Shown: positions 1 to 64,000 of the stretch, piece by piece
Layout: every line of letters begins with the position of its first letter
Numbering within the stretch: the first letter of the stretch is position 1
DNA from: Methanoregula sp. PtaU1.Bin051
Lineage (GTDB): Archaea > Halobacteriota > Methanomicrobia > Methanomicrobiales > Methanospirillaceae
Length of the DNA: 64,000 bases
Reading direction: 5' to 3'
Assembly (NCBI GenBank): GCA_002067895.1
Contig: MVRE01000004.1
Span: 1 to 64,000, forward strand
The notes under the pieces: generated by a model
Seen by the model: only the letters and a program-made list of their open reading frames with translations
What the model was told of the DNA's origin: nothing
Database searches by the model: none
Translations under genes and position numbers: made by a program

Positions 1-219
1 ATCGAGATGGATCTTTTCCCGGAGAGAGTCCATGATCCCGGTGAGTTCAACGGTATCCCGGTAATCTTCAGCAAGGTACTCTTTCAGGAGAAGGAGAATG
101 AGTTACTGGTGCTGGTTATAGGTTCTTTTCGAGAACTTTGATGAGTAAAGGGGGATTCGGGAATTCCGGATCACACCGGAGGATAATTCAACAAACCTGA
201 TATACCAGTTTGCTGACAT
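1..219 (-). pseudogene. Truncated transposase remnant with in-frame stop
   Basis: Reading leftward from an ATG at 219, the frame gives an N-terminus containing SKFSKRTYNQHQ, then a TAA at 105-103 (codon 39). The same frame continues as LILLLLKEYLAEDYRDTVEL to the window edge. The combined pattern (KFSKRTYNQHQ followed by a leucine-rich LKEYLxxDYRDTVEL) resembles the N-terminal region of archaeal IS5/IS1182-like DDE transposases. The stop inside an otherwise continuous family-like frame indicates a decayed element. The C-terminal catalytic part, if present, lies outside the window. No terminal inverted repeat was identified between 220 and 371. Confidence 0.6.
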
Positions 220-371
220 TATGTCGTTTCCTTACGTCGTATGAGCATACCAATGTAAGGAGGCACTGTACCTTAGATCTTTCGGTCGTCGGTGCAATTC
301 GGTTTTAGATCGGGGTTTCTACAGAGCCGAAAAATGGATAACTGTTTTGCTGCTCGGCATCCATCGGCCGG

Positions 372-857
372 TTATAATCCGGCCGGCCGTTTCATCGGCC
401 TGACCTCTGCCCCTTCAAGGTTCCCCGTGGCCCAGGTATACCTGTCCCGGATTGTCGGGGGGAGATCCTTTTCTTCGATGGGTGCAAACCCGAATTTCGT
501 ATAAAAACCGGTCAGGTGCAGTACCGAATGCATGTACAGGTCCTCGTTATGGCAGGCTTCAACAAGGGCGGCAACTGCCATCCGGGAATATCCCCTGTGC
601 CGGAAGGTATCGGGGGTGAAGATCCCGTCGACTTCATAACCGTCGGGGTGCCAGCGGCAGCGGGCAAGCGAGACTATCCGGCCTGCGGTAAAGACCGCAA
701 AAACCCTATCCGTGGCAGGATCACCGGTCGTCTCGTGATAGTCCCGCCAGACTTCATTTGCATATGAAAACTCATCCGACCGCAGTTCCCGGATTACCGG
801 GAGATCGTCGTCCAGATACACGGGCAGGTTGTTATTATCCCGGCCGGTTGCATTCAT
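372..857 (-). CDS. GNAT-family N-acetyltransferase
   Basis: Predicted 161-aa cytoplasmic acetyltransferase that would transfer acetyl from acetyl-CoA to an unknown amine. The central part (AVFTAGRIVSLARCR, then DGIFTPDTFRHRGYSRMAV) has the GNAT beta4-alpha3 layout, with RHRGYS as a variant of the acetyl-CoA pyrophosphate loop Q/RxxGxG/A. It is followed by a YTKFGF motif typical of the C-terminal strand (GFYxxxGF). The ATG at 857 overlaps the stop of the upstream membrane kinase-like gene as ATGA, which decides the start over a longer in-frame extension to 908 and suggests translational coupling. The substrate cannot be told from sequence. Confidence 0.8.
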   Translation of the reverse strand: MNATGRDNNNLPVYLDDDLPVIRELRSDEFSYANEVWRDYHETTGDPATDRVFAVFTAGRIVSLARCRWHPDGYEVDGIFTPDTFRHRGYSRMAVAALVEACHNEDLYMHSVLHLTGFYTKFGFAPIEEKDLPPTIRDRYTWATGNLEGAEVRPMKRPAGL

Positions 858-2272
858 ACTCTCCACCCCGTGATCCGGTACCCTTCTGGCGGCAGGACGA
901 TCTCGCAACCGGCGACCTTTCCCGCCACCGCATTTTCCGTAATTGCCATGTTGGTGATCGCAAGGATCTCATGGGCAAGGTAGAGCCCGTAACCGCTCCG
1001 TTCGTTCCACTGGGCGAAGAGCGACTCGCCTCCTGGCGCTACGATAACACCTGGACCAGTCACCTCAAGCAGGATCCTGCACCGGTTCTCCAAGACCTTA
1101 TATGTGGCAACGACCCGAACCGGCCCTGCCTGGTCCTTTAGGTAATAGTACAGGATATGATAGAACGCAGTCGGGAGGTTCGGGTCACCGAACACCTCCA
1201 GCCGCTCGGTCCAGATCCCGAACGTCGCATTCTTACAGCCAAGCTTGGATATGGCATCGTTGATCGCCGGCTGGACCTGCTGCCATGCCGGGGGGTCGGC
1301 CCCGATGTCACGGAAGACGCGCGAGATCTCGATCTGCCGCTGGACACCGTCGACCGAACGCTTGAGCCCGTCAATGAACGAGAGGACTTCAGGGTCATTA
1401 AACTTCATCACGCCGACAGACAAACGCCCGTACAGGACGGCGAGCGTCTTTGCAAGGTCGAGCCGAATGATCCCTGCAATGGTATTGAGCCTGCTGCTGG
1501 CGTTCTTGAGGGCCGATGCCGTCAGGATCCGGTCCGTGATGTCACGGATCGATTCGATCGCCCCGCACACATTCCCGTCACTGTCAATGAGGGCGGTTGC
1601 TGCAATCCGCAGGTGCGCACCCTTACCGCCGCGCAACCGGGGGATGAAGATCTCGGATATGATCCTGCCGGATTCCCTCCTGACAAACGGGTATCTTTTC
1701 TCCGTTTCCGGATTATCTTTCAGGATTAAGTCTGCAAGGATGGGCCGCCGCTCATCATAGAACGGGACGGAGTATGCATAGTCACTTTTCCCGAGGATCT
1801 CTTCCTTTAAGACTCCGGTCATCTCTTCCATCGCCCGGTTCCACGCGATCACCGCTCCTTCATCGCTGATGGCAAAGGTGGCATCCGGCAGGAACTCGAT
1901 GATATCGTGCAGCTGCTGCTCGGACTGCCGGAGCTTGGACGAGAGCAGGGAAACGACCCCGCCGATCAAAACAAAGAACAGCATCCGGGACACCGTTGCG
2001 ACACCGAGCAGGTAATCCATAGGCGCAAAGGATACGAATATCAACCCGTATGCCATTGCGATACATGCTGAGAAGAGGAGTCCCCTCCGAGGGTACCAGT
2101 ATGCGGCAACGATGATGGGGAAATAGAACACGTGCGAGAGGATAACGGTGACACCGACAAGGATGCCGGACAGGTTTACAGCAAATGCAAGGACAGTGAG
2201 GCCGGAAATGACAAGGTACCGGTAATTCCGGTACAGGAAAACTGCAGTGCTGGACTGTTCCCTTGCGCTCAT
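854..2272 (-). CDS. Membrane PAS sensor with degenerate histidine kinase core
   Basis: 472-aa membrane protein. Four hydrophobic segments lie at about residues 18-110, a PAS domain at about 118-248, and a region homologous to the methanogen-type DHp/HATPase core at about 255-470. The neighbouring kinase at 2353-3705 has ITRHDLLNQL at its phospho-acceptor site. The aligned site here reads GIIRLDLAKTL, so the histidine is leucine (about residue 271). The N-box (FYNLIDNAIRYG in the neighbour) reads FYHILYYYLKD, and the G1 box DDGVGI reads TGPGVI. All three catalytic elements are therefore degraded while the fold-forming parts and the PAS domain remain. It probably acts as a pseudokinase or ligand-sensing partner rather than an enzyme. 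It ends in an ATGA overlap with the GNAT gene. Confidence 0.8.
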   Translation of the reverse strand: MSAREQSSTAVFLYRNYRYLVISGLTVLAFAVNLSGILVGVTVILSHVFYFPIIVAAYWYPRRGLLFSACIAMAYGLIFVSFAPMDYLLGVATVSRMLFFVLIGGVVSLLSSKLRQSEQQLHDIIEFLPDATFAISDEGAVIAWNRAMEEMTGVLKEEILGKSDYAYSVPFYDERRPILADLILKDNPETEKRYPFVRRESGRIISEIFIPRLRGGKGAHLRIAATALIDSDGNVCGAIESIRDITDRILTASALKNASSRLNTIAGIIRLDLAKTLAVLYGRLSVGVMKFNDPEVLSFIDGLKRSVDGVQRQIEISRVFRDIGADPPAWQQVQPAINDAISKLGCKNATFGIWTERLEVFGDPNLPTAFYHILYYYLKDQAGPVRVVATYKVLENRCRILLEVTGPGVIVAPGGESLFAQWNERSGYGLYLAHEILAITNMAITENAVAGKVAGCEIVLPPEGYRITGWRV

Positions 2273-2352
2273 GATGAGTAACCTAAACTTTCCAGTCGGA
2301 TTCGGTCGGGCAAAAAGATTTCTTGTTTTTCACGGACAGGGCTCCGGACGCA

Positions 2353-3705
2353 TCAGGATCTTCGCAGGGTGCCTTCAGGACACCGGATCTCGAACCGTGC
2401 CCCTTCCCCCGGCTCGCCGGTCTCGAAGATTTTAATGCCCGTGTTGGCGAGGATCTCCCGGGAGAGGAAGAGCCCAAGGCCTGTGTTCATGCCGTATTCA
2501 TAGGAGAAGATACGTTCCTTCTCGTCGGCATTGATCCCGACACCATCGTCTTCGCAAACAATGGTGGGGAAGTTCCCGGCTATCCTGCAGCTGAACCGTA
2601 TATGGGTGATCTTCTGCCCGTACCGGATCGCATTGTCGATAAGGTTGTAAAAGACCTTCTCGATTAAGGGATCTGCATATACCTGGGTCTTTTCAGGGAT
2701 GGTATTCTCCAGTTTTATAGGGCCAAGAGACAACTGGCGCGAGGTCGTGTTTACGAGAGTACGGACATCGTGCCATGTGGCGGACCGGATGCCGATCTTC
2801 TGGTAGTCCTCCGTGAACTGGACGGTATTGATGGTCTGGTTCACGATCAGCTCGGCGTTCCCGATATGCTCCCATGCCCGGGCGGGATCCTTTTCCTTGA
2901 CGGCCTGTGCAAGCTCGATATACTCGTGGAGCGCCGTGAGCTGGTTGAGGAGGTCATGGCGGGTAATGCTCGCCATCAGCTGCAGCTTCTTGTTCGCGTT
3001 GGCAAGCGCATCCTCCACTCTCTTCCTCTCGGTATTTTCAGCAAGCAGGTCGTCATTGGCCTCTTTTACTTTCTGAACAGTCTTCTGCAGTTCCTCGTTC
3101 AGCGCGGCAAGACGTTCGTGAGCCTCTTGGAGTTCGGCGTTCTTACTGACAGCAAGGTCGTATGTCGAGAGGAGGATTGTCAGGATCCGGAGCCGGCTTG
3201 CCGTTATAGTGTGCGTGTTACCGTAGAGGGTGATGGCAAGATCTTTCTGGACACCGTCCGGATCAGGCCTTGTTAATCCCTCCATCACGCTTGCGATCCG
3301 GGAAATCACGTGGCGGGGCTCGAAGGGCTTGATGATGAAGTTGTCGGCACCGGCTTCAAGCCCCCTGATGATGTCGACCGGATCGAACAGCTGGGTGACG
3401 AGGACGACCGGGATTTGCGCCGTGCTACTATCTCCCTTGATGCGCCGGCATAGTTCATAGCCGTCCATCTCCGGCATGACGATGTCGGTAAGCACGATGG
3501 CCGGCCTGTCGATCCTGATCTGCTCCCACGCCTCATTCCCGTCAGCGGCAAGGACGACGCGGCCCCCCTCGTTCTCAAGGATGTGGCGGAGGTATTCTGC
3601 CTGCGTCCGGCTGTCCTCTGCAATGAGGACCTTTATACCGTTTTTCAGAGCGCCCCCCATCATCGTCCCCCCTGTAGAACCGGTTTTTTCCTTTCTATGA
3701 TTCAT
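2353..3705 (-). CDS. Response regulator-histidine kinase hybrid (REC, coiled coil, HATPase)
   Basis: 450-aa soluble signalling protein. Residues 23-140 form a CheY-like receiver with acidic pocket (AEDS), phospho-acceptor Asp74 (LTDIVMPEMDG) and Lys126 (IIKPFEP). A coiled coil follows (about 185-245), then a methanogen-type phospho-acceptor site SITRHDLLNQL with His250. The HATPase region has an intact N-box (FYNLIDNAIRYG), a G1 box (DDGVGI) and a G2 box (NTGLGLFLSREIL). Unlike its neighbour at 854-2272 it should be an active kinase. The start is uncertain: the ATG at 3705 gives 450 aa, but tandem ATGs at 3663/3660 follow a G-rich tract (GGGGGGA) and would remove 14-15 residues. It lies 87 nt downstream of the CheA-like gene. 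Confidence 0.9.
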   Translation of the reverse strand: MNHRKEKTGSTGGTMMGGALKNGIKVLIAEDSRTQAEYLRHILENEGGRVVLAADGNEAWEQIRIDRPAIVLTDIVMPEMDGYELCRRIKGDSSTAQIPVVLVTQLFDPVDIIRGLEAGADNFIIKPFEPRHVISRIASVMEGLTRPDPDGVQKDLAITLYGNTHTITASRLRILTILLSTYDLAVSKNAELQEAHERLAALNEELQKTVQKVKEANDDLLAENTERKRVEDALANANKKLQLMASITRHDLLNQLTALHEYIELAQAVKEKDPARAWEHIGNAELIVNQTINTVQFTEDYQKIGIRSATWHDVRTLVNTTSRQLSLGPIKLENTIPEKTQVYADPLIEKVFYNLIDNAIRYGQKITHIRFSCRIAGNFPTIVCEDDGVGINADEKERIFSYEYGMNTGLGLFLSREILANTGIKIFETGEPGEGARFEIRCPEGTLRRS

Positions 3706-3792
3706 ATTGACCGGGGGGGTATATTGTTCTATGGAAATTCAGGAAGCATATTGCCATGCCGCTGCGTTTCGCGCCGGTTCCCGAAGACTGTA

Positions 3793-6213
3793 TTACGCCG
3801 GCCGGCGGATCCCTTTCATGAGATTGCCGACCACGCTTAAGAAATGTACAGGAGTGAAATTGCTCTTGATGAGATATGCATCCGCGCCCACCGCGGCCCC
3901 GTGGTGCTGGTCTTCCGGTGAGCCGAGCGAGGTGATGAGGACCACCGGCATCTTCGAGAGCCGCGTGTCGGCACGGATCTTCTCGGTCAGCAGAAAACCG
4001 TTCATCCGGGGCATGTCTACATCGGAAATAACCATGTCGAACTCATTGTCCTTCAGCATGGCGAACGCTTCCATGCCGTCGACTGCGGTCTCTACCTGAT
4101 ACCCTGCCCGTTCGAGTATGGTTAAAAGTAGCGTTCGCGTCGTGACCGAGTCCTCGACAACGAGAATCTTAAACGGTGTCTCTTCGGAGGTCATGGACAT
4201 GGCATCCCAGCGGTCCGGCCGCTGTGCCCTCTGGATCAGTTCAATCGGGTCGAGGACGAGCGAGACCGTCCCGTCGCCAAGAATAACCGCACCGGTAATG
4301 CGCGGGACGCTTTTCAGCTGGCTTCCCAGTGACCGAACGACGATCTCCTGTACCCGGATGATTTCGTCCACCATGCATGCGATCTGGCCGGCACCGTATG
4401 CAAGGATTATAATCGGGATCTGGGCCGTCTCATCGTTTATGGTACGGTGATCGGTGATTCCCAGTGCATTGGTGAGCCGGATGAGCCTGATAAACTCGCC
4501 CTTGATGCTGACTGCCATCAGGTTGTCGTGCGTGATAATCGAATCTGGCCGGATCCTCACCACCTGCCGTACCTGCTGCATGGGGAGTACGTACATATGC
4601 CGGCCAGATCGCACGACAACACCTCTCATTGTGGCAAGCCGGACAGGCAGGCGGAGGGTAATACTTGTGCCCCTGCCCGGCGCCGAGAAGAGGAATAGGT
4701 CACCACCGAGCCGCGTCACGGTGTCCTCGACTATTGCAAGGCCGAGCCCGCGCCCCGAGATATCGGTCACGATGGGCTTTGTCGACAACCCGGACTTGAA
4801 AACCAACCATTGCGCCTCCTCATCAGAGAGGAGATTCCCCTCCTTTTCGGTGATCAGCCCGTTCCGTACCGCCGTCTTCCGGATCTCGCTGCCGTTGATC
4901 CCGGCACCATCATCGGTGACCTCGATCCCGACCCTACTACCGGAGAGCGGCACCACGCGGATCCGGATGACGCCGGTCAGGGGCTTTTTCAGATTCTCCC
5001 TCATGTCGGGATATTCGATGCCATGGTCGATGCTGTTGTTGATCAGATGCATCAAAGGGTCCTTGAGTGCCTCGAGGATACGGCGATCCATCTCGATCCC
5101 TTCCCCTTCAACAACGAAGTCGACTTTCTTGCCCAAACTGCGGGAGTATTCCCGCACAAAACCTGAAAACTGGACGAGGATGCTTGTTACCGGCAACAGC
5201 ACGGCATCGTGGATCAGGTCGGAGATCTCCGAGGCACTCGCTTCAAGGGCAGCCCGGTCGCGTTCTGTCTCCCGGATATGGGTGGCGAGGTCGTGCCTGA
5301 GGTAGGTGATGAATTCGCGGTCGTACTCAATGAATTCGAGCATGTGCTTTAAAGGGAGGATCAGATCGTCAGGTATCTCGGATTTCTTGGTACCGGACAG
5401 GGTCTCGCGCAGCAGGTGAAGGTCCGAGGACATCAGGGCCTGGTTCCACTGCCAGAGAGAGAAGCGGGTCATCATCCCTTCAAGTTCCCGCATCCGGTGG
5501 GTGATGAAGAGTCTGGTGGCGAGTAGGTCGTCCGAACGGGCGATGAGACGATCGAGTTTATGGGAGACGATCCGGACGGTCTCCCCGTTGCCTGTCTGGA
5601 TGCTGGGAATGAATTTGCTGCCTGCCTGCCTGTACGTAGCGGGCAGGACAGTGCCGACTCCGGATGGTTCCCCATTGCCGGCCTCTTCATGGTCGCCGCT
5701 CTTTAGTGCGGCGTCTGACGGAGCACGGGATTTCCTAGCCCGGTCCGAGGGTGCAGGTGCGGGAAGGATCAGGCCGGCACCCGCAGTATATGCCTTAGTC
5801 TCCCCTTCCATCTCCATCTTCGGCGAAATCAGCGCCCGTAGAGCAAGTACGATATCTGCTGGAGACAAGGCGGTATTTTTCTTTCCTGAGAGGGATGCCC
5901 GCGTTACCTGCACTGCATGGTGGAAAATATCGAAGGCATCGGCATCCGGTTGGATCCTGCCCTTCTGTATCGCGGAGAAGACGTTCTCCATGTTCTGACA
6001 AACCAGTTCGATCTCCCGGATGTTGACGGCGCGGGCAGCCCCCTTGAGGCTGTGGATCTTCCGGTACACATGTTCGGTAATTTCCGGTCTGCCGGAGGAT
6101 CCGGCCTTCTCGAGAGTGATAAGCCCTTCGGTAATGACACTGAGGTATTCCTCAGCCTCCTCACGGAATGTGGCAAGGAGCCTTTTTTTGAATTCTTCAT
6201 CCGGGCCGGTCAT
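3793..6213 (-). CDS. CheA-like hybrid kinase (HPt, HATPase, CheW-like, receiver)
   Basis: 806-aa chemotaxis-type kinase. An HPt domain carries phospho-acceptor His54 in HSLKGAARA. A long linker and helical region (about 110-340) comes before an HATPase with N-box LINNSIDHGIE, G1 DDGAGI and G2 GRGLGLAIV. A CheW-like P5 domain follows (about 520-665), then a C-terminal receiver (about 685-806) with VVEDS and ISDVDMPRMNG. The fused receiver is the arrangement of FrzE or type-IV-pilus/alternative-function CheA proteins, not classical archaellar CheA. No separate CheY, CheB, CheR, CheC or CheD is encoded nearby. It starts 10 nt after the chemoreceptor stop, so receptor and kinase are probably one operon. 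The output target is unknown. Confidence 0.92.
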   Translation of the reverse strand: MTGPDEEFKKRLLATFREEAEEYLSVITEGLITLEKAGSSGRPEITEHVYRKIHSLKGAARAVNIREIELVCQNMENVFSAIQKGRIQPDADAFDIFHHAVQVTRASLSGKKNTALSPADIVLALRALISPKMEMEGETKAYTAGAGLILPAPAPSDRARKSRAPSDAALKSGDHEEAGNGEPSGVGTVLPATYRQAGSKFIPSIQTGNGETVRIVSHKLDRLIARSDDLLATRLFITHRMRELEGMMTRFSLWQWNQALMSSDLHLLRETLSGTKKSEIPDDLILPLKHMLEFIEYDREFITYLRHDLATHIRETERDRAALEASASEISDLIHDAVLLPVTSILVQFSGFVREYSRSLGKKVDFVVEGEGIEMDRRILEALKDPLMHLINNSIDHGIEYPDMRENLKKPLTGVIRIRVVPLSGSRVGIEVTDDGAGINGSEIRKTAVRNGLITEKEGNLLSDEEAQWLVFKSGLSTKPIVTDISGRGLGLAIVEDTVTRLGGDLFLFSAPGRGTSITLRLPVRLATMRGVVVRSGRHMYVLPMQQVRQVVRIRPDSIITHDNLMAVSIKGEFIRLIRLTNALGITDHRTINDETAQIPIIILAYGAGQIACMVDEIIRVQEIVVRSLGSQLKSVPRITGAVILGDGTVSLVLDPIELIQRAQRPDRWDAMSMTSEETPFKILVVEDSVTTRTLLLTILERAGYQVETAVDGMEAFAMLKDNEFDMVISDVDMPRMNGFLLTEKIRADTRLSKMPVVLITSLGSPEDQHHGAAVGADAYLIKSNFTPVHFLSVVGNLMKGIRRPA

Positions 6214-6223
6214 GCTGCAGGGC

Positions 6224-8614
6224 TCAGACGTGATACTGGACAGTAAGCTTCTTCAGGCGGACGCCGAGTTCGTGCAGGTCTTCTGCGGTCTTCTCTGCCT
6301 TCCGGGTAATCTCAAGGTTCTTCTGTGCCGCATCGCGGATCTTCTCCATGGCGAGCGAGATCTGATCCACACCCGACGCCTGTTCCTGGATCGAGGTAGT
6401 AATTTCTATGGCCTCGCGTGACGAATCGGCGATCGAGCGCGTGAGCACCTCGATAGCTTCCCGCGCATCGCTCGTAAGCCTAGCGGCGTCGGCTACGGAT
6501 CGCGTCCCCTGCTCGGTAGAGACCACGGTGGAGGAGACTCCCCGCTGGATATCCGTCAGGATCGTGCGGATGTTTGCGGTCGCCTGCTTGGACTGCTCGG
6601 CAAGGTTGTGGATCTCATGCGCGACGACGGCGAATCCCTTACCGAACTCCCCGGCCTTTGCCGCCTCGATAGATGCGTTGACGGCGAGCAGGTTGGACTG
6701 TTCGGAGATGTCGGTCACCGTTGCGATGATTTCTCCTATTGCCTGACTCTGCTCGGAGAGCTTGACGACATTCATCCCGATCATGTCCATCTGGCGCTGG
6801 ATCTGGTTCATACCGTCGAGGATTTCCTGCACGGACTTCTGGCCTTCGCCTGAGACGTCCATCGCTTTCATCGCTTTGCTGGACATCGATTTCGTCTTCT
6901 GGGTGACGATATCTGTCTTTTTCCGGACACCTTCCACCGTGTCGGAGGTCTCGTTCACGATCATGGCGGTCTGGGAACTCGCGGTTGCAAGCTGCGTCGT
7001 GACCGCAAGGATCTCGCTCGATGCGGATGAAAGGACCGATACGCCCTCGAACAGTTCCTCGTTGATCAGCTTCATCATCCGCGAGAGCTCGATACCGATG
7101 GTGTTCAGGGCGTCACGGTACGCGACGAACTCGCCCGCGACCGGGATTTTCTCGTCGAACCGTGCGGTAAAGTCCCCCGAGGCGTAAAACCGGGCAAGCC
7201 GCATCGCCTCGTTCACCGGCTCGGTGATGGTCTCGAGCGTCTTGTTGAACCCGGCGATAATCATCCGGTAGCCGCCGCGGAAAGCCTTCTCGTTTCCCCG
7301 CACCGATAGGTCGCCGGCTCGCGCCGCATCGGTCAGTTTGATAGTCTCCTTGTGCAGGTGGTCCAGTGAATCGACCATCATCCGGAGCGCCGGACGGATC
7401 TCGTCACGGTCATCGACGGGCTCGGAGAACCTCTCGATATATTCCCCGTTTGCAATCTTCTTGATGTCACCGACCACGTTGATCTGGAGGTCATCGGCGA
7501 ACTCATCCATGGTCGTTGCCATGATCCCGATCTCATCCTGTCGCTTCCGGATATTCAGGCGGGCGGAAAGGTGGCCGTTCCTCAGTTCCTTGATCATCTC
7601 CACGACCGACTGGAGGGGCCCTGAGATGGACCGGCCGAACAGGATGGCGATTGCGGCACCGATTGCCATCGATGCGATCATCAATGCGAAGATGGTGTTC
7701 CGGATTGTATCGATGGGGCCGGTGTAATCCGATAATTCAGCCCTTGAAACGATATACCAGTCGAGGGGTTCGTAGTAGGTATAGGCATCAAGGACCTTGG
7801 TCCCGTCAACTTCGTGGGGAATTGCGCCATCCTTCTTGACAAACATCTCCTGCACAAAATCCTTTTGTGCCCAATTCTGCCCCTCAAGAGATGGGTGTAC
7901 CAGTACCGTCCCCTTGCTGTCGATGACATACATGTACCCGTGCTGGCCGACAACGGTTTCCCGGATACTGGTCTTGACGACATCGAGGGTCTGCCCTTCG
8001 AGAGTACCGACAAAAAGAACGCCGATGACTTTACCCTGAGGATCCTTGATCGGTTCGTATGCAGTGACATAGTTCTTGCCGAACAGGTCCCGCCTGCCGT
8101 AATAGGTTTTATCGTTATTTACGGTGTAATCGTAGACATCATCGGTCAGGTGCGTGCCGGTTGCACGGGAGCCGTTATAGTCCAGCACGTTGGTCGAGAT
8201 CCTAGCCGCATACCCCTCAGGATATACCTGGAAAACCGTTGCAGCACCGCCCACAAGGGACTGGACCTTGTCGACGATCTCAAAATTGTCGTTGACTACA
8301 TAATTTGTTCCCTGTTTGTCAACAAGCGTCATCTTGCCTTTGATGATCTGCGGCGTCCCTTTGCCGTAAAAGTTCTGCCGTGCAACATTTAGGTCGGAGT
8401 TGACCTTGTTGCGGGTCAGCTTGTAGACATCGTTTGTCCACCCCTTCATGTCCTTGACCTGTGTCTCCAGTAGGGACTGCGTCTGTTCGTTGATAACGCT
8501 GCTCGAACTGGTATACGCTACAATCCCCAGCAGTAGAGTTGGAATGATTGCCAGGAACAGGCAGATAACCAGAATCTTTGTACCCACCTTCAGGTTGGTA
8601 AAAAACTGCATCAT
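6224..8614 (-). CDS. Methyl-accepting chemotaxis protein with periplasmic-type Cache domain
   Basis: 796-aa transmembrane receptor. A first membrane segment at about 14-35 is followed by a large extracytoplasmic Cache-type sensor (about 40-300, including YGRRDLFGKNYVTAYEPI and GVLFVGT motifs of Cache_3/Cache_2). A second membrane segment lies at about 305-330. A HAMP domain (about 331-385) is followed by a second HAMP-like region to about 505, then the coiled-coil signalling domain with the conserved hairpin tip (NLLAVNASIEAAKAGEFGKG). It should bind a small ligand outside the cell and control the CheA-like kinase encoded 10 nt downstream through the tandem CheW encoded upstream. A TATA-like promoter at 8675-8686 precedes it, so it may be transcribed separately from the CheW gene. 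Confidence 0.93.
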   Translation of the reverse strand: MMQFFTNLKVGTKILVICLFLAIIPTLLLGIVAYTSSSSVINEQTQSLLETQVKDMKGWTNDVYKLTRNKVNSDLNVARQNFYGKGTPQIIKGKMTLVDKQGTNYVVNDNFEIVDKVQSLVGGAATVFQVYPEGYAARISTNVLDYNGSRATGTHLTDDVYDYTVNNDKTYYGRRDLFGKNYVTAYEPIKDPQGKVIGVLFVGTLEGQTLDVVKTSIRETVVGQHGYMYVIDSKGTVLVHPSLEGQNWAQKDFVQEMFVKKDGAIPHEVDGTKVLDAYTYYEPLDWYIVSRAELSDYTGPIDTIRNTIFALMIASMAIGAAIAILFGRSISGPLQSVVEMIKELRNGHLSARLNIRKRQDEIGIMATTMDEFADDLQINVVGDIKKIANGEYIERFSEPVDDRDEIRPALRMMVDSLDHLHKETIKLTDAARAGDLSVRGNEKAFRGGYRMIIAGFNKTLETITEPVNEAMRLARFYASGDFTARFDEKIPVAGEFVAYRDALNTIGIELSRMMKLINEELFEGVSVLSSASSEILAVTTQLATASSQTAMIVNETSDTVEGVRKKTDIVTQKTKSMSSKAMKAMDVSGEGQKSVQEILDGMNQIQRQMDMIGMNVVKLSEQSQAIGEIIATVTDISEQSNLLAVNASIEAAKAGEFGKGFAVVAHEIHNLAEQSKQATANIRTILTDIQRGVSSTVVSTEQGTRSVADAARLTSDAREAIEVLTRSIADSSREAIEITTSIQEQASGVDQISLAMEKIRDAAQKNLEITRKAEKTAEDLHELGVRLKKLTVQYHV

Positions 8615-8674
8615 CTAATAATACCCCGTACACACCCGCGTTTATCCGGTAAATGAATAGACTGACTGCAGAAC

Positions 8675-8686
8675 GCTTATAATTAG
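8675..8686 (-). promoter_or_regulatory. Putative TATA box of the chemoreceptor gene
   Basis: The minus strand reads TAATTATAAG here, about 60-70 nt upstream of the ATG at 8614. With archaeal spacing, transcription would start near 8650, leaving a leader of roughly 35 nt. Assigned by pattern and position only. Confidence 0.4.
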
Positions 8687-8691
8687 TGATT

Positions 8692-8708
8692 TTTTTGCCG
8701 GGCAAAAA
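8692..8708 (-). terminator. Short T-rich palindrome after the tandem CheW gene
   Basis: TTTTTGC, a 3-nt loop, then GCAAAAA form a perfect 7-bp inverted repeat downstream of the CheW stop at 8771 and just before the receptor promoter. The T-run on the minus strand fits an archaeal U-rich terminator. It could equally be an operator next to the TATA box. Confidence 0.35.
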
Positions 8709-8770
8709 GAGCGGAAAAATATCTCCTGAATCAGAAAAGAAGTCCGGAATGGAAGAGTACTGCAGGCCGG

Positions 8771-9751
8771 TCAGGCAGTGGAATCATCCACAACCATCTT
8801 CGGGTTGGCAAGAATTGCCCCTGCATCTAGAACGATGAGGTCATCGACAAAACCTAGAACATACATCGGGTCTATTAATGTTTTCTGGCCGTCCGAAGGG
8901 CCGATCCGGGACTCTGGGATCGTGACCATGCCTGTAATAGAATCCGCGAGGATCCCGAATGTAATCGTACCGTCAGTGAGGACAATAACGCGGTTGAGGT
9001 CGGTCAGCCCCTTCCCTTTGAGAGAGAAGAGCACCTGCAGATCAACAAGGGAGACGATCTCTCCTCGGATTGCACAGATCCCGGAGATATAGTCCGGGGT
9101 ACCCGGAACCGGGGTGATACCTCCGGTCAACACCACCTCGCGGATGTATTTCATGCTCAGGGCGTACTCTTGGTACATAAGCCTGAACTTCAACAGATCG
9201 ATCAGGGCCGTCACCTGCAGGTCGTCAACCGGCCGTGCTAGTTTTTTAGTCCTTTTAAAAAGTACGGCCGGGAGATCTCCGGTATCATCAGCCGTAACGT
9301 CCTTCGGCGTTGGACCGGGCCGGATCAGAGCGCGGAGATGGGCAGGATCGGCCTTTTGGAGAAAATCGGCGAGGCTGGGGATGATCACTGTCCCGTCGCT
9401 TCCGGTCACCACTCCCATTACAGCAGATCCGGCTCTTTTGTCGGTCTGAGGAGGTATGTCCGGAATTTCCTGTACCCCCGAGGTTTTATCTACCCAGAGT
9501 GCAACGCAATCGACGCCGGACTTTCCGATAATGAGGACATCGGTCAGTTTCGGAGGCCGCGTCTCGCACTGGAAGAAGTGGCGCATGGAGTACACGATGA
9601 CCGTCCTGCCGTGCAGGTTGATGGTACCGGCCTGCCCGGGCCCGGCATTGTGGAGCGGGGTCAGCTGAACCATCCTGACAACACGCTCGACATCTGCAAG
9701 CGGTACTGCGCATTGGATCCCGTCGATGGAGAAGGAAAGCAGGCTTGTCAT
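8771..9751 (-). CDS. Tandem CheW-domain adaptor protein
   Basis: 326-aa soluble scaffold with two CheW folds. The first (about 1-135) includes FSIDGIQCAVPLADVERVVR and INLHGRTVIVYSM. The second (about 170-315) includes YALSMKYIREVV, TPVPGTPDYISGICAIRGEI and VSLVDLQVLF, which matches the CheW consensus closely. Most CheW proteins have a single domain of about 150 aa, so this doubling is unusual. It may bridge receptor and CheA in a different array geometry. It lies between the HTH-PAS regulator and the chemoreceptor on the same strand, and the short linker (about 136-165) carries charged residues but no recognised domain. Confidence 0.88.
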   Translation of the reverse strand: MTSLLSFSIDGIQCAVPLADVERVVRMVQLTPLHNAGPGQAGTINLHGRTVIVYSMRHFFQCETRPPKLTDVLIIGKSGVDCVALWVDKTSGVQEIPDIPPQTDKRAGSAVMGVVTGSDGTVIIPSLADFLQKADPAHLRALIRPGPTPKDVTADDTGDLPAVLFKRTKKLARPVDDLQVTALIDLLKFRLMYQEYALSMKYIREVVLTGGITPVPGTPDYISGICAIRGEIVSLVDLQVLFSLKGKGLTDLNRVIVLTDGTITFGILADSITGMVTIPESRIGPSDGQKTLIDPMYVLGFVDDLIVLDAGAILANPKMVVDDSTA

Positions 9752-9884
9752 ACCGGATCAGTCAGGTACTCCAACATTGTCTTTATTGACAAAAAATGTA
9801 GTGCAACGGCCGTAATTCCGGTTTTCCGGTGGGACGCGGGAAAAACCATGTGCCGGAAGGTGCGGCATGAGGATGCCGTCATTC

Positions 9885-10922
9885 TCATTCAGGCAAATTC
9901 TGAAAAACCGGCTCATGCTCCGTTTCCATGGTAAATTCTTTCTTCTTCCGGTCGGTTACATCCTCGACAGTCTGCATGGCCCCCGTAATATTTCCCGAAG
10001 CGTCCCGGATAACCCGTGCCGTGATATGCAGCCACTTCCCGCCGGATCCGATGGCGGGGAAAAAGTCGACGCAATCGTGTGCGTTGTCAACCGTGCCGGT
10101 CTTCCGGCATTTTCCTTTATACTGGCTCTCGATCCGGGCCTCATCGTTTTCGAGGAGGAGATCGGCGAGGCACGGGCGCTCTTCCGGATAAAAGGCTCTC
10201 CACTGCCGGTTTGTCCCCATCACCTCTTCTGCACGGATCTTCGTTAAGATCTCAAGCGACCTGTTCCAGAAGACAATCCTGTGATTCCTGTTGATTAAAA
10301 AATATGCCTGCGGGGTGACCTGGAAGATGGTGTTTAAGAGCTGCTCCTTCTCTGCGAGTGCGTTTTCGGCCTGCTTCTGCCTGGTAATATCCTCAAACAG
10401 GAGAGCGATCCCGTTCTCGCCGTCTTCGAGTGACGTGGGAATGAAGCGGGCGTTGAAGTACTTCTCGGTCCCGGCAACCTGTACGCGGATCTCTTTTTTC
10501 AGGACAGGTCCCCCGGCAAGGAGGCCGGCAAGCACGGTCTCCTCCTGCTCCAAGATGAACGGGACGGGAAGCCTGCTCAGTCTCATGCCGAGGATCTCCC
10601 CCTTTGGACGCCCGTTAAAGCTGGCAAACGTGTCGCTTGTCTGTACAATACGCAGCTCCTCGTCAACAACGACAATCAGTTCATGGGCCATGTTCAGGAT
10701 ATTTCCAATCGGGACCCGGCGGGAGAGATAGTAGATCTTCGCATTGCCCATGAACCGGACTTCGAGGTGCCCGGATGCTGTCAGGACATCAAGGTACTTG
10801 GCAACCGAGTTCCGGCTAATCCCGAGCGCTGCTGCTATCTCCTTGATATTCATTCCAAGGGGGTGCTCGACCAGCACATCCTTAATCCTGGCAAGTTCAT
10901 CACTTGCGGGCTTTCCGGTCAT
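9885..10922 (-). CDS. HTH-PAS-PAS regulator
   Basis: 345-aa probable one-component transcription regulator. Residues 1-75 form a winged-helix domain (LARIKDVLVEHP, then IKEIAAALGISRNSVAKYLD, then a wing ending GNAKIYYLS). Two PAS domains follow (about 80-190 and 205-330), each resembling those of methanogen sensor proteins, with a PAC-like tail (VEDVTDRKKKEF). There is no kinase or receiver domain, so signal input probably acts directly on DNA binding. The ATG at 10922 is chosen because GGAGATCC lies 4-5 nt upstream. In-frame ATG 10937 and TTG 10943 would extend it. It heads the minus-strand sensory cluster, and an inverted repeat at 11004-11026 lies in its upstream region. Confidence 0.85.
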   Translation of the reverse strand: MTGKPASDELARIKDVLVEHPLGMNIKEIAAALGISRNSVAKYLDVLTASGHLEVRFMGNAKIYYLSRRVPIGNILNMAHELIVVVDEELRIVQTSDTFASFNGRPKGEILGMRLSRLPVPFILEQEETVLAGLLAGGPVLKKEIRVQVAGTEKYFNARFIPTSLEDGENGIALLFEDITRQKQAENALAEKEQLLNTIFQVTPQAYFLINRNHRIVFWNRSLEILTKIRAEEVMGTNRQWRAFYPEERPCLADLLLENDEARIESQYKGKCRKTGTVDNAHDCVDFFPAIGSGGKWLHITARVIRDASGNITGAMQTVEDVTDRKKKEFTMETEHEPVFQNLPE

Positions 10923-11344
10923 CTTGGATCTCCGCATGAACAAGTCTGATCAGTACCGGCCGTCCGTGATTCTTTAGACCGTTACTCGATATTGTTTTAA
11001 ATAGTGTTCGTTTGGAATCCGAACACAGATCAAATTCCTAAGATTTAATACCACGAACGCCTTTAATAATCATTGTGCATAGTGTTTGTGCATATGTGCA
11101 TGGCACTAGCATTATGCATAACTGATGAGCGGGCTTCTCGTCTATAACAGGGACAGGTCCTGAATTCCTATGGTTACCACATACCTCTTCAAAGCCTAAA
11201 ACCATGAATCAGGACCCCCCTGCCGATCTATGATCAACTATCCGCACTTTCTTTTCAGATGTTTCAGGCGATGTTCATGAGCAGTAGCAGTCTCTGTCCG
11301 AAATCGGTAAACAGAAAACCAGAGTAAACCAATGATACCATACT
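10923..11344. other. Divergent intergenic region with operator-like repeats
   Basis: This 422-nt gap separates the HTH-PAS gene from moeA, which are transcribed apart. It is AT-richer than its flanks. It holds a perfect 7-bp inverted repeat (11004-11026), three copies of GTGCAT (11075-11080, 11088-11093, 11096-11101), and AT-rich stretches that could be TATA elements near 10995-11003 and 11061-11070. No credible coding frame was found. Confidence 0.6.
11004..11026. promoter_or_regulatory. Perfect inverted repeat, candidate operator
   Basis: GTGTTCG, a 9-nt spacer, then CGAACAC. The 7-bp arms are perfectly complementary with centre-to-centre spacing of about 16 nt, a geometry that suits a dimeric helix-turn-helix protein. 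It lies about 80 nt upstream of the HTH-PAS start and next to an AT-rich TTTTAAATAG stretch. Autoregulation is an inference. Confidence 0.4.
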
Positions 11345-12559
11345 ATGGGTGGTACCAGGTTCTTGCAGGTTGTCCCGGTCTCCGATGCGGTTATAGCAGC
11401 AGTAAGTATGGCGTCGCTGCCGGTACTAGAGAAGGTCCCGCTCGATTCGGCGGCGGGCCGGGTGCTCGCGGCCCCTGTATTAGCCGACACCGATATCCCG
11501 GGCTTCGACCGCTCAGTTGTCGACGGGTATGCGGTGAAGGCGGCAGACACGGCCGGGGCAGGGGAAACCATTCCGGCGATGCTGCAGTGCACCGGGAAGG
11601 TTGCCATGGGTGATTCCGGCATCCTGCAACCGATAAAACCGGGGGAATGCATGTATGTCCCGACCGGGGGCCCTCTCCCTGCCGGTGCTGATGCGATGGT
11701 GATGGTTGAGAACACCGAGACGGCAGGGGACATGGTGCTGGTAAAGAAACCCGTTGCGCACGGCGAGAACGTTCTCCTCTCCAGCGAGGACTTTAAAAAA
11801 GGGGAGATCGTACTGCCTGCCGGGAGGAAGCTCTCGCCGCAGGATGTCGGGGTCCTTGCGGCTGCAGGCTGCGCCCGGGTCCCGGTTACAAAAAAACCGG
11901 TCGTGGGAATAATCTCGACTGGCAACGAGCTGGTGCCGGTCATAAAGAAGCCCTCGCCCGGGCAGGTCCGTGACGCCAACGCGTCCATGCTGGGGGCATT
12001 CCTCCTCGGATACGGGTGCATCCCGAAATTATACGGCATCGTAAAGGATGAGAAACCGGCATTCGAATCAGTAGTTACCCGTGCAGTTGCCGAATGTGAC
12101 GTCGTACTGCTCTCCGGCGGAAGTTCCAAGGACGAGCGGGACATGACGGCAGGGACGATCGCCGGGCTGGGCGAGGTGCTCATCCATGGTGTCGCGATCA
12201 CCCCGGGCAAGCCGACAATAATCGGGAGAGTCTCGGGAAAACCGGTCTTCGGTCTCCCCGGGCATCCCGCTTCGGCGTACATCGTACTCATCGCCATCGT
12301 CCGCCCGCTCATCGACCGCATGCTGGGCATGGAAAAACCGGAGGTCCGGACGCTGCAGGCAACGCTTGCGATGAACATACCCTCGCAGCGGGGCAGGGAG
12401 GACTATGTCCGCGTAAAGGTGGCGGACGGGATCGCAACGCCGGTCTTCGGAAAATCCGGGCTACTCAACACGCTGGTTGCAAGCGACGGGGTCGTCTGCA
12501 TCCCGGCCGGGAGCGAGGGGCTGGAGAAAGGTAGCGAGGTTGAGGTGATCCTGTGGTGA
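11345..12559 (+). CDS. moeA: Molybdopterin molybdotransferase MoeA
   Basis: 404-aa full-length MoeA. It inserts molybdate (or tungstate) into adenylylated molybdopterin in the cytoplasm. Recognisable features are the N-terminal segment with PLDSAAGRVLAAPV, the motif DIPGFDRSVVDGYAV, the substrate-loop GECMYVPTGGPLPAGADAMV, the MoaB/MogA-like domain with GIISTGNEL and LSGGSSKDERD, the IIGRVSGKPVFGLPGHPAS segment, and a C-terminal beta-barrel. No clear Shine-Dalgarno precedes the ATG, so the start may be leaderless. Its stop overlaps the GTG start of a second, fused MoeA gene. The Mo/W formylmethanofuran dehydrogenase operon lies just downstream and is the likely main consumer of the cofactor. 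Confidence 0.93.
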   Translation: MGGTRFLQVVPVSDAVIAAVSMASLPVLEKVPLDSAAGRVLAAPVLADTDIPGFDRSVVDGYAVKAADTAGAGETIPAMLQCTGKVAMGDSGILQPIKPGECMYVPTGGPLPAGADAMVMVENTETAGDMVLVKKPVAHGENVLLSSEDFKKGEIVLPAGRKLSPQDVGVLAAAGCARVPVTKKPVVGIISTGNELVPVIKKPSPGQVRDANASMLGAFLLGYGCIPKLYGIVKDEKPAFESVVTRAVAECDVVLLSGGSSKDERDMTAGTIAGLGEVLIHGVAITPGKPTIIGRVSGKPVFGLPGHPASAYIVLIAIVRPLIDRMLGMEKPEVRTLQATLAMNIPSQRGREDYVRVKVADGIATPVFGKSGLLNTLVASDGVVCIPAGSEGLEKGSEVEVILW

Positions 12560-14409
12560 AACGCTACCTGAAGGTCACGTCACTTGATGCTGCTCTGGAC
12601 CTCCTGTCAGGGGGATTTTCCTGCCGGCCGGAAACAATCCGCGTCCCGCTTGAGGAATCTGCCGGCAGGATCACTGCTGTCCCCATCATCGTCCGGTATT
12701 CCGTGCCGGAGATCCATGTTGCCGCAATGGACGGGATCGCCGTCGTGAGTGCCGATACGAAGAGTGCCTCCGAGCAGCACCCGGTAACCCTGCCAAAGGC
12801 TGTCCGTGTAAATACCGGCAACGTGATACCACAGGGTTTCGATGCGGTCATCATGATCGAGGATGTCTGGGCCGATGGCGACCGGTTCACTATACGGAAA
12901 GCAGTCCCCCCGTGGCAGCATGTCCGGCCTGCGGGCGAGGACATCGCGGAGTCCGAGATGGCGATGCCTGCCGGCCACCGTATCCGCCCGTTCGAGCTGG
13001 GAGCCCTTGCCGCGTACGGGGTCACGGGAGTGGACGTGCTTGCCGTCCGTGCCGGCCTTATACCCACGGGCAGCGAGCTAGTCCTCCCCGGCACCCGGCC
13101 GGGGCCCGGTCAGGTCGTTGAGAGCAACACGGTGATGGCGGGGTCGATGCTTGCGGAGGCTGGCGTCACCTGCACGCGGTACCCGATAGTGAAGGATGAC
13201 CCTGCAATGATAAGGGACGCAGTATCCCGGGCCGTCCGCGAGAACGAGATCGTGATTGTGTCAGCAGGATCCTCTGCCGGGACCCGTGACTTCACGGCAG
13301 AGGTTATCGCGGAACTCGGCGAGGTGCTTGTCCATGGGATCGCGATAAAACCCGGAAAACCGGCGATCATCGGGAGAATTTCCGGAAAACCGGTCTTCGG
13401 CATCCCCGGCTACCCTCTCTCGGCTTTTACCGTAATCAGGGAGATCGTGCTCCCGTTCCTGCGTAATTACGGTCTGTATGTGCCGGTTCCGGACGAAATT
13501 CCTGCCCGGATAACCGGAACGTTATCCAAGGAAATCGGCTCGGACGAGTTTGTTCTCTGCACGCTGGGGAAGGTCGGAGACCGCTGGGTGGTCTCGCCCC
13601 AGTCCCGCGGCGCCGGCGTGCAGATGAGCGCCGTCCGTGCAAACGCTTACCTTAAAGTGCCGTCCGCCTCGGAAGGCTGGGAAGTCGGCGAGGTCGTGCC
13701 GGCGCGGCTTATGGTGACCCGGCAGGACGCCGCCACGGCACTCCTCGTCAACGGGAGCCATGATCCCGCCCTCGATCACCTTGCGAACCTGCTCCAGCAG
13801 CAGGGGGTGTCCCTCCTCTCCACCAATGTCGGAAGCATGGGGGGGATTCTCGCTCTCGCAAAAGACGAATGCCATGCAGCGCCGACCCATCTCCTCTCGC
13901 CTGACGGGAGCTATAACACGGAATATATAAAGAAATACCTGCCCGGCGCCGCAATCGATCTTATCTGCGTGGCCGGGCGGCAGCAGGGGATCGTGTCCCG
14001 CGATAAATTGTCGCTTAAAGACCTGCCGTATCGTTCGTTCATCAACCGGCAGAGGGGTTCTGGCACCCGGATGCTGCTGGACTTTGAGCTCTCAAGGGCC
14101 GGGATTGATCCCGTTTCAATCGCGGGATACGAACGGGAGGCGACCACCCATATCGCGGTCGCCCTTGCCGTAAAAAGCGGCGAGGCCGATGCGGGGATGT
14201 GCGTGTACAGTGCAGCCCGGGCACTCGATCTCCCCTTCGTCCCGGTTGCACAGGAACGGTACGAACTTGCCGTGCGGAGAGAACACGAAGGCGATTCCCG
14301 TGTCGCTGCACTAATCCGGGCAGTCGGTTCGGCTGAGTTCAGGAATATCCTCGACCGGCTCGGGGGATACGACACGACTGAAACAGGTTCGGTGCGGAAG
14401 GTGGCCTGA
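12553..14409 (+). CDS. MoeA fused to a periplasmic-binding-protein-like domain
   Basis: 618 aa. Residues 1-400 repeat the MoeA architecture (VAAMDGIAVV, GFDAVIMIEDV, GLIPTGSELV, IIGRISGKPVFGIPGYPLS). Residues about 405-605 form a PBP-like (LysR-substrate-binding-like) domain (NGSHDPALDHLANLL through FINRQRGSGTRMLLD and SGEADAGMCV). The fusion is known in archaea and some bacteria, and the extra domain is thought to bind an oxyanion or small ligand, perhaps molybdate or tungstate. The start is GTG: either 12553 or 12556, the second giving a GTGA overlap with the stop of the preceding moeA. Two adjacent MoeA paralogues may divide Mo and W insertion. That division is inference. Confidence 0.92.
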   Translation: MVKRYLKVTSLDAALDLLSGGFSCRPETIRVPLEESAGRITAVPIIVRYSVPEIHVAAMDGIAVVSADTKSASEQHPVTLPKAVRVNTGNVIPQGFDAVIMIEDVWADGDRFTIRKAVPPWQHVRPAGEDIAESEMAMPAGHRIRPFELGALAAYGVTGVDVLAVRAGLIPTGSELVLPGTRPGPGQVVESNTVMAGSMLAEAGVTCTRYPIVKDDPAMIRDAVSRAVRENEIVIVSAGSSAGTRDFTAEVIAELGEVLVHGIAIKPGKPAIIGRISGKPVFGIPGYPLSAFTVIREIVLPFLRNYGLYVPVPDEIPARITGTLSKEIGSDEFVLCTLGKVGDRWVVSPQSRGAGVQMSAVRANAYLKVPSASEGWEVGEVVPARLMVTRQDAATALLVNGSHDPALDHLANLLQQQGVSLLSTNVGSMGGILALAKDECHAAPTHLLSPDGSYNTEYIKKYLPGAAIDLICVAGRQQGIVSRDKLSLKDLPYRSFINRQRGSGTRMLLDFELSRAGIDPVSIAGYEREATTHIAVALAVKSGEADAGMCVYSAARALDLPFVPVAQERYELAVRREHEGDSRVAALIRAVGSAEFRNILDRLGGYDTTETGSVRKVA

Positions 14410-14470
14410 TGTCATGCCGGGGCAGATGAGTATGTACGATGAAATGCGCGTAGGGAAAAACGAATTATAT

Positions 14471-14509
14471 ATTGATTTTTTATGGGAGAGGCAGGCCCGG
14501 AAAATCAAT
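14471..14509 (+). terminator. Inverted repeat with T-rich tail after the moeA pair
   Basis: ATTGATTTT (14471-14479) and AAAATCAAT (14501-14509) are perfect 9-bp complements around a 21-nt loop and are followed by TTTTATTCTT. It sits about 60 nt after the moeA-fusion stop and probably separates moeA transcription from the fwd operon. A 31-codon frame starting at 14426 overlaps it and is not supported as a gene. Confidence 0.45.
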
Positions 14510-14613
14510 TTTTATTCTTGATCCGAACCTTTTAGTAAAATAAGTTAAGTAATGTGCTGATAAATTTTCTTGGGTTAATTGATTATACATAACCATAAGC
14601 AATTTTACATACA

Positions 14614-14623
14614 TTTATTAAAT
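14614..14623 (+). promoter_or_regulatory. Putative TATA box of the fwd operon
   Basis: TTTATTAAAT in an AT-rich stretch, 39-48 nt upstream of the first fwd ATG. Transcription would start near 14645, with a leader of less than 20 nt lacking a Shine-Dalgarno. This is consistent with one promoter driving all five fwd genes. Confidence 0.4.
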
Positions 14624-14661
14624 CCGTCGGGCAACCGTTCAATTACGACATTCTTTGTGTG

Positions 14662-14931
14662 ATGTCAATGGCGTTTTCAGTACATGTGAACACGGAACGA
14701 TGTACCGGCTGCGGCAACTGCGTTGTCGCATGCCCGGTCAATGCCCTCGAGCTGTATACGCTCGATCCGGTAACGAAGGAGAAGATCTACAAGGTCAGGA
14801 ATGGCATGTCTGTCAGTCTTGACGTCAAGATGGAACTTTGTGCCGGCTGCGGCGTGTGTGTCGAGGCCTGTCCCTATGACGTGATCCGTCTCTCCGGCAA
14901 GGGTGAGATGAGAACCCCGGCCAGTGTCTGA
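14662..14931 (+). CDS. fwdG: Formylmethanofuran dehydrogenase ferredoxin-type subunit (FwdG-like)
   Basis: 89-aa protein with two [4Fe-4S] binding motifs. One is near the N-terminus (CTGCGNCVVACP, Cys14/17/20/24) and the other follows a spacer (CAGCGVCVEACP). It matches the small ferredoxin subunit that carries electrons between the polyferredoxin/heterodisulfide reductase side and the catalytic FwdB. It is first in the operon and is followed after 18 nt by fwdD. ATGs at 14662 and 14668 and a GTG at 14659 are all in frame. 14662 is used here. The larger polyferredoxin FwdF and subunits E and H are not in this window. Confidence 0.85.
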   Translation: MSMAFSVHVNTERCTGCGNCVVACPVNALELYTLDPVTKEKIYKVRNGMSVSLDVKMELCAGCGVCVEACPYDVIRLSGKGEMRTPASV

Positions 14932-14949
14932 TGAAGAGGTGGAGCGATT

Positions 14950-15357
14950 ATGGCGAACAAGATTTCACTCAACCTGATCTCCGGGCGCACCATCCAGCAG
15001 GGCGTCTGCATTGAGTCCGGGAAGGAGAAGCCCTCCTACCGGACGGCCTGCGGGATCATCGAGATGGACCCGTCCGATCTCAGGAAGATGGGTGCCTGGA
15101 AGAACACCAATGTGAAAGTGACGAGCGAATTTGGCAGCGTGATCGTAAAGGCGGTCGAGACTACCCAGGGACCCCACCCGGGCGTTGGCTTCATCCCCAT
15201 GGGCCCGTGGGCGAACTCCGTCATCAGCCCTAATACTTACTCGACCGGCATGCCGACGTTCAAAGGCGTACCGGTAACTGTCGAGGTCGCGATCAACGAA
15301 CCGATCCTTCTCGGGATAGAACTGGTCCAGAAGCAGTGCGGGGTGAAGGTAGGATGA
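14950..15357 (+). CDS. fwdD: Formylmethanofuran dehydrogenase subunit D
   Basis: 135-aa subunit with the molybdopterin-dinucleotide-binding fold found at the C-terminus of larger Mo/W oxidoreductases and here carried by a separate chain. Visible family features are the opening LISGRTIQQG, CGIIEMDPSD, and the glycine-rich stretch GVGFIPMGPWANSVI followed by a conserved TGMPTFKGVPV. It packs on FwdB to hold the pterin cofactor. Its stop overlaps the FwdB start as ATGA, giving likely coupled translation and equal stoichiometry. Confidence 0.93.
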   Translation: MANKISLNLISGRTIQQGVCIESGKEKPSYRTACGIIEMDPSDLRKMGAWKNTNVKVTSEFGSVIVKAVETTQGPHPGVGFIPMGPWANSVISPNTYSTGMPTFKGVPVTVEVAINEPILLGIELVQKQCGVKVG

Positions 15358-16670
15358 CAAAGACAATGACCGATGTCGTATGCCCGTTCTGCGGGACGCT
15401 CTGCGACGACCTCGAAGTATCGCTCTCGGATGACGGGAAGCAGATCCTTGAAGTCTACAACGCATGTGTGATCGGGACCGAGAAGTTCCTGCATTCGCAG
15501 GCAAAGGACCGCGTCACCCGCCCGCGGATGAGACAGGAAGACGGCAGCTGGAAGGAAGTCAGCTATGACGAGGCTGTCGAATACACCGCCAAGATCCTCG
15601 CGAATGCGAAAAAGCCCCTGATGTACGGCTGGTCCTCGACCAATTGCGAGGCGCAGAGCGTCGGCCACGAAATCGCCGAGATGTGCGGCGCCTGCGTCGA
15701 CAACACCGCGGCGGTCTGCCATGGCACGACGCTTATTGCCGTGCAGGACATCGGGATTCCAAGCTGCACGCTGGGGGAGATCAAGAACCGTGCGGATCGC
15801 ATCATCTTCTGGGGATGCAACCCGGCACACGCCCACCCCCGGCACATGTCCCGGTACTCGATATATCCGAGAGGGTTCTTCACCGGGAAGGGCCACAAGA
15901 GCCGGAAGATCGTTGTAGTCGATCCCCGGGTCACCGATACCGCGAGCCTAGCCGACATCCACCTGCAGGTGGAGCAGGGCCGCGACTACGAGCTCCTGAA
16001 TGCACTTCGCGTCGCCCTCAACAACGAATGGCTCCCCGACGTGGTTGCAGGAATCCCGCAGGAGAAGATCCGCGAGGTCGCCGAGGTCTGCAAGAGCGGC
16101 CGGTTCGGTATCATCTTCTTCGGCATGGGCGTGACCCAGTCCCTCTCCAAGAACCACAACATCGACGAGGCGATCGCGCTCACAAAGCACCTCAACGAGT
16201 TTACGAAATTCTCGATCATGCCGATGCGGGGACACTATAACGTAACCGGCTCCGGCGAGGTCCTCGCATGGCAGTTCGGGTTCCCGTATTCCGTCGACCT
16301 CTCGCGCGGGTTCGCACGGTACAACCCTGGCGACACGAGCACGATCGACCTTCTCTTAAGGGGGGAGGTTGACGCCATGCTCACCATCGCAAGCGACCCC
16401 GGTGCGCATTTCCCGATCAGCGCAGTCAAGCAGATCGCAAAGATCCCGTCCGTTGCGATCGACCCGCACCTGACCCCGACGACCGGCGTCTCCAAACTCC
16501 ATGTCCCGGTCGCATTCGTCGGAGTCGAGGTGGGCGGTAACGCCTATCGCATGGACAACGTGCCGATCGACACACGGAAGGTCGTGGACCCGCCCGCAGG
16601 CATGCTCACCGACGAGGAGTTCCTGACCAAAGTGCGTGACCGCGTCAAGCAGCTCAAGGGGGTAAAGTAA
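15354..16670 (+). CDS. fwdB: Formylmethanofuran dehydrogenase catalytic subunit B
   Basis: 438-aa catalytic subunit that reduces CO2 to formate at a Mo or W bis-pterin centre, the first step of methanogenesis. The N-terminal [4Fe-4S] ligands are Cys10, Cys13, Cys17 (CPFCGTLC) and Cys38. The metal ligand is Cys122 in AAVCHGTTL, so this is the cysteine form and not the selenocysteine form. The remainder shows the formate dehydrogenase-like fold (IIFWGCNPAHAHPRHMSRYS, FFGMGVTQS, LLLRGEVDAML). The start at 15354 is fixed by the ATGA overlap with fwdD. Whether Mo or W is used cannot be told from the sequence. Confidence 0.95.
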   Translation: MTKTMTDVVCPFCGTLCDDLEVSLSDDGKQILEVYNACVIGTEKFLHSQAKDRVTRPRMRQEDGSWKEVSYDEAVEYTAKILANAKKPLMYGWSSTNCEAQSVGHEIAEMCGACVDNTAAVCHGTTLIAVQDIGIPSCTLGEIKNRADRIIFWGCNPAHAHPRHMSRYSIYPRGFFTGKGHKSRKIVVVDPRVTDTASLADIHLQVEQGRDYELLNALRVALNNEWLPDVVAGIPQEKIREVAEVCKSGRFGIIFFGMGVTQSLSKNHNIDEAIALTKHLNEFTKFSIMPMRGHYNVTGSGEVLAWQFGFPYSVDLSRGFARYNPGDTSTIDLLLRGEVDAMLTIASDPGAHFPISAVKQIAKIPSVAIDPHLTPTTGVSKLHVPVAFVGVEVGGNAYRMDNVPIDTRKVVDPPAGMLTDEEFLTKVRDRVKQLKGVK

Positions 16671-16672
16671 CC

Positions 16673-18382
16673 ATGTCTGAATTCATCATCAAGAACGGAC
16701 ACGTCTTCGACCCGACACAGGGAATAAAGGGGGACAAGAAGGATATCGCCATCAAGGACGGCAAGATCGTCGACAAGGTCTCCGGATCCGCAAAGACGAT
16801 CGATGCCAAGGGCAAGACCGTGATGGCAGGGGCCGTCGAGATCCACGCCCATGTCGCAGGACCGAAAGTCAACGTCGGCAGGATCTACCGCCCCGAGGAT
16901 AAGCTCTTCACCTATATGCCGAAGAAGGGCAGCCAGCGGATGGCCGGCGGTTTCTCCATCCCGACCACGTTCAAGACCGGCTACGAGTACGCAAAGATGG
17001 GATACACGACCGCGATGGAAGCGGCAATGCCCCCGCTCTTTTCGAGGCACGTACACGAGGAGATCCGTGACACGCCAATCATCGACGAGGGCGCCTACCC
17101 GGTGTTCGGCAACAACTGGTTCGTGCTCGACTACTTGAAGAACGACGAGATCGAGAACACCGCGGCATATATCGCCTGGCTGCTCCGTGCGACGAAGGGG
17201 TATGCGGTAAAGAGCGTAAATCCCGGCGGCACGGAAGCATGGGCATGGGGGCTTAACTGTCTCTCCATCCACGACCCGGTGCCGTACTTCGACATCACAC
17301 CGGCCGAGATCACCAAGGGGCTGATGAAGGCAAACGAGTTCTTGGGCCTCCCGCACTCGCTGCACATCCACCCGAACAATCTCGGGAACCCGGGCAACTA
17401 CGAGACGACGCTCGACACCCTCCGGCTCACGGAAGGGATGAAGGCAAAGAACAAGTTCGGGCGCGAGCAGGTGCTGCACTTAACCCACACGCAGTTCCAC
17501 TCCTATGGCGGCACCAACTGGGGCGACTTCGAGTCCAAGGCCAAGGAGATCATGGACTTTGTCAACAAGGCAAAGAACGTAACCATCGACACCGGGAACG
17601 TCACCCTTGATGAGACAACTACGATGACTGCCGACGGTCCGTTCGAGCACCACTTAACCGAACTGAACCACCTGAAGTGGGCGAACGTCGACGTCGAGCT
17701 TGAGACCGCGGCAGGCGTCGTTCCCTACATCTACAGCCCGAACATCTCGGTCTGTGCCATCCAGTGGGCGATCGGGCTCGAGCTCGGCCTCATGGCAAAG
17801 GACCCGATGCGCTGCTACATCACGACCGACCACCCGAACGCAGGGCCGTTCACCCGGTACCCGCGGGTCATCAAGTGGCTGATGTCAGCAAAGGCCCGCG
17901 AGGCCCAGATCAACGCGTTCAAGCACAAGGACAAGGTCGTGAACCAGACCAGCATCGCCGGCATAGACAGGGAGCTGTCCCTGTACGAGATCGCGCAGAT
18001 GACCCGTGCAGGGCCGGCCAAGTCGCTGGGGCTCTCATCCATGATCGGCGGCTTAAAGCCCGGCATGGACGCCGACGTCGTCGTCTACAACTTCAACCCC
18101 GACAAGCCGGTTGCAAAACCCGATGACATCGAGGCCGCATTCCAGAGGGCGGCATGCGTCTTCAAGAGCGGCGTCCAGGTCGTCGCCGACGGCGAGATCG
18201 TGAGCAACGGCAACAAGCGCACGATCTGGGTCGATGCAAAGACGAAAGAGAACCCGCAGGTCATGCGCGACATCCAGGAGAAGTTCCTGAAATTCTACAG
18301 CATGACGCAGGCGAACTACGAGTCGATCGGCCACCACTTCATCCCCAACCCGTACGCGATCGAAGTGGACGCGAGGTCATGA
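16673..18382 (+). CDS. fwdA: Formylmethanofuran dehydrogenase subunit A (amidohydrolase)
   Basis: 569-aa subunit of the amidohydrolase superfamily. It condenses formate, delivered through an internal tunnel from FwdB, with methanofuran. It shows the N-terminal beta-sandwich (FIIKNGHVFDP, DGKIVDK), the metal-binding HxH (EIHAHVAGP), further metal-site residues in HSLHIHPNN and HLTHTQFH, the catalytic aspartate region TTDHPNAG, and the C-terminal return of the beta-sandwich (GMDADVVVYNF). Length is normal for the family. It begins 2 nt after the fwdB stop. Confidence 0.96.
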   Translation: MSEFIIKNGHVFDPTQGIKGDKKDIAIKDGKIVDKVSGSAKTIDAKGKTVMAGAVEIHAHVAGPKVNVGRIYRPEDKLFTYMPKKGSQRMAGGFSIPTTFKTGYEYAKMGYTTAMEAAMPPLFSRHVHEEIRDTPIIDEGAYPVFGNNWFVLDYLKNDEIENTAAYIAWLLRATKGYAVKSVNPGGTEAWAWGLNCLSIHDPVPYFDITPAEITKGLMKANEFLGLPHSLHIHPNNLGNPGNYETTLDTLRLTEGMKAKNKFGREQVLHLTHTQFHSYGGTNWGDFESKAKEIMDFVNKAKNVTIDTGNVTLDETTTMTADGPFEHHLTELNHLKWANVDVELETAAGVVPYIYSPNISVCAIQWAIGLELGLMAKDPMRCYITTDHPNAGPFTRYPRVIKWLMSAKAREAQINAFKHKDKVVNQTSIAGIDRELSLYEIAQMTRAGPAKSLGLSSMIGGLKPGMDADVVVYNFNPDKPVAKPDDIEAAFQRAACVFKSGVQVVADGEIVSNGNKRTIWVDAKTKENPQVMRDIQEKFLKFYSMTQANYESIGHHFIPNPYAIEVDARS

Positions 18383-18390
18383 GGTGCATC

Positions 18391-19191
18391 ATGGAGACCG
18401 TTACCATCACCATGAAGAACCCGCCGCAACTGTATCTCGAGGCGGACAACGTAACGCCTGATAAGTTCGCGGGCAAGAGCGCTTCGCAGATCGCGGAACT
18501 GCACGTATATGAGGGCAACACGACTTCGACGCTGGGCAAGTACTTCGAGGTTGCCGGCAGCGCAGGCGCGACTGCCGCCGACACGAAGATCGTTGTCAAA
18601 GGCGATGTCAGCAAGGTCAAGTATCTCGGCATGAAGATGAGCGCCGGCGAGCTGGTCATCGAGGGATCCGCCGACCAGTACGTCGGCGCGTGGATGAGCG
18701 GCGGCAAGCTGCTGGTCAAGGGCAACGTCGACGCTTTTGCGGCCACCGGCATGAAGGGCGGCGAACTCACAATCGAGGGCAATGCAGGCAACTACCTTGG
18801 CGCGGCCTATCGTGGCGACTGGCGCGGGATGTCCGGGGGCAAGATCCTCGTCAAGGGCAACGCGGGGAGCGATGTCGGCATGTACATGCTCGGCGGCGAG
18901 ATTGTCGTTAACGGCAACATCGACGTCCACGTCATGACCCACGCCGAGGGCGGCAAGGTCATCATCAAGGGCAATGCCAAGTCCAAGCTCGGCGGCCAGC
19001 TGGTCGACGGCACCATCATCGTCTTTGGAACCATCGACGTGATGATGCCCGGCTACAAGCCGGTCGGCGAGGCAGAACTCGAGATCGACGGCGTCAAGGC
19101 AAAGTTCGCCCACTTCATCGGCGACACCGGCGAGCGGAAGAAGAAGAGGAAGGGCCAGGTCATCTACGGCAACCTCTACAAGAAACTCTGA
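18391..19191 (+). CDS. fwdC: Formylmethanofuran dehydrogenase subunit C
   Basis: 266-aa structural subunit with the glutamate-synthase-C-like right-handed beta-helix. There are at least six repeats of a GxxGxxM-GG-x-LxVxGN type (GAWMSGGKLLVKGN, GMKGGELTIEGN, GMYMLGGEIVVNGN). It holds FwdA to FwdB/D. AGGTG lies 5 nt before the ATG at 18391. An in-frame ATG at 18379 overlaps the fwdA stop but has almost no spacing from its GAGGT, so 18391 is preferred. It is the last gene of the operon and is followed by a T-rich terminator. Confidence 0.95.
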   Translation: METVTITMKNPPQLYLEADNVTPDKFAGKSASQIAELHVYEGNTTSTLGKYFEVAGSAGATAADTKIVVKGDVSKVKYLGMKMSAGELVIEGSADQYVGAWMSGGKLLVKGNVDAFAATGMKGGELTIEGNAGNYLGAAYRGDWRGMSGGKILVKGNAGSDVGMYMLGGEIVVNGNIDVHVMTHAEGGKVIIKGNAKSKLGGQLVDGTIIVFGTIDVMMPGYKPVGEAELEIDGVKAKFAHFIGDTGERKKKRKGQVIYGNLYKKL

Positions 19192-19196
19192 ACATC

Positions 19197-19210
19197 TTTT
19201 TTATTTTTTC
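19197..19210 (+). terminator. T-rich terminator of the fwd operon
   Basis: TTTTTTATTTTTTC begins a few bases after the fwdC stop, with 12 T in 14 positions and no strong hairpin. This is the common form of archaeal intrinsic terminator. Confidence 0.5.
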
Positions 19211-19760
19211 TTCAGGTGGATCCTTCCCGCAGATATGAACAAGGTCTGCACAATGAGCATAATCCGGAATTCAGAACCGGATGCCCGGGTGTTCATTATA
19301 ATTCACCATCCGACCCCCTACATCAGTCTGATGCGCATCATACCATCAGTTGCGAACGAGCTTCACTCGTGGAAATACGTTCTTTTTCATGAAAGATTTG
19401 GCCGGAAATCCAAAATTGATGCAGGGGGTCGGACCACTTTTTTTCGTGCACGCACTACGATCCCAATGTTCCGGAATTCGCCCGAATGATCGTATCTGGC
19501 CGGTGATTCAGCGACGGAGAAGCCGGTATCATCGGACTGGATCGCCCGTGCCGGCCGGCCATTGTGCAGTAATCGAAATATATTGCCCGACCCCATGCAT
19601 CCATCGTAAAAGAATGATTGTGGATTAGGACCGAACCCATTAACACCGGAATTGCCCGTGCCTAGGAATGCGGGAAGATGATTGGCAACCAAGACTTTTT
19701 ACCCGTTTTCCACCAACAACTAGCTGCCATTGACCGGCCGGATGGCTGGGAGGGAGCGGC
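19211..19760. other. Long noncoding gap with repeat remnants
   Basis: 550 nt between fwdC and the aldehyde dehydrogenase. It contains a MITE-like inverted repeat (19309-19434) and a third related half-repeat at 19586-19601. Open frames up to about 100 codons exist but have no family-like character. The last part holds GGGAGGGAG, the ribosome-binding site of the downstream gene. Confidence 0.6.
19309..19434. repeat. MITE-like element bounded by 17-bp inverted repeats
   Basis: TCCGACCCCCTACATCA at 19309-19325 and TGATGCAGGGGGTCGGA at 19418-19434 are complementary at 16 of 17 positions and enclose 92 nt with no gene. A related sequence, CCCGACCCCATGCATC, occurs at 19586-19601 in the orientation of the first copy. 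Inside is a small hairpin (ACGAG-CTTCA-CTCGT). Size and structure suit a miniature inverted-repeat element or a structured intergenic repeat. No target-site duplication was recognised. Confidence 0.5.
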
Positions 19761-21197
19761 ATGGAAGATTTCCTGATGAGAATAAACGGTTCACCGGTCC
19801 CGGCGCTGGACGGAAGGACAATCCCCGTCCTGAACCCGGCGACTGGGGATCAGGTTGCGACGATCCCGGGGGGTTCTGCGGATGACGTGCACAGGGCCGT
19901 CGCCGCGGCCGGTGAGTCTTTCCCGAAATGGAAGAAGACCACGATGAGGGAGCGGGGGAAGATACTCTTCTCGGCAGCGCAGTCGGTCCGGCAGCATGCC
20001 GGTGAGCTGGCCCGGCTGCTCACGATCGAGCAGGGAAAACCGTTGCGGGAGGCCACTGACGAGATCCGGGGGTTCTGCAATGTGCTGGAGTACTATGCGG
20101 CCGCGTCAGCCCAGCCGCTGGACCAGTTCATCGATCTTGGCAGCAGCGGGAGTGCGGTCGTCCGGCAGGAGCCGCTTGGGACCTGCGCCGCTATCATCCC
20201 GTGGAACATGCCGGCGATCATCATGGGCTGGAAGACCGCCCCGGCCCTCCTCGCCGGCAACACCCTCGTCCTCAAACCGTCCGCGACCGCTCCCTTAACC
20301 GTTCTCAGGCTCGCCGGGTTCCTCGAAGAGGCAGGGATCCCGCCCGGTGTCCTGAACGTTGTGACCGGGACAGGCGGCGAAGCTGGTGACGCACTGGTGA
20401 AGGAGAAGGAGATCCAGGCCCTCTCATTCACCGGCTCATCGGAGACCGGAAGAGGCGTCTGTGCGCTGGCTTCGGACCGGGGCATCCCGGTTACCCTCGA
20501 GCTGGGGGGCTCCGACCCGATGGTCGTCATGCCCGATGCGGATATCGATGCGGCGGTCAAAGGAGCGGTCAACGGGAGGTTCTACAACGCGGGGCAGGTC
20601 TGTACCGCGGTCAAGCGGCTCTTCGTCCATGAGGCGATTGCGGATGAGTTTGTCCAGAAACTGACGGATGCGGTCGCAGCACTGCGGTTCGGCAACGGCC
20701 TTGACCCGGACGTGCGGATGGGCCCTCTCAACAACCGGGCGGGGTACGACCATATCCGCTCGATCGTGGAATCGGTCACTGATCGGACGGAGGGGAAGAT
20801 CCAAAAAAGCGGGAAGCCAGCCAAGGATCTCAACAGGAAAGGATTGTTCCATCCGCCGACCCTTGTGACTGATGTGTCGCCATCGTCACGTATCCTCGCC
20901 GAGGAGGTATTCGGCCCGGTGCTCCCGGTCGTCACCGTCCCTGACCTCGAAACAGCGATTGCGTCCGCGAACAGTTCCCCCTACGGCCTCGGGGCTTCGG
21001 TCTGGACCCATGACACGCGGGTAATCAACGAGTTCTATTCACGGGTCCATGCCGGGATCGTCTGGGTGAACCGGCACGTGAGCGTCCCGCCCGAGATCCC
21101 GTTTGGCGGCACCAAGGCAAGCGGGACCGGGCGGGAGAACGGGAAGTACGCCCTCCTCCACTACACGCGGTCGAAGACGCTGTATTATGGGGCGTAA
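19761..21197 (+). CDS. NAD(P)-dependent aldehyde dehydrogenase
   Basis: 478-aa member of the aldehyde dehydrogenase superfamily, resembling succinate-semialdehyde/lactaldehyde dehydrogenases. It has the oxyanion Asn and cofactor region IIPWNMPAIIMGWKTAPALLAGN, the KPS motif, the glycine motif FTGSSETGRG, general base Glu in LELGGSDPM, catalytic Cys in NAGQVCTAVKR, and EEVFGPVLPVV. In methanogens such enzymes may oxidise lactaldehyde for F420 precursor formation or act on other semialdehydes. The substrate is not decided by sequence. GGGAGGGAG sits before the ATG. It stands alone between two noncoding regions. Confidence 0.92.
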   Translation: MEDFLMRINGSPVPALDGRTIPVLNPATGDQVATIPGGSADDVHRAVAAAGESFPKWKKTTMRERGKILFSAAQSVRQHAGELARLLTIEQGKPLREATDEIRGFCNVLEYYAAASAQPLDQFIDLGSSGSAVVRQEPLGTCAAIIPWNMPAIIMGWKTAPALLAGNTLVLKPSATAPLTVLRLAGFLEEAGIPPGVLNVVTGTGGEAGDALVKEKEIQALSFTGSSETGRGVCALASDRGIPVTLELGGSDPMVVMPDADIDAAVKGAVNGRFYNAGQVCTAVKRLFVHEAIADEFVQKLTDAVAALRFGNGLDPDVRMGPLNNRAGYDHIRSIVESVTDRTEGKIQKSGKPAKDLNRKGLFHPPTLVTDVSPSSRILAEEVFGPVLPVVTVPDLETAIASANSSPYGLGASVWTHDTRVINEFYSRVHAGIVWVNRHVSVPPEIPFGGTKASGTGRENGKYALLHYTRSKTLYYGA

Positions 21198-21625
21198 GAT
21201 CATCTTTTTCTTCGACAGCTTGCGTTTTGACAGATATAAATTCGGGTTAACCCATGTTCGATGGAAATGAGTCTCTCATGACTTTTTTTCAATACTTCTG
21301 CGATGGCACCCGCCCAGCGCGACGCCTACGAAGCCTGATGGCTTCTCGAATCTGTTATCGCTGATGCGACGACCGATACTCGCGTGTCGCGCGGCGGGCA
21401 GAGCCGTTGCCCCGCCGTGCTTCGAAGATTCTTTCATAATCTTCTTGACATCCTTCGTGAGTCCTCGGAGAGGCCCTGAGGCGGGGAGACCTCTAAATAC
21501 ATTTTAACTCATGGGACAATGCCGGGTGAAATCCATATGTTTTCTATCTGCGTCTCTTGGGTTGTAAAAACAACCGCCATTTGTACGAAACCTTAACGAC
21601 CCTTCCCGGATAAGCTGTTCTCACT
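21198..21625. other. Hairpin-rich noncoding region upstream of hisD
   Basis: 428 nt with no coding frame of 60 codons or more on either strand. The GC-rich block 21307-21486 contains several potential stems: GAAGCC-TGAT-GGCTTC at 21330-21345, GAAGATT-CTTTCAT-AATCTTC at 21424-21444, and a long-range pairing of 21307-21325 with 21382-21399. The CCCCGCC at 21410-21416 could pair either with GGCGGG at 21393-21398 or with GGCGGGG at 21480-21486. The remainder (21487-21625) is AT-richer and probably holds the hisD promoter. Confidence 0.55.
21307..21486 (+). ncRNA. Candidate structured RNA or cis-regulatory leader
   Basis: Multiple nested hairpins with mutually exclusive pairings of the same CCCCGCC segment suggest an RNA that folds in two ways. 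It matches no RNA family I can name (not RNase P, SRP or tRNA). The strand is unknown. It is listed on the strand of hisD because it lies upstream of that gene. A degenerate mobile element is the main alternative. Confidence 0.3.
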
Positions 21626-22873
21626 ATGTGGAAGGAAGTCGGGGTCGACGAGTGGGTTGCCGGCAGGAAATCCAGTCTCGAGGATGCACGGGCGACGGTC
21701 GAGGGGATCATTAAGCGGGTTCGGACCGAAGGGGATAAGGCTCTCAGGGATCTTGCAAAGAAGCACTGCGACCTGACCGAGATCGCCGTCTCCGATGAGG
21801 AGCGCGAGGCGGCCTACGACGAGGTCGACACGAAGGTTGTCGAGAGCCTGATCGAGGCCGAGGCCCGGATCGAACGCTTCCACGAGCTCCAGCGCCCCCG
21901 CGATCTCTGGCTGGAGAACATCGAGCCCGGCATCGTGCTTGGCGTCAAGACCACCCCCCTCAACCGCGTGGGCCTCTACGTCCCCGGCGGGCGTGCGGCC
22001 TATCCCTCGTCAGCGCTCATGTGCGCAGTCCCGGCCCGGGTCGCGGGGGTTGAAGAGATCTGCGCCTGCTCGCCCCCGCCAATCAAGCCGCTGACCCTCG
22101 TCGCACTCGACATCGCGGGGGTAACCGAGATCTACAATGCCGGCGGGGCGCAGGCGATCGCAGCGATGGCGCTTGGCACCGAATCGATAAAGCCGGTCCA
22201 GAAGATCGTCGGGCCCGGCAACGTGTACGTTACCCTTGCAAAGATGATGCTGCGCGAGCAGGTCGAGATCGACTTCCCGGCCGGCCCCTCCGAGATCGGG
22301 ATCATTGCCGACGGCACGGCGGATCCGGAGATTGTCGCCGCCGACATCCTCGCGCAGGCCGAGCACGACCCGAACGCAGCCTGCATCCTTGTTACAACCG
22401 ATAAAAAACTCGCGGACAAGGTAGGAAAGGAGGTCGCAGCGATGGCTGCAAAGGCCAAAAGAAAAGAGATCGTCAGCAAGTCGCTCGAAAACTGCGGTTA
22501 TACGATTGTCCCTGACATCGACGCGGCGGTTGCGGCAATGGACGAGGTCGCTCCCGAGCACCTCTCTATCCAGGTCGCCGACCCGCTGCCCGTGGTCACG
22601 AAGGTGAAGAACGCCGGGGCCATCTTTGTCGGAAAGTACTCGGCGGTTGCCTGCGGGGATTACGCTGTGGGCACCAACCATGTGCTCCCGACCGCAGGCT
22701 ATGCGAAGACCTACTCCGGGCTGGATGTCCAGCACTTCCTGAAAACTGCAACCGTCGAGATCCTCGACAGGGAAGGCCTCAATGCAATCGGCGACATTGT
22801 CGAAACGATTGCTGATGCAGAAGGACTTTTCGCTCACGCGGACTCGGTCAGGATCCGGCGCAGAAGCAACTAA
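21626..22873 (+). CDS. hisD: Histidinol dehydrogenase
   Basis: 415-aa enzyme that oxidises L-histidinol to L-histidine in two NAD-dependent steps with a zinc ion. Family landmarks are GLYVPGGRAAYPSS, GAQAIAAMALGTESI, KIVGPGNVYVTLAK, DFPAGPSEIGIIAD, a zinc-binding AEHDPNAACIL, and the catalytic pair in EVAPEHLSIQ (Glu-His). The C-terminal GTNHVLPTAG is also present. Length is normal. No other his gene adjoins it, although hisC lies at 32772-33827. It follows a long structured noncoding region. Confidence 0.96.
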   Translation: MWKEVGVDEWVAGRKSSLEDARATVEGIIKRVRTEGDKALRDLAKKHCDLTEIAVSDEEREAAYDEVDTKVVESLIEAEARIERFHELQRPRDLWLENIEPGIVLGVKTTPLNRVGLYVPGGRAAYPSSALMCAVPARVAGVEEICACSPPPIKPLTLVALDIAGVTEIYNAGGAQAIAAMALGTESIKPVQKIVGPGNVYVTLAKMMLREQVEIDFPAGPSEIGIIADGTADPEIVAADILAQAEHDPNAACILVTTDKKLADKVGKEVAAMAAKAKRKEIVSKSLENCGYTIVPDIDAAVAAMDEVAPEHLSIQVADPLPVVTKVKNAGAIFVGKYSAVACGDYAVGTNHVLPTAGYAKTYSGLDVQHFLKTATVEILDREGLNAIGDIVETIADAEGLFAHADSVRIRRRSN

Positions 22874-22879
22874 CCCCTT

Positions 22880-22905
22880 TAAAAAAAATTATTTATTTTC
22901 TTCAG
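22880..22905. terminator. Bidirectional AT-rich terminator
   Basis: The 48-nt gap between convergent hisD and the surface-protein gene contains A8 followed by TTATTTATTTTC, giving T-runs on both strands. It could stop transcription from either side. Confidence 0.4.
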
Positions 22906-22921
22906 AACCTGTCCGGATGCT

Positions 22922-23440
22922 TCATCGTCTCGCCACGATTCCTGCCACTGCAACGAACAGCAGCGCTGCCAATGGCAGGTACAGCGGCACCGGTATCTCC
23001 TCCGGAGGGTTTTCCGGTGGCAGCAGCTCGACATCGGCAGTTGCATACTCCCCCGCCGTATCCCGGATCCTGTCGACGGGAGAACTGACAACGTAGATTG
23101 TATACCTGCCCGGTTTGGGGTTCCCGAGAATGACGGACGTGTCCCAGTTGTACTGCCATCTTCCGTTTTTCAGGTTGACCGGGGCGGTGGTGAACAGTCC
23201 CCGCCCGGCCGGGATATTCAGGTTCTCCAGCGTCACACCCCTGATATTGAGGCCGGGGCCCGTCACGAAAAGGTAGACCGCGATCGTCTTGACGCCGGTG
23301 ATCGAGCCGGAAAGTTCAATCGTATCGCCGATATGTGCCTGGGCCGGGGTTGCAGTAATCGACATGGAGACCGCCCCGCAGACAGGCACAAGGAGGCAGG
23401 CAAGAAAGGCAGCAAGGACTGCGAGAAACGCCCGGCGCAT
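22922..23440 (-). CDS. Secreted, C-terminally anchored beta-sandwich protein (DUF3821-like)
   Basis: 172 aa. A signal peptide (about 1-22, AVLAAFLACLLVPVCGAV) is followed by one extracellular domain with an Ig-like start (ITATPAQAHIGDTIELSGSI). The rest of the domain (VYLFVTGPGLN, GRWQYNWDTSVI, KPGRYTIYVVSSPVDR) is typical of surface proteins of Methanomicrobiales (DUF3821-type). A proline-rich stretch precedes a C-terminal membrane helix (about 150-170) ending in RR. It is probably a cell-envelope protein. The larger members of this family carry several such domains, so this is a minimal version. Function unknown. Confidence 0.8.
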   Translation of the reverse strand: MRRAFLAVLAAFLACLLVPVCGAVSMSITATPAQAHIGDTIELSGSITGVKTIAVYLFVTGPGLNIRGVTLENLNIPAGRGLFTTAPVNLKNGRWQYNWDTSVILGNPKPGRYTIYVVSSPVDRIRDTAGEYATADVELLPPENPPEEIPVPLYLPLAALLFVAVAGIVARR

Positions 23441-23494
23441 TGGATCACAGGTTTGTTGCAGGGGGGGTTTAAAGGTGGCGGAATTACAACTGTG

Positions 23495-24790
23495 TCAGAA
23501 CTCGACCACCATTACGGCCTCCTCCTCCTTCCGGAGCTCGCCCTGCAGGTGCGTCGCATCGAACTCGTACGTATCCCATGGGTTATACTTCTCGTACAGC
23601 TCGCATTTGTCCAGCACGTCGACGAATTCCTTGAGGAAGATCCGGGGGATGACGTCGATTCTGCCCCCGAACCGGGTCGTGATCTTCTTGATCATCGCCC
23701 GGATGAACCGGTGGGAGATCCGCTCCCGGTCGACCTCGCTGTATGCCTGTGCGTAGATATCGACGACCTTGAGGGCGACCTGCTCAAGCTTTTTCGTGTC
23801 GAACTTTGTCAGGATGATCTGGGGCTGGCGGGGGTTCTTGTAGGCATCGGTCTGTACGACACTGATCCGGTCATAGAGCGGCGGCACCGACCGGATCCCG
23901 CGGGAGCCGTCGAACATGGCCGGCGTTCCGGTAAAGAGTAGGTAACAGCGCGGCATCCCGCCGGAGTCCAGTGCATCAATGAGCTGGACAAGCGTGTGGT
24001 ACCCCTTGTCCCGCTGGTTCTTGGGAAGCGCCTGCGTCGTCTCCATCTCGTCGATGGCAACGGCAAGCCCCTTGTAACCGGCACCCTGCATGATGGTGAT
24101 GAGCCCCCGCAGGAACAGCAGCGCCACGGTGTCGTCGATGTCGCCCTTGATGCTCGCCTTCTGCTTGAAGTCCCTCCCGATGTTCGGCTCCGCTGCTATC
24201 CAGCCGAGTGCGGCCTGTGCAAGCTGGAAATCCCCGGTATTGTTGGCCTTATAGTAGGTACGCAGGGCAGCGGCGAGTGCCGTGTTCATCTCAGAGATGC
24301 CGGAAAGGGCAGACTCTATCTCGCGTTCGGTTGCCGCTTCGAGCGCAGCGTCGTCAAGGCTCTCCCCGCTGACCGCGATTAACCGTTCTTCGATGGCAAA
24401 GAGCCAGTTGTCGACGACTGTCTTGAGGGCGCGCTCCTCTTCCTGTGTCCGTAAGCTGGCACAGATCTGCTGGTACATTGCCCTGAGCTTGTAGAGGGGG
24501 GTCGATGAGGAGATGACGATATGGGAGGTGGCAAACCCCTTTTTCCGTGCCATCTCGAGGGCACGTGCGACAAGGAAGGTCTTGCCGCTCCCGTAGTCCC
24601 CCCGGATGAACTTGAGGTCGCCTCCTCCCTGCGCTACGTAATCGAGCTGCTTCCCGATCGCACCCTCCTCGATCTCGAGCCCGACCGCGATCCGTTCGAG
24701 GCCCCCGGCAGGCACCGTGCCCCTGCGCAGCGCATTGATGATATTGATGCTCTCAAGCCGTGCCTTGTCCATGCGTTCAGTTTCCGGCAT
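23495..24790 (-). CDS. BrxD-like P-loop ATPase (DUF2791 family)
   Basis: 431-aa ATPase with Walker A GDYGSGKT (64-71) and Walker B LAVAIDEME (242-250). The pattern before the P-loop (INALRRGTVPAGGLERIAVG, then VAQGGGDLKFIRGDYGSGKT) is that of BrxD, an ATPase of BREX phage-defence loci (DUF2791/ORC-like). A TGTPAMF segment and a C-terminal region consistent with a winged helix follow. None of the usual BREX partners (PglZ, BrxC, PglX methylase, BrxL, DEAD helicase, TerB) is encoded nearby. Instead the gene overlaps the 3' end of a TPR-winged-helix gene by 14 nt, so the two are probably co-translated and may form a complex. A defence role is inference. Confidence 0.75.
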   Translation of the reverse strand: MPETERMDKARLESINIINALRRGTVPAGGLERIAVGLEIEEGAIGKQLDYVAQGGGDLKFIRGDYGSGKTFLVARALEMARKKGFATSHIVISSSTPLYKLRAMYQQICASLRTQEEERALKTVVDNWLFAIEERLIAVSGESLDDAALEAATEREIESALSGISEMNTALAAALRTYYKANNTGDFQLAQAALGWIAAEPNIGRDFKQKASIKGDIDDTVALLFLRGLITIMQGAGYKGLAVAIDEMETTQALPKNQRDKGYHTLVQLIDALDSGGMPRCYLLFTGTPAMFDGSRGIRSVPPLYDRISVVQTDAYKNPRQPQIILTKFDTKKLEQVALKVVDIYAQAYSEVDRERISHRFIRAMIKKITTRFGGRIDVIPRIFLKEFVDVLDKCELYEKYNPWDTYEFDATHLQGELRKEEEAVMVVEF

Positions 24791-26591
24791 ACTCGTATAC
24801 CTCCCCGTCCTCCCCGACTCCCTTCTTTTCGATCAGTACCATGTTTCCTGCCGCTGCTTTCTGGATGATCCGGTTTACCAGCCCCACGACCCTGCGGGTG
24901 TTTAAGGCTTTCCGGAGCTCGATCTCTGTTGCTTTCTTATGGGAACGAAGGAATTCAACAATCTTCTGTTCCTGCTCGTCAAGGTTCAGCTCGTCCCGGA
25001 TCTGCCGGGCTACCGGAACCTCCACCGGTCGAATTTTTACTACCGGCAGATCGATCACCGGCCGATCGGCGATAGCATTATCCTTGCATTCCCGGATCAG
25101 AGTTAGGAAATCCTCCAGCCGGATTGCCTGTGCATGGACGGGGAGGACATCGATCCCCCGCAGGCAGAGCCGCTTGCAGGTCACGTAATCGGATTCCTCA
25201 AGCGCGTGGCGTGCAGCGATTAAAAGTGCGATCGCGAGCAGCTCGAGACCCTCGGTATTCAGGCTCGTCCTGCGCTCATCGAAGCGCTGGATCAGGTGGT
25301 CCATCAAGCGGCGCATCCGGTGCATGGGGCGGGTGGCGTCCACGACCACCGCTGCGACGCGGTGGAGATCGGAAGACCGTTTCACGTTGTTGAGAATGTA
25401 AATCATCACCTTCTCGCACTCACGGTCATCCCCCGTTGCTGCAAGGAACCTCGCATATTCGAGGCCGCCGGTAAGGTAATCTGCGCGGTATGCACGGTAA
25501 TACCATGATCTGGCCTCGGATGTGTTCTTCGTATCCTCATAGAACCGCGCCGTCTCGAGAAGGCTTGCAATATTGATATCCTTTGATACAACAGCAAGAA
25601 AACGGCTCAATGCTTCAGGGGCGGGGAGCGTTGTTACAAGGAACCTGCGATAGCTGCCAATAATCCGGCCGAGCAGTTCCAGGTCGTTCTTTGCCTTCAG
25701 TTCACCGGCGATGAGCTTCTCGTAACCTTCAAGGGCGGCCTTGTGCTCCCCGGCTGCAGCCTTAAGATCGCACGCAAGGAGCCGGTATAGGGGAGTATCA
25801 GAATGCGCAAGGAGCAGCGTGCAGGTATCAAGTGCCCTGCGGTGCTCACCGGTAGCCGAGAGGAGCAGGATATAGTCGGCAAGAATCTCGCTGTCAGAAA
25901 CGGTTTTCGTATAGTCGGCATAGGCATCGAGTGATGCAGGAGTGTCGTACCGCGCGAGGGCGGAAAGGTACTTCTTCAGGAGGATGGAATCGCCGGACTG
26001 GCGGTATGCCTCCAGTGCGGCGGCAGCAGCTTTCCTGTATTCTGCAGCGAGGAAAAGAGCGTCGAGGTACTCGTGGCTCAGTACCTGTTCGCCTAAGAGG
26101 TTCTTGTGAGCGGCAAGCGCCTCCGATGAATCCCCGATCCCGATCAGTGCTTTAACGAGGTTTCTTGCATCCGCCTCCCGTTTTCCGAGGCTGACGAGGC
26201 GCTTTAGAACCGGCAGTGCGCCGCGGTAATCGGAACGGGAGAGAAGGTAATCCGCATAGCTACGGAGCGCTTCCATGTTCATCGGATCAAGGTGGATGGC
26301 GGCAGCATATTCAGCGATTGCCTTATCATCGCCTTTTGCCTCAAGTACTTTTCCAAGGTAACTGTGGACATAGCTGGAATCCGGCATCATCTCCTTAAGA
26401 TCGCGGAAATGGACTTCTGCGTCCTCCAGCCTGCCGGTATTGAAAAGGTTGGTTGCAAGGAGTACTTCGATTGCCTGGTCCCGTTCCGAACCGAGAACTT
26501 CGAGGCAGAGCCGGAGTGACTCCTGGTACCTCCCCTCTTCAAAGAGCCGGAACGCTCTCTTTTTCTGTTCTTCACGAGATGGTGCGATCAA
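24777..26591 (-). CDS. TPR-repeat protein with C-terminal winged helix
   Basis: 604-aa cytoplasmic protein made mostly of TPR/helical hairpins (FEEGRYQESLRLCLEVL, LGKVLEAKGDDKAIAEYAAA, and so on to about residue 420). A further helical region leads to a C-terminal winged-helix domain (about 535-600) with EQKIVEFLRSHKKATEIELR and VNRIIQKAAAGNMVLIEKKG. The start appears to be TTG at 26591. It forms a TTGA overlap with the stop of a small upstream frame, and GAGG is found about 10 nt before it. Its 3' end overlaps the BrxD-like ATPase gene. TPR plus DNA-binding-like domain plus ATPase suggests a regulatory or scaffold subunit of one complex. Confidence 0.8.
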   Translation of the reverse strand: MIAPSREEQKKRAFRLFEEGRYQESLRLCLEVLGSERDQAIEVLLATNLFNTGRLEDAEVHFRDLKEMMPDSSYVHSYLGKVLEAKGDDKAIAEYAAAIHLDPMNMEALRSYADYLLSRSDYRGALPVLKRLVSLGKREADARNLVKALIGIGDSSEALAAHKNLLGEQVLSHEYLDALFLAAEYRKAAAAALEAYRQSGDSILLKKYLSALARYDTPASLDAYADYTKTVSDSEILADYILLLSATGEHRRALDTCTLLLAHSDTPLYRLLACDLKAAAGEHKAALEGYEKLIAGELKAKNDLELLGRIIGSYRRFLVTTLPAPEALSRFLAVVSKDINIASLLETARFYEDTKNTSEARSWYYRAYRADYLTGGLEYARFLAATGDDRECEKVMIYILNNVKRSSDLHRVAAVVVDATRPMHRMRRLMDHLIQRFDERRTSLNTEGLELLAIALLIAARHALEESDYVTCKRLCLRGIDVLPVHAQAIRLEDFLTLIRECKDNAIADRPVIDLPVVKIRPVEVPVARQIRDELNLDEQEQKIVEFLRSHKKATEIELRKALNTRRVVGLVNRIIQKAAAGNMVLIEKKGVGEDGEVYEYAGN

Positions 26592-26785
26592 GGCTCCACT
26601 TCCTCAACCCTGATATCTGCAAAAGGCGGCGGACGTCTGTATTCTGTATAATACAATCCTCCAGTAACGTTTGCATCCGACTGGTTATAGGCTTGCCTCT
26701 CATCACGGGACCGTCTTTTCGTGCCATTCTTCTCTCTGACGGAAAAGAATGAGGTGCCCTGCGGGAGCACGCTCAACCGGTTCAC
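26588..26785 (-). CDS. Possible 65-aa small protein
   Basis: A GTG-started frame with basic N-terminal half (SVREKNGTKRRSRDERQAY) and acidic C-terminus (RVEEVEP). It fits tightly between pfpI (16 nt after its stop) and the TPR gene, whose TTG it overlaps as TTGA. This arrangement favours a real, translationally coupled gene. The lack of a good ribosome-binding site and of any recognised family argues against it. If not translated, it is simply the leader of the TPR gene. Confidence 0.35.
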   Translation of the reverse strand: MNRLSVLPQGTSFFSVREKNGTKRRSRDERQAYNQSDANVTGGLYYTEYRRPPPFADIRVEEVEP

Positions 26786-26801
26786 GATCCGGAGTGCAGG
26801 T

Positions 26802-27317
26802 TTAATGCTTCAACGCTGCTGCAACAGCTTCGCCAAAAGCCTTCGCTGCAGAAGGGCCGTTTGCCGTGATTATGGATCCTTCCGCAACAACTGGGGCATT
26901 GACGAGAACAGCCCCTCCTTTTCTCATCTCTGCAACTGCATCGGGAGATGCAAACACCGTTGCGTTCTTCCCTTTCAGGATACCTGCCCGTGCAAGCACA
27001 ACCGGCGACAGGCAGATAGCTGCAATCAGCTTCTTTGCTGCTGAAAAGCCGGCAACAAGCCCTGCAAGATCCCTGTTTCCCCAGAGGTAGGCCGGCGAGC
27101 CCGGTCCCCCGACAATAACGAGCCCTTCGTACTTTACGGGATCAGCATCGGAAAATTTGAGCGTGGCCTGTGCTGTTCCTCCCAATGCCCCATGGCAGGT
27201 TTCCGTGCGTGTCGATGCGATATCGTATGCGATCCCATGCCGTTTGAAGACGGAGAGAGGCTCGTCAAGCTCTTCGTCCCTGTAACCTTCCGGTGCAATG
27301 GCGACGAGAAGTGTCAT
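26802..27317 (-). CDS. DJ-1/PfpI-family protein
   Basis: 171-aa member of the DJ-1/PfpI/ThiJ superfamily (class I glutamine amidotransferase-like fold). It shows an N-terminal beta strand (LLVAIAPEGYRDEEL) with the acidic residue that sits near the nucleophile, VIVGGPGSPAYLW, the nucleophile elbow AAICLSPVVLARAGIL with Cys about 104, and a C-terminal GSIITANGPSAAKAFGEAV. Members act as glyoxalases/deglycases, peptidases or chaperones, and the sequence does not say which. It lies 32 nt after orf83 on the same strand and may be the second gene of the transcript that ends with the BrxD-like ATPase. Confidence 0.9.
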   Translation of the reverse strand: MTLLVAIAPEGYRDEELDEPLSVFKRHGIAYDIASTRTETCHGALGGTAQATLKFSDADPVKYEGLVIVGGPGSPAYLWGNRDLAGLVAGFSAAKKLIAAICLSPVVLARAGILKGKNATVFASPDAVAEMRKGGAVLVNAPVVAEGSIITANGPSAAKAFGEAVAAALKH

Positions 27318-27349
27318 GGGGAACCTGTTGGCGGATGACTACAAGAACG

Positions 27350-27601
27350 TTACTGGTGTTCGCCAAGATGACGGGCAAGTGCGGTCTCGGGTTTGTACTT
27401 CCGGGCGATTGCAAGCGCCGTTGCCCGTAGTTCATTGTGGTCCCGGATGCAGCTGGCCGGTGGCGGGGACTTGCGGAGGATTGCAGAGGTGTTCTCCGTT
27501 ATCTGGATCAGTTCGGTCGCAATAACGGCGTTCAGCCAGAGCAGGTCGGCAAGCATCTGATGCGTCTCATTGTTCTCCATACCCGGTATTCTTGTCTCCA
27601 T
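27350..27601 (-). CDS. Small helical protein, 83 aa, unknown function
   Basis: A predicted all-helical protein with HQMLADLLWLNAVIATELIQ, ITENTSAILRKSP, and a charged C-terminal helix ending in ARHLGEHQ. The frame is preceded in the same reading by a long antisense extension through the divergent thioesterase gene. Only the part from the ATG at 27601 (or ATG 27580) has a natural composition, and it lies outside that gene. It starts what looks like a minus-strand operon with pfpI. No family was recognised. Confidence 0.6.
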   Translation of the reverse strand: METRIPGMENNETHQMLADLLWLNAVIATELIQITENTSAILRKSPPPASCIRDHNELRATALAIARKYKPETALARHLGEHQ

Positions 27602-27645
27602 AACTAATAAAGGATAAAACAGCACGGGAACGGCAACGTTCATTG

Positions 27646-27659
27646 TCCGGCATGCCGGA
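27646..27659. promoter_or_regulatory. Perfect 14-bp palindrome in a divergent promoter region
   Basis: TCCGGCATGCCGGA is self-complementary over all 14 positions. It lies in the 70-nt gap between orf83 (minus) and the thioesterase (plus), ending 12 nt before the thioesterase ATG. It could be an operator for a dimeric regulator acting on either gene, or a hairpin in the short leader. Confidence 0.4.
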
Positions 27660-27671
27660 TCACTGGTACAA

Positions 27672-28106
27672 ATGACCACCCACCTTGAAAAGATCCGTAA
27701 GCTGGGGCGGTCTGCCAACCCGTTCTTTTGTCTCATGGGAATCGATATTGTATCCACAGGCGATGGCAGGGCTGCCTTACGCATGGAGATACGCCCGGAC
27801 ATGCTCAACGGCGTCGGCTGGCTGCAGGGGGGCATATTCACTGCGCTTGCCGATGAAGCCATCGCGCTCGCCCTGTACCAGACACTTTCGCCGGATGAAG
27901 GGATTGCGACGATCTCGGAGTCGACCAGTTTCATCAGGGGAGTCCGCGAGGGATCCTTACTCGCGGAGGGGCGTGTTGTACGAAAAGGGCGCCGGGTTGC
28001 CTTTGCTGAAGGTGAGGTATGGGCAGACGGTCCGAAGAGAACGCTGCTTTCAAAAACATCGGCCGCGTTTGCAGTCACGTCAAAGAAGCCGGTGAACGAT
28101 GATTAA
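27672..28106 (+). CDS. PaaI-type hotdog thioesterase
   Basis: 144-aa single hotdog-fold protein that would hydrolyse an acyl- or aryl-CoA thioester. Family landmarks are NPFFCLMGIDIV, the helix motif LNGVGWLQGGIFTALADEAIALAL (the histidine-glycine of the usual HGG is replaced by LQGG, with the acidic residue in DEA retained), and ESTSFIRGVREGSLLAEGRVVRKGRRVAFAEGEV. The altered HGG could affect catalysis or specificity. It stands alone, divergent from orf83 and convergent with a TPR membrane protein. Physiological substrate unknown. Confidence 0.85.
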   Translation: MTTHLEKIRKLGRSANPFFCLMGIDIVSTGDGRAALRMEIRPDMLNGVGWLQGGIFTALADEAIALALYQTLSPDEGIATISESTSFIRGVREGSLLAEGRVVRKGRRVAFAEGEVWADGPKRTLLSKTSAAFAVTSKKPVNDD

Positions 28107-28129
28107 ACGGATTTCCCTGAAATGAAAAA

Positions 28130-28951
28130 TTATTTTTTGGACTTTTCCTTTTCATTCAGTGTTTTTCTCTTCTGAATTATATAATAAACAAAAGCTCCGC
28201 AGATTATCACAGCGGCGATCACGCCAACTACCATCATCATGGTACTGGTATCTGCCTGCTGTTGTGCACGGGCAATTCCTGCAGATGCCTCACTGTTCTC
28301 CGGATCGAAACTGAGAACACGGTTGTATGCTGCGATTGCCGCCGGGTAGTTTCCGATAGTATAGTAAGCATCGCCCATGTCTTTCCAGGTTTTTGCTTTC
28401 TGGAACAGGGAGAGATCATTTGCCTGGGTGTCAAATGCAAACGCCAGCGTGTATGCATCGATTGCACCCTGATAATTCGCGAGTTTCATGAGCGCATCGC
28501 CCTTGTTGATCAGGGCAATGGTATAGCCCGGTGTGATTTTAATTGCAGTATTGTACGAGGCAACTGCCTCATCGTAGCGACCGAGACGGTACAGAACATA
28601 TCCCTTATTGTTCCAGAGCTTGTCAGACTCTTCAAAGGCAAGAGCCTGGTTGATGGTCTCAAGCGCCCCCGTATAGTCCCCAAGCTCGATCTGCACCTTG
28701 CTTTTGTCCACGAGTGCATACTGCCGGACACCGGATGAGACAAACAGCGACGTGTTCATCGCAAGCGCCTGATCGAGAAGTGGAAGCGCGCTCTTATAAT
28801 CGCCGACATTGACATACTGGTCTGCACGGTTATACAAAGCTATAGCAGGGTCTTTTGATTCTGAATCATCGTCACCGGCCATGACGGAAGGTATCATGCT
28901 CAGCATGAATATACCGATGATTATCAGGAAACATAGTGTTCGTGGTTTCAT
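28130..28951 (-). CDS. Extracellular TPR protein with C-terminal membrane anchor
   Basis: 273 aa. A signal peptide or signal anchor (about 6-25, FLIIIGIFMLSMIPSVMAG) is followed by five to six tetratricopeptide repeats (for example NNKGYVLYRLGRYDEAVASY, NKGDALMKLANYQGAIDAY, MGDAYYTIGNYPAAIAAYNR). A membrane helix at about 238-262 is followed by a lysine-rich cytoplasmic tail. The TPR domain is therefore probably outside the cell, as in many surface TPR proteins of Methanomicrobiales, and would hold protein partners at the envelope. It is monocistronic and divergent from pyrG. Confidence 0.82.
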   Translation of the reverse strand: MKPRTLCFLIIIGIFMLSMIPSVMAGDDDSESKDPAIALYNRADQYVNVGDYKSALPLLDQALAMNTSLFVSSGVRQYALVDKSKVQIELGDYTGALETINQALAFEESDKLWNNKGYVLYRLGRYDEAVASYNTAIKITPGYTIALINKGDALMKLANYQGAIDAYTLAFAFDTQANDLSLFQKAKTWKDMGDAYYTIGNYPAAIAAYNRVLSFDPENSEASAGIARAQQQADTSTMMMVVGVIAAVIICGAFVYYIIQKRKTLNEKEKSKK

Positions 28952-29103
28952 AAGATACCTCTGGATACGATTACCTGTATATTTTGGTCTGGCCTGAATA
29001 TTTGGGCTTTCCGGTTGGAATGTTCTGGTATTTTCTTAGCGACGGGAGATGATAACAATAATACGGATTGCCGGCGAATGATACCATGAACGGGGAGACT
29101 TTC

Positions 29104-30684
29104 TTGAAGTACATCATTATTACCGGCGGTGTAATGAGCGGTCTTGGAAAGGGGATCACAGCGGCTTCAGTAGGACGGATCCTGAAAAACAGGGGATACA
29201 ACGTGACCGCAGTCAAGATCGACCCGTATCTGAATATCGACGCAGGGACGATGAACCCGGCGCAGCACGGGGAAGTCTTTGTACTCAAGGACGGGGGGGA
29301 GGTCGATCTCGACCTTGGCAATTATGAGCGTTTCCTTGATATTGAACTTACATCCCCGCACAATATAACGACCGGCAAGGTTTACCGCACGGTTATCGAG
29401 AAAGAGCGCCGTGGTGATTTTCTCGGCGAGACCGTCCAGATCATCCCCCATATCACCGATCAGATCAAAGCGTGCATCCGGCAGGCGGCAGAGGAGGAAT
29501 TCCCGGATGGTATAAAGGCCGATATCTGCCTGGTCGAAGTCGGCGGCACTGTCGGTGACATTGAGAGCATGCCTTTCCTTGAGGCAATCCGACAGATGCG
29601 GGCTGAAGTACCTGAACACGATTACGTACTCATCCACGTGACGCTGATCCCCGAGGATACTATGGGGGATCTCAAGACAAAGCCGACCCAGCACTCGATA
29701 AAGGCGCTGCGGGAGCTCGGGCTTTATGCAGATATCATTGTCGGCAGGAGTGAACGTCCCATCGGAGCCCACACCAAGCGCAAGATATCTGCATTCTGCG
29801 ATCTTCCGGCCAGCTCTGTCATAAGCGCCGCGACAGCACCGGATATCTACGGGGTACCCATGGAGCTCGAAAAAGAGGGACTTGCGGATGTGCTCACTAC
29901 CCGCTTAAATCTCGAGAAACGGGTGCCGGACACTGAATGGTACCGGGTTGTTACGAGGGAATATACGAACCGGGTGACGGTGGGAATTGTCAGCAAGTAT
30001 GGGATCGAGGATGTATACATAAGCATCAAGGAAGCCCTGAAGCACGCGGGGAGGGCTCTCTCCACAGAGGTTAAGATCGCCTGGCTTGACGCCGAACGTT
30101 ACGAGAAATGCCAGCTCAAGGATTATGACGGGATCCTGATTCCCGGGGGATTCGGCAGACGGGGCATCGAGGGCAAGATCGAAGCGATCAGGTTTGCGCG
30201 GGAAAATAAAATTCCCTTCCTGGGGCTCTGTCTAGGGTTCCAGTTATCGGTCATTGAGTATGCAAGAAATGTGCTGGGAGTACCTGATGCGACAAGCGAG
30301 GAGATGGGGGAGGGAACCCATGTCATCGCATTGCTGCCGGAACAGGAGGGGGTCACTGACCTTGGGGGGACGATGCGGCTCGGCGACTACCCGGTGGAGA
30401 TCCGGAACAATACTCTCGCCAAGAAGTTATACGGGCTCACTCAGATTACGGAACGGCACCGCCATCGGTATGAGGTCAACCCGCGGTTTATCCGGAAGCT
30501 CGAAGAGGCCGGGCTTGTCTTTTCAGCCATCAATAAAAACCGGATGGAATGTCTCGAACTGAACAGTCATCCGTTCTTCTTTGCCACCCAGTTCCACCCG
30601 GAGTTCCGGTCACGCCCGACCCGCCCCTCGCCGCCTTATCTCGGCTTTGTCGAGGCGTGCAGGATAAACAAGAGAACGCCTTGA
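29104..30684 (+). CDS. pyrG: CTP synthase
   Basis: 526-aa enzyme converting UTP to CTP with ATP and glutamine. The N-terminal amidoligase domain opens [17 protein letters not shown], with the P-loop-like GLGKG and [11 protein letters not shown]. The C-terminal glutaminase has GFGRRG, the nucleophile Cys in [10 protein letters not shown], and His/Glu in ATQFHPEF. The start is probably TTG at 29104: it has GGGGAG seven bases upstream and gives the usual MKYIxxTGG beginning. An ATG at 29086 would add six residues. guaAB follows 15 nt later on the same strand, making a nucleotide synthesis pair. Confidence 0.96.
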
Positions 30685-30699
30685 AGAGAGAGGGATCCT

Positions 30700-31617
30700 A
30701 TGGTTAATACTGAGAAATTCATCAGCAGTGCGATTGCCGAGATTCGTACGATGGCCGGCAACGAGCGGGTGGTCATGGCACTCTCGGGAGGTGTCGACAG
30801 CTCGGTGTGTGCCGCATTAGCTTCCCGTGCGATTGGCGACCGGCTCATCCCGATCTACATTGATACTGGCCTTATGCGGAAAGGTGAGACGGAACGGATC
30901 CGGACAATCTTTGGGGATATCAGTCTCAAGGTCGTCGATGCGGGCGACGAGTTCATCGGGGCGCTTGCAGGTATCACCGATCCTGAGGCGAAACGCAAAG
31001 CCATCGGCGAGAGATTCATCCGGGTCTTCGAACGCGAGGCAAAGATGCTGGGTGCGACCTGCCTGCTCCAGGGGACGATCTACCCGGACCGGATCGAGAG
31101 CGAGGGAGGGATCAAAAGCCACCATAACGTCGGCGGAATGCCCCTGCACATGGAATTTAAAAAGGTCCTCGAGCCAATCCGTGACCTGTACAAGGATGAA
31201 GTCCGGGAAGTTGCGGGAGCTCTTAATCTTCCCAGGGAGATCCAGCACCGGATGCCGTTTCCCGGCCCCGGCCTTGCCGTGCGGGTGCTGGGCGAGGTCA
31301 CAAAGGAGAAGGTCGCGGTCATCCGAGAGGCGAACTGGATCGTTGAGGACGAGCTGGTCGAACAGTACCGCCCGTGGCAGTGCTTCGCTGCACTTTTAGG
31401 ACTCGGCACCGGGGTCAAGGGGGACAACCGTATCCATGGGTGGATCATCGCGATCCGTGCAGTTAATTCCCGGGACGGGATGACGGCCGATCCGCTGGAT
31501 ATCCCGTTCGAACAGCTCCTCCGCATCGGGTCCCGGATTACCTCGGATATCCCGAGCGTCGCCCGGGTCGTGTATGATATAACGCCCAAACCCCCTGCAA
31601 CAATCGAATACGAGTGA
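30700..31617 (+). CDS. guaAB: GMP synthase, ATP pyrophosphatase subunit
   Basis: 305-aa subunit B of the archaeal two-chain GMP synthase, which adenylates XMP and aminates it with ammonia from the separate glutaminase subunit. The PP-loop SGGVDSSV is near residue 31. [22 protein letters not shown] and the C-terminal dimerisation domain with [19 protein letters not shown] and [13 protein letters not shown] are typical. The glutaminase subunit gene is not in the window. It is followed after 4 nt by argD. Confidence 0.95.
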
Positions 31618-31621
31618 TCGC

Positions 31622-32791
31622 ATGAAACAAACCGCTCCAATAAAGAAAGAGGAAACGATGAAGGAACAACAGGATTTTCGCATGCTCGATTCCACTTACT
31701 ACATGCCCGCGTTCTCGCGGGAGATGATGCTCGTCCGCGGCCAGGGATCGACGGTATGGGACGCTGATGGCAAGGAATACATCGATTGTGTCGCCGGGAT
31801 CGCCGTCTGCAGTACCGGCCACTGCCACCCGGACGTTGTCACCGCGATCTGCGACCAGGCTCACCGGCTCATCCACTGCTCGAATCTATATTACATCCCG
31901 CACCAGGGGGAACTGGCAAAAAAGCTTGTTGAAATCACCGGCATGCACAAGGCGTTCTTCTCCAACTCCGGTGCCGAGGCAACGGACGGGGCGCTCAAGC
32001 TTGCACGGGTACGGACCGGCAGGAAAAAATTTGTCGCGTTCAAACACGGCTTTCACGGACGGACGGTCGGTTCCCTTGCGGTCACCCACAAACCTGCGAT
32101 CCGCGAACCGTTCGAGCCGCTGGGTATCCCCTGCACATTCGTTGATTATGGGGATCTATCCGGCCTGAAGAAAGTGGTAGACCGCGATACGGCAGGGGTG
32201 ATCGTCGAACCAATCCAGGGCGAGGCCGGGGTGATCATCCCGCCGGATGGTTTCCTCGAAGGGATCCGCGAGGTCTGCGACAAGTCCGGAGTACTCATGA
32301 TCGTCGACGAGGTGCAGACCGGCATGGGACGGACGGGAAAGTGGCTGGCAATCCAGCACACGAAGGCGGTCCCCGACATCGTCACGCTCGCCAAGGGGAT
32401 CGCAAGCGGCTTTCCCATGGGGGCGCTGCTCGCCCGCGAAGGGCTCGAGTTCAATAAAGGGGAGCACGGCAGCACTTTTGCCGGTGGACCGGTTGCCTGT
32501 GCAGCTGCTCTCGCGACAATTACGGTCATTGAGAAGATCCTGCCCGATATAGCCCGGAAAGGGGAACGGTTCAGGAAGGGTCTCTCCCAACACAACCCGC
32601 GTGTCCGCGGGCTGATGATCGGGATTACTGTCGGTGAGAACTGCCCTCAGGTCCAGAAGAAGTGTGCGGAAGAGGGCGTGCTTGTCAACTGCGCTGCGGA
32701 CGGGAACCTCCGCCTCGTGCCGCCGCTTGTCATTACCGATGATGAGATCGATCGCGTTATCCGGGTGATCAATGGAGCACTTGGTCCGTAA
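31622..32791 (+). CDS. argD: Acetylornithine aminotransferase
   Basis: 389-aa class III PLP aminotransferase of arginine synthesis (N-acetylornithine with 2-oxoglutarate). It may also serve in lysine synthesis. Landmarks are GIAVCSTGHCHPDV, SNSGAEATDGALKLAR, GFHGRTVGSLAVT, EPIQGEAGV, VDEVQTGMGRTG, and the PLP lysine in TLAKGIASGFPMGAL. Two starts are possible: ATG 31622, after GAGTGATC, and ATG 31658, preceded by AGAGGA. The longer form adds 12 residues. Its 3' end overlaps hisC by 20 nt. Confidence 0.92.
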   Translation: MKQTAPIKKEETMKEQQDFRMLDSTYYMPAFSREMMLVRGQGSTVWDADGKEYIDCVAGIAVCSTGHCHPDVVTAICDQAHRLIHCSNLYYIPHQGELAKKLVEITGMHKAFFSNSGAEATDGALKLARVRTGRKKFVAFKHGFHGRTVGSLAVTHKPAIREPFEPLGIPCTFVDYGDLSGLKKVVDRDTAGVIVEPIQGEAGVIIPPDGFLEGIREVCDKSGVLMIVDEVQTGMGRTGKWLAIQHTKAVPDIVTLAKGIASGFPMGALLAREGLEFNKGEHGSTFAGGPVACAAALATITVIEKILPDIARKGERFRKGLSQHNPRVRGLMIGITVGENCPQVQKKCAEEGVLVNCAADGNLRLVPPLVITDDEIDRVIRVINGALGP

Positions 32792-33827
32792 CTGTTTCAG
32801 GACCGGCGGGTATGTCTTTGCAAAGAAGGCGGACAATATTGCACGCGGTCACGTGATCTCCCGCATCGCCCGCCTTGCGAGCAACGAGAACCCGGAGCCC
32901 CCCTCCTCTGCCGTGATCGAGAGCGGGAGCAATGCACTGCGTCAGGCGAACAGGTACCCCGATGAACGCGTGGAGATCCTTATCTCGGCACTGAAGAAGC
33001 ACTACGGCGACTATGCGTTTGTAACCGGTGTGGGCATGGATGGGGTGATCGAGACGCTGATCCGGACACTGGTCGACCCCGGTGAGAAAGTCGTAATATC
33101 GACACCCACCTTTTCGTTCTACGCTCTTGCTGCTGCGGCGCAGGGAGCAACGGTTGTTTCCGTTCCGCGCAACACGGATTTCTCGGTCGATCCGCGGACC
33201 ATGGTGGCAGCCGGAAGGGATGCTAAAGTCATGGTTCTCTGCTCCCCCAACAACCCGACAGGTAATGCAACCCCGGTCCACGTAGTTGAGGAGATCCTAA
33301 AAGCAATCAACGGTATATTGTTTCTCGACTGCGCATACGTGGAGTTCTCGGACATCGACTACCTGCCCCTGCTTAAAAAGTACAAGAACCTCGTGATTGG
33401 CAGGACGTTTTCCAAGGTACATTCCCTTGCCGGTCTCCGGATCGGGTACGCGTTCGTGCCGGCATGGTTGCAGCCGTATTACATCCGGGCAGGTACTCCA
33501 TTCACGGTCAACAGTGTTTCAGCAGTCGCCGCGGCAACCGCTTTGGAAGACCGGGATCATGCAGCACGGTACATCGCCCAGGTGCGGCGCTGGCGGAAAC
33601 GGTTTGCCGGAGAAGTGAAATATCCTGTAATGCCTTCGGATGCCAATTTCGTGCTCGTGGATGTTTCACCACGCACCGGTGATGCAATGGTTGCAGATCT
33701 TGCAGAGAGGGGTGTGATTGTCAGGTCATGCCGGAGCTTTTCCGGACTGGATGACCACTATATACGTGTCAGCATCGGCGAAGACTGGGAGAATGAACGG
33801 TTTATATCCATGATCAATTCACTATGA
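32772..33827 (+). CDS. hisC: Histidinol-phosphate aminotransferase
   Basis: 351-aa class I/II PLP aminotransferase that makes histidinol phosphate from imidazole-acetol phosphate. It has RLASNENPEPPS near the N-terminus, RYPDER, VMVLCSPNNPTGN, the PLP lysine in IGRTFSKVHSLAGLRIGYA, and a C-terminal FSGLDDHYIRVSIG. The ATG lies inside the end of argD (20-nt overlap), which suggests coupled expression of the two aminotransferases. The following kinase gene overlaps the hisC stop by 4 nt. Confidence 0.9.
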   Translation: MEHLVRNCFRTGGYVFAKKADNIARGHVISRIARLASNENPEPPSSAVIESGSNALRQANRYPDERVEILISALKKHYGDYAFVTGVGMDGVIETLIRTLVDPGEKVVISTPTFSFYALAAAAQGATVVSVPRNTDFSVDPRTMVAAGRDAKVMVLCSPNNPTGNATPVHVVEEILKAINGILFLDCAYVEFSDIDYLPLLKKYKNLVIGRTFSKVHSLAGLRIGYAFVPAWLQPYYIRAGTPFTVNSVSAVAAATALEDRDHAARYIAQVRRWRKRFAGEVKYPVMPSDANFVLVDVSPRTGDAMVADLAERGVIVRSCRSFSGLDDHYIRVSIGEDWENERFISMINSL

Positions 33828-34333
33828 TGTGCGGGATTACGGGGACGCCGGGGACCGGAAAGACAAAGGTTGCGGATGAGCTTGCACGGAGAGGGAATAC
33901 CGTTGTGCATTTGATAACAACAATAGGGCCGTACGTAACTGGTATCGATGAGAGACGCGACACGCAGATCATCGATGTCGACCGGTGGTCTGCCGGGTTC
34001 CGGAAGATTGACGGTTTTGTCGAAGGCCACATTGCCCACCTGCTTCCCTGCGACAGGATCGTGGTACTCCGTTGCCGTCCGGATGAACTGCGAAGAAGGT
34101 TGCAACTGCGCAAGTACCGGAAAGAGAAGATTGACGAGAACGCGGAAGCAGAAGCCCTCGATGTCTGCCTAATCGAGACCGTAGAACGGTTCGATCCGTC
34201 GCAGATCCTTGAGCTCGATACAACTTCACAGGATGCTTCGCATTGTGCTACGCTGATAGATCTCTTTGCCAAAGGGGAGATCCCATCGGCATTCGGAACA
34301 ATCGACTGGTCCGGTTATCTGGGGGCCTCCTGA
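33824..34333 (+). CDS. AK6/Fap7-like adenylate kinase
   Basis: 169-aa P-loop NMP kinase of the archaeal AK6/Fap7 group (putative adenylate kinase), with Walker A GTPGTGKTKV near the N-terminus, a VVLRCRPDELRRRLQLRKY NMP/LID segment, and a conserved KIDENAEAEALDVCLIE motif. In eukaryotes Fap7 acts in late 18S rRNA processing, and archaeal homologues bind ribosomal protein S11. A role in ribosome assembly is therefore as likely as simple nucleotide metabolism. ATGA overlap with hisC; an alternative ATG three bases later gives MCGITGTPG. The stop overlaps the next start as TGATG. Confidence 0.85.
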   Translation: MMCGITGTPGTGKTKVADELARRGNTVVHLITTIGPYVTGIDERRDTQIIDVDRWSAGFRKIDGFVEGHIAHLLPCDRIVVLRCRPDELRRRLQLRKYRKEKIDENAEAEALDVCLIETVERFDPSQILELDTTSQDASHCATLIDLFAKGEIPSAFGTIDWSGYLGAS

Positions 34334-34929
34334 TGACGCTGGACAGCTACCGGGCACATGTCAAGATTTACATGGACCCGGTCGTTTCAATCGCAATCCG
34401 CCTCGGTCTGACTCCGAACTTCTTTACGTTAGCTGCCTTTGCAGCGTCAGCAGTCGCCGGCGTGCTCTTTTATTTCAGGCTGGAACCGTACGCGATTCTC
34501 GCAGTCCTCATAAACGCTTTCTGTGATGCGCTCGACGGCGCGGTTGCCCGCGAGATGAAGATCCAGAGCGTACGGGGGGACTTCCTCGATCATGCGGTCG
34601 ACCGGTACGCGGACATCTTCATCATTACCGGTATTTTTGCTGGGGGACTGGTCAGCTGGCCGGTCGGTGTCATTGCCCTTACCGGCGTTCTCATGTCGTC
34701 GTATCTCGGCACGCAGGCCCAGGCAGTCGGTGTCGGACGTTACTACGGGGGACTGCTCGGGAGGGCCGATCGTCTCGTGCTCATTATCATTATCGGTGTC
34801 ATCGATATCATTTTACCGGCAGGACTTTTCGGTATCACGTTTATGACGTGGCTACTGCTCTTTTTTGGAATCTTCGGCCATGTCACCGCCTTTCAGCGGT
34901 TCGCGTACGTGTGGGCAAAGGTCAAGTAA
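34333..34929 (+). CDS. CDP-alcohol phosphatidyltransferase
   Basis: 198-aa integral membrane enzyme joining an alcohol phosphate head group to CDP-archaeol. The signature D-x2-D-G-x2-A-R-x8-G-x3-D-x3-D is complete (Asp65, Asp68, Gly69, Ala72, Arg73, Gly82, Asp86, Asp90). About five to six membrane segments are visible. In methanogens the closest type is archaetidylinositol-phosphate synthase, and the conserved RYADIF after the motif fits it, but the head group is not certain. The start at 34333 is set by the TGATG overlap with the kinase gene. A longer in-frame extension to 34243 is inside that gene. Confidence 0.88.
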   Translation: MTLDSYRAHVKIYMDPVVSIAIRLGLTPNFFTLAAFAASAVAGVLFYFRLEPYAILAVLINAFCDALDGAVAREMKIQSVRGDFLDHAVDRYADIFIITGIFAGGLVSWPVGVIALTGVLMSSYLGTQAQAVGVGRYYGGLLGRADRLVLIIIIGVIDIILPAGLFGITFMTWLLLFFGIFGHVTAFQRFAYVWAKVK

Positions 34930-34971
34930 TTTTATTCGTATCCGGTTCCGCCGAAATTGCAGGCCATGTAC

Positions 34972-35637
34972 CTACGAGGGCTCCCCCTCTCCTGTAATTA
35001 TCTTCTTAACGTATTCCAGAGCCGCTTTCGCATCCACCCGTTTCTGGTCGCAGGAATGATCTGAGATCCATATGGCAAACCGCTCCCTTGTGCCGGCCTC
35101 GATGGAACCTTCAGCGACAGAGATGATCCGGGAATACGTCCTCTGGGGGTAGAAGAGCGATTGCGCAGCTGCAAGAATCGCATCATGGGCTGCAGCATCG
35201 ATGATCCCATCACACAACGCATTTTTCAGCGTGCAGCGGATATTAACGAGCGGTTCTGAGAGCGCAAGGCCGGAATCAGGATCGAAGACGAGAGCGACCT
35301 CATCATCGGATACCAGTTCACCGCTCCTGTACATCCGGTAAATCTCCCCAATGCCTTCCATGCCCAGCGTGTCAAGCTCGGCCGCCCGGAGCGCTCCCAT
35401 GCTGGATGCCCCTATCACCTGGACGCCGGCCTTTATTGCCGAAAGGATCTCGCGATGGCCGACCGCCGAGTCCTGGTGGAATACCCCGTCGATCAGGCAG
35501 ATGATCGTCGCGCCGTCCCTGACAGCAGCAAGGATATCGCCCCGCCGTGCCGGGGGGCGGTATTCCGCATCGGGCAGGATGGAATCCGCTGCCGATCGCT
35601 CAAGGCTTGGCCCGAGAAATACGATGGTCCTGTGCAT
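34972..35637 (-). CDS. tfuA: TfuA-like protein
   Basis: 221-aa TfuA-domain protein that partners YcaO in thioamide formation. The family core is clear: TIVFLGPSLERSAAD, PPARRGDILAAV, ICLIDGVFHQDSAVGHREIL, GVQVIGASSMGALRAAEL. In methanogens YcaO-TfuA converts a glycine of the methyl-coenzyme M reductase alpha subunit to thioglycine, where TfuA is thought to supply sulfide to the YcaO-activated backbone. The ATG at 35637 has GGAGAG upstream and lies inside the ycaO 3' end (38-nt overlap). Confidence 0.92.
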   Translation of the reverse strand: MHRTIVFLGPSLERSAADSILPDAEYRPPARRGDILAAVRDGATIICLIDGVFHQDSAVGHREILSAIKAGVQVIGASSMGALRAAELDTLGMEGIGEIYRMYRSGELVSDDEVALVFDPDSGLALSEPLVNIRCTLKNALCDGIIDAAAHDAILAAAQSLFYPQRTYSRIISVAEGSIEAGTRERFAIWISDHSCDQKRVDAKAALEYVKKIITGEGEPS

Positions 35638-36811
35638 GTGTCGCTCTCCGGCCCTTCCGATCCGGATCCATGGCAAACGCCTCGAGGCCCGGGACAATCA
35701 CCCGCACGACCGGGATACCGATCTCTTCCCGGGTTAAATCAACGACGATAACCCGGTCGAGCCCCTGTTTTGCAAGGGCGGCGATCATAATCCGGATATC
35801 CTTGAGGAAATCATCGGTATCAAAGGAAGGGATCGCAGTGAAGTCGACAGTCCCGTTGTCCCTGAACCAGTAGGCATTCATCCGCTTGGTCCGCTCGTAT
35901 CCCATCCGTTTCCGCAGGAGCGCAACCGGCGTGTCTTCCCGCGCCCCGTGGATCTGGGTGAGCCTGCTCTGGGCGACCTCGGTGAGAGCCCGCATGACGG
36001 CGATCCGGGCGCTGGTATGCGTCCCCATGCCCATGGTAAGGAGCATCGGATCCTTCAGCTGTACGTCATCGGCGACTGCTGCCATGGTCGGGATCCCGAT
36101 ATCGCTCGTGATGTTGCGGATGATGACCTCGACACCGGCATCCGCGAATTTCTTCTGCATCCAGTTGATCAGCGGATCATTGATATTCGTAACAGCACGG
36201 CCGGTGTTACGCGATAATTCTACAAGCGACCATGCATCCCGCTCGATCACCTCGCAAAGGCCGTGGAATATGGCCTCCTCCATCGTGTTGCCCGAGGCAA
36301 GGCCGTTGGTATTCGTCCTGAAAAGCGGATGGAACCTTGGAGGAAGCGGATGAAATACCGCCTCTGCAGATATGAATGTCGGTTCGTCGTTTGCGATATC
36401 ATAACCCCCATACCACGGCAGGATCTGGTCCGGATTGGCTTCCAACGGGAGGATAAGATCCCGCGGGTCGACAATTCTCCCCCTGCCGAAGAGTTCAAGG
36501 TAAAGTCCGCGCTCGATCCGCCGGTTATGGACTTCCGAGGAGTACCGCTCGATCCCTTCCATGATCGCCGAGATCCGGGACTCCTCGACCGTTGCCCCCT
36601 TGCCGTTGTAGACTGTAATCGCCCCGTCCTCGGCCGTGGGGCGGATGCAGGAGAATACGGGGATTCCGATCCGATCGAGGTTCGTGATGTCGGCGACCCG
36701 CGTGATTCCCGCAGCCGGTACTTTCGGCTCGATACGGGCAAGCGTCTCTTCGAGCGGGACTGCCCGCTGGGTCTCATTGTTGTAGGTCTTTTTACAGGGC
36801 TTCAGTTCCAT
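35600..36811 (-). CDS. ycaO: YcaO-family ATP-dependent cyclodehydratase/thioamidation enzyme
   Basis: 403-aa YcaO. It activates a peptide amide by phosphorylation with ATP. Family landmarks are GKGATVEESRISAIMEGIERYS (the ATP/Mg-binding ExxxE-type glutamates), NTNGLASGNTMEEAIFHGLCEVIERDAW, TMGMGTHTSARIAVMRALTEVAQSR and VIVPGLEAFAMDPDRKG. Paired with tfuA, and in a methanogen, the expected product is thioglycine in McrA. No mcr gene is in the window, as usual for this pair. The ycaO transcript probably starts from a TATA-like TTTTTTAAAC near 36890. Confidence 0.94.
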   Translation of the reverse strand: MELKPCKKTYNNETQRAVPLEETLARIEPKVPAAGITRVADITNLDRIGIPVFSCIRPTAEDGAITVYNGKGATVEESRISAIMEGIERYSSEVHNRRIERGLYLELFGRGRIVDPRDLILPLEANPDQILPWYGGYDIANDEPTFISAEAVFHPLPPRFHPLFRTNTNGLASGNTMEEAIFHGLCEVIERDAWSLVELSRNTGRAVTNINDPLINWMQKKFADAGVEVIIRNITSDIGIPTMAAVADDVQLKDPMLLTMGMGTHTSARIAVMRALTEVAQSRLTQIHGAREDTPVALLRKRMGYERTKRMNAYWFRDNGTVDFTAIPSFDTDDFLKDIRIMIAALAKQGLDRVIVVDLTREEIGIPVVRVIVPGLEAFAMDPDRKGRRATHAQDHRISRAKP

Positions 36812-37005
36812 GGAACACCAGGTTGTCGGTTCATCTGCATGCCGGGGTCAGGTGCATTATCCTGCATAGCACCGGACGGATTTGATCAGTTTAAAAAATA
36901 GGCGGTGCTGTCGTTTATACATGTTCATCAACCGATCGTTATGCTTGGAACAACTGCCAGCGTTCAACCCTGCTGCATGTAGCGCTTCAGTTCTCAGCCG
37001 AAATC

Positions 37006-38007
37006 TCAGAAAAAGCTCTCCAGCGTTTTCTGCCCCGCTTTTACGGAAAAGCTCTCCATCGCTTTGTTTACGCGTTCCGGAGAGAAATCATACTGGTCGC
37101 AGAGCATTTTACGAATGCCTTCGGGATCAGGACAGCCCCACGAGAGTTCGTACGCGTCCGTGACCAGAGGATGCAAAAAGAGCTCAATCGCCGGTTCCGG
37201 GTCAAATCCCGGCATCTTTTCACGAAGCTTGCTCTCAAACTCCCCGCTCCGCACGATCTTCAGTCCGGTCTTTGCCCCGACACCGTTTATACCGGTATTG
37301 AAATCGGTCCCGACGAGAATCCCGATCCGGACCAGCTGCTCACGGGAGATTGACAGGCCGGCGAGGACGTCGGAAAGGACAATCCGCTCGGGAACGACAG
37401 TTATGGATCTCCCCCGGATCTTCCGTTTGCCCGAAACCGTGAGGTTGCGGACAAGCACCGGGGCACCAAAAAGAAGGGTGTCGTAATCCTGAGACACGAC
37501 ATACCGTACATCACCGCGCGCAGCCATATATGCCGCCTGCGCCTCGCCTTCGCCCGGCGCCTGGAGGACAGGAATGCCAAGAAGACGCAGCAATTCCTTT
37601 GAGCTTTCTATAATGGCGTCATCGACACGCGATGACGCCCGGGCCTGTTTGTATGCTTCCTCCTCGTCCCCGCGCTCCAGCGCTTCTTTCCACCGTTCAC
37701 CGGCGTCCGTGCGGATTTTTTTTCGTTCATTGAGGGTCTCCTGCTTGAGCTCGGTGGGTTTACCGTCAAAAACAAAGACCGGTTTTATCCCTTTCTCGAG
37801 GAAAGTTGCCATCCGGAAAAGGATGCCGGACAGGTGGGATGTGACGCGCCCGTGCCGGTCCATGAGGGGCGTCCCGTCCGGCTGACGGATGATGGTTAAG
37901 AACTGGTAGAGCGCGTTGTTCGCATCAATGGCAGCGGCACCGGCAAGGCTTTCGAATCCGACCGGCGACTTGTAATCCGCGATAATGTCCCGTAACGCAA
38001 CACCCAT
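37006..38007 (-). CDS. fen: Flap endonuclease 1
   Basis: 333-aa structure-specific 5' nuclease that removes RNA-DNA flaps during Okazaki fragment maturation and repair. Metal-binding acidic residues are visible in [27 protein letters not shown] and VSQDYDTLL. The helix-two-turn-helix is in [23 protein letters not shown]. The last eight residues, QKTLESFF, are a classic PIP box for binding PCNA. Length and order match archaeal Fen1. It lies 24 nt downstream of a small membrane protein gene. Confidence 0.97.
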
Positions 38008-38031
38008 GATATCTCCTGCGGATGGCAGGTA

Positions 38032-38346
38032 TCAGCGGTAGACCCGCTTCGAATATTCCCCGACCAGCTCGTTGAGATGGGATATGGCCATGTCATGTTT
38101 TATCGCCATTCTCTTGGCCATCTCTTCAAGGTTGGAACGCAGCATGCGCTCCCGCGAGACCACACTCTTCTCAAGCTTCCTGACTTTGACCTGTAACGAA
38201 AGGAAGAGCCCGCCCAATGATAGCATCATCAGGGTGGCGGCAACTGCAATCGTAAGATCCTGCCAGAACCTGAGGATCAGGACGAGTGTGGAGATGATCA
38301 TGACAACCGTGAGAAGGATATCGAGAATGTATTCACGAATCTCCAT
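38032..38346 (-). CDS. Small two-helix membrane protein with coiled-coil tail
   Basis: 104 aa. Two hydrophobic helices (about 7-27 and 31-53) are followed by a charged, heptad-like region (VRKLEKSVVSRERMLRSNLEEMAKRM) predicted to be a cytoplasmic coiled coil. No family was recognised. It lies upstream of fen on the same strand and divergent from the presenilin-like protease, so it may share regulation with either. Small proteins of this layout often accompany membrane complexes, but no function can be assigned. Confidence 0.7.
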   Translation of the reverse strand: MEIREYILDILLTVVMIISTLVLILRFWQDLTIAVAATLMMLSLGGLFLSLQVKVRKLEKSVVSRERMLRSNLEEMAKRMAIKHDMAISHLNELVGEYSKRVYR

Positions 38347-38399
38347 GCTTTTAGATGATGAAGATACAGTAATTAAGCTAACTATATCAGGAGCCCCCC

Positions 38400-39293
38400 A
38401 TGGACATTCGACATTTCATCCCGTTTCTCGTTATGCCACTTCTGCTGGTAATTGTCGAGATTGGCGCGCTCGCCCTTTCCCTTCCAGTGCAGGCTGCGGG
38501 GATCACAGCTTTTGAGGATCCCGAATCAGTCGCAAACCCGTTTATCTTCATCGCGATCCTGCTCCTGTTCACTGCATTTTTACTTTTTCTCATAAAGTTC
38601 GGTTTAAAACGGATAATCGGTCTTGTCATCATCGGATCCATCTTCATTACATTCTGCTATGTTTTCTGGGCCATTATATTCGCGATATTGGGATCTACCG
38701 ACATCGCTATAATCCTGACACTCGCCGTTTCTACAACTGCTACCGTCCTGCTTTACAAATATCCTGAGTGGTACGTCATCGATGTACTGGGGATCCTTAT
38801 CGCAGCCGGCGTGGCATCAATCTTCGGGGCATCCCTGGACATCCTCCCGGTCGTCATCCTCCTTGTAATCCTCGCAGTTTACGATGCTATCTCGGTTTAC
38901 AAAACAAAGCATATGATCACGCTTGCCGAGGGAGTGATCGACCTCAAGACCCCGATCCTCTTTGTTATCCCCAAAAGAAGGGATTACTCGTTCATCCGGG
39001 AGGGGATCGGGAAGCTCGAGGATGGCGGGGAGCGGGCGGCTTTCATCATGGGAATGGGTGACCTCATCATGCCCTCAATCCTTGTTGTCTCGGCAAACGT
39101 CTTTTTAAACGGATTCCGCATTCTCGGATTCGTCAACTTCCCGGCACTCGGGGCGATTGTCGGATCTCTTGCCGGGCTCGTCGTACTCCTGTATTTCGTC
39201 AGCTCCGGAAAACCCCAGGCCGGGCTTCCCCCGCTGAACGGGGGAACGCTCATCGGTTTTGCAGCGGGGCTTCTGCTGGCGGCCTTCGTGTAG
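38400..39293 (+). CDS. Presenilin/SPP-type intramembrane aspartyl protease
   Basis: 297-aa polytopic protein with about nine membrane segments and both catalytic aspartates: Asp162 in AVYDAISVY and Asp221 in GMGDLIMPS. The third signature, normally PAL, appears as LPPLNGG (276-282). It belongs to the archaeal presenilin homologue group (A22; DUF1119) that includes the structurally solved MCMJR1 protein. It would cleave membrane-spanning helices, probably remnant signal peptides or regulatory proteins. GGAG lies 7 nt before the ATG. Its 3' end overlaps the convergent GTPase gene by 44 nt. Confidence 0.93.
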   Translation: MDIRHFIPFLVMPLLLVIVEIGALALSLPVQAAGITAFEDPESVANPFIFIAILLLFTAFLLFLIKFGLKRIIGLVIIGSIFITFCYVFWAIIFAILGSTDIAIILTLAVSTTATVLLYKYPEWYVIDVLGILIAAGVASIFGASLDILPVVILLVILAVYDAISVYKTKHMITLAEGVIDLKTPILFVIPKRRDYSFIREGIGKLEDGGERAAFIMGMGDLIMPSILVVSANVFLNGFRILGFVNFPALGAIVGSLAGLVVLLYFVSSGKPQAGLPPLNGGTLIGFAAGLLLAAFV

Positions 39294-40218
39294 GTTTCGG
39301 GCGGTACGAGAGGAGCAGGTCCAGGACTTCACGAACCCCTTCACCGGTCCCGGTCGACATCCGGAGATCCTCGCTGCTGTCCATGATATCCGATTTATTG
39401 GCGACAACGATGACCGGCACGGAAACGAGCCCTCTCACTTCTTCAAGCAGCCTTCGCTGCACTTCGACCGGGTAGCCGCAGTGCCCGGAGGGATCGATGA
39501 TGAAGAGCACGACGTTTGCTACATTCATAATCGCCGAGAGCGCCTGTCGCTCGATTACATTGCGCTCTTCTGCAGGCCGGTCGAGGATTCCCGGGGTATC
39601 GACGAACTGGGCACGTTCCCTGCCGATCTTCCGGTGCCCGACAATGATACCTTTTGTCGTGAAGGGATATGAGGCCACTTCCGGTTCGGCACCGGTCACC
39701 CTGCGAATAAACGACGATTTGCCTACATTCGGATAACCGGCAATAACGATAGTGAAGGCATCCTCAATATGGGGAAGATTCCGGAGCACGTTTCTCACCT
39801 CGTTTAAGAACCGCAGGTCGTCATCTATCTGATGCACGATTGATGCGATCCGGGCGACAGCCTGTTTGCGGACGGAGAGAGAGTCTTTTGATTTCCTTGC
39901 CCTGAACGCCAGATCACCCCCGATCATCCCGGCATGCTTTGCTGCCCACCCGACCGCTCCCAGCGACTGGCGGATCCGTTCGATGCCAAAGAGGATATCT
40001 GTCATCTCCCGGTAGAACTGCGGGAGTTCATCGAACTCCGGAAAACCCCTGATGATATAGACAAGCCGGTCATGGACAGCGGACCTGACCGCCCGGACGA
40101 ACTCCTCGTTGGCGCGATCCTTGTTGATCTTCTCCTTCATCTTCTTTGCTGCACGGCGAAAACTCCGGTCAAGGATCTCATCGGCCGTCGGTACCGTCGG
40201 AAGGCGTTCGAACTCCAC
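39250..40218 (-). CDS. NOG1-like GTPase
   Basis: 322-aa OBG/NOG1-family GTPase. A helical N-terminal domain (about 1-150) precedes the G domain with G1 GYPNVGKSS, the switch segment YPFTTKGI, G3 DTPGILDRP and G4 ANKSD. NOG1 acts in large-subunit ribosome assembly in eukaryotes, and archaeal homologues are presumed to do so. The likely start is GTG at 40218, giving MEFERLPTVPTADEIL, as a longer in-frame upstream extension lies in the divergent gene. The C-terminus overlaps the presenilin-like gene by 44 nt on the opposite strand. Confidence 0.9.
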   Translation of the reverse strand: MEFERLPTVPTADEILDRSFRRAAKKMKEKINKDRANEEFVRAVRSAVHDRLVYIIRGFPEFDELPQFYREMTDILFGIERIRQSLGAVGWAAKHAGMIGGDLAFRARKSKDSLSVRKQAVARIASIVHQIDDDLRFLNEVRNVLRNLPHIEDAFTIVIAGYPNVGKSSFIRRVTGAEPEVASYPFTTKGIIVGHRKIGRERAQFVDTPGILDRPAEERNVIERQALSAIMNVANVVLFIIDPSGHCGYPVEVQRRLLEEVRGLVSVPVIVVANKSDIMDSSEDLRMSTGTGEGVREVLDLLLSYRPKPTRRPPAEAPLQNR

Positions 40219-40230
40219 GAATCTCAAACC

Positions 40231-40237
40231 TATATAT
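40231..40237 (+). promoter_or_regulatory. TATA box in a 46-bp divergent promoter
   Basis: TATATAT lies between the divergent GTPase (start 40218) and HTH-CBS gene (start 40265). Standard spacing puts the plus-strand transcript start near 40258, leaving a leader of about 7 nt, so the HTH-CBS mRNA should be nearly leaderless. The same AT tract could serve the minus strand only with a start inside the GTPase coding region. Confidence 0.45.
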
Positions 40238-40264
40238 CCATGGAACGTGATACGGATTATCGTT

Positions 40265-41143
40265 ATGGACTTATCCCTGATCCAGAAGGATATCTTAATC
40301 ACCTTAATCACCCTTTATCACCGCCAGTCCCATTCCATCAAGGGGGAGGAAATTGCTGATGTCATCCACCGCAACCCTGGCACGGTACGCAACCAGATGC
40401 AGGCCTTGAAAGCGATCGGGCTTGTAGATGGCGTACCCGGGCCAAAGGGGGGATATATCCCGACCGCCCTTGCCTACAAAGAGCTGAACCTGAGTCTTTC
40501 TGAAGGAGATTATGACGTCCCGATTAGCAGGAACGGGGAGGTGGTAAAGAGCGTAAAGGTAGTGGAAATCGATTTCACTACACTTTGCCACCCTGACGTA
40601 TGCCATGCGGTTATCAAGCTGATCGGGAGTGCCAAGATATTCGAGATCGGGGACCAGATCACCATCGGCCCGACACCGGTCAACAAGCTCGTGATCAAAG
40701 GAGAGGTCTTTGGCAAGGATGAAGCAGAGCAGTCCCTCATAATTTCGACAACGGAGATGGTATCCCTGCCAAAAATGTCTATAAAAAATTACATGAGTTC
40801 TCCTTTGAAGACCCTGCGGGGTCTTGATACTCTTCATGACGCGCTTGAACTTTTTAATCGCTACCGTATCCACGGGGCTCCGGTTATCGAGGATGACAAG
40901 CTAACGGGAATTGTCACGATGAGCGACATTGCCACAGCAGTAGAAATGAACCTGCCGCTTTCGACCCTTGTATCCGAAGTCATGACAACGGATGTTGTGG
41001 AAGCCCCATCGGATACCAAACTCTTTGAGGTTATCCGGAGGTTCAAGGAACGGGAGATCGGCCGCCTGATTGTTGTCGAGAACGGGAAACCGATCGGGAT
41101 CCTTACGCAGTCCGATATCATCCGGGTTTTCCCCGCCCTCTAA
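40265..41143 (+). CDS. HTH-CBS domain transcription regulator
   Basis: 292-aa regulator. An N-terminal winged helix (about 1-70, QKDILITLITLYHRQ, then EEIADVIHRNPGTVRNQMQALKAIGL) is followed by a DUF293-type domain (about 75-165, with FTTLCHPDVCHAVIKLIG). Two CBS domains follow (about 170-290: SPLKTLRGLDTLHDALELF and VVEAPSDTKLFEVIRRF, each ending in a GILTQSDI-like motif). CBS pairs bind adenine nucleotides, so energy state may control DNA binding. The start at ATG 40265 is chosen from the homology beginning MDLSLIQKDIL and the promoter position. Confidence 0.88.
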   Translation: MDLSLIQKDILITLITLYHRQSHSIKGEEIADVIHRNPGTVRNQMQALKAIGLVDGVPGPKGGYIPTALAYKELNLSLSEGDYDVPISRNGEVVKSVKVVEIDFTTLCHPDVCHAVIKLIGSAKIFEIGDQITIGPTPVNKLVIKGEVFGKDEAEQSLIISTTEMVSLPKMSIKNYMSSPLKTLRGLDTLHDALELFNRYRIHGAPVIEDDKLTGIVTMSDIATAVEMNLPLSTLVSEVMTTDVVEAPSDTKLFEVIRRFKEREIGRLIVVENGKPIGILTQSDIIRVFPAL

Positions 41144-41160
41144 TTCTCCGTACGGGATAT

Positions 41161-41170
41161 TTTTTATACA
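41161..41170 (+). promoter_or_regulatory. Putative TATA box of the histone gene
   Basis: TTTTTATACA lies 34-43 nt upstream of the histone ATG, which would leave a leader of about 14 nt. Confidence 0.45.
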
Positions 41171-41203
41171 TCAGGAGGCGAAAAAAGAACGGGGCAGATA
41201 GCT

Positions 41204-41413
41204 ATGACCGAACTTTCCCGTGCTGCTGTCGAACGGATCCTCAAGAATGCCGGTGCCGGGCGTGTCAGCGCTGATGCAATAACCACCCTTTCCGATCTCA
41301 TGGAAGAATACGGGACGTTCCTTTCTAAGGAATCCAAGAAGATGGCTGAACATGCCGGCAGGAAGACAGTAAGGGGTGCAGACATAAAAATGGCGGCTGA
41401 AATGTTCAAATAA
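41204..41413 (+). CDS. Archaeal histone
   Basis: 69-aa single histone fold (HMf-like) that dimerises and wraps DNA into hypernucleosomes. The three helices and connecting loops are clear: LSRAAVERILKNAGAGRVSA, DAITTLSDLMEEYGTFLSKE, SKKMAEHAGRKTVRGADIKM. The DNA-contact segment AGRKTV and the RVSADA loop match the family. No N- or C-terminal tails are present. Monocistronic with its own promoter. Confidence 0.97.
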   Translation: MTELSRAAVERILKNAGAGRVSADAITTLSDLMEEYGTFLSKESKKMAEHAGRKTVRGADIKMAAEMFK

Positions 41414-41473
41414 CGGATTTACTCATCCGTTCTTGAAAAAAATCCTTCATTACAATCCCGTTTTTTGAGAACA

Positions 41474-41483
41474 CTTTATATAT
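41474..41483 (+). promoter_or_regulatory. TATA box of a leaderless PRC-barrel gene
   Basis: CTTTATATAT, with transcription expected about 25 nt downstream, near 41503. The gene's ATG is at 41505, so the transcript is probably leaderless. Confidence 0.5.
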
Positions 41484-41504
41484 TTATACGACGTCATTTT
41501 TTTT

Positions 41505-41759
41505 ATGACGCGCGTATTCGCAAGGAGCCTTTCACGTAAAAAGATCATGAGCAATGACGGGAAGCTCATTGGAACCCTCAAAAATATCAGGGTCGATTTT
41601 GATTCCGGTCAGGTTGTTGAACTGATTGTTCATCCGGACCAGACCTTTGTTACGGAAGGATATAACATGGAGGATGACAAGCTTCTGGTCATCCCGTTTG
41701 AGGCGGTAAAAGATATCAAGGACTACATTGTCGTTGACCGTTACCTTGCGCGAAAATAA
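41505..41759 (+). CDS. PRC-barrel domain protein
   Basis: 84-aa single PRC-barrel domain. SLSRKKIMSNDGKLIGTLKNIRV and VELIVHPDQTF form the usual beta-barrel strands, followed by LLVIPFEAVKDIKDYIVVD. In archaea such stand-alone domains are widespread. Proposed roles are in RNA metabolism or as cell-division partners (the CdpB family). The sequence alone does not decide. Its 3' end overlaps the convergent pgp gene by 19 nt. Confidence 0.88.
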   Translation: MTRVFARSLSRKKIMSNDGKLIGTLKNIRVDFDSGQVVELIVHPDQTFVTEGYNMEDDKLLVIPFEAVKDIKDYIVVDRYLARK

Positions 41760-42439
41760 GAGCGGTATTTTTCTACCGCTTCAACAAACCCGTCACCATA
41801 TTCTTTTCTGGTAATATACGTCGCTATCTTCTTTACATCGGGATGTGCGTTTGCTACAGCAATGCCGATGCCGGCACCTGCCAGCATAGGAACATCATTG
41901 ACGGAATCGCCGATCGCCATGATATCGGAGGGATCGATTGCCAACATCTCGCCAAGAGCCTTAAGAGCGGTACCTTTGTTTATCCCTGTCAGCTGGATAT
42001 GGATGGCATACCCGGTATCGATCACCTGTACCGGGAAACCTGAGAGGACCTTTCTTACTTCATCAGGGGACACCGTTCTCGCAAAGGCACGATCGGAAAA
42101 CCGGTAGTCCGGGCTGTAGAGATCCAGTTCGGTTCCGGTTTTCTGGAAATGCTGCTGTACTGCAGCAAGAGCATTTTTCGAGATACTGAGATCTCCATGA
42201 ATCTGCAGGGTACCTGTAAAACCCGAACGATAAACTCCGCCATTTTCGGCAATAAAGGAGCCGCGGGTGCCGATCATCTTGCAGAGGGCGTCCATAAAAC
42301 AAGCCGTGTTGCCGCTTGCCAGGATGACCTCGATACCAGTGTCAACCAGCGAACGGATTGTGTCAATAGCACCGGTATTGATACGGCGGGACGGATCCGT
42401 GATCGTCCCGTCAATATCGGTAAGGAGCGCTTTCAGCAC
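41741..42439 (-). CDS. pgp: Phosphoglycolate phosphatase-type HAD phosphatase
   Basis: 232-aa HAD-superfamily class IIB phosphatase of the archaeal phosphoglycolate phosphatase group. The nucleophile motif is DIDGTITD (Asp8, Asp10), motif II is ILASGNT, the lysine motif is in [10 protein letters not shown], and the terminal acidic motif is [11 protein letters not shown]. Related sucrose- and mannosyl-phosphate phosphatases share this layout, so the substrate is provisional. The start overlaps the radA stop by 7 nt, suggesting expression with radA. This fits removal of 2-phosphoglycolate released from damaged DNA ends, although that link is inference. Confidence 0.85.
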
Positions 42440-43407
42440 GGTTTGAGACCTGCCTCTTCGACCATGAACGGTGCCTCACCCTCAGGAAGGTTGGGGCTAT
42501 CCACAAGACGTGCGATCCGTTTACCTCCCTTGCTCTTACGCAGGTAAAGGCGGAAGGTGGCTGTATGCCCGACGATATTGCCGCCAATCGGTTTTGTCGG
42601 ATCACCAAAGAAGACTGCCGGGTTGGACATCACCTGATTTGTGACAAGGGCAACGGCATTGTGTTCATCGATCAGCTTGAAGAGCTCGTGCATGTGCCGG
42701 TTCAGCTTCTGCTGGCGGGATGCGAGTGTACCCCGTCCGGCATACTCTGCACGGAAATGGGCGGTCAGCGAGTCAATGATAAAGAGCTTGACAGGTTTGC
42801 CGCTCTCTTTCAGTTCGTTTGCCTTTTCCCGGGAGTTCTCGACAAGCAGCATCTGGTGGTCTGAAGTATGTGCCCGGGCGATGTGGATGTTGTTGAGAAA
42901 GTCCTGCGGGTCGAGCCCGTCAATGCCGAGGCCGTTAACCATCTGCTCAATACGTTCCGGCCGGAACGTGTTCTCGGTATCAATATAGATGACACTCCCG
43001 TTCAGGCCTCCGTCTTCTTCTGGCAGCTGGACATTGACTGCCATCTGGTGGACGATCTGGCTCTTGCCTGACCCGAACTCACCATACAGTTCTGTGATCG
43101 CCTGCGTTTCGAGTCCTCCACCCAGCAGATTATCCAGTTCAGGTACGCGGAAAGAGAGTTTGCGCACGTCTTTTCTCTGCTCGAAAACATCCTTCCCGGT
43201 CTTGAAACCGTCGATATCAGCCTTTTCCCGGGCAGCTTTAATAATCTTCTTTGCAGTTGCTTCGGATATTTCGGTGATCTCGGCAAGCTCTGCGGGGGAC
43301 GTTGTCGCTATGCTCTCAATAGAAAGATAACCGGCTTCACGGAGTTTTTCTGCCGTACTCGGGCCAACGCCCGGCAAATCCTCAATATCAAGTGGTCGTT
43401 CAGCCAT
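42433..43407 (-). CDS. radA: DNA repair and recombination protein RadA
   Basis: 324-aa archaeal Rad51/RecA-family recombinase. An N-terminal helix-hairpin-helix domain ([20 protein letters not shown]) is followed by the polymerisation linker and ATPase core, with Walker [10 protein letters not shown], Walker [12 protein letters not shown], and DNA-binding loops around [15 protein letters not shown] and VTNQVMSNP. The ATG at 43407 follows AGGAG, and an in-frame extension to 43431 is not needed. A TATA-like site at 43449-43457 suggests its own promoter despite the upstream RPA gene on the same strand. Confidence 0.97.
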
Positions 43408-43448
43408 TTCTTTTACACTCCTATGGCACAAGAAGGTGTTAAACGATT

Positions 43449-43457
43449 ACATATATC
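43449..43457 (-). promoter_or_regulatory. Putative radA TATA box
   Basis: The minus strand reads GGATATATGTAAT about 45 nt upstream of the radA ATG, which would give a leader near 18 nt containing the AGGAG site. Confidence 0.4.
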
Positions 43458-43489
43458 CTCTCGGACTGTGCGGGGTGAAAGTGAATAGA

Positions 43490-44794
43490 TCATAGTGAAC
43501 CAAGAAGTTTTTTAACATTCTTAAGTTCCCGTTGCACACTCTCAAGGGAGATTCCGGCAGGCTCCCAGTGTTCGGGCCGGATTCTGCCTCCGCTCACAGT
43601 ACCCGTCACTTGCACATCCTGCCAGAGAGGGAGGTTTCCGCCATCAATAAGGTACCGCTCTTTCCCATTATCGATGAATACTCCTCCCTGATTCGGGATT
43701 ATGGTTCCTTCAAAAACAACTGAACGGCCGCGTTCTCCCGGCACGCGTATGCAGCAGTCCCTTCCGGCATGGAGCTCGATATCAGCAGACCTGCCTGGCT
43801 TTGCCGTCCCATGGTAAATCTCGACAAGGATGCCCGGGGAGAGGGACAGTAGGGCGTGATCTCCCCAGAGCACAACCTTGAGGTCTTCGTTCCCATCAGT
43901 AATCTGAATGTTTCTTACCCACGAGGACTTTCCGCTCCTTGTCGTGAATGAGCGGGGTTCGCGAAGATATTTTACCGTTCCCCGTACCGAATAAATGCCT
44001 TGGTCAGCGACAGAGGCGGGCGGGGTAAATGGCACGGAAACGCTGGTATCTGCAGGCGTGACCGCGCTCTTCTCATCGATACTATAAGCACGCCCTTCCC
44101 CCCGTGTGTTCGGTTTTGCACCGGTGATGTGAATGGTCTCCCCCGGGACCACCCCGCTGAGCAGTTCCGGTACCCAGGCAACGAGCCTTGCAGTCCCGGA
44201 TGCATCACCGATAAGTGCCTCGGCAAGTTCGCCGGTCGTACCGTCCCTGCGTGTATATGTCCGCGGGGGCCCCTTTGAGAGGACAAGTACATCAAGGTCT
44301 ACCGGTTCATCCTTAAGGCTTGTCGCGGTACCCGGCGGCACTTCGCACTCGATCCGGCAGCTTGCCTTGCGCAGGGCAAGGGCATAGATCTCCCTTCGTC
44401 CTTTGGCCGGCGGACGCCCGATGACTTCCAGCACCTCTCCTGGCGAGATCTCTTCAACCGCCCCGACCCGTTCGTCCCAGAGAACCACCCGGACAGATCC
44501 CGTTGCATCGCCAAGCAGCAGTGTCGCAACCGCCCCTTTCTCGCCATCAGTACGGTCGAAGACTTTCGGGTCGGTCTTGTCGAGCACTTTGCCGAAAAAT
44601 GAAAAAAGGCTGGATTTACCGGACAGGTCCCGGATCCGTACATGGGCCCTGCCGAGTTCGCTGACAACCATCATGGCAGCGGTCGGCTCATCAACAAGAT
44701 CGCCGCACTCGTCAATCTTGGCTTCTACGCGCCGTTCAAACTCTTCCCTGCTGATGAGATCGTCAACAAGCGCGTAATGGAAGAGCAGACTCAT
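43490..44794 (-). CDS. Multi-OB-fold single-stranded DNA-binding protein (RPA)
   Basis: 434-aa archaeal replication protein A. An N-terminal helical segment (LFHYALVDDLISREEFERRV) is followed by repeated OB-folds, each with a strand pattern like VRVVLWDERVG, ARLVAWVPELL or LKVVLWGDHALL. At least three to four folds are visible, arranged head to tail. It coats single-stranded DNA during replication and repair. No C-terminal zinc finger is seen. The ATG at 44794 follows GGAGG, and an in-frame TTG at 44803 would add three residues. It lies 9 nt after lysA and upstream of radA. Confidence 0.9.
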   Translation of the reverse strand: MSLLFHYALVDDLISREEFERRVEAKIDECGDLVDEPTAAMMVVSELGRAHVRIRDLSGKSSLFSFFGKVLDKTDPKVFDRTDGEKGAVATLLLGDATGSVRVVLWDERVGAVEEISPGEVLEVIGRPPAKGRREIYALALRKASCRIECEVPPGTATSLKDEPVDLDVLVLSKGPPRTYTRRDGTTGELAEALIGDASGTARLVAWVPELLSGVVPGETIHITGAKPNTRGEGRAYSIDEKSAVTPADTSVSVPFTPPASVADQGIYSVRGTVKYLREPRSFTTRSGKSSWVRNIQITDGNEDLKVVLWGDHALLSLSPGILVEIYHGTAKPGRSADIELHAGRDCCIRVPGERGRSVVFEGTIIPNQGGVFIDNGKERYLIDGGNLPLWQDVQVTGTVSGGRIRPEHWEPAGISLESVQRELKNVKKLLGSL

Positions 44795-44803
44795 CGCCTC
44801 CAA

Positions 44804-46096
44804 TTATTTCTGCCAGGGGGGGCGCTCCATTGTGGCAGTAATGTCGCTAAGCGTCTCCCCCCGCCGCATAAGGGCCACATCGGATCCCCGGATCAGCACT
44901 TCCGGGCATCGCGGGCGCGAGTTATACTGGGATGACATCGCAAACCCGTACGCGCCAGCATCAAGCACTGCGATGATGTCCCCTGCTGCCAGCTCAGGAA
45001 GCTTCCGCTCCGTGGCAAGGAGATCTCCGCTCTCACAGATAGGACCGGTCACCGTGTAGTCGGTTGTGGGCTCGCTGTCTGCTTTGTTCGCCGCGATCAC
45101 CTCGTGGTATGCATCGTACATCGCCGGCCTGATGAGCAAGTTGAATCCCGCATCAACGTTGGCAAACCGCTTGTGGGCGGATTTTACCGAGTTGACCCGG
45201 GTCAGGAGCACGGTGGAATCGGCTACAAGCGAGCGGCCGGGCTCTACCCAGAGTTCAGGAGTAATGCCGCAGGCTTCAATACCTTCTTTGAAGATTGGCA
45301 CGACTCTGGCCGCATAATCTTCCGGAGTAAGATACGGGTCTGTATCATGGCGGTATGGGATTCCAAGGCCACCCCCGAGATCGATGAACTTAAGCTGTAT
45401 CCCCATGGAAGTCAGGTCCTTTGCGATCCGGACCATTACTTCTGTGGCACGGGCGAATGGTTCGATATCCAGGATCTGGGAGCCGATATGGCAGTGCAGT
45501 CCCACCGGCATGATGTTTTTACAGCCAAGCGCTTCACGGTAGGCGCCAGGAATATCCTTGTGGGGAATGCCGAACTTGCTGGTTGCAAGACCGGTTGCTA
45601 TCTTCGGGTGGGTAGGCACGGTAAGTGCAGGGTTGACCCGAAACGATATCTCCGTGGTCTTTCCTGCCGCCTTTGCAGCTGCATCGAGCTGGTGGAGCTC
45701 GTCAAGGGAGTCCACGGTCACCCTGATGCTTTTTTCCACTGCAAGTTTCAGATCGCCCGGTGTCTTGGAACTCCCGTTAAAGAGGAGTCTTCCCGGCTCC
45801 ATGCCGGCATCCAGCGCAAGGTGAAGTTCTCCCGAGGAAAATACATCGGCCCCGGCACCTCTCTGCGCAAGGGCCCTGAGCAGGGCAAGGTTCCCGTTCG
45901 CCTTTGCTGCATAAAGCACCTGCACCTTCGGGTAACGGGCACCGAGCGCTTTTTTATAGTTCTCGAACTGTTCCACTACCCGGTCCTCGCTCGTCACGTA
46001 GAGCGGGGTGCCGTATTTTTCTGCAAGGGCAACGCAGTCCTGCCCGTTGATGTACAGGTGGCCATTTTGTATCGCGAGATGCCGGGGTAGTTTCAC
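44804..46096 (-). CDS. lysA: Diaminopimelate decarboxylase
   Basis: 430-aa PLP enzyme (alanine racemase fold) converting meso-diaminopimelate to L-lysine. The PLP lysine is in VLYAAKANGNLALL, followed by GAGADVFSSGEL, HCHIGSQILDIEPF, FIDLGGGLGIPY, EPGRSLVADS, and the C-terminal active-site Cys in GPICESGDLLA with AYGFAMSSQYN. Length is standard. It overlaps dapL by 4 nt (ATGA), so the last two steps of this lysine route are encoded together. Confidence 0.96.
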   Translation of the reverse strand: MKLPRHLAIQNGHLYINGQDCVALAEKYGTPLYVTSEDRVVEQFENYKKALGARYPKVQVLYAAKANGNLALLRALAQRGAGADVFSSGELHLALDAGMEPGRLLFNGSSKTPGDLKLAVEKSIRVTVDSLDELHQLDAAAKAAGKTTEISFRVNPALTVPTHPKIATGLATSKFGIPHKDIPGAYREALGCKNIMPVGLHCHIGSQILDIEPFARATEVMVRIAKDLTSMGIQLKFIDLGGGLGIPYRHDTDPYLTPEDYAARVVPIFKEGIEACGITPELWVEPGRSLVADSTVLLTRVNSVKSAHKRFANVDAGFNLLIRPAMYDAYHEVIAANKADSEPTTDYTVTGPICESGDLLATERKLPELAAGDIIAVLDAGAYGFAMSSQYNSRPRCPEVLIRGSDVALMRRGETLSDITATMERPPWQK

Positions 46097-47241
46097 AGCC
46101 GCATCCCCCGCATCCGCGTAATAGCTTCCTGTATCCGTGCTACCGGGCGGGTAATCGCAAACCGCACGTAGCCTTCACCACTGCTGCCGAAACCGACACC
46201 GGGGGTTACCACAATGCCTGCTTCGTTGAGGAGTTTCCCGGCAAATGCCATACAGTCCTTAACCGGTAACCATACATAGAACGTCGCCTTTGGAAAAGGG
46301 ACATCGAAACCGAGACTACGGAGACCTCCGATCAGCACATCCCGGCGCTCTTCGTAGATTCTGCAGGCCTCCTTTACGCAGTCCTGCGGGCCGGATAGTG
46401 CCGCAATCGCGGCATGCTGCACAGCATTGAAGACCCCGGAGTCGACGTTCGTCTTGACACGCCCGAGCCCCGCGATGACATCTGCGTTCCCGACCGCCAT
46501 GCCGATGCGCCAGCCGGTCATGTTATAGGTCTTACTCAGCGAATGCATCTCGATACCGACTTCCATGGCCCCCCTGGTCTCGAGGAATGACGGGGCCAGG
46601 TAACCATCGTATGCGATTTCCGAATAGGCATTGTCCGATACCACGATGATATCATTGTCGGCTGCGAAGTCTACGACTTCCTTGTAGAAACCTTCCGGTG
46701 CCACAGCAGCTGTCGGATTGTTCGGGTAATTGACGTACATCAGCCTCGCGGCCTTTACAATATTTTTCGGGATATCCGCAAGTACGGGAACAAAATTATT
46801 CTCCCGCAAAAGGGACATCTCGTGGACACGGCCTTCGGCAAAGAGAGTCCCGGTCCTGTACACGGGATAGCCGGGGCTTGGGGCGAGGACATAGTCGCCG
46901 GGATTGACGAAGGCCTCGGCTATATGGGCGATACCGTCCTTGGATCCCATGAGGGCGACAACCTCTTTTCCCGGATCAAGGGAGATCCCAAACCTCTTTT
47001 TGTACCAGCCGGCTACAGCGTTCCGGTACGCTGGCATACCGGCATAGGATGGGTAGTGGTGGTTCTCGGGGTCCTTTGCCGCGTTGCAGAGGGCTTCGAC
47101 AATGTGGGGGGGTGTTGGAAGATCCGGGTCCCCTACGCCAAGATCGATGATGTCAACACCTTTTTTCTGCTGCTCATCCTTCATCTCGTCGATCCGTGCA
47201 AAAAGGTACGGCGGGAGATTGTTCATTCGGCTCGCATACAT
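46093..47241 (-). CDS. dapL: LL-diaminopimelate aminotransferase
   Basis: 382-aa class I/II PLP aminotransferase that makes LL-diaminopimelate directly from tetrahydrodipicolinate, the DapL route common in methanogens. It shows LGVGDPDLPTP, PSYAGMPAYRNAVAGWYKKRFG, YVNYPNNPTAA, VVSDNAYSEIAYDG, and the PLP lysine in HSLSKTYNMTGWRIGMAVG. An upstream in-frame stretch to 47382 lacks homology. The ATG at 47241 gives the usual beginning (MNNLPPYLFARIDE a few residues in). The gene order dapL-lysA supports DapL over a general aspartate aminotransferase. Confidence 0.92.
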   Translation of the reverse strand: MYASRMNNLPPYLFARIDEMKDEQQKKGVDIIDLGVGDPDLPTPPHIVEALCNAAKDPENHHYPSYAGMPAYRNAVAGWYKKRFGISLDPGKEVVALMGSKDGIAHIAEAFVNPGDYVLAPSPGYPVYRTGTLFAEGRVHEMSLLRENNFVPVLADIPKNIVKAARLMYVNYPNNPTAAVAPEGFYKEVVDFAADNDIIVVSDNAYSEIAYDGYLAPSFLETRGAMEVGIEMHSLSKTYNMTGWRIGMAVGNADVIAGLGRVKTNVDSGVFNAVQHAAIAALSGPQDCVKEACRIYEERRDVLIGGLRSLGFDVPFPKATFYVWLPVKDCMAFAGKLLNEAGIVVTPGVGFGSSGEGYVRFAITRPVARIQEAITRMRGMRL

Positions 47242-47380
47242 AGGCAATACCTGTTGGTAACCAGACGTATAGTAATTAACGATCCTGAAAAAGTGTATCA
47301 ATGTTCCTGCCCGGGTAAAAGAGATATGTGCAGGAATCCCTGAAATGTCATAATAACAACTTGGTTTGCGGAGGTAGTCC

Positions 47381-47725
47381 ATGACAAAGAAGAGCGGATT
47401 AGTGGTTATCCTGTCTACAACAGCACCGGAAGAAGCGCCGGTGATCGCAGAAAAACTCGTTGCTGAACACCTTGTTGCCTGCGTGAATATCCTGCCTGTA
47501 CGATCGATCTACCGGTGGCAGGAAAAGACCTGCGATGACGAAGAACAGCTCCTTATCATGAAAACAACAGAAGAGAATGCCGGAACCGTAACCACTGCGA
47601 TAAAAAAGCTGCACAGTTATGTCGTGCCCGAAATAATCGTGCTGCCGGTCACCGGCGGATATCCCCCGTATCTCGGATGGGTTGCCCGTGAGACAGGATC
47701 GCGAAATCAGGGATTGCAGGCATGA
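47381..47725 (+). CDS. cutA: CutA-family divalent-cation tolerance protein
   Basis: 114-aa trimeric ferredoxin-like-fold protein. The typical opening LVVILSTTAPEEAPVIAEKLV, ACVNILPVRSIYRWQ, and SYVVPEIIVLPVTGGYPPYLGWV are all present. CutA1 was linked to copper tolerance in bacteria, but its role is unsettled. GGAGGT lies 7 nt before the ATG. Divergent from dapL. Confidence 0.93.
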   Translation: MTKKSGLVVILSTTAPEEAPVIAEKLVAEHLVACVNILPVRSIYRWQEKTCDDEEQLLIMKTTEENAGTVTTAIKKLHSYVVPEIIVLPVTGGYPPYLGWVARETGSRNQGLQA

Positions 47726-47839
47726 ATCCTGCGGGAGGCTTTTTATTCCTGTCATTTCCTGAGGGACATAACCTCCCGATGCGCACCCTTATCTTTTACA
47801 AATGACGATACTGAGAAACAGGTAACAGGAAGGCGAACG

Positions 47840-48310
47840 ATGCCGGAACAGGGACAACCAACGCGGTCGGCACTCCTCGTTTTAGGGTGCCCGCAAGTGC
47901 CTGTTCAGACGAGCATCGCGCTCTATCTGATGCACCGGCTCCGTAAGGCCGGAATCACACCGGTCGTAGCCGGCAACCGTTCTGCAATTACCCTCCTTAT
48001 AGTAGCAGATCCCAAGAGAGAGTATCTTGGCGAAGCACTTGATCTCGACCGCATGATTGACCAGATCACCGAGAAGAAACGTGACTTCGACCTCTGTTTT
48101 GTCTTTATCCATAATGATGCAGGGATCAGCTATGCTGCAACAATGGGGGCGATCTTAAAATCCCGCCTCTATGCTCTTATTTACGGGGAAAATTTCGACA
48201 AGATTGCGGCAATGATCGATTTCCCGTGCCGGAACATCGCAGCAAAGGCGGTCCATAACCCGATGCCTTTGAAAAAGATGCTTGACGAGGCAGAGCCATG
48301 GGCTGTATAG
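47840..48310 (+). CDS. Methanogen-specific DUF1890 protein
   Basis: 156-aa protein with a Rossmann-like beginning (ALLVLGCPQVPVQTSIALYLMHRLRKAGI) of the DUF1890 family, known almost only from methanogens. Other conserved parts are AGNRSAITLLIVADPKREY and FVFIHNDAGISYAATMGAI. Function unknown. The next gene, DUF1894, overlaps by 13 nt, a pairing that suggests a two-subunit complex or pathway tied to methanogenesis or its cofactors. Confidence 0.85.
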   Translation: MPEQGQPTRSALLVLGCPQVPVQTSIALYLMHRLRKAGITPVVAGNRSAITLLIVADPKREYLGEALDLDRMIDQITEKKRDFDLCFVFIHNDAGISYAATMGAILKSRLYALIYGENFDKIAAMIDFPCRNIAAKAVHNPMPLKKMLDEAEPWAV

Positions 48311-48570
48311 AATCACTTCCTTACGAGGTTCTCCTTCGCGGGAGTTCCTTTAAGGAAGGCCGGGATTATATACGGAAGAATTTCAGTGAACACCGGGATG
48401 TCCAACCGGGGTTCAAGATCTTCGATACGCATATTATCGGAGTGCCACCCATTTCGATCGGGCTTGACGACGACTACGTCATCTTCCCGTACACAAAACC
48501 CTGCTACGGGACGTTCCTTCTGCGGATACAGGACCCGACAGAAGCGGCCCGGATCAGGGCGCTGAAATAA
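48298..48570 (+). CDS. Methanogen-specific DUF1894 protein
   Basis: 90-aa protein with CIESLPYEVLLRGSSFKEGRDYI and the C-terminal PYTKPCYGTFLLRI of the DUF1894 family. Cysteines at about residues 3 and 71 could be functional. It overlaps the DUF1890 gene by 13 nt. Function unknown. The linkage to DUF1890 is the only clue. Confidence 0.83.
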   Translation: MGCIESLPYEVLLRGSSFKEGRDYIRKNFSEHRDVQPGFKIFDTHIIGVPPISIGLDDDYVIFPYTKPCYGTFLLRIQDPTEAARIRALK

Positions 48571-48783
48571 TGGCACGAGGCAGGCTTACCAGATTATCTA
48601 TCATCTATTCCTTTTAGCCCCCCCACCAGTACATGCCTGAAAACCTTTAATACCAAATGCGGGATGATCCATTGAACCCACGGCGCGGCAAGCCAGTCTC
48701 ACCCATTTGTTTGGCAAACGACAACTATCATATACTCTTCCAAAACGATCTTTGATAGCAAAGGATTATCCGGTGTCAGGAAT

Positions 48784-49176
48784 ATGACTTCGAAGGGTAA
48801 AGTACTGCTGATGGATGATGAGCAGGTTATCCTTGATGTTACGGATGAGGTACTCAGGTTCCTCGGTTATGATGTCATGTTTACCCGGGATGGTGCTGCC
48901 GCCATAGATCTTTACCAGCAGGAACAATCCAAGGGAAACCCCTTCGACCTTGTAATCCTGGACCTTTCGGTCCCCGAAGGAATGGGAGGAAAGGAAGCGT
49001 TTGAAAAACTCCACGCTTACGATCCCGAAGCGAAGATCGTGATATCTAGTGGATTTACCAACGACCCGATGCTGACTGATTACGCGTCTTATGGTCTTGC
49101 AGGGGTGCTTGCCAAACCATACCGGATCACCGAATTAAAAGCGCTTCTCGAGAACATGATCCCGGCAAAAAAGTAA
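48784..49176 (+). CDS. Stand-alone receiver-domain response regulator
   Basis: 130-aa CheY-like receiver without output domain. It shows the acidic pair in LMDDEQVILDV, phospho-acceptor Asp in LVILDLSVPEGMGGKEAF (near residue 59), Ser/Thr in VISSGF, and Lys in LAKPYR. It may be a phosphate sink or a mobile signal for one of the many kinases of this genome. No kinase adjoins it. A TATA-like CATATACTC precedes it by about 50 nt. The convergent HEAT-repeat gene ends 12 nt downstream. Confidence 0.9.
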   Translation: MTSKGKVLLMDDEQVILDVTDEVLRFLGYDVMFTRDGAAAIDLYQQEQSKGNPFDLVILDLSVPEGMGGKEAFEKLHAYDPEAKIVISSGFTNDPMLTDYASYGLAGVLAKPYRITELKALLENMIPAKK

Positions 49177-49187
49177 TTTTTAGGGAA

Positions 49188-50114
49188 TCAGGACAGGATC
49201 CGATTGATTGCCTCTTCTGCTGCCGTGCGGACATAATCGTCTTTGTCCTCCAGCGCCATTTCAAGAACTTCCAGCGCCCGCTTATCGCCGATCTTCCCGA
49301 GAGCTTCGATGGCCCCCCAGCGGATGTACCAGTCAGGGCTTTTCAGTGACTGCATGAGTGCCCCGACAGACGTTTTATCCCCGATCTTCCCAAGCGCCCA
49401 TGCCGCTGGCACCTGCACAAAAGAGTCCGGTTCCTTGAGTGCCGCAATCAGGCATCGGGTAGCCTTACGGTCTCCGATCTTTCCCAGTGCATCAGCGGCA
49501 CTCCAGCGGACGTACCAGTCCTGATCGTTGACCGACTGAATCAGCGGTTCGACCGCTTTTTCATCTCCAATCTCACCCAGTGCCCATGCCGCCCGTACCC
49601 GAACGAACCAGTCCCTGTCTTTCAGAGCCAGGATTAAAGGCTCCACCGCCGGGCCCCCGATAAGGGATAGGGCGAGTGCGCTGTGCCAGCGAAGATCGCT
49701 CTCTTTTTCCTTTAAAAGCCCGATAAGCGGGTCTACGGCAATATCCCCGAATTTGGCAAGGATAATCGTCGCACGCCACCGGACATCGTAGTCTTTCTCC
49801 GACATTGCACGGATAAGTTCCGGGATGGCCACGGTTCCCATACGGGAGAGTGCGATCCCGGCAAGCCACTGGATGTCCTTATCCTCGTCCTTTAATGCCC
49901 TAATCAACGGTTTTAATGCCGGCTCGCCGATCTCCCCCAGTATGAGTGCTGCCCGCCAGCGGATACCGAGGTTTGTGTGGCGAAGGGCAGCAATCAAGCT
50001 CTGGAGATCCATCCCGCCTGTACTATGGACAGAGTATGTCTTCTTTTCTGATAAAGGGGGGGTATCTTTCATAGATTTACGTCCGATTTTACTACCCTTC
50101 GGGGGATCTGACAT
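49188..50114 (-). CDS. HEAT-repeat (PBS-lyase type) protein
   Basis: 308-aa scaffold. After a charged N-terminal stretch of about 35 residues come eight to nine tandem repeats of about 31 aa with the pattern LIxALKDxDxxVRWxAAxALGKIGD (for example WYVRWSAADALGKIGD, WYIRWGAIEALGKIGD). Some archaeal and cyanobacterial proteins of this class bind other proteins or act as lyases, but no catalytic residues are recognised here. The very even repeats suggest recent internal duplication. ATG 50114 is used, with 50072 as an alternative. Confidence 0.88.
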   Translation of the reverse strand: MSDPPKGSKIGRKSMKDTPPLSEKKTYSVHSTGGMDLQSLIAALRHTNLGIRWRAALILGEIGEPALKPLIRALKDEDKDIQWLAGIALSRMGTVAIPELIRAMSEKDYDVRWRATIILAKFGDIAVDPLIGLLKEKESDLRWHSALALSLIGGPAVEPLILALKDRDWFVRVRAAWALGEIGDEKAVEPLIQSVNDQDWYVRWSAADALGKIGDRKATRCLIAALKEPDSFVQVPAAWALGKIGDKTSVGALMQSLKSPDWYIRWGAIEALGKIGDKRALEVLEMALEDKDDYVRTAAEEAINRILS

Positions 50115-50345
50115 CAACAGGATGTTTATTTACCCGTGCCTTCCAATGCGGGTACCAGAATCACCAGGCAGTTCTTAGTTATCCTTTTCCAGTTGATAGT
50201 TAACTCCGGTCTATTTGAATATAACTCTCTTAATAAACGCAGCAGATGCAGTCGGGTAGTATCCGCGCAGATTCTTTGAACCTATCCTGTTCCCATGCCA
50301 ACCTATATCCATTCTGTAACTTTACAGGAATGTGGTGGAGATACC

Positions 50346-52001
50346 GTGGTGCACGAGACATCGGTTCTGGTTGGCGGGAAAGCCGGCGAAGGGATCAACA
50401 GCGCCGGTATGGTTGTTGCCCAGCTGCTCAACCGGCTCGGGTATTATACGTTCATGTATTACGATTACCCTTCCCTGATAAGGGGCGGGCATAACTTTGC
50501 AATCATCCGGGCATCGGACCGTCAGATTGGTATTCACCGCGATGCGGTCGATTATGTACTTGCACTCAACCAGGAGACACTCGAACGGCATGAGGACAGA
50601 TTCGATGAGAGAACGGTCAGGATCTTCAATTCCGATGTCGTCAGGGATGAAGGGCAGGGCGTATCGGTATCAGAATCGCTCAAAGCCGAGAATGCACCGG
50701 CGATCATGGGAAATTCCACGGTGATCGGGGCATTCGCAAAGGCTGCCGGAATACCTTGGGATACTGTCGTAAATGTATTCACAAGGCATCTCCCGAAAGG
50801 CACGCAGCAGAACCTTGCCGTGGCAAAAAGAGGCTACGATCAGGTTGCTGCTGTCAATCCGATCACCCCTGTCGGCGACAGGTGCTGTTCGCTGGTCTCG
50901 GGCAATGAGGCGGCGGGTCTTGGGCTTGTTGCAGGGGGTATTACAGCGTACGTCGCATACCCCATGACCCCTTCATCAGGCCTCCTCCATTTTCTCGCGG
51001 AGAATGCCTGGAATTTCGGGGTCTCTGTCGTTCACCCTGAGAACGAGATCGCCGTAATCCTGATGGCACTGGGATATTCGTATGCCGGCAGGCGGGCGGC
51101 TGTCGGGACGTCAGGCGGAGGGTTCTGCCTGATGACAGAAGGCCTCTCCCTTGCCGGGATGGCCGAGATACCAATCGTAATCTTTGTCTCCCAGCGGACG
51201 GGGCCGTCGACCGGCCTGCCCACGTATACCGCACAGTCGGATCTTCGTTTCATCCTGAATGCCGGGCAGGGGGAATTCCCACGCTTTGTAGCCGCCCCTG
51301 GCGATGCAGGCCAAGCATATTACTGGTCGGCCGTTGCTGCCGATATGGCGTGGCGCTACCAGGTGCCTGCATTCATTCTCGCGGACAAGACCCTTTCCGA
51401 AGGGATGTACAGTATCGATCTGGAAAAGCTTCCCATGTTCAAAACGGGGGCTTATCATGCGTGGGACGGTATGGAACAGTACAGGCGCTACGCCTATACG
51501 GACTCCGGCATATCCCCCCTCGCGTTTCCAGGAGCAGCCGGTGCGATTGTTAAAGTGAACGGCTATGCACACGATGCCTCCGGGATAACGACCGAGGATG
51601 GCGGGATAGTTTCTCAGATGACGAAAAAACGCTTGCTTAAGGGAGAGAATCTTGCTGCCGGCCTGAAAGACTATGACACCGTGGATCTGGCTGGAGTGCC
51701 CTCTGCCGAAACTGCCGTTATATGCTGGGGATCGGTCAGGGGGGCCTGCCTTGAAGCCTGCGAGGCTCTGGGGATCCGTATGGTCCAGCCTGTTGTCCTT
51801 TCGCCTTTCCCGGATCAGAAGCTCCGCGAATCCCTCAAAGGGGCTCGGCGCGTCATTGTAGTCGAGGAGAATGCGACCGGCCAGCTCGCCGCACTCCTGC
51901 GCCTTGGCGGTTTTCAGGTCGATGCGACTATCCTGCATTATGACGGGCGTCCGCTGACCCCGGATCTTCTTAAGGCGCACTTAAAGGAGGTGCTGCAATG
52001 A
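50346..52001 (+). CDS. 2-oxoacid:ferredoxin oxidoreductase, fused gamma-alpha subunit
   Basis: 551 aa. Residues 1-165 are the gamma domain (VGGKAGEGINSAGMVVAQLL, YDYPSLIRGGHNFAIIR) and the rest is the alpha (pyrimidine-binding) domain with AGGITAYVAYPMTPSSGLLHFL and VVHPENEIAVILMALGYS. With the TPP-binding beta subunit next door it oxidatively decarboxylates a 2-oxoacid to acyl-CoA, reducing ferredoxin. The two-subunit form without a ferredoxin delta chain resembles KorAB (2-oxoglutarate), which methanogens use in the incomplete reductive citrate pathway. The substrate is not proven. GGTGGAGAT lies just before GTG 50346. An ATG at 50295 lacks such a site. Confidence 0.88.
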   Translation: MVHETSVLVGGKAGEGINSAGMVVAQLLNRLGYYTFMYYDYPSLIRGGHNFAIIRASDRQIGIHRDAVDYVLALNQETLERHEDRFDERTVRIFNSDVVRDEGQGVSVSESLKAENAPAIMGNSTVIGAFAKAAGIPWDTVVNVFTRHLPKGTQQNLAVAKRGYDQVAAVNPITPVGDRCCSLVSGNEAAGLGLVAGGITAYVAYPMTPSSGLLHFLAENAWNFGVSVVHPENEIAVILMALGYSYAGRRAAVGTSGGGFCLMTEGLSLAGMAEIPIVIFVSQRTGPSTGLPTYTAQSDLRFILNAGQGEFPRFVAAPGDAGQAYYWSAVAADMAWRYQVPAFILADKTLSEGMYSIDLEKLPMFKTGAYHAWDGMEQYRRYAYTDSGISPLAFPGAAGAIVKVNGYAHDASGITTEDGGIVSQMTKKRLLKGENLAAGLKDYDTVDLAGVPSAETAVICWGSVRGACLEACEALGIRMVQPVVLSPFPDQKLRESLKGARRVIVVEENATGQLAALLRLGGFQVDATILHYDGRPLTPDLLKAHLKEVLQ

Positions 52002-52849
52002 CCGGCAGGCAGCTTATCACCGATGCACAAAATACGTGGTGCCCGGGGTGCGGCAACTTCTCAATCCAGCATACCCTCAAGAATTTGCTTGCGGATATGG
52101 AAAAAGAAGGAAAGGATCTTGACACTGTTGTGCTCGTTACTGGCATCGGCTGTCATGCCAAGATGGCCGATTATATAAACGTCAACAGCTTCTATTCCAT
52201 CCACGGCCGTGCGATTCCTGTAGCTACTGGTATAAAACTTGCAAACCCGGACCTCACCGTGATCTGCTGCGTGGGGGACGGCGATGCTTATGCCGAGGGC
52301 CTTGATCACCTGCTCTTTGCCGCAAAGCGCAACATCGATATCACGGTTCTTGTTCACAACAACCGGGTCTACGGACTCACGACAGGGCAATATACTCCTA
52401 CATCGCCGCTCGGGTTCAAGGGTAAATCGACTCCTGCAGGGACACTTGAGTTCCCGATGAACCCGCTGGACCTGTTGCTCGCTTCCGGTGCGACATACGT
52501 CGCGCGCGGATATACAAGGAAGATGGAACAGTTAAAAACCCTTGTCCGCGACGGTGTACTACACAGGGGTTTTTCGTTTATTGATATTCTCCAGATCTGC
52601 GCAACGTTCTTTCCCATGACGGATTATTATAACAAGAGAACGTACGATCTGCCGGAATACGACAGATCGGTTTTCGATCTAGCCTGCAGCAGGGCACGGG
52701 AATGGGACTATAACGGCGATGCCCCCATCGCGCTCGGAGTGTTCTATCAAAGGGAAGGTCCCACGCTTGATAAAAAGGTTGACCGTGTCATACGTTCCGT
52801 TCAGGAGAGGGATAACGCAATCCTTGATTTCCTTGCCTCCCGGCAGTGA
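51998..52849 (+). CDS. 2-oxoacid:ferredoxin oxidoreductase, beta subunit
   Basis: 283-aa thiamine-diphosphate-binding subunit. The N-terminal NTWCPGCGNFSI provides two of the cysteines for the [4Fe-4S] cluster. The TPP-Mg motif is VGDGDAYAEGLDHLLFAAKRN with VHNN. Another conserved segment is TGIGCHAKMADYINVNSFYSIHGRAIPVATG. It overlaps the alpha gene by 4 nt (ATGA). Family and pairing are clear. 2-oxoglutarate as substrate is the most likely but remains inference. Confidence 0.92.
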   Translation: MTGRQLITDAQNTWCPGCGNFSIQHTLKNLLADMEKEGKDLDTVVLVTGIGCHAKMADYINVNSFYSIHGRAIPVATGIKLANPDLTVICCVGDGDAYAEGLDHLLFAAKRNIDITVLVHNNRVYGLTTGQYTPTSPLGFKGKSTPAGTLEFPMNPLDLLLASGATYVARGYTRKMEQLKTLVRDGVLHRGFSFIDILQICATFFPMTDYYNKRTYDLPEYDRSVFDLACSRAREWDYNGDAPIALGVFYQREGPTLDKKVDRVIRSVQERDNAILDFLASRQ

Positions 52850-52909
52850 CCTTATCTGTCGGGAGTGGGAAAATTTTCCTGAAAACCGGGCTGGCAGGGC
52901 ATAATAACC

Positions 52910-53758
52910 ATGGAATCAGGTGAAGCTGAAAAAAGGAGGGTTCCTGCAACGGGGCTTGTAGTGAATACAAAGTTCTCACCAGTAAGCCTCATCCTTATAC
53001 CCCTTTTGATCTACATCATCTGGGTACTTGACACCTTCCTGCTCGAAGGAAGTGCAGAAGTCTTCTCCCATTACCAGCCTTGGGCCTTCATCCTCTATAC
53101 GATCATCGCCAATATCCTCATGGGTATCATCGTCCCCGTCGTCTGCCTGAAGCCTGCCTTTTTAAGCGGGGCGGTCAACATGTTCCAAATCGGATTCCGT
53201 ACACTGCGACGTACAATTATTATTGTCGTCTGTACTGCGTTATCTGGTTATCTCGTTCTTATTATATTCACTCCTTACGATTCCCAGAGAATGGCCCTTC
53301 TCGGTATAATTGCCTTCCTGCTCCCTTTGGCAGTTGCCAGTGTCATGATCTGCTGGACTATTATCGGGACCCACCTGCAGGCGTATGTTAGAAATTACGG
53401 GGCGTTCATATCGATTATAGCAGGTGTACTGGTCACCGGTCTCCTCTTCGGGCTCTCATTCGCTGCACATAGCCCTCCCATCAACCAGCCGCAGACCCTC
53501 ATTTTCGCTACCGGTGCCGGCATTGCGTCAGCCCTGTACTTCTTCGCCGTCAGGGACGTGTGGGCAACCACAATTTTTGTCACATTCGCACTCATTGTAG
53601 TCCTTCAGGGATGCATCGATCAGCTGTATGTCGAACCTATATCCCCCGCAACCGCTTTTTCGGCCATGCTCTCTGTCCTTGCACTTGCAGGTCTTCAGTT
53701 CTACCTCTCGCGACGTTTTATAACGATCCGGATCCCTGCAGGCTACGATAAAAAGTGA
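52910..53758 (+). CDS. Polytopic membrane protein, unknown function
   Basis: 282 aa with about eight hydrophobic segments and a short charged, cytoplasmic N-terminus. No catalytic or transport motif was recognised, and the loops contain few conserved-looking charged residues. It follows the oxidoreductase pair by 60 nt but need not belong to it. A T-run at about 53901-53907 (GATTTTTTTG) probably ends its transcript. Confidence 0.75.
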   Translation: MESGEAEKRRVPATGLVVNTKFSPVSLILIPLLIYIIWVLDTFLLEGSAEVFSHYQPWAFILYTIIANILMGIIVPVVCLKPAFLSGAVNMFQIGFRTLRRTIIIVVCTALSGYLVLIIFTPYDSQRMALLGIIAFLLPLAVASVMICWTIIGTHLQAYVRNYGAFISIIAGVLVTGLLFGLSFAAHSPPINQPQTLIFATGAGIASALYFFAVRDVWATTIFVTFALIVVLQGCIDQLYVEPISPATAFSAMLSVLALAGLQFYLSRRFITIRIPAGYDKK

Positions 53759-53943
53759 AGAACTAATCCGTCGGGCTGATCATCACCGGGAGTGGTATTC
53801 TTTCACAGGTGCATACTGCCGGTGCCCGGAGATTACTTGGTTAAAACTGCGGAATGAGACATTAAAGATCCGGCGGGCTATCCGGCTTGTCATACTGATT
53901 TTTTTGTTGAAACGAGTGGAGAAAGCCAGGCAATTCCTTTCGC

Positions 53944-54108
53944 CTACCCTGAGTGATTGACAATCTCTGCAGCCTGGTCGTTCATGAGTGCTCTGAGCTC
54001 GTCACGAATAACCAAAAATTCAGCGCCCGCAATGTCCATAACAATTCCACTGCCGCCCTTTTTCAAAATACCGGCATTTGTGCAGGTTCCACCACTTGCT
54101 CTGGCCAT
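53944..54108 (-). CDS. Small protein, 54 aa, conserved-looking
   Basis: Starts at ATG 54108, after GGGGTGA with 5-nt spacing, and ends at TAG 53944-53946. The sequence begins MARASGGTCTNAGILKKGGS, continues with GIVMDIAGAEFLVIRDELRA and ends in LMNDQAAEIVNHSG. Codon use and the alternating hydrophobic pattern (IVMDIAGAEFLVI) look coding, and I have the impression of similar small proteins in other methanogens. A beta-strand pair plus helix is likely. Overlapping frames on the plus strand have poor composition. Function unknown. Confidence 0.7.
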   Translation of the reverse strand: MARASGGTCTNAGILKKGGSGIVMDIAGAEFLVIRDELRALMNDQAAEIVNHSG

Positions 54109-54299
54109 GCTGTCACCCCATACCTGATCCCGGTCAGCGATGTAAAGCTGACATCAGACACGAAAATGTGGCCGGTTTTTCAAACGAGTGAATTATTACG
54201 GTTATTCAAGCATGGGCATTATTATATTTCCTGATGTTCTTACGAGCTGTCATTTCTGCATAGATACATACCTACTCCAACATGGGGCCTGCTGAGGGA

Positions 54300-54308
54300 G
54301 ATATATAT
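54300..54308 (+). promoter_or_regulatory. TATA box of the IPT/TIG lipoprotein gene
   Basis: GATATATAT lies 38-46 nt upstream of the ATG at 54346, predicting a leader near 15 nt. Confidence 0.45.
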
Positions 54309-54345
54309 CGATACGATTATCTGAATTCAGTCAGATGGTTAATCT

Positions 54346-55644
54346 ATGAGGAACAGATGCGGCATCCTGGCAATACTCGTAGGATTTTTAGTTCTTGCAG
54401 TTATTTTTGCCGGCTGTTCGGACACCGAACAATCCGGTGATGAAGTAACGACCGTCCCGACAACGGAACTTGCGGCAAAATTCGCAACGGGAGATATTAT
54501 CGCAAAGACATCTTCGTCCACGGAGTCGTTCATGCTGATCGTGAGGTATGATGCAACAACGGACAAGTACGAGCGTGCCCTTGCCTATAAAAATGCTGAC
54601 GGCAGCTATTATCGCAAGGATGCAAAAACGGATCTTCTAAGCCGCTCTACGACAGAGAAACTCTATCCGGTAAAAATCACTCATATCAGCTCGCTTTCCC
54701 AGGTCCCGATCGTGACCCCGACCGTAGCAACAACTGCGACAACTGCGATCGTAACGACGACAACCACGACGTCCTATCCCGCCCCGACGGTCAGCAGCAT
54801 CACACCTAATACCGGTGCCGCAGGAACGGTTGTCAGCATTACGAGCATAGCTGGCACCAACTTCAGGTCTGGCGCAACAGTCAAGCTTGAAAACGGGACG
54901 ACAACCCTAACGATTTCAGGATCAGGCGTTGATGTCCGGTCGGCTTCGAACATTACCTGTTACTTCTCAATACCTTCGACGGCAATGGCCGGTCTCTGGA
55001 ACCTTACCGTGACCAACTATGACGGTAAAAACGGAACCCTTGCCGGTGCGTTTACAATCACCAATACAACGACACCAACAGGTACCGCCCCTACAGTAAC
55101 TTCTATCACACCCAGTTCAGGTATTCAGGGTAATACGGTGAGTATCACAAATCTTACCGGCACGGGATTCCAGTCCGGAGCAGCAGTAGTCCTGAGTCGT
55201 TCCGGAAGCGCGAATATTACAGCAGTAAGTGTTATGGCAAATCCCACTCAAATAACCTGTTCCATTACTATTCCCTCTTATGCAACGACAGGTTCATGGA
55301 ATGTCCTGGTTATCAATCCTGACGGGCTGACAGGCACGTTATCCGGTGGATTTACCATCAGTTATCCGGCCCCGACTGTTTCAGGTATTACACCGGCAAA
55401 TTCCGGGAATGCGACTTCAGTTTCTATCACAAATCTCGCGGGAACAAATTTCCGCGATGGAGCAACCGTTAAACTGATCCGTACCGGTTATACAGATGTA
55501 GTAGCAACGGATGTTGCCATTGTCTCGCCGACTCAGATCACCTGCAGTTTCGATCTGGAAGGCGTTGAATTAGGATTATGGAATGTTCAGGTCACTAATT
55601 CGGATTCCCAATCTTCAACATATTCAGGATTTACTGTCTCATAG
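54346..55644 (+). CDS. Lipoprotein with three IPT/TIG domains
   Basis: 432-aa exported protein. A lipobox-like signal peptide ends in VIFAGC (Cys about 23). An N-terminal domain (about 45-125, IIAKTSSSTESFMLIVRYD, KYERALAYKNADGSYYR) is followed by a Thr-rich linker and three IPT/TIG Ig-like domains (PTVSSITPNTGAAGT, PTVTSITPSSGIQGN, PTVSGITPANSGNAT). Each carries xGTxFxSGA and ITCxFxIP motifs. Many NxT/S sequons suggest N-glycosylation. It is probably surface-exposed, in adhesion or envelope structure. A shorter paralogue follows at 55751. The bases are AT-richer than in central-metabolism genes. Confidence 0.88.
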   Translation: MRNRCGILAILVGFLVLAVIFAGCSDTEQSGDEVTTVPTTELAAKFATGDIIAKTSSSTESFMLIVRYDATTDKYERALAYKNADGSYYRKDAKTDLLSRSTTEKLYPVKITHISSLSQVPIVTPTVATTATTAIVTTTTTTSYPAPTVSSITPNTGAAGTVVSITSIAGTNFRSGATVKLENGTTTLTISGSGVDVRSASNITCYFSIPSTAMAGLWNLTVTNYDGKNGTLAGAFTITNTTTPTGTAPTVTSITPSSGIQGNTVSITNLTGTGFQSGAAVVLSRSGSANITAVSVMANPTQITCSITIPSYATTGSWNVLVINPDGLTGTLSGGFTISYPAPTVSGITPANSGNATSVSITNLAGTNFRDGATVKLIRTGYTDVVATDVAIVSPTQITCSFDLEGVELGLWNVQVTNSDSQSSTYSGFTVS

Positions 55645-55750
55645 TAAGATCTATTTTTTTTATCAGGATCACTCCCAAAGGATCTGCTGTGCATACTGTT
55701 AAAACACAAAATAATTATGGCACCGGCAGGTACGCTCTACTGGTGATTGC

Positions 55751-56728
55751 ATGAAATTTTATCCTCTCATCGCAGGCATCCTTATCCTGTTGCTTCTCGC
55801 TGCAGGGTGCTCTGAAGATGCAGGGCCTGATACCGCGACACCTGAACCCACGACAGCTTCAACAGGGGCGCTCTATATGGCAGGTGATATCGCGGCGAAG
55901 ACTGCAACACAACCCCAGCCTCTCTGGCTCGTAATTAAATACGATCAGGTAACCGATAAGTATGAACGCGCCCTGATCTATAAAAAATCTGACGGCAGCT
56001 GGGGATACCGGAAGGACAACAGGACTGAGTTGTCTGACCGGGCAACAATGGAGAAAGTCTATCCGGTTAAAATAACTCATGTGACAGTCTCCACGATCCC
56101 CATCATATCGTCGACACCGTCAACGACAGTGACGACAACGACTGCAGCCTCGCTGGGTCCTGCTCCGGAGATTACCAGCATCACCCCCAATACCGGAGCG
56201 ATGGGTTCCTCGGTTTCAGTCTCCAGTCTTGCAGGGAATAATTTTGTATCCGGTGCAACGGTAAAACTCATCGGGGCAAACGGATACACGATTGCGGCAA
56301 CCGATGTCCTGGCCATCGATACGAAGATTACCTGCATTATCAACCTGAATACTGCGATTGCCGGGAAATACGATGTGGTTGTTACCAACCCGGACGGGCG
56401 GCTGGCACTACTCACAGGGGGATTTACGATCACCGAAGCGGCACCCGTCGTCACAGCTATCGATCCAGCTGGAGGCAAAGCTGGAGAAACAGTCACCCTC
56501 GCTGTCAGCGGTCACAACTTCAAGACACCTGCCAAAGTGTATTTTGATTATAACGGGGCAGAACTAGAAGGAGCAAATGTTGAAGTGAAATCAGCTTCGC
56601 AGATCACGCTGGTTCTGGGAATCCCGTCAAATGCCCCGCTCGGTGAATGGGACGTCATAGTCAGGAACGTGGCAGACAAACAGAACGGAACAGCATTGAA
56701 TATGTTCACAATCAGTAACTCAACGTGA
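55751..56728 (+). CDS. Lipoprotein with two IPT/TIG domains (paralogue)
   Basis: 325 aa. A signal peptide with lipobox LLLLAAGC (Cys about 20) is followed by the same N-terminal domain as its neighbour (IAAKTATQPQPLWLVIKYD, KYERALIYKKSDGSWGYRKD), a Thr-rich linker, and two IPT/TIG domains (EITSITPNTGAMGS and VVTAIDPAGGKAGE). The matching N-terminal domains and tandem position show gene duplication followed by a change in IPT/TIG number. The N-terminal domain is not a family I can name. Likely envelope function. Confidence 0.88.
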   Translation: MKFYPLIAGILILLLLAAGCSEDAGPDTATPEPTTASTGALYMAGDIAAKTATQPQPLWLVIKYDQVTDKYERALIYKKSDGSWGYRKDNRTELSDRATMEKVYPVKITHVTVSTIPIISSTPSTTVTTTTAASLGPAPEITSITPNTGAMGSSVSVSSLAGNNFVSGATVKLIGANGYTIAATDVLAIDTKITCIINLNTAIAGKYDVVVTNPDGRLALLTGGFTITEAAPVVTAIDPAGGKAGETVTLAVSGHNFKTPAKVYFDYNGAELEGANVEVKSASQITLVLGIPSNAPLGEWDVIVRNVADKQNGTALNMFTISNST

Positions 56729-56852
56729 ATGCATCTGTCCTTCTCTCTCCAAATATTTTGGATCTTCCGGAAAGAAAATCCATTCATTATCAAAAGATTC
56801 TCCAGCAACAATTTATTGCAGGATTTTTTTATATTGTATTACGTGAACGCAC

Positions 56853-57353
56853 TTGGCCGTCCGTAATGTATTCCGGCTCCTGCTCTCCATCGGGGCGGTG
56901 TATATCATCGGTATTATCGCATTCTTAATCGCAGCGCAACTCCTCCCCACCTGGTACGCATCCCTGAACAAACCACGTTTCATCCCGTCTGATACCCTGT
57001 TCGTGCCGATCGGAATGCTAATATGCTTCCTGCTGGGGCTCTCGCTGTATCTTATCTGGAATGCGGGTTCTGTAACAAAAGACAGAAAATTCTGCCTCTA
57101 CCTCTTCGTTACCATGCTCATCCTGAACCTCGTCGGGCTCTATGTATTTTTCGATCTTAAATCCCCGTTCATGGCGCTAATAACAATGATCATGCAACTT
57201 GCGATCGTTATTTCGACGACAATCGAGGCTTTCAGGGTGTCTGTTCCGGCTAGTATTTTACTGATTCCCTATCTTATCGCCTGCCTGATAGCTGCAATTG
57301 CTAGTTATTTGATTATAGTTATGAATCCAGGGTTGCCGCTTATGGTAATCTGA
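56853..57353 (+). CDS. tspO: TspO/MBR-family membrane protein
   Basis: 166-aa five-helix membrane protein of the TspO (peripheral benzodiazepine receptor) family. The first loop has the conserved WYASLNKPRFIPSDTLF, and aromatic and small residues follow in GLSLYLIWNAG. Family members bind porphyrins and other tetrapyrroles or regulate stress responses. In a methanogen a tie to F430 or other tetrapyrroles is conceivable but unproven. The only in-frame start after the upstream TGA is TTG 56853, about 25 nt after a TATA-like TTTATATTG, so translation may begin at the 5' end of the mRNA. Confidence 0.82.
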   Translation: MAVRNVFRLLLSIGAVYIIGIIAFLIAAQLLPTWYASLNKPRFIPSDTLFVPIGMLICFLLGLSLYLIWNAGSVTKDRKFCLYLFVTMLILNLVGLYVFFDLKSPFMALITMIMQLAIVISTTIEAFRVSVPASILLIPYLIACLIAAIASYLIIVMNPGLPLMVI

Positions 57354-57428
57354 ACATGGAATAAGTTATACGTTCAAACCACAGGTTTTTCAGGACAGCG
57401 CACACACCGATGTCGTGGGAATGCGTGT

Positions 57429-58697
57429 ATGCCAATAACACGGATTGCGGCCGCCAATTTCAAGAGTTTTTCCGAACTGGATGTTCCACTTTCCCCCTTC
57501 AACGTGGTGATCGGTTCCAATGCTTCGGGGAAATCCAACTTTATCTCGATATTTAAATTCCTGCGGGATATTGCAAAGAACGGCCTTGTCAATGCAATTG
57601 CAATGCAGGGAGGTCCTGAGTACCTCAGGAATACAAAGATAGGGCTCTCCCGGGAGCTATCCATCAGGGTCGATTACCGGCCGGAACCGCGGTTCGAGAT
57701 TATCAAGGAGGAGCCTGAGAACGCCCGGGTTATCGCCGCACTTTCAATGGAGTCTACTTACGAATTCTCCATCAGGTTCCACGAACCGGGACAGGGTTTC
57801 TCGATAACCCGCGACCGGCTCACCATCCGCTGCGGGGTATTTGAATGCGGGCGCAGCTGCAAGGATCCTGCCGTAGAGGGGCATTTGCTCGGGACGGGGA
57901 CGATTATCGTGACCAGCAGCGGCGGTTTTGTCACGACTGATATCGATCTGCCCGGGGAATGCCCGTTTACGGAAAAAGACGTGCTGCCTGCCGTGTTCAA
58001 ACGCCGCCCGATACCGGAGAAGACACTCCTTCTGGAAAGCCCGTATGCCTATCCTTTGCCGCATCTCGAAAAATTCTTTGACCGGATGGCCGTCTACGAC
58101 ATCGATCCCAAGCTGCCCAGAAAAGGCGTTGTCATCACGGGGAAGAGCGAGCTCGAGGAGGATGGCGGCAACCTTGCCCTCGTCATCAAGCTGATCAGCG
58201 AGGATCCTGAGAAGAGGCGGAAACTGGCAAACCTGATAAAAGACGTCCTGCCCTTTATCGAGGATTTTTCCGTGCAGAAATTCATGGACGTGTCCCTGAT
58301 CCTGACACTGCGGGAGCGGTACGCGAAGCAGCACGACCTCCCGGCATCGTCGCTCTCTGACGGTACGATTACAATCTTCGCACTCATCGTCGTACTCTAT
58401 TTTGAGAACAAGCCGTTCATCATCATCGAGGAACCGGTCAGCCATATCCACCCATTTCTGGTCTCCCGCATCCTGTCCATGATGAAGGAAGTGTCTGCCC
58501 ACCGCCAACTGATGGTCACGACCCATAGTGCCGAAGTTGTCAAACATACCTCGCTTGAGGACATCCTGCTCATATCCCGTGACAGTGAGGGTTTCTCAAT
58601 CGTGTCACGGCCCGCAGACAAGGAAGAGGTTAAAACGTTCCTTGAAAACGAGGTCGGAATCGAGGAACTCTATATCCAGAACCTCCTGGGCCTCTGA
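57429..58697 (+). CDS. ABC-type AAA ATPase (AAA15/21, OLD/PARIS-like)
   Basis: 422-aa ATPase of the SMC/RecF-like class. Walker A is GSNASGKS (29-36), preceded by the usual ITRIAAANFKSFSELDVPLS. The ABC signature is SLSDGTI, Walker B is FIIIEEPVSHIHP, and the H-loop is in MVTTHSAEVV. The middle part (about 60-300) is family-specific. It lacks its own nuclease domain, which is encoded separately two bases downstream. ATPase and TOPRIM on separate chains is the layout of PARIS (AriA-AriB) and of split OLD systems. It sits between tspO and the rubredoxin gene, as expected for an inserted accessory module. Confidence 0.82.
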   Translation: MPITRIAAANFKSFSELDVPLSPFNVVIGSNASGKSNFISIFKFLRDIAKNGLVNAIAMQGGPEYLRNTKIGLSRELSIRVDYRPEPRFEIIKEEPENARVIAALSMESTYEFSIRFHEPGQGFSITRDRLTIRCGVFECGRSCKDPAVEGHLLGTGTIIVTSSGGFVTTDIDLPGECPFTEKDVLPAVFKRRPIPEKTLLLESPYAYPLPHLEKFFDRMAVYDIDPKLPRKGVVITGKSELEEDGGNLALVIKLISEDPEKRRKLANLIKDVLPFIEDFSVQKFMDVSLILTLRERYAKQHDLPASSLSDGTITIFALIVVLYFENKPFIIIEEPVSHIHPFLVSRILSMMKEVSAHRQLMVTTHSAEVVKHTSLEDILLISRDSEGFSIVSRPADKEEVKTFLENEVGIEELYIQNLLGL

Positions 58698-58699
58698 TC

Positions 58700-59248
58700 A
58701 TGAAAAAACGGCTCTTTATCCTGGTCGAAGGGGAGGACGACGTACGGTTCTTTGGCAGGATTGTAAAACCCCTTTTTACCGGCCGGTACGATTCCGTTGA
58801 AATTGTGCCGTATGCGTCAATCAAGCGGGAGAAGGTGAGCAGGTTCATCAAAAGCATCCGGCTGATGAAGAACGATTACATTTTTGTATCTGATATCGAT
58901 GCCGAACGCTCGGTTGCAGACAAAAAACAGATCCTCTACTACCGGTACAGCGACGTGGAAGGTAAGAGAATCATCATCGTAATCCAGGAGATCGAAAGCT
59001 GGTATCTCGCGGGACTTTCGGATCATGCGGCCCGCAAATTAGGTATGGATCCTCTCATGGCAACGGATGAGATTACCAAAGAGGATTTTAACCGCCTGAT
59101 ACCGAAGAGGTTCAATTCACGTATCGATTTCATGTTCGAGATCCTCAAATTCTTCTCTCTACCGGACGCGGCCGCAAAAAACCGGTCATTCTCGTTCTTT
59201 GCTCACAGGTATTATCTGGGTGCGGAATCCGATCTCCGGCAGCGGTAA
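58700..59248 (+). CDS. TOPRIM-like effector protein (DUF4276/DUF4435-like)
   Basis: 182 aa. The N-terminal FILVEGEDDVRFFGRI provides the TOPRIM glutamate (Glu10), and IFVSDIDAE provides the DxD pair (65-67). A conserved IQEIESWYLAG follows, as in TOPRIM partners of ABC ATPases. This supports metal-dependent nuclease chemistry, activated or held back by the ATPase encoded 2 nt upstream. The C-terminal half (from about 110) is helical with a KNRSFSFFAHRYYLG end. Whether it is a DUF4276-like or AriB-like member needs a profile search. Confidence 0.75.
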   Translation: MKKRLFILVEGEDDVRFFGRIVKPLFTGRYDSVEIVPYASIKREKVSRFIKSIRLMKNDYIFVSDIDAERSVADKKQILYYRYSDVEGKRIIIVIQEIESWYLAGLSDHAARKLGMDPLMATDEITKEDFNRLIPKRFNSRIDFMFEILKFFSLPDAAAKNRSFSFFAHRYYLGAESDLRQR

Positions 59249-59346
59249 TGTGCTTTAAAAGGGATCATTATTTATTGAATACGTATTATCGAAACGGTTA
59301 TCCCCTGACTCATGGTATTTTTACAGAAGTTCAGAGTTGATTTTTT

Positions 59347-59505
59347 ATGGAAAAGTATGTATGTTCGATCTGCGGCCATGAGTATGATCCTTCCAAGGGA
59401 GAACCATTACAGAATATTCCGGCAGGAATTCCGTTTGAATCATTGCCCCCTGACTGGACATGCCCGGTCTGCGGCGCTGAAAAACGGCTTTTTAAAAAGG
59501 CCTGA
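59347..59505 (+). CDS. Rubredoxin
   Basis: 52-aa one-iron electron carrier. Its ligands are Cys6 and Cys9 ([12 protein letters not shown]) and Cys39 and Cys42 (WTCPVCGA). The aromatic core residues (Tyr4, Tyr13, Phe30, Trp37) and the [13 protein letters not shown] segment are standard. It is followed after 12 nt by the flavodiiron F420H2 oxidase, and rubredoxin is a known or likely partner in such O2/peroxide defence. The frame ends at TGA 59503-59505. Confidence 0.96.
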
Positions 59506-59517
59506 AACGGGGCGGTC

Positions 59518-60702
59518 ATGGTAGCACGCGAAATCTCTGCCGGTATCTGGTCAGTCGGTGCCATTGACTGGGATCGCCGGCTTTTCGATGAACTGATCCC
59601 TCTTCCGAACGGCACGAGCTATAATGCCTACCTTGTCAGGGGCAGGGATAAGACTGCGCTTATCGACACCGTGGATCCTTCAAAGGAATATGATCTGGTC
59701 AGCAACCTTATCCGGCTCGGTATCGAGAAGATTGACTACATCGTCATCAACCATGCAGAACAGGACCATGCCGGTTCACTCCCGATGATTCTCGAGTTCT
59801 ATCCGGATGCGGCAGTCGTGACCAACGCAAAGTGCAGGGATCTCTTAATCGCCCTGCTTCACGTCCCCCCCGAGAAGTTCAAGATTGTTGCAGATCGTGA
59901 CATACTATCACTTGGCGACCGGACGCTTGAGTTCATCCTGACTCCGTGGACGCACTGGCCGGAGACCCAGCTGACATTCCTGTGCGAGGATAAAATCCTC
60001 TTTCCCTGCGATTTGTTCGGTTCACATGTCGCAGGAAGTGACCTGTTCATGCGGGACGATTGGGCGGCATACGTCTCCGCAAAACGCTATTATGCCGAGA
60101 TCATGATGCCGTTCCGTAACAGTATCAGGGGATACATTGATACCGTGCGGGCTCTCTCGCCCGTAATGATCGCCCCAAGCCATGGCCCGATTTATAAGGA
60201 TCCGGCCTTCATCCTCGATGCATATGATGACTGGACCTCGGATACTGTCAGGAACGAAGTCGTGCTCCCGTTCACTTCGATGCATGGCAGTACGGCAAAG
60301 ATGGTGGACTACTTCACTGATGCCCTGCTTGCACGGGGGATCGCGGTCAAACCGTTCAACCTTTCAAAGACGGATATCGGCGAACTTGCCATGGCACTTG
60401 TCGATGCAGCGACGATCGTAATCGCGACACCCACCGTTCTGTTCGGCCCCCACCCGCAGGTCATTTATGCCACATACCTTGCCAACATGTTGCGCCCCAA
60501 GGCTCGTTTCGCATCCGTAATCGGATCTTATGGCTGGGGGGGGAAATCGGCAGAAATCCTCGTAAAGATGCTGGATCATGTCAAGGCAGAAGTCCTCGAG
60601 CCGGTCGTCGTCAGAGGGCTTCCCGATGAAACAGCCCTGCGGGGGCTGGACCGGCTGGCAGACGATATCGCACGGAAACACAAGGAAATCAGTGCTGTAT
60701 GA
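59518..60702 (+). CDS. fprA: Flavodiiron protein, F420H2 oxidase type
   Basis: 394 aa. An N-terminal metallo-beta-lactamase-like domain carries diiron ligands in NHAEQDHAG (His79, Glu81, Asp83, His84) and later histidine/aspartate positions (PCDLFGSH, PSHGPIY). A C-terminal flavodoxin domain (about 250-394) has the FMN loop TSMHGSTAKM. In methanogens this family oxidises F420H2 and reduces O2 to water, protecting the cell. It sits in one transcription unit with rubredoxin. No C-terminal rubredoxin or flavin reductase extension is present. Confidence 0.94.
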   Translation: MVAREISAGIWSVGAIDWDRRLFDELIPLPNGTSYNAYLVRGRDKTALIDTVDPSKEYDLVSNLIRLGIEKIDYIVINHAEQDHAGSLPMILEFYPDAAVVTNAKCRDLLIALLHVPPEKFKIVADRDILSLGDRTLEFILTPWTHWPETQLTFLCEDKILFPCDLFGSHVAGSDLFMRDDWAAYVSAKRYYAEIMMPFRNSIRGYIDTVRALSPVMIAPSHGPIYKDPAFILDAYDDWTSDTVRNEVVLPFTSMHGSTAKMVDYFTDALLARGIAVKPFNLSKTDIGELAMALVDAATIVIATPTVLFGPHPQVIYATYLANMLRPKARFASVIGSYGWGGKSAEILVKMLDHVKAEVLEPVVVRGLPDETALRGLDRLADDIARKHKEISAV

Positions 60703-60783
60703 TGGTCTGAAACGATAATAACCCAATTTTTCGTTATCCTTTTTGCAAACACTCATAGAGAATCAGGAGCAATCCTTGTTAAC

Positions 60784-62241
60784 ATGAAGCGGCATCTCTA
60801 CCTGTCAACGATTCTTGCTGATGTCGGAGAACCGCTTCTCTTTGTTTCCCCGCTCACCTGTATCCCTCTCGTTGTCGCTATCCTCTTTGGCGAATGGAAA
60901 ATCCTTCCCTCGATGGCATCGGTTCCGGTCATCTTCCTGCTTCTCGGGCTTGCCCTGAAACGTCTCCCGAAGAGCGGGCAGGAAAAACGGCTCTCTGCCG
61001 CGATGTGCTCGGTAGCTCTTTTCTGGCTCATCTGTGCGGCAGTCAGCGGGATTCCATTCGTGTTCGGGGTGCACATGAGCGTTACGGATTCGCTGTTCGA
61101 AGGGATGGCCGGTTGGACCAGTACCGCATTTTCGATGGCAAGGGATTTGGATACCATGCCGTTCACTCTCCTTTTCTGGCGTTCATATATGCAATGGATC
61201 GGGGGGATCGCGATTGTCGCGTTCTCCATCGCCATGGCGAGCAGTACCGGTCTCTTTACAACAAAAATGCTCAGGAGCGAGAGCAGGGACGAGCCACCAA
61301 TGCACGGGGTTATCACCGCGGGAAGGGCCCTGTACGGGATCTATGCCCTGCTCACCTTTATCGCAATCGGGTTAATCCTCTTTACCGGCCTCTCTCTCTG
61401 GGATTCGGTCAACCTTGCAATGACAACGATATCGACCGGCGGTTTCACCGTTCATTCGCAGGGCATCATCTATTACCAAAATATACTCCTTGAACTGGTC
61501 CTGATCCCGATCATGATCGCCGGGGCTCTCCCGTTCAAGCTTTACTTTCTGATCCTCCAGAACAGAAAGTGGAGCTTTTTCGGCGACGAGCAGGTCAAGC
61601 TCTTTTTTATAATCCTTGCGGCAGGCGTTGCCTTTCTAACATTTGATCAGGTCTATTTCGAAAATACAGACGTTCTGATCGCTCTCGGACAGGGACTTTT
61701 TATGGCCACATCGGCCTTAACCACAACCGGGTTCCAGATCGCAAGACCGGATGCATGGGCGGGAGTTACACTCCTTTTCTTAACGATGCTGGTTTTTATC
61801 GGGGGATCGGCCGGAAGTACGGCCGGAGGCATCAAGCTGAACCGTGTCGCTCTCGCTTACCGTGGCATGTTATGGTGGTTCAAGCGTGCTTTCGTGAGCG
61901 CAAAAGTGATCGTACCTCTCAGGATCGAAGGGAAAGTGATCCCCCGGGCAACGGCCGAGATCGAGATGGCGAAGAACATGCTCGTCATCATTCTCTCGGT
62001 CGTCATTGTCTTTATCTCAACCCTGCTGGTGCTCCAGTTCCATATTACCTCGTTCTCAATCTCGGAGGTTCTTTTTGATACGATATCCGCATTATCGACC
62101 TGCGGCCTTACAACCGGTTATGTCTCCTATGACATGCCGGTGCTCTCCAAATGGATCTTCATCGGCATGATGTGGGTAGGCAGGCTCGAGGTGATCCCGG
62201 TCATGATGCTGATAATCGCGCTCATCCGCGACCCTGAATAA
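60784..62241 (+). CDS. trkH: TrkH/KtrB-family potassium transporter
   Basis: 485-aa integral membrane protein with the four-fold MPM repeat of the SKT superfamily. Filter-type segments are visible in SMAGWTSTAF-like, TTISTGGFTVH, ALTTTGFQIA and STCGLTTGYV, and GGSAGSTAGGIKLNR is a strong family signature. It mediates K+ (or Na+) uptake with a TrkA/KtrA regulatory partner, which is not encoded next to it. It lies 81 nt after fprA with its own likely promoter. Confidence 0.93.
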   Translation: MKRHLYLSTILADVGEPLLFVSPLTCIPLVVAILFGEWKILPSMASVPVIFLLLGLALKRLPKSGQEKRLSAAMCSVALFWLICAAVSGIPFVFGVHMSVTDSLFEGMAGWTSTAFSMARDLDTMPFTLLFWRSYMQWIGGIAIVAFSIAMASSTGLFTTKMLRSESRDEPPMHGVITAGRALYGIYALLTFIAIGLILFTGLSLWDSVNLAMTTISTGGFTVHSQGIIYYQNILLELVLIPIMIAGALPFKLYFLILQNRKWSFFGDEQVKLFFIILAAGVAFLTFDQVYFENTDVLIALGQGLFMATSALTTTGFQIARPDAWAGVTLLFLTMLVFIGGSAGSTAGGIKLNRVALAYRGMLWWFKRAFVSAKVIVPLRIEGKVIPRATAEIEMAKNMLVIILSVVIVFISTLLVLQFHITSFSISEVLFDTISALSTCGLTTGYVSYDMPVLSKWIFIGMMWVGRLEVIPVMMLIIALIRDPE

Positions 62242-62310
62242 CAATATACTCCGGTCAGTTACTCCGGTCAGTCTCAGCACAACTTTTTTTGGTTTAACAT
62301 CAGCAGATCT

Positions 62311-62318
62311 CATATAAA
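62311..62318 (+). promoter_or_regulatory. TATA box of the NifH-like gene
   Basis: CATATAAA lies 22-29 nt upstream of tandem ATGs at 62337 and 62340. Transcription should begin at or near these codons, making the mRNA leaderless and favouring them over the ATG at 62319, which directly follows the box. Confidence 0.5.
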
Positions 62319-62339
62319 ATGCCCGCTAACCGGATCATG

Positions 62340-63152
62340 ATGAAACAGATCGCCCTGTACGGTAAGGGAGGCATCGGTAAGTCGACGACGTCTGCAAACC
62401 TCTCCGCTGCGCTCTCCCTGCAGGGATACGATGTCCTGCAGATCGGCTGCGATCCCAAGCGCGACAGCACCCGCATGCTGATGCACGGGAATTTTATCCC
62501 TACGGTGATGGATCTTGTCCGCGAACGCGGAGAGGCGCAGCTGAGGAAAGAGGACGTTGTCCACAACGGGTTCAATGGTGTACGCTGTGTCGAAGCCGGA
62601 GGCCCGGAACCCGGTGTCGGCTGTGCGGGGCGCGGGATCATCGCAACCTTCCAGATTCTGGAAAAGTTCGGGGCGCTGTCAGGCGATGTAATCGTATACG
62701 ATGTGCTGGGGGATGTTGTCTGCGGCGGGTTTGCGATGCCCATGCGGGAGGGATATGCGCAGGAGATCTACCTTGTCACTTCGGGCGAACTGATGTCGCT
62801 CTATGCCGCAAACAACATCTGCAAGGCGATAAAGAGACTCTCGTCACGGGTAAAGAGCACGTGCCGGCTCGCCGGGGTCATCTGCAATGCAAGGAATATG
62901 CCCCGGGAAGAGGAACTCGTAGCAGAATTCGCCCTTCGGGTGAACAGCAGTCTCGTCGAATTCATACCCCGCGACCGGATCGTGCAGCTTGCCGAGCTGA
63001 ACAAGCAGACTGTTATCGAATATGCGCAGGAGTCCTCCCAGGCCCTGCACTACCGCTCGCTTGCTGCATGTGTGATAAAGAATACCAACCTTACGATCCC
63101 ATCGCCGCTTGAGATCGATGCCCTCGAATCCCTCGCCCTCGAATTCATGTAG
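62340..63152 (+). CDS. NifH-like reductase (nitrogenase-like; CfbC or other group)
   Basis: 270-aa P-loop iron-sulfur ATPase. It begins [17 protein letters not shown] (P-loop 8-16) and has [10 protein letters not shown] and switch II region [16 protein letters not shown]. The two [4Fe-4S] ligands are Cys95 (GVGCAGRG) and Cys128, with each of two subunits giving one pair. C-terminal parts ([36 protein letters not shown]) are also NifH-like. It would pass electrons with ATP hydrolysis to the NifD-like protein encoded next. CfbC, of coenzyme F430 synthesis, is the obvious candidate in a methanogen, but the partner does not look like CfbD, so the name is left open. Confidence 0.85.
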
Positions 63153-64000
63153 GTTTGAGGGCTGCACCCTGACCGGGGCCCTGTCTGTTACGACGTCCGT
63201 CTGCGACAGCATCAGTGTCGTTCACGGACCCTCAGGGTGTGCCCACCATAATTTCTCGCTACTGCACACGACCGGCATTGACAACGACCGTATCACATTT
63301 CCCCGTCTTGTCTCCTCGGGAATGCAGGATGCCGAGATCGTTTTCGGCGGAGAGGAAGCGCTGGAACGTGCGATCCGGTCTGCGGTCTCGGACAATGCGT
63401 CTGTAATATATGTTCTCTCGACCTGCATTGCCGAGACTATCGGAGATGACGTGAAAGCTGTCTGCTCCAGGGACTGGGGCGTCCCGGTCATCCCGATACC
63501 GACTGCCGGGTTTCTCGGGGGATCGTTCCAGAAAGGTGTTAATAACGCGCTTCTGGCAGTTGCCGGCTCGGCACCGATATCCTCACAAGGAGTACGCTTA
63601 CCGGGACTTGTCAATATCATCGGCGAAAAGAATCTTGAGTTTGAGGTGGAGGAGAATTACCGGGAGGTCGTGCGGCTCCTCTCGCTGCTTGGTCTTCGCG
63701 TGAACCTCCGGTTCGTCCACAGGATCCGTGCTGATGAGATCGCACGGCTTGGCTCAGCGTCATTTAATATCCTGCGTGATGAGGATCTGGGAGTTATCGG
63801 GGAGGAGTTATCGAGAAGGTTCGGGACTCCTGCGGTTACATCTTTTCCGGCCGGGTTCTCAGGCACCCTTAAGTTCCTTGAGACTGCCGCGGGAATATAC
63901 GGGGCGGATCCTGCCGAAGCAATTGCAAAGGAACGGCAGGTACAGGAGTTCCTGATCCGGGATTTTGCTGATATCGCCGGTCTTGCGATCAGCGCCGATC
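63118..64000 (+). CDS. Nitrogenase component 1-like subunit (partial)
   Basis: At least 294 codons; the gene runs off the window. The only in-frame ATG (63118) lies inside the NifH-like gene, giving a 35-nt overlap. Near the N-terminus are Cys11 and Cys16 ([13 protein letters not shown]), then Cys41 in [14 protein letters not shown], then Cys103 in [12 protein letters not shown]. These match the three P-cluster cysteine positions of NifD (Cys62, 88, 154). Other family parts are [18 protein letters not shown] and a second domain from about residue 160. CfbD has HGPPGC and GTCxxxIGED but, as far as I recall, not the CxFEGC motif. So a NifD/E-like member of another nitrogenase-like group is at least as likely. 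Confidence 0.75.

Follow-up and report, generated by a model that had tools for sequence, protein, structure and literature searches.

BrxD has been regarded as restricted to Type-2 BREX, where its role beside the helicase BrxHI is uncharacterised, and no Type-2 BREX was found in archaea (PMC12839542). The locus described here raises the question of what a BrxD-type ATPase does in the chromosome of a methanogenic archaeon, where its gene overlaps one for a TPR-winged-helix (TPR-wHTH) protein. The pair is located on contig 4 of a Methanoregula genome of 2.31 Mb (96% complete); the 64,000-nucleotide stretch of this contig that was analyzed is referred to as the window. An initial annotation had suggested a stand-alone, two-protein defence or regulatory complex outside BREX.

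The two genes had been described as part of a tight run of five, and this description holds in part. The overlap between the TPR and ATPase genes is exactly 14 nt, as annotated, and orf83 and PfpI are genuine genes, although neither is tied to the pair when the whole order is considered (Table 1). In contrast, orf65 is most likely not a gene, and its 4-nt overlap with the TPR gene is most likely due to chance, because no conserved counterpart exists in 28 near-relative loci. The TPR frame starts with a TTG preceded by GAGG, and the sequence has a GGAGG site shortly upstream of the ATG of the ATPase gene; the 14-nt overlap may permit translational coupling of the two.

Table 1. Features of the locus and the helicase gene found elsewhere in the genome (window positions unless another contig is named).
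Feature	Coordinates	Strand	Basis or remark
BrxD-type AAA+ ATPase, 431 aa	23495..24790	-	PF10923 and NF033438 BREX_BrxD matches
TPR-winged-helix protein, 604 aa	24777..26591	-	TPR_19 match, AlphaFold
C-terminal wHTH of the TPR protein (residues 537-601)	24789..24983	-	Model and order-wide identity
14-nt overlap between the end of the TPR gene and the start of the ATPase gene	24777..24790	-	Coordinates
Walker A of the ATPase (GDYGSGKT)	24578..24601	-	Invariant residues, 24 sequences
Walker B of the ATPase (AVAIDE)	24047..24064	-	Invariant residues, 24 sequences
orf83	27350-27601		Real gene; in 25/28 near-relative loci
PfpI	26802-27317		Real gene; in 7/28 near-relative loci
orf65	26588-26785		No conserved counterpart in 28 near-relative loci
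BrxHI-like helicase, ~720 aa	G000:C18:36482-38620 (window's genome, other contig)		PADLOC BrxHI match

Additional partners were considered at the locus itself. An operon of five genes that would include orf83, PfpI and orf65 is ruled out, as its make-up varies across the order and orf65 is unconserved. A GT2 glycosyltransferase gene occupies the place of orf65 in most near relatives, in one of which (L032) it shares 4 nt with the TPR gene; as it is missing here and in several other loci, it is also ruled out. The OB/HD-domain gene found 3' of the ATPase gene in Methanofollis was rejected on the grounds that it is not adjacent in the window's family.

Assignment of the ATPase to the BrxD type proved correct: profile searches yielded 438.8 bits with PF10923 and 418 bits with NF033438 BREX_BrxD, whose cut-off is 350 bits, and PADLOC scores were 422.7 for BrxD and 159 for SngB. 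Among 24 relatives, the Walker A residues G64, G67, G69, K70 and T71, the Walker B residues D247 and E248, and also T289 and R308, are invariant. In phylogenetic analysis, the ATPase and its relatives form a clade (support 100/100) that groups with the BrxD proteins of BREX types 2 and 6 (91/96), apart from SngB of Shango; identity to plasmid-borne BREX-2/6 BrxD is 33-41%. The nearest Foldseek chains to the AlphaFold model (mean pLDDT 79) are the AAA+ proteins RuvBL, ORC/Cdc6 and TnsC, all of them weak matches with low TM-scores and none under E 0.001. An ORC/Cdc6/TnsC-like character of the ATPase is weakly indicated by the structural search itself, and leans on the literature, where BrxD is placed in the ORC-Cdc6 class (PMC12839542). 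A difference from ORC/Cdc6 and TnsC is that the wHTH resides here on the partner protein.

The AlphaFold model of that partner (mean pLDDT 90.6) consists of a helical TPR array, approximately residues 1-505, followed by a wHTH (~537-601) with a helix-strand-helix-helix-wing pattern. Pfam detected generic TPR models only (TPR_19, E 3.7e-10) besides a weak BTAD match (E 0.009), and gave no significant name to the wHTH; PADLOC did not match the protein. Mean pairwise identity across the order is 52% for the wHTH, whose recognition helix is conserved, and 35% for the TPR array, which evolves 2-3 times faster than the ATPase.

We also considered whether the wHTH might be a specific homologue of the C-terminal wHTH of BREX-6 PglZ. 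When hhalign was run against 84 neighbour families, each of the two was the best match of the other (E 4e-5 and 1.3e-5); however, the relationship is suggestive only, because BREX-6 PglZ reaches nearly the same score with an ordinary wHTH decoy family (29.3, compared with 31.3). Homology to BREX-2 PglZ or to Shango SngA was not supported. A separate TPR-related observation is a single open frame of ~6719 codons with many TPR-like matches in another genome (G002:C6:about 159000-173400).

Despite passing the BREX_BrxD cut-off, the locus is not BREX, because the genome harbors neither PglZ nor a BrxC-type gene. In agreement with the initial annotation, searches of the window's whole genome detected no PglZ (PF08665) and a single match to PF10923, the family that covers both BrxC and BrxD and by which alone the BrxC/PglY criterion was judged; the match is the BrxD-type gene itself. 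No PglX/BrxX methyltransferase is found among the genes beside the pair. Two features of BREX types 2 and 6 are present, namely the BrxD ATPase at the locus and a BrxHI helicase encoded in trans. In BREX-2/6 and in Shango, a larger protein (PglZ or SngA) precedes the ATPase and the helicase follows it; in the BREX-2 loci that we read, pglZ comes before brxD, either adjoining it or with a 4-nt overlap. Type-2 PglZ ends in a wHTH, and BrxD and BrxHI make up a tightly linked dyad in which BrxD has been suggested to load or activate BrxHI (PMC12839542). In the archaeal locus, in contrast, the partner is a TPR-wHTH protein, the helicase is elsewhere, and the pair is chromosomal, single-copy and apparently vertical. 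As for methylation, persistent orphan methyltransferases (GATC, AGCT, GTAC, CTNAG) are found order-wide in Methanomicrobiales (PMC10609329).

Shango, an anti-phage system (PMC10250203), resembles the locus in having a scaffold-like gene upstream of a PF10923 ATPase; a DEAD/Lhr-like helicase gene lies downstream, and the system is patchily present in the same order. The pair is not Shango: SngA is of the TerB type while the upstream gene here encodes a TPR-wHTH protein, and in the two trees the ATPase and the helicase lie outside the separate clades of SngB and SngC. Shango genes are, furthermore, linked and patchy, and some genomes hold both Shango and the BrxD/TPR pair. No description of this pair was found in open-licence PubMed Central articles.

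Other loci with ATPases of this superfamily came to light. Shango-type SngA-SngB-SngC loci are scattered in Methanomicrobiales (L060-L070) and occur in another member of the phylum (L173). A three-gene cassette, present in two genomes from a different family of the phylum (L171, L172), encodes a 258-aa protein with no Pfam match, a PF10923 ATPase with about equal BrxD and SngB scores, and a helicase of the BrxHI/SngC type. In seven further cassettes (L174, L175, L176, L177, L180, L181, L182), a ~285-aa protein and a ~410-aa PF10923 ATPase are accompanied by a second PF10923-like ATPase and a ~530-aa DEAD helicase; at least one gene is cut off or larger in some of these loci, and the main ATPases branch deeply as a clade of their own. 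A Deinococcus plasmid (L189) encodes a 451-aa protein, a BrxD-like ATPase and a DEAD helicase, with no annotated PglZ nearby.

The proposal of a conserved two-gene core outside BREX is well supported. The TPR gene is directly upstream of the ATPase gene in 29/29 sampled loci of the order, and both genes occur in all 80 named loci, which are the top 80 among 127 related stretches and belong without exception to Methanomicrobiales or unplaced euryarchaeal bins. Among 392 genomes of the phylum, 61 matched a profile of the ATPase clade at 684 bits or above, the next best score being 238. Of 79 genomes sampled from three Methanomicrobiales families, 78 carry the pair in a single copy (44/45 in the window's family, 12/12 in the Methanofollis group and 22/22 in the Methanocorpusculum/Methanocalculus group); it was not found in the sampled genomes of the other three families of the order. 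Searches of viral contigs and phages returned no match to the pair, and plasmid matches were BREX or Shango-like ATPases with less than 60% identity. In most of the window's family the pyrG-hisD neighbourhood is recurrent, while other families present other contexts.

This is not the distribution of a mobile defence island, with patchy presence, a shifting neighbourhood and an association with mobile elements, and the link to defence islands envisaged at the outset is not borne out. The initial annotation had also warned that the pair might turn out to be a ubiquitous housekeeping locus: within the three families this is largely the case, but the locus is absent from the other three. G134, which belongs to the window's family and whose genome is complete, lacks the ATPase, the TPR gene and the helicase, while its genus-mates G128, G143 and G147 keep all three. 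The module is not essential in the order, because three families and G134 live without it.

Vertical inheritance of the module is consistent with these data, because the internal branching of the ATPase tree follows the families and the protein distances correlate with those of PyrG, HisD and GuaAb (r 0.73-0.95). Identity to near relatives is 84-85% for the ATPase, 79-86% for HisD and 86-88% for PyrG; when the whole order is compared, the ATPase shows distances roughly double those of PyrG and GuaAb. The ATPase is under purifying selection, with a constraint about like that of HisD; the dN/dS values are rough because synonymous sites are near saturation.

Absence of a helicase, claimed by the initial annotation, is true of the locus but not of the genome, in which a different contig carries the gene for a BrxHI-like helicase. 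When a profile built from Shango and BREX helicases was used, a helicase of ~720 aa was detected in every pair-bearing genome tried, besides an ordinary Lhr-type helicase of ~900-1000 aa. In the 392 genomes of the phylum, the profile of the ~720-aa protein recovered the same 61 genomes as the ATPase plus three (G163, G172, G376) that contain ATPase-helicase cassettes of other types. In the order, the helicase is present in 77 of 78 genomes with the pair and in none of 71 without it; the single exception is G146, a draft genome of 89% completeness. The view of a two-part system without a helicase is thus wrong or at least incomplete. BrxHI is the best PADLOC match of these helicases (426-544 bits, 544 for the copy in the window's genome), and their clade (100/100) groups with BREX BrxHI (82/87), apart from SngC and Lhr. 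The gene is unlinked to the pair in the genomes read, and frequently follows a thioredoxin-like gene, annotated by eye.

A partnership between the helicase and the pair is suggested by co-occurrence and by homology to BREX, and the ATPase and helicase trees appear to reflect parallel histories. As a pattern this co-occurrence is strong, but few independent events underlie it, the distribution being mostly a single block of families together with the joint loss in G134. In the genus of G134, the helicase copy of G128 (G128:C4:78362-80404) has an in-frame TAA and that of G147 sits on a long branch, perhaps a sign of decay in the lineage.

The reading that we favour, with guarded confidence, is that the pair supplies two of the three proteins of an ATP-driven DNA-processing machine, chromosomally fixed in three families of Methanomicrobiales. 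In such a machine, the BrxD-type ATPase would assemble on DNA and would load or activate the BrxHI-like SF2 helicase, whose gene lies elsewhere. The TPR-wHTH protein would be the scaffold: its wHTH would bring the ATPase to DNA while the TPR superhelix would hold clients. It would thus occupy the position of PglZ beside BrxD in BREX-2/6, and methylase, PglZ and BrxC would have no part. The machine would operate as the BrxD-BrxHI part of BREX-2/6 does, although it is not BREX. We infer that the three proteins would form a physical complex, and that its purpose might be genome maintenance, with the helicase being loaded during repair or the restart of forks. A chromosomal housekeeping role is favoured because of the fixed position, the single copy and the constraint. 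The full proposal, a fixed non-BREX BrxD-BrxHI machine with a TPR-wHTH subunit in the service of archaeal genome maintenance, is plausible but tentative.

The same three proteins might instead be a domesticated form of constitutive immunity against viruses or plasmids, fixed and vertically inherited, in which the TPR protein would be a sensor replacing PglZ on a BREX-2/6 BrxD-BrxHI core. This alternative deserves attention because the closest relatives of the ATPase and the helicase are BREX proteins, a related ATPase-helicase core serves Shango against phages, and the TPR array evolves fast; loss in one lineage and absence from three families also fit a defence or sensor role. On the other hand, a single-copy module whose pyrG-hisD neighbourhood is conserved in most of the window's family, whose locus lacks nuclease, methylase and PglZ genes, and whose ATPase is under HisD-like constraint, is not easily accommodated, and we regard immunity as unlikely on balance. 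Genome maintenance is somewhat likelier, though not far ahead.

Regulators of the MalT/AfsR type are built of NTPase, TPR and wHTH modules, and the pair could be a STAND-like regulator of this kind split onto two chains, with the ATPase controlling a TPR-wHTH transcription factor and the helicase co-occurring by accident. The weak BTAD match and the conserved recognition helix would agree with such an arrangement, but the ATPase is of the BrxD type rather than NACHT/NB-ARC, and the near-perfect co-occurrence and joint loss of the helicase would be left unexplained, all of which makes it improbable. Decay of a BREX-2/6 system, of which BrxD and BrxHI are the only recognisable genes, is very improbable given intact genes with invariant catalytic residues, purifying selection, and conservation over three families with a partner absent from BREX.

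A practical consequence is that BREX should not be inferred from a lone BREX_BrxD annotation in Methanomicrobiales. If the proposed machine does serve archaeal genome maintenance, the ATPase-helicase core of BREX-2/6 and Shango would be a general DNA-processing engine, employed in housekeeping and defence alike. The existence of a stable version without PglZ and BrxC in cultured methanogens would permit study of the core alone, and would show how parts are exchanged between defence and housekeeping machines.
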